A stretch of DNA of 36,961 nucleotides from Candidatus Gastranaerophilales bacterium (GTDB taxonomy: Bacteria > Cyanobacteriota > Vampirovibrionia > Gastranaerophilales > Gastranaerophilaceae): the NCBI GenBank assembly GCA_944323365.1, contig CALUSG010000012.1, positions 1 through 36,961 of the forward strand, given 5' to 3'. Positions 1 to 36,961 of the stretch are shown in pieces. Below the pieces are notes generated by a model. The model was given only the letters and a program-made list of their open reading frames with translations. It was not told where the DNA came from and made no database searches. Positions within the stretch are counted from its first letter, which is position 1, and the number at the start of each line of letters is the position of its first letter. The position numbers and the translations under genes were made by a program.

Positions 1-751
1 AACTATTAGTAACATCTTTGTAGATTCCCGGAACAAATACCGGCATCATTTCATTTCTAATTCTTTCGTGAGCTTGCTGCGGAGTCATACGCCAATTTGT
101 CGGACAGGTTGACAAAATCTCTACAAACCCGAAGCCCAAACCTTTAAGTTGAACCTCAAATGCTTTTTTTATTGCCTGCTTAGCTTTTCTAATATTAGCA
201 ATGGTATCAAGAGAAACCCTCGCAGAAAAAGCAGTCCCGTCACAAAGAGCAATATGTTCGGCTATTTTAATAGGATAACCATAATATTCAACATTTCTTC
301 CAAAAGGAGAAGTTGTTGTAACCTGCCCTAATAATGTTGTAGGTCCAAGTTGTCCGCCGGTCATGCCGTATGTAGTATTATTAATACAAATAGCAGAAAT
401 TTTTTCACCTCTCAATGCCGAATGAAGACTTTCTCCTATCCCGATAGAAGCAAAATCACCGTCGCCGGAATATGTAAACACAAATTTATCCGGATTCGCA
501 CGTTTAACACCTGTTGCGACAGCCAATGCTCTGCCATGAGGAGCTTCTATTGCATCCATATCCAAAAAATCATATATCGTTACGGAACAACCTATTGAAG
601 TTGCTGCAATAGTATTTTCTCTTACTCCAAGCTCATCCATTACTTCACCGATAAGTCTTATGGCAATACCATGATCACAACCCGGACAAAATGTATATTT
701 AAAATCTTTTTTAAATGAATCAGGTACTTTAAAAACTTGTGTTTCCATCAT
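1..751 (-). CDS. vorA: 2-oxoacid:ferredoxin oxidoreductase beta subunit (TPP-binding), 3' end outside window
   Basis: Beta subunit of a thiamine-diphosphate-dependent 2-oxoacid:ferredoxin oxidoreductase, which oxidatively decarboxylates a 2-oxoacid to acyl-CoA and reduces ferredoxin. Reading the minus strand from 751 gives METQVFKVP, then FCPGCDHGIAIRLIGE (substrate and cluster-proximal region) and a TPP-binding GDGD motif followed about 25 residues later by NN (YSGDGDFASIG to INNTTYGMTGGQ). The frame is open to position 1, so about 250 residues are visible and the C-terminus is missing. The start is the ATG at 751, whose ATGA overlaps the stop of the alpha-subunit gene, which implies translational coupling. 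A second ATG follows at 748. A gamma subunit gene would be expected just beyond the window. The substrate (branched-chain 2-oxoacid versus 2-oxoglutarate) cannot be settled from sequence alone, so korB is an equally valid name. Confidence 0.88.
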   Translation of the reverse strand, partial: MMETQVFKVPDSFKKDFKYTFCPGCDHGIAIRLIGEVMDELGVRENTIAATSIGCSVTIYDFLDMDAIEAPHGRALAVATGVKRANPDKFVFTYSGDGDFASIGIGESLHSALRGEKISAICINNTTYGMTGGQLGPTTLLGQVTTTSPFGRNVEYYGYPIKIAEHIALCDGTAFSARVSLDTIANIRKAKQAIKKAFEVQLKGLGFGFVEILSTCPTNWRMTPQQAHERIRNEMMPVFVPGIYKDVTNS

Positions 752-1809
752 ATCATCGCTCCCTCTACAGCCGCTTCTATATCTTCGACACTCGGCCATG
801 ATCCTACCGGTTTTCCATAGAATTCAACAGATGTTTTTCCATTTACGGCAAGCTTCACATCTCTAAGCATTTGCCCCATATTTACTTCGATTGTAAGAAA
901 TTTTTTGACTTTTTCTGACAATTCATTTATTCGTTTATTAGGGAATGGGAAAAGCGTAATAGGTCTGAAAAATCCTACTTTATAACCATTTTCACGTAAT
1001 TTTCTGATTGCAGCCTTTACGTTTCTAGCAAGGCTTCCAAAACTTACTACAATCAAATCAGCATCATCTGTATAATATTCTTCATACATAACTTCATTTT
1101 CTTCAAGTTGTTTATATTTATTGAATAAATGTCTTATATGTTCGCATTGAGGTTCTTCTAATGGCGAGTATGAACGTATTATACGAGCTTTTCTGTTTTT
1201 CGCACCTGACAATGCCCAGCTGGAATTATCTATTTCCGGATAAGGATATTCACCAAACTCAACCGGCTCCATCATTTGGCCTAAAACGCCATCTGCCAAA
1301 AGCATAGCTGGATTGCGGTATTTTTGAGCTAAATAAAATGTTTTATAGGTCAAATCAACGGCCTCTTGCACTGTAGATGGTGATAAAACTATAAGCTTAT
1401 AGTCACCATCTCCTCCGCCTATTGTTGCTTGATTATAATCGCCCTGTGAAGGAAAAATATTCCCCAATCCCGGGCCGCCACGCATAACACTTACGACAAC
1501 TACAGGCAATTCATCTGAAGCGGCATAAGATAACCCTTCCTGCATTAATGATATTGCACAGGACGATGATGATGTCATGGCCTTTTTACCTGTTGAACAG
1601 GCTCCTATGCACATATTAATAGCACCAAGTTCACTTTCTGCAGAAACATATGCCCTTTTAAGCTCCTGCATTTTTCCGCTTAAAAATTCTCCTATTTCGC
1701 TCTGCGGCGTAATCGGATAACCAAAATAACAATCACATCCTGCTATTACAGCAGCATTTGCTATTGCATAATTCCCTTTTACTAATATTTTTTCTTTACA
1801 TTTAATCAT
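748..1809 (-). CDS. vorB: 2-oxoacid:ferredoxin oxidoreductase alpha subunit (VorB/KorA type)
   Basis: Alpha subunit of the same anaerobic oxidoreductase (353 residues, normal for the separate-subunit VorB/KorA form). The N-terminal pyrimidine-binding domain shows GNYAIANAAVIAGCDCYFGY and PITPQSEIGE, the typical opening of these subunits, then SESELGAINMCIGACSTGKK and VMRGGPGLGNIFPSQGDYNQ. A C-terminal domain with DDADLIVVSFGSLARNVKAA follows. The gene sits 2 nt after the ferredoxin gene and overlaps the beta gene by ATGA, so the three form one transcript. The start at 1809 has AGGGATAATA just upstream. Known members feed reduced ferredoxin to hydrogenases or biosynthetic carboxylation in anaerobes. 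Whether the substrate is 2-oxoisovalerate or 2-oxoglutarate is not resolved. Confidence 0.88.
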   Translation of the reverse strand: MIKCKEKILVKGNYAIANAAVIAGCDCYFGYPITPQSEIGEFLSGKMQELKRAYVSAESELGAINMCIGACSTGKKAMTSSSSCAISLMQEGLSYAASDELPVVVVSVMRGGPGLGNIFPSQGDYNQATIGGGDGDYKLIVLSPSTVQEAVDLTYKTFYLAQKYRNPAMLLADGVLGQMMEPVEFGEYPYPEIDNSSWALSGAKNRKARIIRSYSPLEEPQCEHIRHLFNKYKQLEENEVMYEEYYTDDADLIVVSFGSLARNVKAAIRKLRENGYKVGFFRPITLFPFPNKRINELSEKVKKFLTIEVNMGQMLRDVKLAVNGKTSVEFYGKPVGSWPSVEDIEAAVEGAMI

Positions 1810-1811
1810 TA

Positions 1812-2024
1812 TTATCCCTTATAAACCTCTTTAATAGCCATGTCAGGACATCTCATTGCACACATTGCACAGCCCAAACATTCACCGTTTCTATCCTCAA
1901 ATTCCACAATCTTTTCACCTAGTTTGTTAGTTTTATTACTTATTTTGATGAGTTTTTTCGGACATTCATCAATGCATAAATAACAAGCCTTACACTTCTC
2001 ACTATCTATTACTATTCGGCTCAT
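1812..2024 (-). CDS. vorD: 2x[4Fe-4S] ferredoxin subunit of 2-oxoacid oxidoreductase
   Basis: Small bacterial-type ferredoxin of 70 residues. Two classic cluster motifs are visible: CKACYLCIDECP near residue 11 and CLGCAMCAMRCP near residue 50, each CxxCxxCxxxCP, so it should carry two [4Fe-4S] clusters. It is first in the operon with the alpha and beta oxidoreductase subunits and probably acts as their delta subunit or electron carrier. I chose the ATG at 2024, because GAGG lies 5 nt upstream; an in-frame GTG at 2030 falls inside that ribosome binding site. No clear promoter was found in the divergent intergenic region before it, although TACAAT occurs near 2059. Confidence 0.9.
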   Translation of the reverse strand: MSRIVIDSEKCKACYLCIDECPKKLIKISNKTNKLGEKIVEFEDRNGECLGCAMCAMRCPDMAIKEVYKG

Positions 2025-2121
2025 ATTCACCTCTTTTAAATTTTTTGTATTATTATTGTACCACTAATTTAGTAAAAATTAGACATAATCTTTACAATTG
2101 TAATAAACAAACTTAATAATT

Positions 2122-2150
2122 TTGCTTAATTAGCTATTATTCTGTTAATA
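2122..2150 (+). promoter_or_regulatory. candidate sigma-70 promoter for the coiled-coil gene
   Basis: TTGCTT (2122-2127), a 17-nt spacer and TTAATA (2145-2150), 35 nt before the start codon of the large coiled-coil gene. The -10 match is imperfect, and the region is so AT-rich that chance matches are likely. Confidence 0.35.
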
Positions 2151-2184
2151 TTAAATATGGTAGGGATATTATAAGGAAAATAAA

Positions 2185-5100
2185 ATGGCACAAACTGTAG
2201 AAGAGCTTGCAGAAATATTAGATAACATAAAACTTGAGGCTGACCAAAATGCTGAAAATTTTGAAAAACTTTTAACAGCAATCAATAATAAAATTGAAAT
2301 TATGAGCAATAACACCGAAGCCGATGATTTAATTAAAGTTTATTTAACCGAATTAAAAAAAATTCTTGAGGAACGACATTCTATTATTGTTTCCGAATTT
2401 AATAAAATCGGTAATTCGTTTGAAGCACTAAATGAAGAACAAAAATATCTTGCCAAAAATGCAGATATGGAAGAAAAATTTGAAACATTCCTTGCTAATA
2501 TGAGAAGCATAGCTCAAGAATTAATAAATCAAAAAGAAATATTAGCTCAATATGATCAAAGATTTACGGAATTTACAAACGATAAAACTGATAAAAATGC
2601 CATAATCTCAGCAGTTTCAGAAATAAAAAAAGATGTAGAAATAATAAATCAGGGTTTTGAAGCCTCTATTGCTGATATAAATTCCAATATTCAATCTATA
2701 TTCAAAAACTTAATAGTAATGGACCCTACAGCTCAAAATGATATTGTTAAAAGAGAATTAGAAAATATATACCTTTCAACAAATGCTATTTTATCAGCAT
2801 TACATAATGTCGATCAAAAAAATGAAGACTTAATTCAATATTTAAACAAGTTTGTAACAAAACAAGATTATGAAAATTCACAGGAAAAGTTAGATTATAT
2901 TATTGAAAAATCAGAGTTAATATCTGAAAAATTTAATAATCTGACTGAAAAAACAGACCTGGACACAATTATATACAAGTCATCCGAAATATCAGAAAAA
3001 ATTAATAATCTGCCTTTACGTGAAGATTTAAAATACTTTGCTGAAAAATCAACAGAAATTTCAACTCAAATATCTTTATTACCTCAAAAAGAAGATATCA
3101 AAAATATAACTGATAATACAATTCAATCTATAGAATATAAACTAGACAGTATGTCTTTACAACCCGAATTAGAAAACATTTCTGATAAGCTTGAAACTAT
3201 TTCAAACAAATTCGCACCTCTAACTGAAAAAACGGATTTGGATAAAATTATTCAATCAACTGCTCTAATTTCAGATAAAATGGATTTGCTTTCACAAAAA
3301 AATGATGTAGAGCAAATTGCCAATTTTAATAAAACACTTGAAGAACAAATTGCAAACTTACCGCAACAAAACGACTTTGCTGATTTATATAGCAGTATTC
3401 ACGAATTTTCAACAATTTTAGATACACTGAGAAACAGCCTTACTACGACAAGTGAAAACTCAAATTTACTTATAAGAGAACAGCTTGATAAATTAAACTC
3501 TGTTCTTTCGGCAGTAGTTACTGAAAATGACTTTACAGGTTTTAGACAAGATCTTGCAGATTTTATACAAAAAATTATTGATAATTCCGTAAATTTAAAT
3601 GAAAATCTAAATTTAAATAAAGACGTATTACAAAAATTAATAACAAAAATAGAATCACTTGATATACATAAAGATATTACAACTATTGCCGATGCACTTT
3701 CAGGCTTAAGAGAAACATCATCTGAAAATATTAATAGTCTAACTGAAAAAATCGACAATGTTACTGAAAAGTTAAACAACTTCAAGGATGAAACCGTTAA
3801 CACCAAATTAGACGACTTAAATGAGTCTTTAATAAATATTTCAGCCAATATCGAAAATAACCAAGCTGATATATTGGAAAAATTATCAGACGATAACAGT
3901 GAAAAATTTCAAAGCATAAATAATAATATCGATTTTTTACGAGAAACAATAGTTACTTCTCAAAGCTCTAATGAAGTCAGTTTGACAGAAAAACTGCTTG
4001 CTCTTCGGGATATGATAACAACAGGTATATCAACTCGTGATGAAAAATTTATAGAATTGCAGCAAAAACTTGATACTTATATTGAAAATGTAACAAAGAT
4101 ATCCGATAACACCGAGTTAAAAATTTGCAATTCAATTTCTGAGATTTCCGAAATAAAAACAGAACTTGAAGACATCTCAAAAGGTCTTGCTCAATGGGAT
4201 TTCGCACAAGACGAACGTGATTCAAAAATAGTAAACTTGATTTCATCGGAACTTGGTGATATAGAAGTTACTATAACTACATTACAAGACTCTATTCAGG
4301 CTGGCGTTCATCAAGAGTTATCTAAAAATGCTGAAAATGCCGAATTACAGTTAAATAACCTTATAAATTTAATTGAAAACTTTAAAAATGAATTAAATTC
4401 TGAGGACATAACATCATCCTTACAGGAACATTTTAAAGAAATAAAAGATAAAATAACAACTATTAAACAAGAAATAAATCTAGTTAATACAGATATTGTT
4501 GATGAATTGAATGCCAAAACTGAAGCAATTATGCTAGCTATTCAACCTGTAAAAAACACACTGGATATAATTATTAATTTCTTGCAAGAACAAAATTTAC
4601 AGCCAAGTGTTCCGCAGGAAGATAATTCAGCAATTTTAGCAGAAATTAGCAATATAAAAGAGTTTATTGAACAAAAATTTGATAATAATAATGATACAAA
4701 TTCTCTTGAAGAAAAAATAGGAAATATTACCGAAGAATTAAAAGAGAGTTTAGAAAATAAAATTACAGAAAGTCATGAAGATTTAAAATCTTTAATTTCT
4801 GTAGCATTAAACAATGATGATGTAAGTCTGGCATTTGATGAGCTAAAAACAGATCTATCTGATAAAGTTAATAATTTACTAAATAACAATTTAGACGCAT
4901 ACATTAAAAAAACTGAAGAAATTGCAGAACAAAATCATAATGTCACTGAACTTTTAGACATTTTAAATCAAAAAATTGATATTTTAGCTGTTTCAGAAGA
5001 GTCCGAATATCAATTAGAAGAACTTGAAGAAATAAAAAATATGATTTCTTCACAAAAAAATCTATTTGAAACTTATCAATCTGCAAATAACACTGATTTA

Positions 5101-6123
5101 ATAGAAGATAACCTCAAAGAAATCATCCAAAAAATTGATTCTATTGATTTAACAGAATTAAAAGATATGCGTGAAAGCATTATCTCGGCTATATTAAATG
5201 TATTTGAACAAATATCTTTTATTGAAGAATCTGAAGATATAAAAGACTTTGTTGAAGAAAAAACCGATGAAATCAACCAAAACTTGAATGAAGTTAAAGA
5301 ACAATTAAAACAAATTTCAAACAATGATGATGGATATTCATATACACTGCAAGATGTAGAATCCGATATTGCAAAGTTAAGACTTGTATTGAATGATTTA
5401 TCAAGTTCAACTTCAAATGATGAACTTTCAGAAATATCTAACAATATCCACAGAATAGTATCATCTGTTGAAGACTTGCAATCATCTCTAACTCAAGAAC
5501 AAATTACTGATTTAAAAACAGATTTTGAAAAATTATCAGAAGATATTTTAAGTATTAGCTCAAGAACAAATAAATTACTTTTAACCTCCGATGAATCATA
5601 TAACGCTTTAAATAACGGCTTAAATGATTTTAGTAACTTAATATACAAACTTGAGGAAAGAATTAATTATTTAGACAATAAAGAAATAAGTGAACGTACA
5701 GAACAAAAAATTGACAATATAGCAAATATAGTCACAGCTTCTGCGAATTCAGATAAGGTAATGCGTCAGGCATTAATTTATATGGGCGAATGGATTGATT
5801 CAACAAGTGAAAACATTCAAGCTCTTTACGAACAAACAAATAAGATAGATAATCTTCAGAACTCAATCGATAATGTCCAAAATTCAATAAAAATTCTTCA
5901 GGATACTTCTGAAAAGCAAAAGGATATGATTAAGATATTATCCGAAAAATTTGATGAAGAACAAGAAAGAATGGATAGAATTGAATTAAAACTTGAAAAA
6001 ATTCTTTCTGCGATTGATGATGTTGATAACTCTAAATCTACCAAAAAAATAGATAAGATAGAAAAACAAATAAATAAACTAAGCGAAAATATAGAAAAGC
6101 TGGTGTCCTATGTTGATGAATAA
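2185..6123 (+). CDS. giant cytoplasmic coiled-coil protein of unknown function
   Basis: 1312 residues, almost entirely acidic, Leu/Ile-, Asn-, Glu- and Lys-rich helical sequence with heptad character. No signal peptide, membrane segment or enzymatic motif is visible. Residues about 225-412 contain roughly seven to eight tandem repeats of 22-24 residues. Each has a charged D-hydrophobic start (for example EKTDLD, LREDL, QKEDI, QKNDV) and ends in a Leu-Pro or Leu-Ser turn. A more globular, less repetitive patch near residues 1190-1210 (MRQALIYMGEWIDST) precedes a final coiled coil. The start has AAGGA 7 nt upstream. Its last 14 nt overlap the following FAD oxidase gene. I do not recognise the family; structural, cell-shape or chromosome-organising roles are possible but not shown. 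Confidence 0.8.
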   Translation: MAQTVEELAEILDNIKLEADQNAENFEKLLTAINNKIEIMSNNTEADDLIKVYLTELKKILEERHSIIVSEFNKIGNSFEALNEEQKYLAKNADMEEKFETFLANMRSIAQELINQKEILAQYDQRFTEFTNDKTDKNAIISAVSEIKKDVEIINQGFEASIADINSNIQSIFKNLIVMDPTAQNDIVKRELENIYLSTNAILSALHNVDQKNEDLIQYLNKFVTKQDYENSQEKLDYIIEKSELISEKFNNLTEKTDLDTIIYKSSEISEKINNLPLREDLKYFAEKSTEISTQISLLPQKEDIKNITDNTIQSIEYKLDSMSLQPELENISDKLETISNKFAPLTEKTDLDKIIQSTALISDKMDLLSQKNDVEQIANFNKTLEEQIANLPQQNDFADLYSSIHEFSTILDTLRNSLTTTSENSNLLIREQLDKLNSVLSAVVTENDFTGFRQDLADFIQKIIDNSVNLNENLNLNKDVLQKLITKIESLDIHKDITTIADALSGLRETSSENINSLTEKIDNVTEKLNNFKDETVNTKLDDLNESLINISANIENNQADILEKLSDDNSEKFQSINNNIDFLRETIVTSQSSNEVSLTEKLLALRDMITTGISTRDEKFIELQQKLDTYIENVTKISDNTELKICNSISEISEIKTELEDISKGLAQWDFAQDERDSKIVNLISSELGDIEVTITTLQDSIQAGVHQELSKNAENAELQLNNLINLIENFKNELNSEDITSSLQEHFKEIKDKITTIKQEINLVNTDIVDELNAKTEAIMLAIQPVKNTLDIIINFLQEQNLQPSVPQEDNSAILAEISNIKEFIEQKFDNNNDTNSLEEKIGNITEELKESLENKITESHEDLKSLISVALNNDDVSLAFDELKTDLSDKVNNLLNNNLDAYIKKTEEIAEQNHNVTELLDILNQKIDILAVSEESEYQLEELEEIKNMISSQKNLFETYQSANNTDLIEDNLKEIIQKIDSIDLTELKDMRESIISAILNVFEQISFIEESEDIKDFVEEKTDEINQNLNEVKEQLKQISNNDDGYSYTLQDVESDIAKLRLVLNDLSSSTSNDELSEISNNIHRIVSSVEDLQSSLTQEQITDLKTDFEKLSEDILSISSRTNKLLLTSDESYNALNNGLNDFSNLIYKLEERINYLDNKEISERTEQKIDNIANIVTASANSDKVMRQALIYMGEWIDSTSENIQALYEQTNKIDNLQNSIDNVQNSIKILQDTSEKQKDMIKILSEKFDEEQERMDRIELKLEKILSAIDDVDNSKSTKKIDKIEKQINKLSENIEKLVSYVDE

Positions 6124-7486
6124 AACAATAAAAGATTTGGAAAAGATATTAACTTCTGATAATATATTATATGAATTGGAAGAACGATATGCATATGCCC
6201 AAGATGCATCTAATAACTTTGTAAGTCTTCCTGACGTTGTAGTATTTGCACAAACAATAGAACAGGTACAAGAAATTGTAAAAATAGCGAATAAATATAC
6301 AATCCCTATAATCTGTCGTGGGGCAGGTACAAACACTGTTGGAGCTTGTGTTCCTGAACACGGAGGGATTATTTTAAATTTTTCCAAAATGAATAAAATT
6401 TTGGAAATAAATAAAGAAAATATGACTGCTAAAGTACAGCCGGGTGTTGTAGTTGGAGATTTACAAACCGAAGTAGAAAAGCTTGGCCTTTACTATCCGC
6501 CTGATCCTTCAAATTTAAAAGTATCTACAATTGGAGGAAGTATTGCACAGAATTCAGCAGGAGCAAGAACCTTTAAATATGGTGCGACAAAAGATTATGT
6601 AATAGATTTGCTGGTTGTAACCGCAAAAGGTGAACTTTTAAGAACCGGCTCAAATACAATTAAAAATGCTACTGGATACAATTTAGGCAGTCTTTTTATC
6701 GGTTCGGAAGGTACTTTAGGAATTGTTGTCGAAGCTACATTAAAACTTATTCCAAAACCTCGCTGTTCAAAAGTTATTATGGCATATTTTGATACTATAG
6801 ATGAAACTATAAATGCAGTAACATCAATAATAGAACAACAAATATTACCTGCGACTCTCGATTTTATGGATAGAAATGTTTTAAAAACAATAGAACAATT
6901 TAATCCAATTGGTCTTTTAACAGACAAAGCAGCAGCTTTGATAATAGAACTCGATGGCACGCAAAGTTCCATTGAAGAACAAAAAAGCATTATTACAGAC
7001 ATACTAAGGCACTGCAATTCATCTGCAATACAGTATTCATCAACAGAAAAAGAATCTGAAAGAATATGGCAGGCAAGACGTTCTTCTATGGCAGCTTGTA
7101 CGAAATTAAAACCAAATGTAACTACCGATGATGTCATTGTTCCTAGAGGAAATTTACCACAACTTATAAACGGCATAGAAAAAATTTGTAAGAAATATAA
7201 TCTTACAGTATGTATGGTAGGACATATAGGTGATGGAAGCGTTCATCCGCAAATCCCGATTGATTTAAATAACGAAACTGAATACCAAAATTATAAGCTC
7301 GCAAAGGGTGAAATATACGATTTAACAATAAAACTAGGCGGCATAATATCAGGTGAACACGGTATTGGCAGAGAAAAACGTGAATACATTTCAAAAGTAA
7401 TTAACTCTACCGCACTAAATTACATGCGAGAATTAAAAAAAGTTTTTGATCCTAACAATATTTTAAATCCATATAAAATATTTTAA
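6110..7486 (+). CDS. glcD: FAD-linked oxidase, glycolate oxidase GlcD / D-lactate dehydrogenase family
   Basis: 458 residues, the usual length of GlcD-type flavoproteins that oxidise D-2-hydroxyacids such as glycolate or D-lactate. The FAD-binding-4 domain (about residues 35-215) has RGAGTNTVGACVPEHGGI, YYPPDPSN and TIGGSIAQNSAGARTFKYGA. The C-terminal FAD-oxidase domain carries HIGDGSVHPQIP and SGEHGIGREKREYI, the catalytic signatures of the family. It overlaps the coiled-coil gene by 14 nt; either ATG at 6110 or 6116 could initiate, and neither has a strong ribosome binding site, so coupling to upstream translation is likely. No GlcE or GlcF partner is next to it. Family assignment is firm; the substrate is not. 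Confidence 0.9.
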   Translation: MLMNKTIKDLEKILTSDNILYELEERYAYAQDASNNFVSLPDVVVFAQTIEQVQEIVKIANKYTIPIICRGAGTNTVGACVPEHGGIILNFSKMNKILEINKENMTAKVQPGVVVGDLQTEVEKLGLYYPPDPSNLKVSTIGGSIAQNSAGARTFKYGATKDYVIDLLVVTAKGELLRTGSNTIKNATGYNLGSLFIGSEGTLGIVVEATLKLIPKPRCSKVIMAYFDTIDETINAVTSIIEQQILPATLDFMDRNVLKTIEQFNPIGLLTDKAAALIIELDGTQSSIEEQKSIITDILRHCNSSAIQYSSTEKESERIWQARRSSMAACTKLKPNVTTDDVIVPRGNLPQLINGIEKICKKYNLTVCMVGHIGDGSVHPQIPIDLNNETEYQNYKLAKGEIYDLTIKLGGIISGEHGIGREKREYISKVINSTALNYMRELKKVFDPNNILNPYKIF

Positions 7487-7492
7487 CTATAA

Positions 7493-8242
7493 CTAAAACC
7501 ACGGATAATCATCTTTTATCTGCCAGCCGTCAAGGTATATGAGTTGTCCGCAATACTGCGAACCAGTATCCGTTTTACAGCTATTTAAGGTACTTAATCT
7601 TGATCCTCCATAATTATGGAATTTAAATTGTTTGTCGGAAATATTAAACCGCATATAAAATATATCTTTACCTAGTGTATTTGGTTTACTAAAACCATTT
7701 ATATCAACTAAAAATGAGATATTCCTATACTCCCGGCTTCTACATGTTCCATCGTCATTCCGGTCTGCACAAACAGATTCTAAGCCATTTCTTATTAATA
7801 CATTATTTGACAATAAAATTATATATCCAATAACACCCGAATTATCGCTTAAAGCCCCGCTTGCAGGTAAATAAAAGCCCTCGTAATTTATTCTAGATAA
7901 TAATGTATATCCATAATCTTTTGTAACTTTTATATATGGTATTAAATATTTTGTAGCAAATTTTGTTATTACATCTTCTACATTGAAATTAGGATCATCT
8001 GTCGGTGTTCCATATATCCCGGCTACTTCCCATGTTGTAGGATCACCTTCTTTTACCTGGGCCATCGTCAATGCCTGCGACAATATTGAATACGTCTGCT
8101 TCAACTTTGTTACGGTCTGACGCTTATTATAATTACTTATCAGCGTCGGAATAGTTAATGCTGCTACTACTCCTATTATTCCTAACGTTATTAATACTTC
8201 CGCTAACGTAAATGCTCTTTTTCTCTTACTATAATTCTTCAT
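7493..8242 (-). CDS. type IV pilin-like (prepilin N-terminal motif) protein, copy 1
   Basis: 249 residues from the ATG at 8242. A short basic leader MKNYSKRKRA precedes FTLAEVLITLGIIGVVAALT, the class III prepilin signal and hydrophobic helix with the conserved Glu at +5. The residue before the cleavage point is Ala rather than the usual Gly. The C-terminal half is Cys-containing and includes DINGFSKPNTLGKD, a motif shared with the second pilin-like protein of this window. The product is probably processed by a prepilin peptidase and exported as a minor pilin or pseudopilin. An in-frame TTG at 8293 extends the frame, but the promoter at 8249-8277 places the transcript start at or next to the ATG at 8242. 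If the upstream G9 tract had 10 residues, the ORF at 8412 would fuse in frame. The 3' end lies 6 nt from the convergent glcD. Confidence 0.85.
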   Translation of the reverse strand: MKNYSKRKRAFTLAEVLITLGIIGVVAALTIPTLISNYNKRQTVTKLKQTYSILSQALTMAQVKEGDPTTWEVAGIYGTPTDDPNFNVEDVITKFATKYLIPYIKVTKDYGYTLLSRINYEGFYLPASGALSDNSGVIGYIILLSNNVLIRNGLESVCADRNDDGTCRSREYRNISFLVDINGFSKPNTLGKDIFYMRFNISDKQFKFHNYGGSRLSTLNSCKTDTGSQYCGQLIYLDGWQIKDDYPWF

Positions 8243-8248
8243 ACTAGA

Positions 8249-8277
8249 ATTATAGTTTATCTTATGTTTGCAGTCAA
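8249..8277 (-). promoter_or_regulatory. consensus promoter giving a probably leaderless pilin transcript
   Basis: On the minus strand TTGACT (8277-8272), a 17-nt spacer and TATAAT (8254-8249), followed after exactly 6 nt by the prepilin ATG at 8242. Transcription should start at or within a base of the start codon, leaving no room for a Shine-Dalgarno site. The second pilin-like gene has the same spacing and hexamers at 26679-26707. Confidence 0.7.
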
Positions 8278-8340
8278 CTCCCCCAAAAAACAAATCAATT
8301 ACATTACTTAATCTCAGTGCACCTCTGAAAACCCTGTCTA

Positions 8341-8412
8341 TTAAGCCTTGAAGGGTCGCCCCCCCCCGTTACTCACCGTTAAAACGCCTGCTATATCTAC
8401 TTTTCCAACCAT
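8341..8412 (-). CDS. short SD-led ORF with G9 tract upstream of pilin copy 1
   Basis: A 23-codon ORF, MVGKVDIAGVLTVSNGGG then RPFKA and a stop at 8343-8341. It has a full AGGAGG 8 nt before its ATG and its own consensus promoter 14 nt further upstream, so it is very likely translated. Codons 16-18 are a run of nine G. With ten (or seven) G the frame avoids the stop and continues for 57 codons into the prepilin at 8242; with nine, as here, it ends early. It is therefore either a leader peptide or the out-of-frame 5' part of a phase-variable pilin gene. No homologue is recognised. Confidence 0.6.
   Translation of the reverse strand: MVGKVDIAGVLTVSNGGGRPFKA
8359..8367. repeat. homopolymer tract C9 (G9 on the coding strand)
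   Basis: Nine consecutive C on the plus strand inside the short ORF at 8341-8412, flanked by GTCG and G. The only comparable run in the window is the C10 at 26607-26616, with the same flanks, also upstream of a pilin-like gene. Such tracts slip during replication. Confidence 0.95.
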
Positions 8413-8431
8413 ACTACTGCCCTCCTATTTG

Positions 8432-8460
8432 ATTATAATAAAACTTTTTGCATAAGTCAA
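8432..8460 (-). promoter_or_regulatory. consensus promoter of the G9-tract ORF
   Basis: Minus strand TTGACT (8460-8455), 17-nt spacer, TATAAT (8437-8432), then 5 nt and AGGAGG before the ATG at 8412. The -35 box overlaps the last codons of yidD, so this promoter would add transcription after the flagellar-type operon. Confidence 0.65.
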
Positions 8461-8666
8461 GGTACAGGGTCATAGCCGCCGGGGTTTAACGGATGGCATC
8501 GGCAAATACGTTTTATACCCAGCCAGCCGCCTTTTAGAACGCCGTATTTTTGTATAGCCTGTTTCATGTATTCGGAACAAGTCGGAGTAAAACGGCAAAC
8601 CGGAGGGGTTAAACTTGAAATTTTTTGATAGACATTAATAAGAAAAGTAATTAATTTTTTAATCAT
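8457..8666 (-). CDS. yidD: YidD, membrane protein insertion efficiency factor
   Basis: 69 residues, full length for YidD, a small peripheral inner-membrane protein that assists YidC-dependent insertion. It has an amphipathic N-terminus, then [15 protein letters not shown] near residue 24 and [16 protein letters not shown] at the end, all diagnostic. The ATG at 8666 lies 3 nt after the flhA stop, so the gene is the last of the export operon. YidD is normally encoded between rnpA and yidC near the chromosomal origin; neither neighbour is here. The position suggests it was recruited to, or simply inserted after, the flagellar-type genes. Confidence 0.95.
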
Positions 8667-8669
8667 AAA

Positions 8670-10763
8670 CTATTCCACCGCATAAGATTCACCGATAGTA
8701 TCCAAAGCTTCGACTTTAATATCAGTAATAAGCTCAGAATAAGATATAACGACAATAGTCGGGATATGTCGTTCAAGTAATTGATAAAGCGGGAGTCTAA
8801 TTCTAGGTGAACAAAGAATAACAGGCTGCTTACCGCAAGTTTGATGAGCCCGCATTAAAGTAGTTGCGGTTGTTTCAATAAGTTCCTGAACCTGCATAGG
8901 ATTAAGCAAGAACATAGTACCCAACTCAGTTCTTTGGCAGCTGTCATCAAGAATTTTTTCCCATTCGGGAGAAAGAGTTAAAGCATATAGAACTTTATCT
9001 TCCTGAACATTAGATAAACAAATCTGACGTCCCAAAGCCGCTCTCAAACGTTCGGAAAGGATATCGGGTTCTTTTGAAAATCTGGCATAATCGCAAAGTC
9101 GTTCAAATACAAAAATTATATCTTTTATAGAAACTTTTTCACGAATAAGGTTAACAAAAATCTTTCTCAAATCGCTGGTAGAGATAATAGTAGGAACGAG
9201 GTCATTAACAAGAGTCGGGTCTTGAGAGCGAACGAGCTCCATTAGTTTCAAGACATCAGTTTTAGTCATAACATCATCAACGTATTTTCTAACGCACTCT
9301 TGAAGGTGAGTAACGATAACATCCGTTGAATCAACAGCAGTAACAGAACGGGCGGTTTTGGCATCTTCTGCGGTAATCCAATATGCTTGAGTTTGATAAG
9401 TCGGATCAATACCAATAATCGCATCATCGGGCACTTCTTTTCTCATAGAATCCCACTGATCTGCTATAACCATAAGTCTTCCAGGATATACATAACCGGT
9501 TGCGACCGTATTACCACGGATAGAAATCATATATTCATTTGCATCAAGAGCAGATGAATCCATAATTCTTATGTTTGGGAGAATGTATCCTAATTCATCC
9601 GTAACTCTTTGACGAAGAGCGGCAATTTTTGCAAGTAATTGACCTTCTTGATCAGGATCTGCAATAACCAAAAGATTAGAGCCAACCTGTAAACTTAAAA
9701 CATCAACCCCCAAACGTTCGTACATACGGTTTGGATTAACCAAATCCTGCATGTTTTGACGTACATTTTCCAATTGTCCCAATTGAGATTGAACATCAGC
9801 ATTGATTAATACAGAAAATCCAGCAATACCAATACCTATTGAAAAAGCCAAAAACGGCAGCCAGGGTAAACCTGTAATAGGGCCTGTGATAGCCAGCAGC
9901 ATTAAGAATCCTGATGCAAAAAACAGAGAATACGGCTTACTCAATATTTCACCGGCGACATCAGCACCCAAAGACGCACTGGCAGCAGAAGAACGTGTCA
10001 TAAATACACCGGCAGCTATTGACATCAATAACGAAGGAACCTGTGAGGCCAAACCGTCACCTATCGTTAAAATCGTATATTTTGAAACCGCATCAGCCAA
10101 CGGCATTTGGTTCATCAAACATCCAACGCATAATCCGCCTACAATGTTTATTATTACAATAATAATACCGGCAATGGTATCACCTTTTACGAACTTCATT
10201 GCACCGTCCATTGATCCGAACAAATTAGATTCTCTTTGCAAATCCTCACGTTTTTTAGTTGCTTCTTCAGGAGAAATTAATCCGGCATTAAAGTCCGCAT
10301 CAATTGTCATTTGTTTACCTGGCATAGCGTCCAACGCAAACCTTGCAGATACCTCTGCTATACGTTCAGCACCCTTTGTAATAACCATAAACTGTACGAC
10401 CGTAATAATTAAGAATATTACACCGCCTACAATCATATTACCGCCGGTTACGAATGTTCCGAAAGCATGGATTACCTCGCCGGCCTCGCCTTTTGCCAAA
10501 ATTAATCTTGTTGACGCTATTGAAAGCACCAGTCTGAACATTGTTCCCAAAAGGATTATTGACGGAAATGCCGCCAATTCCAATGTTTTTTGAACATATA
10601 AGGCAATCATCAAAAGTACTATGCCCAGTGTTATATTTAAACTAATAGAAAAATTAATAATCCAGGTCGGCATTTCAACAAGCAAAATTAACAGCAGTGC
10701 TAACACAAATACTGCTAAGAAAATTTCACTTATAGGATTGTTACCTGTATTACCTTGAGCCAT
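8670..10763 (-). CDS. flhA: FlhA/SctV-family type III export gate protein
   Basis: 697 residues, typical of FlhA, the nonameric export gate of the flagellar or virulence type III machine in the inner membrane. The N-terminal half has about eight membrane helices. The conserved FHIPEP-type stretch includes RFALDAMPGKQMTIDADFN and FGSMDGAMKFVKGDTIAG; the C-terminal cytoplasmic domain (from about residue 350) follows. The MDGAMKFVKGD form is closer to my recollection of virulence-type SctV than of FlhA, which usually has Ser after MDGA. The gene is coupled to fliH by TAATG and is followed by yidD. FlhB, FliP, FliQ, FliR and the ATPase FliI are not in the window. Confidence 0.92.
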   Translation of the reverse strand: MAQGNTGNNPISEIFLAVFVLALLLILLVEMPTWIINFSISLNITLGIVLLMIALYVQKTLELAAFPSIILLGTMFRLVLSIASTRLILAKGEAGEVIHAFGTFVTGGNMIVGGVIFLIITVVQFMVITKGAERIAEVSARFALDAMPGKQMTIDADFNAGLISPEEATKKREDLQRESNLFGSMDGAMKFVKGDTIAGIIIVIINIVGGLCVGCLMNQMPLADAVSKYTILTIGDGLASQVPSLLMSIAAGVFMTRSSAASASLGADVAGEILSKPYSLFFASGFLMLLAITGPITGLPWLPFLAFSIGIGIAGFSVLINADVQSQLGQLENVRQNMQDLVNPNRMYERLGVDVLSLQVGSNLLVIADPDQEGQLLAKIAALRQRVTDELGYILPNIRIMDSSALDANEYMISIRGNTVATGYVYPGRLMVIADQWDSMRKEVPDDAIIGIDPTYQTQAYWITAEDAKTARSVTAVDSTDVIVTHLQECVRKYVDDVMTKTDVLKLMELVRSQDPTLVNDLVPTIISTSDLRKIFVNLIREKVSIKDIIFVFERLCDYARFSKEPDILSERLRAALGRQICLSNVQEDKVLYALTLSPEWEKILDDSCQRTELGTMFLLNPMQVQELIETTATTLMRAHQTCGKQPVILCSPRIRLPLYQLLERHIPTIVVISYSELITDIKVEALDTIGESYAVE

Positions 10764-11452
10764 TAAATTTCTTTTAAAGCCTCGCTGATTACTGCCAATT
10801 GAGTATCAATAGTGGCATCTACTATACCGTTAGTCGTTGTTACTATACAACCGCCTTCCATAACCGATTCGTCCGGAATTACCGTTATTTTTGCATCTAA
10901 CCCGAGCCTCTCCGCCGTTTCGGGAATTTCACCCTTAAGCATACTTACCTGTGACGGATTTGCTTTAATGGTTATTTTAGTTTCTTCTTTTGAAAGTCCT
11001 TTTAAAATCTCTGCTACGCTCGAAATTAAAAGTTCAGGATTTTGTTTTATTTCATTTTTAATGATTTTTTTAGCTATATCAATACTAATAGAAAGTATTT
11101 CAGGAGCAATTTTATCAAATACTTCCTGTTTTGCACTCATAAAATCTGCTAAAGAATTTCGCAAAAATTCAATATCATCTTGAGCTTTTGTCAACCCTTC
11201 CTGATAACCTTCTTTTGCCGCTGCTTCACGGATAGCATCAGCTTCTTCACGAGCCCGTGATATTAAATTTCTGTCATCAATCCGCCTGAACCCACGACGT
11301 CTGTCGCCTCTGCGACGTTCGTTACGCTGTTTAAACTCTATGTTATCAAGATTAAACAGGTCGATAGCATTATCATCAACCTTCTCAGAAGTTTCCTGAG
11401 CAGCCTCCCGCATTTGCTCCGGTTGTTGTATTTTTTTCTTTTTAATAATCAT
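10763..11452 (-). CDS. fliH: FliH/SctL-family stator protein of the export ATPase
   Basis: 229 residues. A charged N-terminus has an Arg-rich patch near residues 45-60 (RRRGDRRRGFRR). A helical Ala/Glu-rich region with GYQEGLTKAQDD, typical of FliH, leads to a C-terminal domain with IAKKIIKNEIKQNPELL and ESVMEGGCIVTTTNGIVDAT, the hallmark of FliH/SctL/V-ATPase E-like proteins. It would tether and regulate the export ATPase (FliI, not in this window). It lies between the fliG-like gene (11-nt gap) and flhA (one-base overlap), in the usual flagellar order apart from the missing fliI and fliJ. Confidence 0.85.
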   Translation of the reverse strand: MIIKKKKIQQPEQMREAAQETSEKVDDNAIDLFNLDNIEFKQRNERRRGDRRRGFRRIDDRNLISRAREEADAIREAAAKEGYQEGLTKAQDDIEFLRNSLADFMSAKQEVFDKIAPEILSISIDIAKKIIKNEIKQNPELLISSVAEILKGLSKEETKITIKANPSQVSMLKGEIPETAERLGLDAKITVIPDESVMEGGCIVTTTNGIVDATIDTQLAVISEALKEI

Positions 11453-11463
11453 GATTAATATTA

Positions 11464-12456
11464 TTATACACTATCTTGTATATGAGTGGCAATAATGTTA
11501 GCAACTTTTGGGGCAACTTCATAGTATTCGCCCTCTAAAGCATTGAATACCAACCGTCTTACCTTTACTCTTTCATGTTTTAATAATGTTTCTAATTGTT
11601 GCCGATCAATCCCATCGGTTACATTTTGTATTTTAGCAACAATTTTACTGGGGCTTAATTCCTGAGGTTTTGGTAAATTTGTTCTTATTTCGTTTAGACA
11701 TTTTAAAGCTGTATGAACACTTACTCTGTTTTCTAAATCAGGCATACCCATATATTTAATAACAGTTTGAGCATCATCGGGGTTAAATTTATTTAAAATT
11801 GACTGAACTTTTTCCTGTTTCATCTTTTTAAATAAAAGAGCAACAGTAGCAAGTTTCATAATTTTAGGGCTGGACGTGGTCTGCGGAGCTTGTGGGGTTT
11901 GGGATTGTTCGACAGGCTGTTGAGGTTGTTGCTGCGGCGGAACTTGTTCTTGTGCCTCAGACATTTGCTGCATCATTGCATCAATATTAGATTGTTTGGC
12001 AGCCTGCTCCATTAAAGCTTCATCTATCATGCCTTTGTCTTTTAATTCAGCAATCGCATCAAGATAGGTCTTTTTCACATGATGCTCTATCAATTGTAAA
12101 ATTTGATCCTGCGGCAGTCCTTGTTTAAAAGTTTGTTTAGCTATTTCAAAAATAGTAAATGCAATTTTTTGCATAACAGGATCCCAAAACTGCTGAGGAA
12201 TTTCTGATCTTATCAAGTCAACAGATTTATGGAAAGCCCATTCTGCAATGATTTGGGTAATCATCATTGCCTGATCAGCATTAAAGTTGGATTCCGTATC
12301 ATTATATAACGCTTCTCCGGCGAGAGTTGAAAAATTAAGCAAAGTATTTACAACGTATTGTTTTTCAGGATCGGAAAAGTCCTGAGGCACAAGTTCTTGT
12401 GCCTGTGCCGTCAAATTCTGTGCAAATTCTTGATAATTAAAATCTTTTATAGCCAT
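11464..12456 (-). CDS. FliG-position protein with unusual domain layout
   Basis: 330 residues between fliF and fliH, where the rotor switch protein FliG is expected. The N-terminal ~165 residues are an all-helical domain that I do not recognise. Residues about 170-195 form a Gln/Pro-rich linker (PPQQQPQQPVEQSQTPQAPQ). The last ~130 residues (KLATVALLFKKMKQEKVQSI, then LNKFNPDDAQTVIKYMGM) resemble the helical armadillo-like repeats of FliG or MgtE N-domains. The charged torque helix of FliG-C is not evident. Translation is coupled to fliF (1-nt gap). It may be a divergent FliG or a different adaptor connecting the FliF ring to the export apparatus. Confidence 0.6.
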   Translation of the reverse strand: MAIKDFNYQEFAQNLTAQAQELVPQDFSDPEKQYVVNTLLNFSTLAGEALYNDTESNFNADQAMMITQIIAEWAFHKSVDLIRSEIPQQFWDPVMQKIAFTIFEIAKQTFKQGLPQDQILQLIEHHVKKTYLDAIAELKDKGMIDEALMEQAAKQSNIDAMMQQMSEAQEQVPPQQQPQQPVEQSQTPQAPQTTSSPKIMKLATVALLFKKMKQEKVQSILNKFNPDDAQTVIKYMGMPDLENRVSVHTALKCLNEIRTNLPKPQELSPSKIVAKIQNVTDGIDRQQLETLLKHERVKVRRLVFNALEGEYYEVAPKVANIIATHIQDSV

Positions 12457-12457
12457 A

Positions 12458-14101
12458 CTAACCTTGTTCTATCCAGCTCTTTATTTTTTCAGCAGCTTCT
12501 TCGTCATCAGCATCAGAAATTTCAGCGGAAATATTTGCCAGTGAATTGAGTAATTGACCTTCATCCTGTTGCGGAATATATTCTCTTTGCTGCTGTTCTA
12601 ATAAATTTTGTGCCAATTCTGATTGTCTTTCTGTTAATTGAGCAGCACGTGAATTTATATCGCTTAACTGTTTTTCCTGAGCTGATGCTTTTTGTCTAAG
12701 TTGTTCAACTTCTTTTAAGTTTGCTTCACGTACTTTATTAACCTTATCAGACACAACTTTAAACAATATCAGCAATCCTACACCGCTTAATGCAATTGCA
12801 AGCCACCAAGGATTACCCGTTTCATCAGGTTTTGGCAGATTAACAGGTCTGTCTGAAGCCAAATACGGGTCAGCAGTGTCTGAAAACGCTATTGAAACAT
12901 TTTCCGGATCAACTTTAGGACTTGCTGCGTTTGCTATCAATTCCTTCAATTCTTCCAAGGTCGTATTAGCCGGTAAAGCTGATTTTTCAAGTGTTACAGC
13001 TACTGAAATTTCTTCTACAACCCCGGGTCTTATATATTCATTAGTTTGTGTTTTGGTAACTCCGTATTGGGTTTCGGTTGCGGATCTTGAATAATTACGG
13101 TTTTGAGTTGAATCTGATCCGCCTTGAGCCAAACCATTCGGTAAATATACGCTTACCGCACTTACATTCTTATTAGAGTCCTGCGTTTGATCGCCCAAAC
13201 CTTCTGAAAAATTCTGTTCTGATACAGCTGTCTTTTTTGTCGGATCGTATTCTATTGTATATTTTTCAACAGGAGCCTGACGTAAAAATGTACTTACTGT
13301 TACAACATAATTTCCTTTACCAATTAATCTATCCAGCTGTGTTGCAACTTTTTGCTGCATATATTTATCATTTTCTTGAAGCTTCTCAAGCATTTCATCC
13401 TGTGCATCAATTATGCTTGTATAAACATTTCCGTTTGTATCTGTTATTGCAATATTATCAGCAGTAAGACCGGTTACGCTGCCTAATAAAAGATTTGTTA
13501 TCGCTTTTACTTTTATTTGATCAAGCCTGTCACCTGCAGGAATTGTTATTTGAACTGTTGCGGTTACCGGCTTTTGCATTGATGTAAACATGGTCTGTTC
13601 AGGTATTGATATAAATACAGACGCATTTTCTATCGGAGGAATTTTTCTGATTAATCTTGCCAATTCTCCGTTTATAGCTCTTGCAAGACGTATTCTTTTA
13701 TCTTCCTTTGTAGATGTAAAATCACCTTTATCGAAAATTTCCAAACCAACATTTTGATCCATCAAACCGCTTTTTACTATAGCAAGTAAAGCTGCATCCC
13801 GCTGACTTTGTGTGTATTCAGCTAAAAATATTGTAGATTTTGTACCATCTAACTTCCTGCTTGCATTAATTCCTTCTCTAGCTAATAGTGCCTGGATTTC
13901 AATGGCTTTTCCTAAATTATCTGTTGTCAACAAGTCCAAAGGTTCTTTAATAACCTTCTCACTAACAACTCTTGCTGCACCATTACCGCCTTTGGACGAA
14001 TTCACTATACCTATTGTAATAAATAGTGCCAAAAGTAATACTACTCCGCCTATGATTCCATATAATAAAGGTTTATTTTCAAGAAGTTTTTTAAAATCCA
14101 T
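12458..14101 (-). CDS. fliF: FliF, MS-ring protein
   Basis: 547 residues, close to standard FliF. Membrane helices lie at about residues 12-33 (LLYGIIGGVVLLLALFITIG) and 428-448 (PWWLAIALSGVGLLILFKVV), bracketing the periplasmic ring-building motifs: the YscJ-like domain (ASVFISIPEQTMFTSMQKP, ATVQITIPAGDRLD) and the beta-collar region rich in Ser, Asn and Gln. The cytoplasmic tail ends in EKIKSWIEQG, resembling the FliG-binding tail of FliF. The presence of both membrane helices and a collar region argues for the flagellar form rather than the shorter lipoprotein SctJ of virulence systems. It forms the base ring in the inner membrane. Confidence 0.93.
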   Translation of the reverse strand: MDFKKLLENKPLLYGIIGGVVLLLALFITIGIVNSSKGGNGAARVVSEKVIKEPLDLLTTDNLGKAIEIQALLAREGINASRKLDGTKSTIFLAEYTQSQRDAALLAIVKSGLMDQNVGLEIFDKGDFTSTKEDKRIRLARAINGELARLIRKIPPIENASVFISIPEQTMFTSMQKPVTATVQITIPAGDRLDQIKVKAITNLLLGSVTGLTADNIAITDTNGNVYTSIIDAQDEMLEKLQENDKYMQQKVATQLDRLIGKGNYVVTVSTFLRQAPVEKYTIEYDPTKKTAVSEQNFSEGLGDQTQDSNKNVSAVSVYLPNGLAQGGSDSTQNRNYSRSATETQYGVTKTQTNEYIRPGVVEEISVAVTLEKSALPANTTLEELKELIANAASPKVDPENVSIAFSDTADPYLASDRPVNLPKPDETGNPWWLAIALSGVGLLILFKVVSDKVNKVREANLKEVEQLRQKASAQEKQLSDINSRAAQLTERQSELAQNLLEQQQREYIPQQDEGQLLNSLANISAEISDADDEEAAEKIKSWIEQG

Positions 14102-14129
14102 TGTCGTCCCACTAGTTAACTAACACTTT

Positions 14130-14471
14130 TTACACCTGAATTTGCATTACTTTATCGTAAGCCTGAATAACTTTACCAACAAGCTGAGTGGCAACGTTTA
14201 CACTAATTTCTGACTTTGCCATTGCTGTCATTACATCGTGAATATCTACATTTCCGTTGCCTGACATTGCATCTTTCAACAAATTATCAGGCTCATTAAG
14301 TTCTGCATTAAAATTTTCCATCAAGCCTGACATAACTTGTTTAAAATCAGGTGAGGCAGTATCTTCAACCCTGTTTAGCCGTGCTGAAGGCATATTAGTT
14401 AGTCCGGTATCCAATTTTGTATGCTGTATTCTCCCTGCCAAGTCATAATGTGGATAAAAACTATTATACAT
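14130..14471 (-). CDS. fliE: FliE, basal-body MS ring/rod junction protein
   Basis: 113 residues. The C-terminal half, NVDIHDVMTAMAKSEISVNV followed by ATQLVGKVIQAYDKVMQIQV, matches the FliE signature (helical, ending in a hydrophobic motif with M-Q-V). FliE links the MS ring to the proximal rod and is itself exported by the type III machine. It is the first gene of the operon; the rod genes flgB and flgC that usually precede it are absent. GCAGGA lies 4 nt before the ATG. TATAAT occurs upstream near 14495-14500, without a convincing -35 box. Confidence 0.88.
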   Translation of the reverse strand: MYNSFYPHYDLAGRIQHTKLDTGLTNMPSARLNRVEDTASPDFKQVMSGLMENFNAELNEPDNLLKDAMSGNGNVDIHDVMTAMAKSEISVNVATQLVGKVIQAYDKVMQIQV

Positions 14472-14606
14472 TTGTCCTGCCTTTCTTATTATATTCTATC
14501 GCAATTTTGCGGATTTTGTGCACTTCATTTGTAATAAATCATACGTTCTATGTAGAAAAATCTGTAAATTTCATACAAATTATTTAATGATTTTATATAA
14601 AAAATC

Positions 14607-14630
14607 AAAGGGGCTGAATTCAACCCCTTT
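14607..14630 (-). terminator. rho-independent terminator after dCMP deaminase
   Basis: Perfect stem AAAGGGG / CCCCTTT with a 10-nt loop (14607-14613 and 14624-14630). In the minus direction it is followed by a T-rich run, TTTGATTTTTTAT. It separates the purH-like/comEB operon from fliE. Confidence 0.75.
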
Positions 14631-14669
14631 ATAAAACTGTACTGATATCTTTCTAACTAAATATAAACA

Positions 14670-15116
14670 CTACTGAGCATTTAATTCTCGTCTTATATCT
14701 TCTACTGAAACTCTTACTATTTGCGAGTTCTCATCTTTTTTCAATACACAGTTTTTTATACCGGATTGAACAATGAATCTTTTACACAAAATACAAATAA
14801 AATTATGCCCCCAAATATACATTGTAGCGTCTTTACATCTATCCTGACCGGCTTGTATTATTGCATTTTGTTCGGCATGAATTGAACGGCAGGTTTCATA
14901 TTGGGTGCCGGATGGAATATTATTTTTAATTCTGTAGCATTCTCCTCGTTCATAGCAGGATTCAACTTTTGAAGGTGTTCCGTTATAGCCGGTGGCTTTT
15001 ATTTTTTTATCTTCACCGACAATTACCGCCCCGACCTGTGCTCTTAAACAATTTGAACGGCTTGCACAAGTTTTTGCCAAATCTAAAAAATAGTCATCCC
15101 AATCTTTTATTTCCAT
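14670..15116 (-). CDS. comEB: dCMP deaminase family protein (ComEB-like)
   Basis: 148 residues, the usual size of deoxycytidylate deaminase, which converts dCMP to dUMP for thymidylate synthesis. Zinc and catalytic residues are visible: HAE at residues 80-82 and C108-x2-C111. The residue before the first of these Cys is Ile (FICILC) rather than the Pro of the usual PCxxC. GYNGTPS near residue 43 and a second Cys-rich stretch (ESCYERGEC) match the allosteric deaminase form. It follows the PurH-like gene with a 7-nt gap, making a small nucleotide-metabolism operon. dUMP produced here would feed thymidylate synthesis, with Tmk encoded at 25833. Confidence 0.88.
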   Translation of the reverse strand: MEIKDWDDYFLDLAKTCASRSNCLRAQVGAVIVGEDKKIKATGYNGTPSKVESCYERGECYRIKNNIPSGTQYETCRSIHAEQNAIIQAGQDRCKDATMYIWGHNFICILCKRFIVQSGIKNCVLKKDENSQIVRVSVEDIRRELNAQ

Positions 15117-15123
15117 ATTGCCT

Positions 15124-16056
15124 CTAATATTTATGATTTCTTATTCCGGTCATAATCATTGCTATATTATATCTATCGGCAAGTTCTATAATTTCTTTAT
15201 CTTTATGAGAACCTCCGGGTTGTATGATTAATGAAATTCTTCCCTGTACAGCTGCATATACGGCGTCTTGCGAATATATTATGCCATCCGTAGCAAGTAC
15301 TGCATTTTTTGAGCCGTCACATGCAAAATTCAATGCCGCTTCTATTGCTGAGGCTGAATTCGTTTGACTCTGTGCTATTCCTAATGTAGCAAAATCCTTG
15401 GCTACCAATGCTGCGTCTGTATGTGCATGTTTTACTACTTTCCAGGCAAAAATCGCATCCTCTATCTGCTCTGTTGTCGGTTTTGTTTTTGTTACTACTT
15501 TAAACAAATCCTTATCTAAATCACTGTCATTAGCGTCCTGTATTAAAACACCAAACGGAGTGATTTTAATTTCTTCCATACACATTTTTCTTATATCTTT
15601 TAGTGGTGTATGTAATTTGACGAGTTTTAAACTTTGATTATCTTTCATTAATTCAATTGCCTTTGGATGAAAATCCGGTGCAAGCAAAACTTTTACACCC
15701 ATAGAGTTTATATGTTTTGCCGTTTCAAAGTCCACAGGCTTTGAAAATCCTATTGTACCGTAAAATGCACTGACCGGATCACAATCAAATGCTTTATTAT
15801 AAGCTTCTTCAATATGTCTGCCTAATGCTACTCCGCAGCATGCCATATGTTTCATTATTGCAACCGCACTTACATCAAAAAATTCACTCAATATACGTGC
15901 TATTTCATTCAAGTTTAAAATATTGTCATAGCTTAATTCTTTACCAAACAATACTTCATAATCCGCCATCTCTTCATAGCTGTATAAACTCGCTCTTTGG
16001 TGCGGATTTTCACCATATCTCAACTCTTTTATTTCGTCAAATTTGAATTCTCTCAT
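15124..16056 (-). CDS. PurH-like protein with AICAR transformylase domain only
   Basis: 310 residues corresponding to the C-terminal AICARFT domain of the bifunctional purine enzyme PurH; the ~200-residue N-terminal IMP cyclohydrolase domain is absent. ELRYGENPHQ at residue 13, LSYDN, TKTKPTTEQIEDAIFAWKVV and LIIQPGGSHKDKE identify the fold. Several family signatures are altered: KHxNPCG reads KHMACCG, the SNAIV region reads TDAAL, GIGAGQ reads GIAQSQ, and SDAFFPFRD reads TDGIIYSQD. It could be a diverged paralogue rather than the housekeeping enzyme. The ATG at 16056 was chosen because GAGGG lies 7 nt upstream; an in-frame ATG at 16083 lies upstream of that site and has no ribosome binding site. 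Confidence 0.8.
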   Translation of the reverse strand: MREFKFDEIKELRYGENPHQRASLYSYEEMADYEVLFGKELSYDNILNLNEIARILSEFFDVSAVAIMKHMACCGVALGRHIEEAYNKAFDCDPVSAFYGTIGFSKPVDFETAKHINSMGVKVLLAPDFHPKAIELMKDNQSLKLVKLHTPLKDIRKMCMEEIKITPFGVLIQDANDSDLDKDLFKVVTKTKPTTEQIEDAIFAWKVVKHAHTDAALVAKDFATLGIAQSQTNSASAIEAALNFACDGSKNAVLATDGIIYSQDAVYAAVQGRISLIIQPGGSHKDKEIIELADRYNIAMIMTGIRNHKY

Positions 16057-16073
16057 ACTTTCCCTCAAAAAAA

Positions 16074-16102
16074 AATATATCATAAAAAGTTCATCTTATC
16101 AA
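16074..16102 (-). promoter_or_regulatory. promoter of the purH-like/comEB operon
   Basis: Minus strand TTGATA (16102-16097), 17-nt spacer, TATATT (16079-16074), about 18 nt before the start codon at 16056, with the GAGGG ribosome binding site between. Confidence 0.5.
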
Positions 16103-16133
16103 TTACATTTCGTATTATTAAGAACTTAATTAC

Positions 16134-16162
16134 TTGAATTATTTTTTTGTTTTAAGTACAAT
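16134..16162 (+). promoter_or_regulatory. promoter of the 208-residue coiled-coil gene
   Basis: TTGAAT (16134-16139), 17-nt spacer, TACAAT (16157-16162). It lies 31 nt before the ATG at 16194 and divergent from the purH-like promoter, which fixes the start downstream of it. Confidence 0.6.
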
Positions 16163-16193
16163 AAACCGTGTTCAGGAAATTAATGAGGGAAAA

Positions 16194-16820
16194 ATGGCTA
16201 ATAATAGAATAACAGAAGGTGTAGGCAAAAAAATAGTTGAAGCATTAAAAATGCAGTCTGATGTTGAAATTACAACAAACAATGATACTATTCAAAGCAA
16301 TTTCGTTGAACAAAACAGCTTTGAACAGAAACCTAAAGCTGAGATTCAACAAAATTCTAATGAATTTCAAGAAGTTGTTGAACAAGCTGACGATTTCAAT
16401 TTTGATGACAATATTTTTAATGAACCTGAAGAGGATTTAATAAAACCTGAACCAATACCTCAATTTAATATTCCAAAACAAACTACAAATATTCCAAATG
16501 ATTTGGATGATTTTGAAATACCTTCCAACGTTGCTGTTTTAAAGCAATTAATTTCAAAACTCCCTACCGGCGTTACAAAACAAACAGGAGCCATGATTAT
16601 TAAACAAACCATGGAAGCTTTAGGCATATCAATGAAAAGTGTTTTACAAGAAGCACAGCAAGTTCAGGAAGGCTTGAATAATTCAGCAAGAGAATGCCAA
16701 TCTTCTATCATGGAATATAAAAAACAAATAGGGATTTTGGAAAAACAAGCCCAAAAATATCAAAGACAATATGCGGCATTGAACGACATTATAAGTTTAT
16801 TTGTTCAAACTAATATTTAA
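16194..16820 (+). CDS. conserved-looking coiled-coil protein of unknown function
   Basis: 208 residues from the ATG at 16194, which has GAGGG 4 nt upstream. An in-frame TTG at 16134 is excluded because it lies in the -35 box. After a short basic start (MANNRITEGVGKKIVEALK), residues about 20-120 are acidic, Gln/Asn/Pro-rich and probably disordered. Residues about 125-160 form a compact domain (VAVLKQLISKLPTGVTKQTG, then AMIIKQTMEALGISMKSVLQ), and the C-terminus is a coiled coil. No signal peptide or membrane helix is seen. The 3' end overlaps the convergent 107-residue gene by 11 bp. The family is not recognised; the domain order suggests an adaptor or scaffold, which is only an inference. 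Confidence 0.75.
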   Translation: MANNRITEGVGKKIVEALKMQSDVEITTNNDTIQSNFVEQNSFEQKPKAEIQQNSNEFQEVVEQADDFNFDDNIFNEPEEDLIKPEPIPQFNIPKQTTNIPNDLDDFEIPSNVAVLKQLISKLPTGVTKQTGAMIIKQTMEALGISMKSVLQEAQQVQEGLNNSARECQSSIMEYKKQIGILEKQAQKYQRQYAALNDIISLFVQTNI

Positions 16821-17133
16821 ACATTCGTTCAATATTTTTATCACGCATTGACGTACAGGACTCAATTTCGTTATCGACCATCTGCAGTCGGGATTTATAC
16901 TGGTTCATCTGCTGAACAAGCCGTTTTTCAAGTACTTGAAGCTTGGCCTGCCGCTGCTGCAACAGTTTTGCGTTTGGTGAATCTTCATCATATTGAGTTC
17001 CTACCTGCATTAAATCGCTGACAGATTGTGAAAGATTCATCTGTGATTGGGTTATCAATTGGATTTTATATTCTAAATCCAATCGTTGTGCCCAAAGCAT
17101 ATTCAATCTGATTGTTGAATTGATTAATCCCAT
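16810..17133 (-). CDS. short all-helical protein sharing arms with the 411-residue protein
   Basis: 107 residues. The first 40 align without gaps to the 411-residue protein encoded at 18414-19649: M1, G2, S6, R9, L13, A15, E21, Y22, Q25, I27, Q29 and L34 are identical. The C-terminal end DKNIERMFK matches EKNIESTFK of that protein. Between the two arms only about 15 residues remain, so this looks like the minimal member of the family. It is predicted helical throughout, with no signal peptide, as for rod, needle or filament-type type III substrates; this role is an inference. AGGTAGG, which overlaps the stop of the preceding gene, is its ribosome binding site. The start lies 5 nt after that gene. 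Confidence 0.75.
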   Translation of the reverse strand: MGLINSTIRLNMLWAQRLDLEYKIQLITQSQMNLSQSVSDLMQVGTQYDEDSPNAKLLQQRQAKLQVLEKRLVQQMNQYKSRLQMVDNEIESCTSMRDKNIERMFKY

Positions 17134-17138
17134 TTTAC

Positions 17139-17411
17139 CTACCTGGTTTCATTTAGATTTTTTCCTTTTAAGAAATTGTGTTCATTATTTTCTGCAATGA
17201 GTTGTTCCATTTTTTGAAGTTGATGGCGATGATAATTTAATCTGTATTGTGCCATTTTCAACTTCTTTTTCATTGTCAAAAAATCTTTTAATCCTTCTGT
17301 TATTGAATTAGAGATGGATTTTATCGGATTTTTTCTTATTAGGAAGTTTTTTGAATATATCAAGAAATCTATTATTCTTTTTATATTCATCTCTAAAGTT
17401 TCTCGAAGCAT
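17139..17411 (-). CDS. small basic helical protein of unknown function
   Basis: 90 residues, rich in Lys and Ile/Leu at the N-terminus (MNIKRIIDFLIYSKNFLIRK from residue 8) and coiled-coil-like from about residue 45 (MKKKLKMAQYRLNYHRHQLQ). AAGGAG 4 nt before the ATG at 17411 supports this start. It is 5 nt upstream of the 107-residue gene and probably cotranscribed. TATAAT at about 17438-17443 on the minus strand could be the -10 box. There is no recognised domain; the small basic helical character recalls export chaperones, but nothing proves that. Confidence 0.65.
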   Translation of the reverse strand: MLRETLEMNIKRIIDFLIYSKNFLIRKNPIKSISNSITEGLKDFLTMKKKLKMAQYRLNYHRHQLQKMEQLIAENNEHNFLKGKNLNETR

Positions 17412-17580
17412 ATTACTCCTTTACACTTTAGACCTACAATTATATAAAAACCTGTTAAAAAAAATAATTTACTATTTTTAAATTATATCGTAACATGTCT
17501 TAATAAATTGCAAATCTAAATGTACCAGCCGGAAAAATTTTCCTCTTTATATTATACGGCAAGAAATAAAAAAACTTTAA

Positions 17581-18393
17581 TTATAAATTTTGAATAGCTT
17601 TACTATCGCTATCAATAGATTCTTTAAGCATTTTTTTAACTACATCGCCTTGTGTATCTAACATTTTACAAACGGTTTCGATATTACGAACTTTATTAGA
17701 CAAAATAGTATCGGCATTTGCTGTAATATTACCCGTTATATTTTGATAAGCGGCCAAAGCAGCAGACGTAGTACCTTGCATAAGGTTCCCCATAACAAGA
17801 GCCGGCAATCCGTATTCACCTAAATACGGAGCTGCAGCCTGCATAATTCCGCCCCATCCTGAAATACAGCTTGCTAAAGGAAGAACAATATTACGGCCAA
17901 AGCCGAAGCCGCTTGCTCCGCCTATTCCATACGCAGCAGCACTTGCAACATCGGCAAGTCCGCCTAAATTCGAAGCATAACCGGTTGCAGTACCGTAATC
18001 AGACCCCCAACCGCTTATTGACGCAGCTCCGCCTGTTGAGTATCCATTTAGCCCCCAGGCAACAGGTGCTGCTCCGCCGGGGAAACCTGAGTATTCATAT
18101 AATGAATTTAGACCGTAAGCTGATCCATTTGACATATTTGAATAATATGAAGTACCTGGAATACTCATTGATTCAGATGCCCCGAATACTGTTGCAAATG
18201 ATGATGGTGCAAACAAACTTGCTAAATTATACAACAAACCGCCTGTTGCTCCAAAACCTGTTCCCAAACCGCTTCCGGATACCGTTAAATCTCTCAGCTT
18301 ATCATACGTTTCAAACAATTGTGCTTTTGCATCGCTGCTTGCTGAGCTGAATCTGTTTGCTATTACTAAGTAACTGTCATTTTTATAGGACAT
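17581..18393 (-). CDS. Gly/Ala/Ser-rich protein of unknown function
   Basis: 270 residues. A short helical N-terminus (SYLVIANRFSSASSDAKAQL) precedes a long low-complexity section (about residues 38-170) rich in Gly, Ala, Ser and Tyr, with phrases such as GSGLGTGFGATGG and GIGGASGFGFGR. Moderately hydrophobic stretches follow at about 170-215, and the C-terminal ~50 residues are helical and charged. No Sec signal is present. The gene lies 20 nt after the 411-residue gene with AGAGG upstream, so they are cotranscribed. The composition would suit a secreted or membrane-interacting protein exported without a cleavable signal, which is an inference. The 169-nt gap after it (17412-17580) contains only AT-rich sequence and the candidate -10 box noted for the 17411 gene. 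Confidence 0.7.
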   Translation of the reverse strand: MSYKNDSYLVIANRFSSASSDAKAQLFETYDKLRDLTVSGSGLGTGFGATGGLLYNLASLFAPSSFATVFGASESMSIPGTSYYSNMSNGSAYGLNSLYEYSGFPGGAAPVAWGLNGYSTGGAASISGWGSDYGTATGYASNLGGLADVASAAAYGIGGASGFGFGRNIVLPLASCISGWGGIMQAAAPYLGEYGLPALVMGNLMQGTTSAALAAYQNITGNITANADTILSNKVRNIETVCKMLDTQGDVVKKMLKESIDSDSKAIQNL

Positions 18394-18413
18394 CTTTTAA
18401 AACCTCTTAACTA

Positions 18414-19649
18414 TTATTCAAATGTCTTGAATGTTGATTCAATATTCTTTTCAATAACTTTTTGAACGGCTTCCATTTCTGTTTGAAGAGCTTCCTGCTC
18501 TGTATCAAGCTGACGAAGCCTTAACTCAAGCGTTCTGTCTTGTTGTTGAATTTTTTCTGTTTTCGCATTTATATCTGCTATCGCTTTTTCATATACCTGC
18601 ATATCATAATTATACTGATTCATTGCATCATTATATGCATCCTCATCTGTAATTGTTTCAGTATTCAACGCAAATGTTGCGGTAGAATTTTCATATCTTA
18701 TGCTATATGGACGACCGTTTTCGTCTACATCAACAAATGCTCTCTCTTGCTTTTCTATTCTTGTTTTTATATCTTCTGCATAATATTGTGCTAATGCTGA
18801 TTGGTTTTCAGTCGGTATTGTTTGATCAGGTGCACTCATTGCAGCTGTTTCCAAATCCTCACGACATGCAAAATATGTTCTGCCCTGATATTCCCAGGTA
18901 TATATATCATCAGAGTTTGCTATATTATCAGTCGGGAATTGTCTGCATATCTCTTCATATGCAGCTTTTATTGTCGAATCACTTTCATCGTATTTTGAAA
19001 GCTTGCAATTACCAACATATGTAGGAGCTTGAGTTTCTATATGATATTCTTTTGCATCAGCTGTTTGTGCTATCGCATTATCTAAATCTGCCTTTGTTGT
19101 AAAATGCATTAATCCTTCTGCATCTGTATATGTATAAATGTCTGTTTGTTGTGCAAATTCAGGATAATCTTGACAAATTTTTTCATATATTTCTCGCTGC
19201 TCTTCATTATTCGGATCATATGCAGCTGCTTCATTTCCGTCTATTGTGTATATTCCGCCTTGTTCTTCCACATTTACAGCGGTGCCCTCAACAGGTTTAT
19301 CGCCTAAAATAACCTGAGGATTTGGCTTATTTGACTTAACTCCGGTAAATACATCAGCGTAATGGTAATGAGTTACTAAATAATTATAACCATCCGGATC
19401 ATCTACCAGTGATGTCATATTTGTTATAACTTCAGCGTTAGTTCCGTCTTCATATGAATATTGTAAAGTTGTATAATCCTGGGTACTGGGAGCTGTCGGA
19501 ACTTCCAATGATAATAGCTCATTAAATGTATTTGCACTCTGATTTGCCAAAGCCGTACGAGCCTGATTTATCTGTTGTCCTTCATATTCAACGTTTGTCT
19601 TTCTTGCGGTAAGACCTAAATATCTTGCCTGTGATGCTGCCATACCCAT
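18414..19649 (-). CDS. 411-residue protein with flagellin-like helical arms and a repeated insert
   Basis: The N-terminal arm (residues 1-50, MGMAASQARYLGLTARK onwards) and C-terminal coiled coil (about 345-411, ending EKNIESTFKTFE) match the 107-residue protein encoded at 16810-17133. The ~300-residue middle is acidic and Tyr/Thr-rich, and contains two copies of a ~41-residue repeat (about 152-192 and 228-269) with YExIC, DIYT and a DL near the end. Conserved terminal helices around a variable middle is the plan of flagellins and hook-type axial proteins. There is no Sec signal. AGGAGG lies 8 nt before the ATG at 19649. It is first in an operon with the Gly-rich gene. I recall similar N-termini in gut Melainabacteria, but I cannot verify this. 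Confidence 0.75.
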   Translation of the reverse strand: MGMAASQARYLGLTARKTNVEYEGQQINQARTALANQSANTFNELLSLEVPTAPSTQDYTTLQYSYEDGTNAEVITNMTSLVDDPDGYNYLVTHYHYADVFTGVKSNKPNPQVILGDKPVEGTAVNVEEQGGIYTIDGNEAAAYDPNNEEQREIYEKICQDYPEFAQQTDIYTYTDAEGLMHFTTKADLDNAIAQTADAKEYHIETQAPTYVGNCKLSKYDESDSTIKAAYEEICRQFPTDNIANSDDIYTWEYQGRTYFACREDLETAAMSAPDQTIPTENQSALAQYYAEDIKTRIEKQERAFVDVDENGRPYSIRYENSTATFALNTETITDEDAYNDAMNQYNYDMQVYEKAIADINAKTEKIQQQDRTLELRLRQLDTEQEALQTEMEAVQKVIEKNIESTFKTFE

Positions 19650-19822
19650 ATGTTTGGCCTCCTATATTTTTATACCTACTGATTACTCTTTAATGATAAC
19701 TTTCTAAAAGTCAACATAATCTATAAAAATTATACGGCATATATTTTAATATCTAAAGAAAATCTGAAAAATATCATCTGAACATATTAGAGAATATAAT
19801 ATTTTTCATATAAATATATTAA

Positions 19823-19846
19823 AAAAGAGCCCTTAAGGGCTCTTTT
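19823..19846 (-). terminator. rho-independent terminator of rpsA
   Basis: Perfect 10-bp stem AAAAGAGCCC / GGGCTCTTTT with a TTAA loop, overlapping the rpsA stop codon by 2 nt. The T-run lies on the minus strand. The structure is symmetric and could also act on the plus strand. Confidence 0.85.
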
Positions 19847-20918
19847 ATTCTTCTGTAGTTCCTTCTGATTTATCTTCCGGATTTTTCGCAGTTAATGAAA
19901 TTCTTTTATCTGAAGGATTAAATTTCAAAATGTATGTGTCAATTTTATCTCCAACCTGTAAAATTTTCTTTAGTTCATTTTGAATATCTGCGACTTCCGA
20001 ATGCGGTAATAAAGCTTCTACTCCGGGGAAAACTTCTACAAATGCACCGAAATGTTTTATTCTTGTAATTGTGCCTTCTACTTTATCACCCTCTTTTATC
20101 TGCTTTTCAGCTTCTAACCACGGATCAGGTTCCAGGTTCTTCAAACTTAATGACACACGCTGTTTATCATGATCCACAGCTATAACTTCAACATCGATTT
20201 TATCTCCAACCTTTAAAATATCTGTCGGATGATCTATCCATCGCCATGAAAGCTGAGATAACGGCAATAATCCATCAATACCGCCTAAATCTATAAAGGC
20301 TCCAAAATCTGTTATTCTCACTACATCACCCTTTACCACCTGACCGGGTTCTATTTGTGAAAATACATTCTTCCTTGCCTCTACAGCACTGTCTTCATAT
20401 ACTTTTTTATTTGAAAGTATAAAATTATTTTGCTGATTATCCAATGTTAAAATCTTTAATTCAATTTTACTGCCAACTTCCAAATCAGTTTCTTTACTGC
20501 GTAACTGAGATGTCGGGACAAAACCTCTAACTCCTGATATATCAACAAGGATTCCGCCTTTTACTATGCTTGCTACTGTTCCTAATATTGTTTCATCTGC
20601 TGCTTTTGCCTTTTCTAGTTCTTTCCACGCATATGCAAAATCAACTTTCTTTTTAGATAATACAAATTTTCCGTCTTCATCTTCTTCTTTTATTATCAAA
20701 AATTCATATTCTTTGCCTTTTTCAAACTTGTCTTCAAGTTTTTCATCTTTATCAACAGCTTCACGAGTCGGAACAATCGCTGTTGTCTTTGCTCCTATAT
20801 CAACCATAACGCCCTGGCTGTCATAGCCGCATACAACACCTTTGACTAAATCTCCTTTTTGAAATTTATAGTCATACTTCTTCAATAATTCTTCAAAATC
20901 TAAATCACTTGCTGTCAT
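19845..20918 (-). CDS. rpsA: 30S ribosomal protein S1 (four S1 domains)
   Basis: 357 residues with four S1/OB repeats at about residues 20-91, 108-172, 190-261 and 275-346. The third repeat has the classic core RITDFGAFIDLGGIDGLLPL and the fourth RIKHFGAFVEVFPGVEALLP. S1 binds mRNA upstream of the start and unfolds it on the 30S subunit. Four repeats is shorter than the six-repeat proteobacterial form and closer to cyanobacterial and Firmicute S1 types. The C-terminus is acidic (EDKSEGTTEE). The gene is monocistronic, with a strong terminator at its end and a promoter whose -35 box overlaps a 12-bp palindrome. GGGG lies 6 nt before the ATG at 20918. Confidence 0.93.
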   Translation of the reverse strand: MTASDLDFEELLKKYDYKFQKGDLVKGVVCGYDSQGVMVDIGAKTTAIVPTREAVDKDEKLEDKFEKGKEYEFLIIKEEDEDGKFVLSKKKVDFAYAWKELEKAKAADETILGTVASIVKGGILVDISGVRGFVPTSQLRSKETDLEVGSKIELKILTLDNQQNNFILSNKKVYEDSAVEARKNVFSQIEPGQVVKGDVVRITDFGAFIDLGGIDGLLPLSQLSWRWIDHPTDILKVGDKIDVEVIAVDHDKQRVSLSLKNLEPDPWLEAEKQIKEGDKVEGTITRIKHFGAFVEVFPGVEALLPHSEVADIQNELKKILQVGDKIDTYILKFNPSDKRISLTAKNPEDKSEGTTEE

Positions 20919-20940
20919 ATTTACCCCATTTTACGTACCT

Positions 20941-20969
20941 ACGTTATGATTGTAACAAACGTTTGTCAA
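20941..20969 (-). promoter_or_regulatory. rpsA promoter with 12-bp palindrome
   Basis: Minus strand TTGACA (20969-20964), 17-nt spacer and TAACGT (20946-20941). The perfect palindrome ACAAACGTTTGT (20955-20966) overlaps the -35 box and spacer, a typical place for an operator. The -10 match is only moderate. The rest of 20919-21092 shows no gene. Confidence 0.5.
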
Positions 20970-21092
20970 TCTGTAAAGGTTTTTTAACATCACTTAACAT
21001 TTCTAAACATTTACAAATAACAATTTCAATAGTGAAAAAGCTGAAAACAAATTTTTTTGATACGTTTGAGTTCAAGTCTTTACAAAACTTTA

Positions 21093-23714
21093 TCAATCTT
21101 TTAAGGATTTAATCAGCTCTGTAACTGCTTTTTCTTGAATTTCTATTTCTGCTATACGGGATTTAGTCTGTTCTATCAATTCTTTCGGGGCATTTTGAAC
21201 AAATTTTTCGTTATTTATTCTGCCGGAAAGCGAATTTTTTTCTGCAAGCAGTTTATCTAATTTTTTGTTCTGACGCTTAATTTCTTCATCAAAATCAATT
21301 AAGTTTGCTAAAGGAATGATAATTTTTGATGCACCCACAACCGCTGCGGCTGACTTTGGCGGAATTGGAGATGATGCGGACGCATAAGAAATCTTATCGA
21401 CTTTAGCAAGACGTTGGATATATGCTTCCATTTCTTCAAAAGTACTTTTTTGTTCTGTTCTTATTTCAATATCACATTTTAAAGATGTAGGGATATTAAA
21501 ACTTTGGCGTACATTACGTATAGATTTTATGGTTTCAAACACCAAATCCATATCTGAAGAAAATACCAGTTTATCATCATATACAGGAAAATCCGCCAGC
21601 ATAAGTGCTTTAAATTTAGATTTTTGCGGAATCAGCTGCCAAACTTTTTCTGTTATATGCGGCATTATCGGATGTAAAAGTCTTAACGTCATATCCAAAA
21701 CGTATCTTAAAACTCTTTGTGTATTTAATTTTAAATCATCATTTTGAAGCTGAATTTTAGCAAGTTCAAGATACCAATCGCAATATTTATTCCAGAAAAA
21801 TTCGTACAAAATATGTGCTGTTTCGCCTATACGATAATTTTTTATGTTTTCGTTAAATTCTTTTGCCGTATTATTTAATTCATTCAAAATCCATTTATCT
21901 GCAAGAGTTAATTTTGAAAAATCAATATCAGCCTCATCAACACCGTCTAGATTCATAAGTACGAATCTAGAGGCATTCCAAATTTTATTTGCAAAATTTC
22001 TTCCGTATTCAAAGCGTTCGTCGCTTATTTTAATATCCTGACCGCCGTAGGTACAAAGTGATGTCATAGTAAATCTCAAAGCATCAGAGCCGTATTTATC
22101 TATGATTACAACAGGATCGATGGTATTTCCTTTGGATTTAGACATTTTTTGACCTTTTTCATCACGAATAAGACCGTGAATATAAACCGTTGAGAATGGG
22201 GCTTTTTTAGTAAACTCAAGTCCCATAGTAATCATTCTTGCTACCCAAAAGAAAATAATATCAAATCCTGTAACCAAAACACTTGTCGGATAGAATTTTT
22301 TAAAATCATCTGACTCTGTATTTGGCCAGCCCATTGTAGAAAATGGCCAAAGTGCAGATGAAAACCAGGTATCTAAAACATCACTGTCCTGTGTGTAATT
22401 TTTAGGATCAGGATTTTCTTTTGCAACTATCATTTCACCTGTTTCATTATGATAGTATGCCGGAATTTGGTGTCCCCACCATAATTGACGTGAAATACAC
22501 CAGTCACGAATATTTTCCATCCAGCCTAAATAATTCTTTTCCCAGCGTTCGGGTACAAACTTAATTCTGCCGTCTTTTACTGCTTTAATAGCTTCTTTAG
22601 CCAAAGGTTCCATTTTTACAAACCACTGTTCTGATAAAAGCGGTTCTATTGTTGTATTACAACGCTGACATTTACCTACATTATGTTCGTGCTCTTTAGT
22701 TCTTAACAAAAAGTTATTATAAGAAAGCATACCGAGAATTTTTTCACGAGCTTCATATCTGTCGAGTCCGTGTAATTCTTGAGGTACTTCGCCGCATGCT
22801 TTCATCTTTCCTTCTCCGTCTATAACCCAAATAGGTTTAAAGCCGTGGCGTTTGCCAACTTCAAAGTCATTCGGGTCATGAGCCGGGGTAATTTTTACAG
22901 CACCTGTACCAAAATTTTTGTCAACATATTCATCTGCTATAATCGGGATTTCTCGACCTGAAAGCGGAATTACAACCGTTTTTCCAATAAGTTCTGAATA
23001 TTTATGATCTGACGGATGGACAGCTATTGCCACATCGCCAAATATTGTTTCAGGACGGGTTGTTGCTACTATAATCGCCCCTGATTCTCCTTTTAACGGA
23101 TAAGAAATTTCCCACAGATGGCCTTGTTCTGTTTCATATTCTGTTTCTACATCTGAAATAGCACTTTGACAGCGTGGGCACCAGTTGACAATATAGGCAC
23201 CTTTATATATCAATCCTTTTTCGTATAATTTTACAAAAACTTCTTTTACTGCATCTGAGCAGCCTTTATCAAACGTAAATCTTTCTCTTGTGCGGTCAAA
23301 AGAAGCTCCCAATCTTTTGCACTGATCAAGTATAGCGGATTTATGTTTATTTGCCCAATCCCAGGTTTCCTTTAGAAATTCTTCTCTGCCTAAATCATAA
23401 CGGGATAGTCCTTTTTCTCTTAATTTTTTTTCTACAACATTTTGCGTTGCTATACCGGCATGATCTGTTCCCGGAACCCACAAGGCCTCATAACCGCTCA
23501 TTCTATGATAACGAATTAAAATATCCTGCAATGTTTCATCCAAAGCATGCCCCATATGCAATACACCCGTAACATTCGGCGGTGGTATTACGATAGAATA
23601 AGAAGGTTTAGAGCTTTTGGCATCAGCCTTAAACATTCCGTTTTCTTCCCAAAACTTGTATATTTCTTCTTCTGTTGTTTTTGCATCGTAAACCGTAGGT
23701 AAATCTTTTAACAT
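21093..23714 (-). CDS. valS: valyl-tRNA synthetase
   Basis: 873 residues from the ATG at 23714, full length. The class I signature PPPNVTGVLHMGHAL (HIGH motif) lies near residue 45 and GQKMSKSKGN (KMSKS) near residue 520. The CP1 editing domain carries VATTRPETIFGDVAIAVHP, and the zinc-ribbon-like cysteines CPRC and CQRC are present. The C-terminal ~70 residues form the coiled-coil arm (LDKLLAEKNSLSGRINNEKF) typical of ValRS. The ATG at 23714 was chosen over 23720 because AAAGGA lies 7 nt upstream. It charges tRNA(Val) in the cytoplasm. It is divergent from adk. Confidence 0.97.
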   Translation of the reverse strand: MLKDLPTVYDAKTTEEEIYKFWEENGMFKADAKSSKPSYSIVIPPPNVTGVLHMGHALDETLQDILIRYHRMSGYEALWVPGTDHAGIATQNVVEKKLREKGLSRYDLGREEFLKETWDWANKHKSAILDQCKRLGASFDRTRERFTFDKGCSDAVKEVFVKLYEKGLIYKGAYIVNWCPRCQSAISDVETEYETEQGHLWEISYPLKGESGAIIVATTRPETIFGDVAIAVHPSDHKYSELIGKTVVIPLSGREIPIIADEYVDKNFGTGAVKITPAHDPNDFEVGKRHGFKPIWVIDGEGKMKACGEVPQELHGLDRYEAREKILGMLSYNNFLLRTKEHEHNVGKCQRCNTTIEPLLSEQWFVKMEPLAKEAIKAVKDGRIKFVPERWEKNYLGWMENIRDWCISRQLWWGHQIPAYYHNETGEMIVAKENPDPKNYTQDSDVLDTWFSSALWPFSTMGWPNTESDDFKKFYPTSVLVTGFDIIFFWVARMITMGLEFTKKAPFSTVYIHGLIRDEKGQKMSKSKGNTIDPVVIIDKYGSDALRFTMTSLCTYGGQDIKISDERFEYGRNFANKIWNASRFVLMNLDGVDEADIDFSKLTLADKWILNELNNTAKEFNENIKNYRIGETAHILYEFFWNKYCDWYLELAKIQLQNDDLKLNTQRVLRYVLDMTLRLLHPIMPHITEKVWQLIPQKSKFKALMLADFPVYDDKLVFSSDMDLVFETIKSIRNVRQSFNIPTSLKCDIEIRTEQKSTFEEMEAYIQRLAKVDKISYASASSPIPPKSAAAVVGASKIIIPLANLIDFDEEIKRQNKKLDKLLAEKNSLSGRINNEKFVQNAPKELIEQTKSRIAEIEIQEKAVTELIKSLKD

Positions 23715-23775
23715 TATCATATCCTTTCAGTAATAAAAAAGTACCACAAACATAATTATAAAAAAAGTTATAATA

Positions 23776-23804
23776 TTGAAATAAAAAATTAATTATAGTA
23801 AAAT
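23776..23804 (+). promoter_or_regulatory. adk promoter
   Basis: TTGAAA (23776-23781), 17-nt spacer, TAAAAT (23799-23804), then an AGGGGAG ribosome binding site before the adk ATG at 23827. Confidence 0.6.
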
Positions 23805-23826
23805 AAAACCTGTAGGGGAGAAATAT

Positions 23827-24486
23827 ATGAAAAGAGAGTTTATATTTTTAGGGCCGCCGGCATGCGGTAAAGGTACACAAACTAACACGTTATCTGAATA
23901 TCTAGGGCTTCCGCACATTGATACAGGCTCATTATTAAGAGCTGAGATTAAAAATGAAACTGAAGCCGGAAAAGAAGCTAAATCTTACATTGATAAAGGT
24001 CTATTAGTACCGGTAGAACTTGTATCAAAAATAATTAAAAACAGACTATCAAAAGATGATTGTAAAAACGGATATATTTTGGATGGTTTTCCTCGCAGTG
24101 CAGAGCAGGCTGAACAACTAACCAAAATGAACGACGAAATTGATAAGGGTATTAACACAAAATTTACAGCAGTATATTTTGATATTGATACAAATCTTCT
24201 TGTTGAAAGAATAGTAAACCGTCGTTCTTGTCCTGTATGCGGTGAAATATATAATTTACAGTCAAAGCCGCCTAAAGTTGAAGGACATTGTGATAAAGAC
24301 GGAGCTGAACTTACTCAAAGGAAAGATGATACAAGAGAAGTTGCTCAATCAAGATTTGATACATACAACAAAGAAACCGCACCTTTAATTGATTATTATG
24401 CTAAAAAAGGAGTATTAAAATCAATTGATGCAAACGGTAGTATAGAAGAAGTTTGGGAAAGATTGTTGAAGGTAGTAAATGATTAA
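23827..24486 (+). CDS. adk: adenylate kinase (zinc-binding lid)
   Basis: 219 residues, the long-lid form. P-loop GPPACGKGTQ is at residues 9-18 and DGFPRS near 88. The lid has CPVCG near residue 136 and HCDKD near 155, so the fourth zinc position is Asp rather than Cys, a known variant. It interconverts ATP plus AMP with two ADP. The last 8 nt overlap map, indicating coupled translation. In many bacteria adk and map follow secY in the ribosomal spc operon; here they stand apart with their own promoter. Confidence 0.96.
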   Translation: MKREFIFLGPPACGKGTQTNTLSEYLGLPHIDTGSLLRAEIKNETEAGKEAKSYIDKGLLVPVELVSKIIKNRLSKDDCKNGYILDGFPRSAEQAEQLTKMNDEIDKGINTKFTAVYFDIDTNLLVERIVNRRSCPVCGEIYNLQSKPPKVEGHCDKDGAELTQRKDDTREVAQSRFDTYNKETAPLIDYYAKKGVLKSIDANGSIEEVWERLLKVVND

Positions 24487-25234
24487 CCGTAAAAGTAGAG
24501 AAGAAACAAAAAGAATGCGTCATGCCGGGCATATTGTTGCTTTAGTTCACCAAAAAATGCGTGAAGTAATTGAACCGGGTATTTCCACCCTGGAACTTGA
24601 CAATATTGCTATGGAAATAATAAAAGAAAATCGTGCTATTCCTACATTTTTAGGATATCAAGGATTTCCGGCATCAATTTGTGCTTCAATAAATGAAGAA
24701 GTTGTTCATGGAATTCCGTCTAAAGACAGAATTTTAAAAGAAGGTGACATAATAAGTATTGATGTTGGAGCAACATATGGCGGTATGGTCGGCGATGGAG
24801 CCTGGACTTATCCTGTAGGAAAAATTTCAGCCGAATTACAAAAACTTTTAGCGACAACTGAAGAAGCTCTTTTTGCCGGAATTGCACAAATGAAACAAGG
24901 TAACGTTCTCGATGACGTTTCAAGTGCTATTGAACGTGTCGCAAACCGTGAAAAATTTGGTATTGTCAGACAATATGGCGGACACGGTGTAGGTCACACA
25001 ATGCATGAAGACCCGTTTTTATTTAATTACAGTGTTGGAGATAAAACCGTTTTAAAAACCGGCATGGCTATAGCCATTGAACCAATGTTGAATTTAGGTG
25101 TAGATGAAGTTGTTGTTAACGAACAAGACGGATGGACAGTTAGTACTGCGGATAAAAAACCTTCCGCTCACTTTGAACATTCAGTTATGGTAACAGACGG
25201 CGAGCCGCTGATTTTAACTCAATTAATACCTTAG
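24479..25234 (+). CDS. map: methionine aminopeptidase, type I
   Basis: 251 residues, standard for type Ia MetAP, which removes the initiator Met from nascent proteins. The five metal ligands are all visible in order: two Asp in DVGATYGGMVGDGAW, His in GGHGVGHTMHEDP, Glu in AIEPML and Glu in HFEHSVMV. HGIPS near residue 79 provides the substrate-binding His. The start overlaps the end of adk by 8 nt, and an 8-nt gap leads to the following unknown gene, so the three are one operon. Confidence 0.96.
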   Translation: MINRKSREETKRMRHAGHIVALVHQKMREVIEPGISTLELDNIAMEIIKENRAIPTFLGYQGFPASICASINEEVVHGIPSKDRILKEGDIISIDVGATYGGMVGDGAWTYPVGKISAELQKLLATTEEALFAGIAQMKQGNVLDDVSSAIERVANREKFGIVRQYGGHGVGHTMHEDPFLFNYSVGDKTVLKTGMAIAIEPMLNLGVDEVVVNEQDGWTVSTADKKPSAHFEHSVMVTDGEPLILTQLIP

Positions 25235-25242
25235 GAGAAATA

Positions 25243-25872
25243 ATGGATTACTTTGTAGGTTTATCTTTATCTTCAGGATCAAGTTTGGATTCCGGCATTG
25301 CAATTATGGATGAAAATAACAAACTTATCCTTGTTGATAAATATTACAAAATGAATGATATAATATTCTTTTTCGAAAATTATTCATCATTAAATAATTC
25401 ACATATTTGTATATCTTTACCGTGGGATAGAACAATGCTTGACGGGAAATGGAGAATTTTATCTAAACCGTATCAGCTTGTTTCATCAAATTCTAACATT
25501 TTAAACAGAGATAATTGGACTCAAAGATATGCCTCCAGGGGTTCTGAATTTTTTAAAGAGCTAAGCGACAAAGGTATTGATATCCATCGCTTTGAGTTAT
25601 ATTTAACACGTCAAAGCCTTCGTCTGAATTCTTGCTATAAAGAACGCTCCCCGGCTGATTGCAAATTTTTACAACAAGCATTAAAGTTTGAATGGGGTTT
25701 TGACGAACTTCCTGCAAACATGATGCCAATGTCACAATTAGAAGCTATTGTAGGAGCTATTTTAGCTAAAGAAGCTGTTAACAATAATTTTAAGCAAATT
25801 TCTGAATTTAGAGGTCTAGACGTAATTGATATTTATAAAACATCTTCTGCTAATTTAGTCACAACAAGATGA
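25243..25872 (+). CDS. unknown protein, possibly RNase H-like fold (DUF429-like)
   Basis: 209 residues, third gene of the adk-map operon, with AGGAG 6 nt before its ATG. The opening MDYFVGLSLSSGSSLDSGIA followed by a strand resembles the first hairpin of RNase H-like folds. HICISLPWDRTML, RGSEFFKEL with KGIDIHRFELYLTR, and a later Ala/Ile helix with QLEAIVGAILAKEA recall the layout of DUF429-type predicted nucleases. Acidic catalytic residues cannot be assigned with confidence. The last 40 nt overlap the 3' end of tmk on the opposite strand. The assignment is tentative. Confidence 0.6.
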   Translation: MDYFVGLSLSSGSSLDSGIAIMDENNKLILVDKYYKMNDIIFFFENYSSLNNSHICISLPWDRTMLDGKWRILSKPYQLVSSNSNILNRDNWTQRYASRGSEFFKELSDKGIDIHRFELYLTRQSLRLNSCYKERSPADCKFLQQALKFEWGFDELPANMMPMSQLEAIVGAILAKEAVNNNFKQISEFRGLDVIDIYKTSSANLVTTR

Positions 25873-26444
25873 ATTTCCTCAATAGATTTTGAGGCATCAA
25901 TTACCTTGACTCTTTCAGGCTCTTCTTTTGCTATCTCCAAATAGCCCTGTCGTACTCGATTAAAAAATTCATTTCCTGCCGATTCCATCCTGTCTTTTTG
26001 TTGTCCGACACGAGCCATTGAAGTTTCAACATCAATATCAAAAACTAACGTTAAATCAGGATGTCTGCCGTTCACAGCCAGTTCATTAAGCATTTTAATT
26101 CTATCAACAGGTAGCTGCCGGCCATAGCCCTGATATGCTACTGAACTATCAGTATGCCTGTCACAAAGAACTATACACCCACGAGATACTGCCGGATTTA
26201 TTACCATATCAATATGCTGGGCACGATCCGCCAAAAATAAAAATGATTCACAACGATCTGACACTTCTCCGTCATAATTCAATAAAATTTCCCGGATTTT
26301 TTCGCCCAAACCCTTTGCTCCGGGCTCTCTTGTTATTAATACTTCATAACCTTTTTGAATTAAATATTCAGCTAATAGTTTCAGCTGTGTAGTTTTTCCG
26401 CAGCCGTCTGCACCTTCAAATGTTATAAACAACCCTCGTTTCAT
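25833..26444 (-). CDS. tmk: thymidylate kinase
   Basis: 203 residues from the ATG at 26444. P-loop FEGADGCGKTTQ starts at residue 8. DR(H)-type DRHTDSSVAYQGYGR is present, and so is a lid region with QQKDRMESAGNEFFNRVRQG. It phosphorylates dTMP to dTDP. The ATG at 26444 opens MKRGLFITFEG, the expected N-terminus; longer in-frame starts up to 26510 add an AT-rich tail without family character. No Shine-Dalgarno site precedes it, and TATAAT lies only 7 nt upstream, so its transcript may be leaderless. Its 3' end overlaps the convergent unknown gene by 40 nt. Confidence 0.95.
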   Translation of the reverse strand: MKRGLFITFEGADGCGKTTQLKLLAEYLIQKGYEVLITREPGAKGLGEKIREILLNYDGEVSDRCESFLFLADRAQHIDMVINPAVSRGCIVLCDRHTDSSVAYQGYGRQLPVDRIKMLNELAVNGRHPDLTLVFDIDVETSMARVGQQKDRMESAGNEFFNRVRQGYLEIAKEEPERVKVIDASKSIEEIHLVVTKLAEDVL

Positions 26445-26451
26445 AACATTA

Positions 26452-26457
26452 ATTATA
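26452..26457 (-). promoter_or_regulatory. -10 box of tmk, probably giving a leaderless mRNA
   Basis: Minus strand TATAAT (26457-26452) ends 7 nt before the tmk ATG. The -35 candidate at 17-nt spacing is a weak TTTATT. Confidence 0.45.
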
Positions 26458-26519
26458 CAACAATAATTTTTTTTAATAAATGATTTGATAAATATTTGAA
26501 AAATTATCAATCTTCAAAG

Positions 26520-26548
26520 TTGACAATATAGTATTTATAATGTAAAAA
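26520..26548 (+). promoter_or_regulatory. candidate promoter of the C10-tract ORF
   Basis: TTGACA (26520-26525), 17-nt spacer, TAAAAA (26543-26548). It is followed by a GGAGG ribosome binding site at 26557-26561 and the ATG at 26570. The -35 box is perfect and the -10 weak; a TATAAT at 26536-26541 is too close to the -35 to pair with it. Confidence 0.4.
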
Positions 26549-26606
26549 TAAAATATGGAGGTTATTTTTATGGAAAAGGTTATCAAAAAAGCGGTTCAGC
26601 AAGTCG

Positions 26607-26616
26607 CCCCCCCCCC
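26607..26616. repeat. homopolymer tract C10
   Basis: Ten consecutive C flanked by GTCG and G, in the 5' frame leading to the second pilin-like gene. It is the counterpart of the C9 at 8359-8367, but there the C-rich strand is the non-coding strand. Confidence 0.95.
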
Positions 26617-26678
26617 GATTTTAAGTCGTGGTTTTAGGAATTTTAATTTTAACAGGTTATTTCATAATTTTTTATTTC

Positions 26679-26707
26679 TTGACTCTTTAATTTATCCAAA
26701 CTATAAT
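26679..26707 (+). promoter_or_regulatory. consensus promoter giving a probably leaderless pilin transcript
   Basis: TTGACT (26679-26684), 17-nt spacer, TATAAT (26702-26707), then 6 nt to the prepilin ATG at 26714. The hexamers, spacing and the AAAC before the -10 box are identical to the pilin copy 1 promoter at 8249-8277. Confidence 0.7.
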
Positions 26708-26713
26708 GCCAAT

Positions 26714-27466
26714 ATGAGGAAATATAGTTTTAATTTTATCAGGCTTAAACCTGCTTTTACTTTAGCGGAAGTTTTGATTACTCTTGGTATCGTTGGCGTA
26801 ATCGCAGCTTTAACTATACCGACTTTAGTCGCTAATTATCAAAAAAAACTTTTAATTAATCAAAACAAACAAGCTTATTCTTTAATTATTAATGCACTTA
26901 ATAAAATAAAATCCGATTCACCATCATTCTCCTATGTTTCTTCAGAAATATTTGCACCGTCAACATCACAGGATCAAGCACTAACACTTTTTTCTAAATA
27001 TTTCAAAACTACAAAATTAAGAGTAGGAACTTATAGAATTAAAAAAATGAGACCGGGTGAAAGCCATGACGATGCTAATAAATATGATGATGGAGAAGAG
27101 ATGCCATCAACTAATCTGCAAACAGCAAACGGAATGATTATTGGGCTTTTGAAATTCACATATGCAGGCTGTATCAGAATAGGAGAAGTATATATTTACA
27201 ATCCTGACGGAACAATTGCAAGGGATGAGAATGGAAACCCCTTGACCGAGCCATCCGAAAGAGAAACATGTGCGGATATATTTATTGACGTTAATGGTAA
27301 AAAAGACCCTAACCAATATGGTAAAGATGTTTTTCGTTTTTCTGTCTTAAGAGAAAAATATGAACTTTCCTCAACAGCCAGTATGGGTAACATAGATTAC
27401 ATTATTAAGCATAATGATTTTGATCCGAACATAATTGACTATGAACTTGGCGGAGATAAGCAATAA
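26714..27466 (+). CDS. type IV pilin-like (prepilin N-terminal motif) protein, copy 2
   Basis: 250 residues from the ATG at 26714 (MRKYSFNFIRLKPA, then FTLAEVLITLGIVGVIAALT). The prepilin helix has Glu at +5 and Ala at -1, as in copy 1. The C-terminal half contains DVNGKKDPNQYGKD, the same motif as copy 1, and two Cys. It is expected to be cleaved by a prepilin peptidase and assembled in or exported across the membrane. I prefer the 26714 start because of the leaderless-type promoter. The frame is also open from an SD-led ATG at 26570, giving 298 residues with a 48-residue extension that depends on the C10 tract. It is convergent with rplA and shares a terminator with it. Confidence 0.85.
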   Translation: MRKYSFNFIRLKPAFTLAEVLITLGIVGVIAALTIPTLVANYQKKLLINQNKQAYSLIINALNKIKSDSPSFSYVSSEIFAPSTSQDQALTLFSKYFKTTKLRVGTYRIKKMRPGESHDDANKYDDGEEMPSTNLQTANGMIIGLLKFTYAGCIRIGEVYIYNPDGTIARDENGNPLTEPSERETCADIFIDVNGKKDPNQYGKDVFRFSVLREKYELSSTASMGNIDYIIKHNDFDPNIIDYELGGDKQ

Positions 27467-27470
27467 AAAA

Positions 27471-27489
27471 AGCACTTCTCGGAAGTGCT
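27471..27489. terminator. bidirectional terminator between pilin copy 2 and rplA
   Basis: Perfect 8-bp stem AGCACTTC / GAAGTGCT with a 3-nt loop, flanked by an A-run on the left and a T-run on the right, so it can stop transcription from both sides. Confidence 0.88.
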
Positions 27490-27516
27490 TTTTTATTTAT
27501 TAAATTTATTAACTTA

Positions 27517-28242
27517 TTAAGCAATAAGTTCTTTAACTTCTGCTGCAAAGTTTTTAGGATCGATTTTAATACCGGGTCCCATTGTTGTTGAGAGGTAAAC
27601 TGATTTTACATATGTACCTTTTGCAGAAGAAGGTTTTGCTCTAAGTATAGCATCTGCCAAAGTTGCATAGTTTTTAATCAAATCACCTTCAGCAAATTGG
27701 ATTTTACCGATAGGGCAGTGAATCATACCTTGTTTATCTGCTCTATATTCAACTTTACCTGCTTTAGCATCTTTAACTGCAGAAGCAATATCCATAGTAA
27801 CAGTTCCGGTTTTAGGGTTTGGCATTAAACCTTTAGGACCTAAAACTCTACCCAATTTACCTAACATACCCATGCAATCAGGAGTTGCAATTAACGTATC
27901 AAAGTCAAACCAACCGCCTTCAATCTTTTCAATAATTTCTTCGGCACCAGCAAAATCCGCACCTGCTTCTTTTGCTTCTGTTGCTTTTGCACCTTTTGCG
28001 ACAACACAAACCTTAACTTCTTTACCCAAACCTGCCGGTAATACTACCGTAGATCTGATTTGCTGATCTGCTTGTCTTACGTCAATACCTAATCTCATGT
28101 GGCATTCAACTGTTTCATTAAACTTTGAAACTTCTTTTGATATTTCTTGTAATTTTTTAATAGCATCGACTGCTGATGAAGGTTGTACAAAACCTTCAAG
28201 CATTTCTTGCATTTTCTTTTGTTTTTTAGTTAATTTTGACAT
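27517..28242 (-). CDS. rplA: 50S ribosomal protein L1
   Basis: 241 residues, full length. [20 protein letters not shown], then [34 protein letters not shown] and [10 protein letters not shown] are L1 signatures. L1 forms the mobile stalk at the E site and in E. coli represses its own operon by binding the rplK leader. AAGGA lies 7 nt before the ATG. A 94-nt gap separates it from rplK and contains a structured segment resembling the rplK leader. The operon stops here at a terminator; rplJ and rplL, usually next, are not downstream. Confidence 0.97.
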
Positions 28243-28336
28243 TTTGTTTTTCCTTTCGTGGTATTAGCGGACAAACGTCCTTCCATACAATTTCAGTGCA
28301 ATCATATATTGCTTAGCAACTACGGCACAAAAATAC
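28243..28336 (-). promoter_or_regulatory. rplA leader element related to the rplK leader
   Basis: On the minus strand the last ~45 nt before rplA contain TGGAAGGA, the hairpin GGAC-GTTT-GTCC, then CCGCTA, ACCAC and AAAGGA. The same boxes occur in the same order before rplK. TGG can close on CCA, leaving an internal loop with GCTA. Translational control is an inference. Confidence 0.5.
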
Positions 28337-28765
28337 TTATGACTCTTTTACTGTAACACCCATTGCTCTGCATGAACCTTTAATCATTTCAACTGCAGCA
28401 TCTAAAGTTGTTGCATTTAAGTCATTCATTTTAATTTTAGCAATTTCTTCTAACTGTTCTCTTGTAATTTCAGCAACTTTATCTTTGTTTGGAGCTGCTG
28501 AGCCCTTAGAAATATTAAGAGCTTTTTTTATCAAAACCGGTGCCGGTGGTGATTTTACTATAAATGAAAAACTTCTGTCTTCATATACATCGATAACTAC
28601 AGGAATAATATATCCTGCTTGAGATTCAGTTTTTGCGTTAAACTGCTTGCAAAAATCCATAATGTTTACACCGTGTTGACCTAAAGCAGGACCAACCGGA
28701 GGTGATGGATTTGCTTTTCCGGCTTCAATTTGAAGTTTAATTTTTCCTACTACTTTTTTTGCCAT
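28337..28765 (-). CDS. rplK: 50S ribosomal protein L11
   Basis: 142 residues, standard length. [20 protein letters not shown] near residue 9, [15 protein letters not shown] and the C-terminal RNA-binding domain with GSCRAMGV are diagnostic. L11 binds the GTPase-associated centre of 23S rRNA. AAAGGAG lies 6 nt before the ATG. It is preceded by a 92-nt structured leader after nusG and followed by rplA. Confidence 0.97.
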
Positions 28766-28857
28766 TTTTTTCTCCTTTTGTGGTTCTAGCGGTTTCGAAC
28801 GGATTGACAGTCATTTCGTCCCCCTCGCCCGAAGAATCCTTCCACATTTTGTACTAA
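28766..28857 (-). promoter_or_regulatory. rplK leader element, candidate ribosomal-protein binding site
   Basis: The minus-strand leader can fold as TGTGG/CCACA (closing stem), GGATT/AATCC and an inner TTCG/CGAA. TGGAAGGA and CCGCTA-ACCAC-AAAGGA are shared with the rplA leader. Its position matches the known autogenous L1 site in other bacteria, but the identity of the ligand is not shown. Confidence 0.5.
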
Positions 28858-29481
28858 CTATAATTTATTTATCTGCTTATATTCCAATTCCACCGGAGTT
28901 TCACGTCCGAAAATTGAAACATTTGCTCTAAGTTTTGATTTATCAGGGTATACTTCAATAATATCTGCGATAAAGTCTGCAAACGGTCCTGAAATAATTC
29001 TGACTTTATCTCCTGCTTTAACATCCAATTCAATTTTTTCAGTTTGAGAAGATGAGCGGTGAATAATCTTTTTAATTTCGCTATCTCTTGCCGGAATTGG
29101 TTTTTTAGCAGAGCCGACAAATTTTGTAACTCCTGCTGTGTGTCTTACAACGTACCAGCTGTCTTCGTCCATTATCATTTCAACTAAAACATAGCCGGGG
29201 AAGATTTTTTCTTCACGTTCCTGTTTTTTACCGCCTTTCATTTGGGTTACGGTCTTTTGAGGAACTTCTACTCTGAATATTTTTTCGCCCATGTTCATAT
29301 ATTCTATACGTTTTTCTAGGTTTACTTTTACTTTATTTTCGTGTCCTGAATATGTATGAACAATATACCAGCGTTTTTTATTTTTCTTAGCAGGTTCAGC
29401 CTCTGCTTTTGCAGCTTCTTCTTTTTCTGCCTGCAAGTCTTCGTTTAATTGTTCTTCCATTGATTTTTCTTTTTTAGTCAT
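28858..29481 (-). CDS. nusG: transcription termination/antitermination factor NusG
   Basis: 207 residues. An acidic, Ala/Glu/Lys-rich extension of about 35 residues precedes KRWYIVHTYSGHENKVKVNL, the start of the NGN domain that contacts RNA polymerase. IFPGYVLVEMIMDEDSWYVV and TAGVTKFVG follow. The C-terminal KOW domain (from about residue 152) reads VKAGDKVRIISGPFADFIAD. The ribosome binding site AGGGTGG overlaps the spacer after secE (9 nt). It couples transcription with translation or Rho. Confidence 0.96.
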   Translation of the reverse strand: MTKKEKSMEEQLNEDLQAEKEEAAKAEAEPAKKNKKRWYIVHTYSGHENKVKVNLEKRIEYMNMGEKIFRVEVPQKTVTQMKGGKKQEREEKIFPGYVLVEMIMDEDSWYVVRHTAGVTKFVGSAKKPIPARDSEIKKIIHRSSSQTEKIELDVKAGDKVRIISGPFADFIADIIEVYPDKSKLRANVSIFGRETPVELEYKQINKL

Positions 29482-29490
29482 AAGCCACCC

Positions 29491-29682
29491 TTATTTTATG
29501 AGCCCAAACAGCCCTTTGAATATTATATCCATTAAATATATAGCTACAGTAAATACAAATACAATAATTATTACAAAAACAGTTTCTGTAACAACCTGTC
29601 TTCTTTCAGGCCAACTGATTTTGCCCCATTCGGTTTTTACACCTCTAAAATATGTCTGTACTGAATTAATAAATTTATCCAT
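29491..29682 (-). CDS. secE: SecE, preprotein translocase subunit
   Basis: 63 residues, the short single-helix form found in most bacteria outside the Gammaproteobacteria. The amphipathic helix TYFRGVKTEWGKISWPERRQ carries the conserved KxxWP-type motif, followed by one membrane helix (FVIIIVFVFTVAIYLMDIIF). SecE clamps SecY in the translocon. It lies between tRNA(Trp) and nusG, the usual bacterial order. Confidence 0.95.
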   Translation of the reverse strand: MDKFINSVQTYFRGVKTEWGKISWPERRQVVTETVFVIIIVFVFTVAIYLMDIIFKGLFGLIK

Positions 29683-29704
29683 TTGTATTTCCTTTTTCTT
29701 AAAT

Positions 29705-29777
29705 CGCGCCCTGAAGGACTTGAACCCTCGACATCCGGTTTTGGAGACCGACGTTCTACCAACTGAACTAAGGACGC
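29705..29777 (-). tRNA. trnW: tRNA-Trp (anticodon CCA)
   Basis: Cloverleaf drawn by hand on the minus strand: acceptor GCGTCCT/AGGGCGC, D arm GTTC-AGTTGGTA-GAAC, anticodon stem TCGGT/ACCGG with loop CTCCAAA (anticodon CCA), T arm GAGGG-TTCAAGT-CCTTC, discriminator G. The 3' CCA is not encoded. It lies between rpmG and secE, a common arrangement. Confidence 0.95.
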
Positions 29778-29812
29778 ACTTGCCGTATTAAACGGCATGG
29801 GTTAATACCCGT

Positions 29813-29980
29813 TTACTTTGTTTCCTTGTGGTTGGTATGTTTTTTACAGGTTGGACAATATTTTGATAATTCCAATCTGTCTTTTGTGTTTTTCTTGTTT
29901 TTTACTGTTGTGTAGTTTCTTTCCTTGCAATCTTCACAAGCTAGAACTACCATTCTGTCATTTTTTCCTTTGATACCCAT
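29813..29980 (-). CDS. rpmG: 50S ribosomal protein L33
   Basis: 55 residues, [18 protein letters not shown] to the end. The zinc-binding form is shown by C15-x2-C18 and C42-x2-C45, and [20 protein letters not shown] is the L33 core. AAGGA lies 8 nt before the ATG at 29980. It is the first gene of the rpmG-tRNA(Trp)-secE-nusG-rplK-rplA cluster. The leader before it holds three complementary segments that could form alternative hairpins. Confidence 0.93.
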
Positions 29981-29995
29981 TGTTTTATTTCCTTA

Positions 29996-30040
29996 TCACT
30001 TTCTATTTAAAATAGAATGTGACGACTTCACATTCTATTT
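29996..30040 (-). promoter_or_regulatory. hairpin/alternative-hairpin segment before rpmG
   Basis: On the minus strand AAATAGAATGTGA (30040-30028), loop AGTCG, TCACATTCTATTT (30022-30010), then AAATAGAAAGTGA (30008-29996), a one-mismatch copy of the first arm. The middle arm can pair with either neighbour. The first hairpin also works as a terminator for the 30109 gene. The rest of 30041-30108 is AT-rich with no clear promoter. Confidence 0.5.
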
Positions 30041-30108
30041 TTCGGCTTATAATTTTATAATAAAACAAACAAAATAAAAAGCAAACAAATTGTTACAAAT
30101 TATATATT

Positions 30109-30690
30109 CTAAAATTCAACAGGTCTTCTTTCTGAATATTTAGGTGAATCATAAGAACCTAAAGAATCTGTTCTTAATTTTTCCATATATACTTGTCCGT
30201 TTTTAACAACTTGTTGTAATTGTGAAAGATTGCCTTCCAAATTTGTTAAAACCTGTTCAACATATAATTCTGCCCCTTCACGGGTTTTCATAGCTTCTTC
30301 ACGTGCTTGATGACGAACACTTTCGGCTTCTTCAAATGCTTTACGTTTAATTTCTTCGCATTCTTCCTGTACTTGTGCTCTTATACGGTTGCCTTCTCTT
30401 TCTAATGCTTTTATAAAATCAGCTTCCGACAACTTTCTATCAGCTTCTTTTTGTGCATCACTTATTATTTTTTCAGCTTTTTGCTGGGCTTCTATCTGCA
30501 ATTCATCTCTACGACGTAAAAACGCTCTTGCTTCCTGAACTTCCACCGGTAATGAGGCATAGATTCTATCTATTAAAGTTTCTATTTCTCTTGTTTTTAC
30601 TATTGTATATTTTCTCGGAATAATAGGAAATCCTTCTTCCAAAGAAATTTCTAACATTTTTAATAAATCATATACTCCGTTTTGCTGCAT
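30109..30690 (-). CDS. coiled-coil protein encoded next to coaD (DivIVA/ATPase-like)
   Basis: 193 residues. The N-terminus (VYDLLKMLEISLEEGFPIIP, then RKYTIVKTREIETLIDRIYA) is followed by SLPVEVQEARAFLRRRDELQ, a region typical of a small protein often encoded beside coaD in Firmicutes and cyanobacteria and annotated as an ATPase or DivIVA-like protein. Residues about 65-150 are a long charged coiled coil rich in Glu, Ala, Lys and Arg. There is no nucleotide-binding motif. It follows coaD by 91 nt on the same strand. The molecular function is unknown; DivIVA-like membrane-curvature sensing is only suggested by the shape. Confidence 0.75.
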   Translation of the reverse strand: MQQNGVYDLLKMLEISLEEGFPIIPRKYTIVKTREIETLIDRIYASLPVEVQEARAFLRRRDELQIEAQQKAEKIISDAQKEADRKLSEADFIKALEREGNRIRAQVQEECEEIKRKAFEEAESVRHQAREEAMKTREGAELYVEQVLTNLEGNLSQLQQVVKNGQVYMEKLRTDSLGSYDSPKYSERRPVEF

Positions 30691-30781
30691 GACACATACA
30701 CCTTTCTATATTAAAAATTCTACCCCGAGTAAAATACAATTGTCAAATAATTAAACAAAGTTTAAAACACATATTTTAACA

Positions 30782-31255
30782 TTATTTACGTTTAGTCAAA
30801 TAATTATAAACCGGCAACGGCACAAACTTAGAGATATCACCGCCGTTTAAAAGAATTTCTCTGACAGTACTTGATGAAATAAAGTTATATTCCGGCTTTG
30901 TAATTAAAAAAACTGTTTGAATATCGGGGGCTAAAGCACTATTAGTCTGCGATAACTGCATTTCATACTCAAAATCCGAAACTGCACGCAAACCTCTTAT
31001 CAAAATTTGAGCAGATTTTTCCCTTGCATATTCAATAGTTAAGCCGTCAAACGCATCAACTTCTACATTTTTAATATGCATAACGCTTTCTTTTATAAGC
31101 TTGATACGCTCATCTATTGTCAAAAAAGCATGTTTTTCTGAATTTTTTGCAACTGCTATAATAACTTTATCAAAAATTCCTGCACTTGTTTTTAAAACAT
31201 CCAAATGTCCGTTCGTAATTGGGTCAAAACTCCCCGGGTAAATCGCTGTCCTCAT
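30782..31255 (-). CDS. coaD: phosphopantetheine adenylyltransferase
   Basis: 157 residues, standard. YPGSFDPITNGHLDVL (the T/HxGH nucleotidyltransferase motif) starts at residue 6 and SSTVREILLNGGDISKFVP is near the end. It adenylates 4'-phosphopantetheine to dephospho-CoA. The ATG at 31255 was selected because AAAGGA lies 6 nt upstream; an in-frame TTG at 31270 lies before that ribosome binding site. TATAAT at about 31280 could be its -10 box, without a good -35. Confidence 0.95.
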   Translation of the reverse strand: MRTAIYPGSFDPITNGHLDVLKTSAGIFDKVIIAVAKNSEKHAFLTIDERIKLIKESVMHIKNVEVDAFDGLTIEYAREKSAQILIRGLRAVSDFEYEMQLSQTNSALAPDIQTVFLITKPEYNFISSSTVREILLNGGDISKFVPLPVYNYLTKRK

Positions 31256-31367
31256 ACTTATTCCTTTCAACTATCATTATACATCAAAAAGATTATAAGT
31301 AATATTATGCAGAAACTTTAGCTTTAATTTTTACCGGTATAAAAAAATCCTCATTAAGGATTAAAAA

Positions 31368-31386
31368 AGAGGGGCTGTCCCCCTCT
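31368..31386 (-). terminator. terminator of the winged-helix gene
   Basis: Stem AGAGGGG / CCCCTCT with a 5-nt loop, followed by TTTTTT on the minus strand. A second, weaker hairpin (AATCC/GGATT with a T-run) follows at 31346-31362. Confidence 0.8.
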
Positions 31387-31387
31387 C

Positions 31388-31594
31388 TTATTTAAGTCTT
31401 ACACTTACTGAAGTACCTTTTTTAGAAATTTCAACTTTGTCTTCTCTTGCTAACCATCCAAGACCTAAGTCTGCGAAATTTCCTTTTAAATCTAATTCTT
31501 TTTTCATTTTTGTGAATGATGATTCACCATTGTTGTTCAAATAATCATAAATTTGTCCGGCTGAATATCCGATTTGTTCTTGTAATTGTTGCAT
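31388..31594 (-). CDS. small winged helix-turn-helix protein (DUF2582 type)
   Basis: 68 residues, MQQLQEQIGYSAGQIYDYLN followed by a second helix and GLGWLAREDKVEISKKG, a wing ending in RLK. This is the compact winged-helix domain of the DUF2582 family. It probably binds DNA or protein; targets are unknown. GGAGG lies 9 nt before the ATG. A good promoter precedes it and a strong terminator follows, so it is monocistronic. Divergent from the helicase gene. Confidence 0.8.
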   Translation of the reverse strand: MQQLQEQIGYSAGQIYDYLNNNGESSFTKMKKELDLKGNFADLGLGWLAREDKVEISKKGTSVSVRLK

Positions 31595-31641
31595 TTTCTT
31601 TAACCTCCAATTATTGTTTTACATGTCAACTTTATATGTAA

Positions 31642-31670
31642 ATAATAAAATATTTTTAAATAAAATGCAA
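31642..31670 (-). promoter_or_regulatory. promoter of the winged-helix gene
   Basis: Minus strand TTGCAT (31670-31665), 17-nt spacer, TATTAT (31647-31642), 48 nt before the start codon. Confidence 0.5.
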
Positions 31671-31735
31671 TAGTATATCGGAATTAGTTTTTAAATAAAA
31701 TTTTATGATAAAATACATTATAGGGGGTATTGTTT

Positions 31736-34700
31736 TTGATAATTGACGGTACAATAAATTCCGAAAAAACCAGCATGCTTATTGACAAATATGCTGAACT
31801 TTTAAACTCAGGGATTAAGACCTCTGAGATACTGGTTTTAGTCCAAAATTCCAGTTTAAAAAACAAATTTATAGAAAAAACCTTAGACAAAATAGCTGTC
31901 AAATCAATAGAAAAACTTCAGGTATATTCATTTTCATCATTAGTATACAACACTGTTTTAGATAACTGGGCATTTTTAGAAAACCGAAACCCTTATGAAA
32001 ATCCGATAATTATACCTAATTTAGCCGGATTAGAAATTTCTCAATTTTTATTGAAAGATATATTAAAAGATGTAAAATTTAAAGGCTACAATTCAAAAAA
32101 ATCATTACTAAACCAACTTTTCAGACGGTATTCATTAATAGTGCAGAACAATTTAAGCGACAGTGAGATAACCGAGCGTTCTCAAATTCTTGGGGAAACA
32201 TTTGCCGATGATGCAAAAATTGCATTAAAAAAATTACTTGCAAAAACTTTGGCACTTAGAGATTTTGATTACTTAAGACAAACTTTATTATTTAATTTTA
32301 TATACAAAAACACCGAATATTTTTCAGATATCAAATACTTAATTTTAGACGATGCAGATGAAATAACACCTGTATGTATGGATTTTATAAAATATTTGGC
32401 CCCGCAATTAAAAGGTCATTTTATAGCTGCCGATAAAAAAGGCGGGAGCAGAACCGGATATTTAAGTGCCGACAAAAACTCTTTTAACGAACTTCAAAAA
32501 TTATTTAAAGAACAATCAATAAATATTGAAACTACATTTAACGCCGATGCTGAAATTTTATTTAATAATGTCATTAATGATAGTTCCGACAAATTAAAGA
32601 ACATCACAGTCCAAGCACCTTCAAAGCGTGCTCAAATGATTGATTTAGCAATAAAAAAAATAAACGAACTTTTCAAAACGAACATATTCCCCGGTGACAT
32701 TGTAATAATAACACCGATAATAGACGACATGCTCAAATTTTCATTACAGGAAAATTTAAATTCGGATTTATTATTCTTATCAGGAAATGAAAAATTAATT
32801 CAAAATCGTCTTGTTCAAGCGGCACTAACTATTTTAAAACTAAACACTGATTTGGAAGTGAGTGAATTTGAAATACGGGTTATTTTATCTGAATTTTTAG
32901 AAATACCAATCAAATATTGTCAAGAAATACTTAAAACTTTTTCAGACACAAAATCTTTACCCGAATATAATTTCAATGATGAAGGCTTCAACCAAAAATA
33001 TTCAAATTTTTTAAATTTATTAAAAAAACTTTCAAACACTGATTTGAAAATGTCCGAACAAGTCTGCGAAATATATGATGAAATTTTCAAAATTAAAGAC
33101 ATCAAAGAACTTAACCGGTTTAATTTTTTCATAAAACAACTTAGAGAATTTGAAAATATTCTTGGCCAAGATTGTGATACCAGAAAAACTGAAATAATAA
33201 TTCAAATAGAAAACTCTATAATATCAGAAAATCCATACACGAGTTTTGAAACCGATAACAAAAAATTAATAATAGCAACCCCGCAAAAAATCATAGATAA
33301 TCAAATAAAAAGCAAATACCAAATTTGGTTAGACATATCAAGTGATGAATGGGTAAAGAGTGATACAGGCCCATTATACAATGCCTGGGTTTTTCAAAAA
33401 AATTGGGACAAAGATGAATATACAATTGAAGATAATATCCAATTAAGCAAAGACAAAACCGCAAGAATTTTGAGAAAACTTACACTTTGTGCCCAAGAGC
33501 ACATATATGCATATTCAAGCTTGTTTGACGGAAACGGAGTAGAAAACTTTGGAGGGATAGAAAAATATCTCAACTATGAACAAGAGATATTACCGCAAAA
33601 CATCCCGTCAATAAACCCTCGTCCGGATCAAGAACCCGTTCTTAAATACAAATCCGGAGCAATGGCAATTTCAGCAGTTCCCGGAGCAGGAAAGACAACA
33701 ATCCTCTTAGCTTTGATTCTTAAACTGCTCGATAAAGGCATTGAACCTGAACATATTTTTGTGCTGACATATATGGATTCTGCAGCAAGAAATTTTCGTG
33801 ACAGAATAAAAAATATACGACAAAATTCTTCTCAATTACCAAACATAAGCACAATCCACGGACTTGCACTGAGAATTTTAAAAGAAAACGGTAATTTTGA
33901 AAGACTGGGGCTCAGCTCTGATTTCGAAATTTGTGATGACACTCAAAGAACTAGAATTATTCGTGAAATATCAACCAAATTAAAACTAAAAAAAACTGAA
34001 ACCGACGAATTTGACAGAGCAATATCAATATTCAAACTCGGTGAAGGATTGTTTAATGACAGTGTAGACGACAAAAAAATTAAAAAATTCGCTGAATTTT
34101 TTAATGAATACCAAAAATCACTTGCTATCCAAAACCTGATAGATTATGACGATATGCTCATATCCTCAGTAAAATTATTAAGGAACAACCCTGATATATT
34201 AAAACATTATCAAGACATATGTGAATATATAATAGAAGATGAGGCACAGGATTCGTCATCAATCCAGCAAGAATTAATCAAACTGTTAAGCGGTAAACAT
34301 AAAAATTTGATTCGCTGCGGAGATATTAATCAGGCAATTACAACAACTTTCTCAAATGCCGATGTTGAAGGTTTTAGAAAATTCATAACAACAAACAATG
34401 ATGTCAGCATGAACTGCTCACAAAGATGCACAAAAGATGTTTGGGAATTAGCAAACAATCTGATAAATTATGCACAAACAAAACCCGAAACCCAAAATGC
34501 TTTCTACAAAATTTATATGCAGCCTGTTGAAGGTAAAAACCCTGTCCAAAAAAATGCAGTTAAATTTGATATCTTCAACAGTACTCTTGAAGAAAAAAAC
34601 TACATCTTAAAAACAATAAAAAATATTTTCAAAGAAAATCCAAAAGCAACTGTCGGAATACTTTTACGGAACAATTATCAAGTCGCACAATGGCTGAATT

Positions 34701-35578
34701 TTATAAATGACAGCGGACTTAAAAGTATTACAAGAAGTGAAAGTTTAGAACAAAAATCTATTTTCAAAGCAATTTTTGCGATTCTTAATATAATTCTAAA
34801 CCCGTTTGACAATAATATTCTTGCAGACAACTATGAGATTTTAGCGGAATTAGGTATCTATAAGCCACGTCTTGGAACAGAAATAAGGAATTTTAAAGAA
34901 CCGTTTGTTACAATAAATATTGATAATATAGAAAATCAAAGCCTTGTACAATTTATATGGGACATAAATTACTGGCTTTCAATGCCACATCTTGCTCCCG
35001 AAGAACTTGTAATAAAAATTGGTCTGACATACTTTAACAGTGAAATTGAAAAATCAAATGTCTACCTGATTTCAACACTCGTAAAACGTCTGAGCTCAAC
35101 TAATTCAAATTTATTGTATGTAACAGAACGCTTAGGTGAACTTGCTAAAAAACCTTCTTTAAGCGGATTTAAATTCTTCTCAGAAGAAGAAGAAAGCAAT
35201 AGGGAATTCGTACAAGGAAAAGTACAAATAATGACCCTGCATAAATCAAAAGGTGATGAATTTGATGCGGTATTTTTACCCGAAATGTCAGAAAAAAATC
35301 TCACGCTCGATTTTAATGAAATAAAATTAAAATCCTCTGACTTTATGGAAAATATAAGACGCTCAAACCCGACTTACAAACCAAAAACAGAGAACTTACT
35401 CAAAGAAGAACTTCTGGCAGAAAATTTCAGGCTGCTATACGTTGCTATAACAAGAGCTAAAAAACAATTATTTATTACAGCAAGCCGCAAAACAACTTCT
35501 TTTGGAAAGACTATTGATCAAGAACCAAGTATTATCTTTGAAAAATTGGGGGAAATAAATGACTGTATACTCGCCTAA
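31736..35578 (+). CDS. double SF1 helicase: degenerate N-terminal half plus active UvrD-like half (AddAB-like)
   Basis: 1280 residues. The C-terminal half (from about residue 630) has all SF1A motifs: AVPGAGKTT (Lys about 653), TIHGLALRIL, EDEAQD near 834, CGDINQAITT, CSQR, IMTLHKSKGDEFDAVFLPEM near 1165 and LLYVAITRAKKQL near 1235. The N-terminal half repeats the layout in decayed form: GTINSEKTS for the P-loop, LILDDADE for Walker B and an ATPQKIIDNQ remnant of motif V. This matches an inactive AddB-type helicase fused to an active AddA-type one. The start is probably the TTG at 31736, with AGGGGG 8 nt upstream; a TTG at 31730 is too close to that site. A nuclease gene overlaps the 3' end by 20 nt. 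Role inferred: ATP-dependent processing of DNA ends for recombination. Confidence 0.85.
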   Translation: MIIDGTINSEKTSMLIDKYAELLNSGIKTSEILVLVQNSSLKNKFIEKTLDKIAVKSIEKLQVYSFSSLVYNTVLDNWAFLENRNPYENPIIIPNLAGLEISQFLLKDILKDVKFKGYNSKKSLLNQLFRRYSLIVQNNLSDSEITERSQILGETFADDAKIALKKLLAKTLALRDFDYLRQTLLFNFIYKNTEYFSDIKYLILDDADEITPVCMDFIKYLAPQLKGHFIAADKKGGSRTGYLSADKNSFNELQKLFKEQSINIETTFNADAEILFNNVINDSSDKLKNITVQAPSKRAQMIDLAIKKINELFKTNIFPGDIVIITPIIDDMLKFSLQENLNSDLLFLSGNEKLIQNRLVQAALTILKLNTDLEVSEFEIRVILSEFLEIPIKYCQEILKTFSDTKSLPEYNFNDEGFNQKYSNFLNLLKKLSNTDLKMSEQVCEIYDEIFKIKDIKELNRFNFFIKQLREFENILGQDCDTRKTEIIIQIENSIISENPYTSFETDNKKLIIATPQKIIDNQIKSKYQIWLDISSDEWVKSDTGPLYNAWVFQKNWDKDEYTIEDNIQLSKDKTARILRKLTLCAQEHIYAYSSLFDGNGVENFGGIEKYLNYEQEILPQNIPSINPRPDQEPVLKYKSGAMAISAVPGAGKTTILLALILKLLDKGIEPEHIFVLTYMDSAARNFRDRIKNIRQNSSQLPNISTIHGLALRILKENGNFERLGLSSDFEICDDTQRTRIIREISTKLKLKKTETDEFDRAISIFKLGEGLFNDSVDDKKIKKFAEFFNEYQKSLAIQNLIDYDDMLISSVKLLRNNPDILKHYQDICEYIIEDEAQDSSSIQQELIKLLSGKHKNLIRCGDINQAITTTFSNADVEGFRKFITTNNDVSMNCSQRCTKDVWELANNLINYAQTKPETQNAFYKIYMQPVEGKNPVQKNAVKFDIFNSTLEEKNYILKTIKNIFKENPKATVGILLRNNYQVAQWLNFINDSGLKSITRSESLEQKSIFKAIFAILNIILNPFDNNILADNYEILAELGIYKPRLGTEIRNFKEPFVTINIDNIENQSLVQFIWDINYWLSMPHLAPEELVIKIGLTYFNSEIEKSNVYLISTLVKRLSSTNSNLLYVTERLGELAKKPSLSGFKFFSEEEESNREFVQGKVQIMTLHKSKGDEFDAVFLPEMSEKNLTLDFNEIKLKSSDFMENIRRSNPTYKPKTENLLKEELLAENFRLLYVAITRAKKQLFITASRKTTSFGKTIDQEPSIIFEKLGEINDCILA

Positions 35579-36191
35579 CATGCTTAAAACATTTGATACT
35601 TGTCCGAAAAAATACGAATTTAAATATATCCAAAAAATTTCTGTGCCGCAAAAATTAACCATATTTGAAAAAGGTAAAAAAATCCACGCACTTGCAAACT
35701 ATTATCTCAAAAATTTCGACACCGAAAAAATGGAAAAAACTTTGACAACAGAAGAATTATCTGTTTGGAATTCCCTTAAATCAAACGAGTACTTTCAAAA
35801 AACTTACGTAAATTCTGAATATAATCTGTCTTGCAAAATAGATAAATTTTGGATAGGCGGAAGGCTTGATGCCGTTGTTAAAGACAATAAAAACTATTAC
35901 ATTCTTGACTATAAAACAGGCACCATACCTCCAAACCCCGAAAATGACTACCAAACTATGATATATCTTTTGTGCCTGTCAAGCTTTATAAAAGATTACG
36001 AACAAATCTCTTTTATTTATATCGACTTGAAAAATAATATTAATCATAAAATAGAATATGATAAATCAACTGAAAGCTATTATATAAACAAATTAATTAA
36101 TGTTTGCACAAAAATAGAGCAATCAAAAAGTTTTCAATGCAACAAAACCTCCTGCAAATTTTGCGAATATAATAAAATATGCAGTGATTAA
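35559..36191 (+). CDS. PD-(D/E)XK (RecB/Cas4-like) nuclease with Fe-S cysteines
   Basis: 210 residues. YSPNMLKTFDTCPKKYEFKY is the family opening with the first Cys. GRLDAVVKDNKNYYILDYKT gives the catalytic Asp, then D-x-K after a strand. A following Gln (ENDYQTMIYLL) is motif QxxxY. The C-terminus has C-x4-C-x2-C-x5-C (NKTSCKFCEYNKIC), so with the first Cys it forms the iron-staple cluster of AddB, AdnAB and Cas4 nucleases. It overlaps the helicase gene by 20 nt, with GGGGG upstream, so the two proteins almost certainly act together. In canonical AddAB this domain is fused to the helicase; here it is a separate chain. No cas genes are near. Confidence 0.88.
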   Translation: MTVYSPNMLKTFDTCPKKYEFKYIQKISVPQKLTIFEKGKKIHALANYYLKNFDTEKMEKTLTTEELSVWNSLKSNEYFQKTYVNSEYNLSCKIDKFWIGGRLDAVVKDNKNYYILDYKTGTIPPNPENDYQTMIYLLCLSSFIKDYEQISFIYIDLKNNINHKIEYDKSTESYYINKLINVCTKIEQSKSFQCNKTSCKFCEYNKICSD

Positions 36192-36562
36192 TTGTTAATA
36201 ACACAGACTTCAGGAATATTTCTATATCTTTCCCAAACCTGATCAGCAATAGATTCACCGTTTGGATCAGATTTCATAGCAGAAACGAGTTCGTTAACCT
36301 GCTCTCTTGTAAAATAACAATTTCTGCTAACAGTGTTATCCCCTGTTGTAATAGTTTCAGTATAAACACATTTATGATCTTTCCAGCCATGCATACTTCT
36401 GACCATTTTAGCCTCTCCGGCCTCAGTCATAAATGTAACCTCCTGTTCAGCAGGCAAACAATGCAAAAATTTTACAGAAAACCCTTTTGAATACTTAACC
36501 GTTTCTGCGGCAAAAGCAATACTGCTACTTAAAATAACCAACAAAACAAACATTTTTTTCAT
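36188..36562 (-). CDS. small secreted protein with four cysteines, unknown function
   Basis: 124 residues. The signal peptide MKKMFVLLVILSSSIAFAA has probable cleavage after AFA. The mature part has four Cys (HC, KC, NC and VC contexts) that could form two disulfides, and an acidic, charged C-terminal helix (SIADQVWERYRNIPEVCVIN). The ATG at 36562 has AGGAG 8 nt upstream. An in-frame extension further upstream would read through the rplL terminator and the rplL gene in another frame and is rejected. It lies directly after the rplL terminator with no clear promoter, so expression may depend on readthrough. It overlaps the convergent nuclease stop by 4 nt. No family is recognised. Confidence 0.75.
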   Translation of the reverse strand: MKKMFVLLVILSSSIAFAAETVKYSKGFSVKFLHCLPAEQEVTFMTEAGEAKMVRSMHGWKDHKCVYTETITTGDNTVSRNCYFTREQVNELVSAMKSDPNGESIADQVWERYRNIPEVCVINN

Positions 36563-36578
36563 CACGTAATCTCCTAAA

Positions 36579-36604
36579 AAAGGAGGTTTTTTCAAACCTC
36601 CTTT
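36579..36604 (-). terminator. rho-independent terminator of rplL
   Basis: Perfect 11-bp stem AAAGGAGGTTT / AAACCTCCTTT with a 4-nt loop, T-run on the minus strand. The SD of the next gene (AGGAG) begins 6 nt after the stem, within the same AT-rich spacer. Confidence 0.85.
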
Positions 36605-36611
36605 AAAAAAC

Positions 36612-36961
36612 CTACTTAATTTCAACAGATGCACCGGCAGCTTCCAATTGTTTTTTGATAGCTTCGGCATCTTCTTTTTTAACATTTTCTTTAATCGGTT
36701 TTGGAGCAGCATCAACTAAATCTTTAGCTTCTTTCAAGCCAAGACCAGTGATAGCACGAACTTCTTTTAATACAGCGATTTTGTTAGCACCGGCAGATGC
36801 CAAAACAACTGTAACTTCAGAAGCTTCTTCAGCTGCTGCTTCACCTGCTGCTGCAGGAGCTGCTGCTGCAACTGCTACAGGAGCTGCTGCAGATACGCCG
36901 AATTTTTCTTCCATAGCTTTTACTAATTCAGCTGCTTCTAATAAAGTTAATTTTTCGATTG
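36612..36961 (-). CDS. rplL: 50S ribosomal protein L7/L12, 5' end outside window
   Basis: Reading the minus strand from the window edge gives [20 protein letters not shown], the L7/L12 N-terminal dimerisation domain. The Ala-rich hinge follows (about 30 residues), then the C-terminal factor-binding domain with [20 protein letters not shown] and [20 protein letters not shown]. About 116 residues are present and only a few N-terminal residues are missing. L7/L12 forms the stalk that recruits elongation factors. Its usual partner rplJ would lie upstream, outside the window. The gene is about 8.4 kb away from rplA, on the same strand but on the 5' side of the rpmG-rplA cluster. Confidence 0.95.

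Follow-up and report, generated by a model that had tools for sequence, protein, structure and literature searches.

Does the run of nine G that precedes a prepilin gene in a Candidatus Gastranaerophilales bacterium decide whether translation begun upstream of it is carried into the pilin? The locus lies in a 36,961-nt stretch of DNA (positions 1 to 36,961 of contig CALUSG010000012.1, assembly GCA_944323365.1), the whole of which is referred to here as the window. An original prediction, made from the sequence, described a promoter- and AGGAGG-led ORF that starts at 8412, runs through nine G and stops at 8341. All of these coordinates were confirmed on the minus strand, where the locus is organized as follows:

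8455-8460, minus strand: −35 box TTGACT of the upstream promoter P1, with a 17-nt spacer to the −10 box (sequence match only)
8432-8437, minus strand: −10 box TATAAT of P1 (sequence match only)
8421-8426, minus strand: Shine-Dalgarno (SD) sequence AGGAGG of the upstream start, from the sequence
8341-8412, minus strand: 23-codon ORF from ATG 8412 to TAA 8343-8341, MVGKVDIAGVLTVSNGGGRPFKA*, the OFF product as assembled
8359-8367, minus strand: G9 tract of exactly nine G, the OFF length; a tenth G would bring the upstream frame into the prepilin
8243-8358, minus strand: translated leader region, stop-free solely in the prepilin frame
8272-8277, minus strand: −35 box TTGACT of an internal promoter, P2, within the leader frame; TTGAC is kept in divergent paralogs
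8249-8254, minus strand: −10 box TATAAT of P2, 17 nt past the −35 box and 6 nt before ATG 8242, a predicted leaderless start
7493-8242, minus strand: focal prepilin gene, 249 aa from ATG 8242, MKNYSKRKRA/FTLAEV..., with an N_methyl domain

The predicted frame arithmetic was also correct: ATG 8412 is 170 nt from the prepilin ATG at 8242, the prepilin frame read back from there is stop-free as far as the tract, and one additional G would join the upstream ORF to the prepilin. As judged from the assembled frame, the focal copy is OFF, in agreement with the unfused state that had been proposed. Strong expression of the 8412 ORF is a prediction from the consensus matches of its promoter and SD. The 117-nt leader spacing is kept in at least 14 paralogs of the focal copy.

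The tract belongs to a class of runs that is greatly overrepresented in the source genome (G000, a 1.70 Mb draft in 87 contigs). Twenty-nine distinct G/C runs of at least 9 nt were found, compared with about 0.7 expected from a first-order base-composition model of the window scaled to the whole genome; G/C runs in the window other than the focal G9 and a C10 described below reach 5 nt at most. All but one of the 29 runs lie upstream of prepilin-type genes: for 26 of them an FTLAE-type prepilin follows within 800 nt, and two further runs (contigs C17 and C42) precede FTLAEM-type prepilin-like genes. Twenty-three runs occupy a common layout of SD, ATG, tract, open frame, and prepilin, and a strong SD is present in each of the 23. 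At three loci included in the 26 (L088, L092, and L059 on contigs C28, C44, and C68), the tract belongs to a small ORF of its own, for which a leaderless start is predicted; the pilin lies approximately 240 nt downstream and has a separate SD. These tracts may work differently from the linked ones. The sole run that is not upstream of a prepilin-type gene (L093, C46:32460-32469) is a G10 that opens a radical SAM gene in frame, possibly a phase-variable enzyme.

The relationship between tract length and reading frame was assessed in 92 linked loci from three genomes: G000 (23 loci) and two further species of its genus with good assemblies, G010 (32) and G002 (37). These loci are related paralogs and the counts are not independent. 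All 92 prepilins share the SD-ATG-tract-open leader-FTLAEV layout, with the tract located 18-48 nt past the SD-led ATG. In the source genome, the 18 linked tracts of length 9 are all out of frame and the five of length 10 are all fused. The same rule extends to the three species together, where length 9 is OFF in 63/63 loci and length 10 is ON in 16/17, supporting the earlier proposal of phase variation through tract length; a single ON class modulo 3 (7, 10, or 13) is common to 85/92 loci. It had been suggested that stops appearing freely in relatives would refute the proposal, so leaders of at least 60 nt, from loci picked without regard to the prepilin frame, were checked for openness. Between tract and signal, the prepilin frame is stop-free in 81/83 and each of the other frames in 1/83. 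Leaders behind G tracts take 49 length values from 22 to 600 nt, and 44 of these are congruent to 2 modulo 3 (nominal p about 1e-15, a guide only because the paralogs are related), which indicates that past length changes were multiples of three. Taken together, the frame rule, the openness, and the length class indicate that selection has maintained a common register of upstream ATG, tract, and prepilin, set at a length of 10. Nineteen loci of G010 and G002 lack an in-frame ATG, GTG, or TTG between the tract and FTLAE, so the tract decides there between pilin (10) and no pilin (9).

The leader itself appears to be under little constraint at the residue level. Its pN/pS of 0.75 in the prepilin frame is close to the 0.79 obtained in one wrong frame and compares with 0.47 over the 60 N-terminal residues of the mature protein; the case for coding therefore rests on stops and length classes rather than on dN/dS, and a conserved leader domain was rejected. 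The proposed 57-residue extension thus stands as an in-frame leader and is improbable as a functional domain, with the emphasis shifting to the tract-controlled start. The 57 residues are probably a weakly constrained translated leader of a prepilin with a strong start upstream of the tract.

The window contains a second tract-prepilin unit on the plus strand:

26557-26562, plus strand: SD sequence GGAGGT, from the sequence
26570-27466, plus strand: second prepilin ORF, 298 aa, fused in frame via C10, MEKVIKKAVQQVAPPPILS...FTLAEV
26607-26616, plus strand: C10 tract on the coding strand, ON as assembled
26679-26707, plus strand: internal promoter P2 in this unit, TTGACT-17-TATAAT, with 6 nt separating it from an in-frame ATG at 26714

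The C10 tract sits 37 nt into the SD-led ORF. Read from the assembled frame, this copy is ON, and the 9/10 rule holds with the complementary base C on the coding strand. The original prediction had linked the focal tract neither to the C10 at 26607-26616 nor to the P2 promoter.

The tract-prepilin layout is established in its anatomy, frame rule, openness, spread, and enrichment, and it is best explained by phase variation at the level of translation, with the G9 as one of roughly two dozen switches in the genome, for which 10 is ON and 9 is OFF (probability approximately 0.83). According to this proposal, each switched prepilin gene would be transcribed from a promoter upstream of the SD-led ATG, with P1 as the presumed main source of pilin, and translation from that ATG would cross the G (or C) run about 18-48 nt into the ORF. 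With a 10-base run, the ribosome would continue through a leader of 10 to about 200 codons into FTLAEV; with a 9-base run, it would enter the wrong frame and stop within about 15-25 codons, so that no pilin would come from the upstream start. Prepilin peptidase would presumably remove the long leader together with the signal. Tracts would change between 9 and 10 by slipped-strand mispairing during replication, giving a population with many pilin combinations, most of them OFF. The pilus surface would vary as a result, and single cells would probably shuffle the fibers that they display.

Comparisons of paralogs, made within one genome per species, bear on the slippage step. A near-identical pair in the source genome differs by one G, with C85 at G10 (ON) and C56 at G9 (OFF), and the two copies share 92% identity over 60 nt upstream and 99% over 110 nt downstream. 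Tract length differs in five paralog pairs, of which the other four are more diverged than C85/C56. In C62, the leader of the C-tract family has a run broken by T in a fused frame, and from its sequence this copy is a locked-ON form. At L066 (C54:406), the run is cut to six G and is out of frame, and the signal reads FKLAEV instead of FTLAEV; this copy is perhaps locked OFF and starting to decay. MutS1 is intact in the source genome, so general hypermutability lends slippage no support, and mutator status was disfavored as a cause. ON loci account for 18/92, less than one-third (p = 0.005, not corrected for relatedness), a share that is not predicted by simple random slippage. The OFF bias could result from selection, from a mutational equilibrium at 9, or from a consensus over mixed populations.

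The strongest alternative arises from the internal promoter. The P2 motif (TTGAC-N18-TATAA(T/C)-N6-ATG) was found inside the leader at 34 loci in three species, and the ATG is in the pilin frame in all 34. At these loci TATAAT lies 6 nt before the ATG and the SD score is 0, which makes them candidates for leaderless starts and fits predicted leaderless genes, whose −10 signal lies about 12 bp ahead of the start codon (PMC3160421). Both TTGAC and AACTATAAT persist in leaders that have otherwise diverged. The possibility that NYNS is a protein motif was rejected in favor of a promoter because its codons are invariably AAC TAT AAT, even though Asn is mostly encoded by AAT here (220 AAT versus 54 of the rare AAC). 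The same 6-nt spacing between −10 box and ATG occurs at a few non-pilin genes. One of these, encoding MNYIFYFLI... in two species (L069, 2237, minus strand; L219, 2334, minus strand), has a promoter 6 nt before its ATG and hints, from its sequence, at wider use of leaderless messages in the group.

P2 with an in-frame ATG is present in 18 of the 23 linked source-genome copies, the focal one included, and could yield pilin from them whatever the tract length, which counts against the switch. In the focal copy, P2 predicts a leaderless transcript from ATG 8242 that may supply a short form regardless of the tract; the tract may consequently set the level of pilin or its leader rather than act in an all-or-none manner, and an alternation of long and short pilins is possible. 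In its full form, this alternative describes a dual-start gene, in which P2 constitutively provides a leaderless pilin from ATG 8242 and the tract adds a longer, leader-bearing form. We consider it possible but on balance doubtful. Leaderless translation in this group is a prediction, and P2 with an in-frame ATG is missing from 5/23 loci in G000, 20/32 in G010, and 33/37 in G002, where 9 OFF/10 ON still holds. A tentative synthesis, more speculative than the switch itself, would combine the two starts: dozens of pilins would make up the pilus repertoire, every one controlled by an OFF-biased 9/10 switch, and in a subset the SD-led phase-variable start would be stacked with a leaderless promoter embedded in the leader-coding sequence. 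Tract length would then set the dominant pilins while the rest are made at a basal level, and the leaders would serve as landing sites for in-frame short repeats.

Programmed recoding offers another route to a fused product. Here, RNA polymerase or the ribosome would slip by one on G9, giving a constant, low share of fused prepilin while the tract in the genome would stay at 9. Slippage at runs of G is plausible. The narrow length distribution, in which exactly 9 dominates (63/92) and all but one of these loci need the same one-base shift, would also be expected of a fixed, programmed element. Recoding is nevertheless unlikely, as it leaves unexplained the 16 loci where a length of 10 is already in frame, the near-identical paralogs with 9 and 10, and the coding-strand C tracts that follow the same 9/10 rule. 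An assembly or sequencing artefact, in which homopolymers are miscounted during metagenome assembly, might be suspected in an 87-contig draft where several contigs end in or near tracts, but it is largely excluded because the layout with 9 OFF/10 ON is seen independently in genomes of different assemblies and miscounts would not confine runs to prepilin leaders. An incidental low-complexity run in a decaying leader upstream of an independent pilin gene would suit the weakly constrained leader residues but is excluded by the counts (29 runs against 0.7, 28/29 at prepilins, 81/83 open in the right frame, and 44/49 lengths in one modulo-3 class).

The products of both window copies carry the prepilin N-terminal motif, with TIGR02532 above its cut-off in each, and PF07963 (Pfam) exceeds its cut-off in the first (focal) copy at 26.9 bits. 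NCBIfam equivalog matches to named pilin and pseudopilin families (GspG, PilA, ComGC, etc.) were all far below cut-off, and the Pfam and NCBIfam profiles gave no match to the PilC or Opa families. The AlphaFold model of the focal prepilin (pLDDT 84) has a helix at residues 13-65 followed by a β domain, a predicted architecture of long N-terminal helix and β head that resembles type IV prepilins. A structure search returned the pilin FimA as the best PDB match, a weak one (E 0.06). A short repeat, GGTGCTACGCACGTAG..., read as GATHVDM/GATHVGM..., is found directly before AFTLAEV in several leaders (L252, 12811, minus strand; L254, 7319, minus strand; L246, 17876, plus strand; L248, 1088, minus strand; L255; L133; and L067). 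In four leaders a second FTLAE precedes the GGTGCTACGCACGTAG repeat, as if the repeat had been inserted with target duplication. Within the stretches examined, the repeat core occurs six times upstream of pilins and never elsewhere.

The named relatives of the prepilin come from Gastranaerophilales MAGs. Such tracts are carried by 16/16 genomes of the genus, and the same layout recurs at loci sampled from further genera and families of the order, where states are mostly OFF. The usual tract length varies by species: G005 often has 11, G014 has G9 that needs 8 or 11, and G003 has many longer runs. A single species-wide ON length was rejected because G014 and G005 use other lengths (ON would require 8 or 11 in G014 and 12 at several G005 loci), and the set point of tract length may evolve between species. 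At L306 (699, minus strand) in G001, lengthening a G10 by one opens a 359-residue frame without a pilin motif, a candidate phase-variable gene.

Gastranaerophilales are non-photosynthetic relatives of cyanobacteria that are common in animal guts and almost without functional data. The results point to large-scale stochastic variation of surface fibers in this order. The ON or OFF state of every pilin is readable from sequence, so existing host metagenome reads can be used to ask whether pilin expression follows host, time, phage, or diet. Gene callers will pick wrong starts for tract-led pilin genes, or split them, in most genomes. Our literature search, which covered few subscription journals, found no report of phase-variable pilins in Gastranaerophilales or of phase variation at such a scale for pilin genes.

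Frame switching by poly-G tracts is known from other bacteria. In the Neisseria pilE/pilS system, the displayed pilin is varied by recombination between silent and expressed copies; the displayed pilin also varies in the system proposed here, but every copy is equipped with a separate start and switch. The opa genes of Neisseria gonorrhoeae, about 11 in number, carry CTCTT repeats in the leader-peptide coding sequence and present a close likeness, being a scattered multigene family of surface proteins with a leader-coding repeat in each copy, frame switching, and a combinatorial repertoire (PMC3745409). In contrast to opa, the repeat here is a G/C homopolymer, the switched proteins are type IV-type prepilins and not outer-membrane adhesins, the leader extends to about 200 codons, and some leaders contain internal promoters. 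Neisseria pilC1/pilC2 and other poly-G/C genes have in-frame homopolymeric G/C tracts of at least 9 that act on type IV pili (PMC5953494), but pilC encodes a two-copy pilus-associated protein, whereas here dozens of pilins would themselves be switched. Campylobacter jejuni, a low-GC gut bacterium of 1.6-1.7 Mb with about 29 poly-G/C loci and working lengths of 8-11 (PMC4965091, PMC6097035), has a phasome similar in genome size, habitat, and locus number; its loci encode mostly surface-modifying enzymes, whereas nearly all of those described here precede prepilins. By analogy, the principle would be that of gonococcal opa and the repeat type that of Neisseria pilC and the Campylobacter poly-G genes, and the system differs from these in its dozens of prepilins, long translated leader, second internal promoter, and host lineage.
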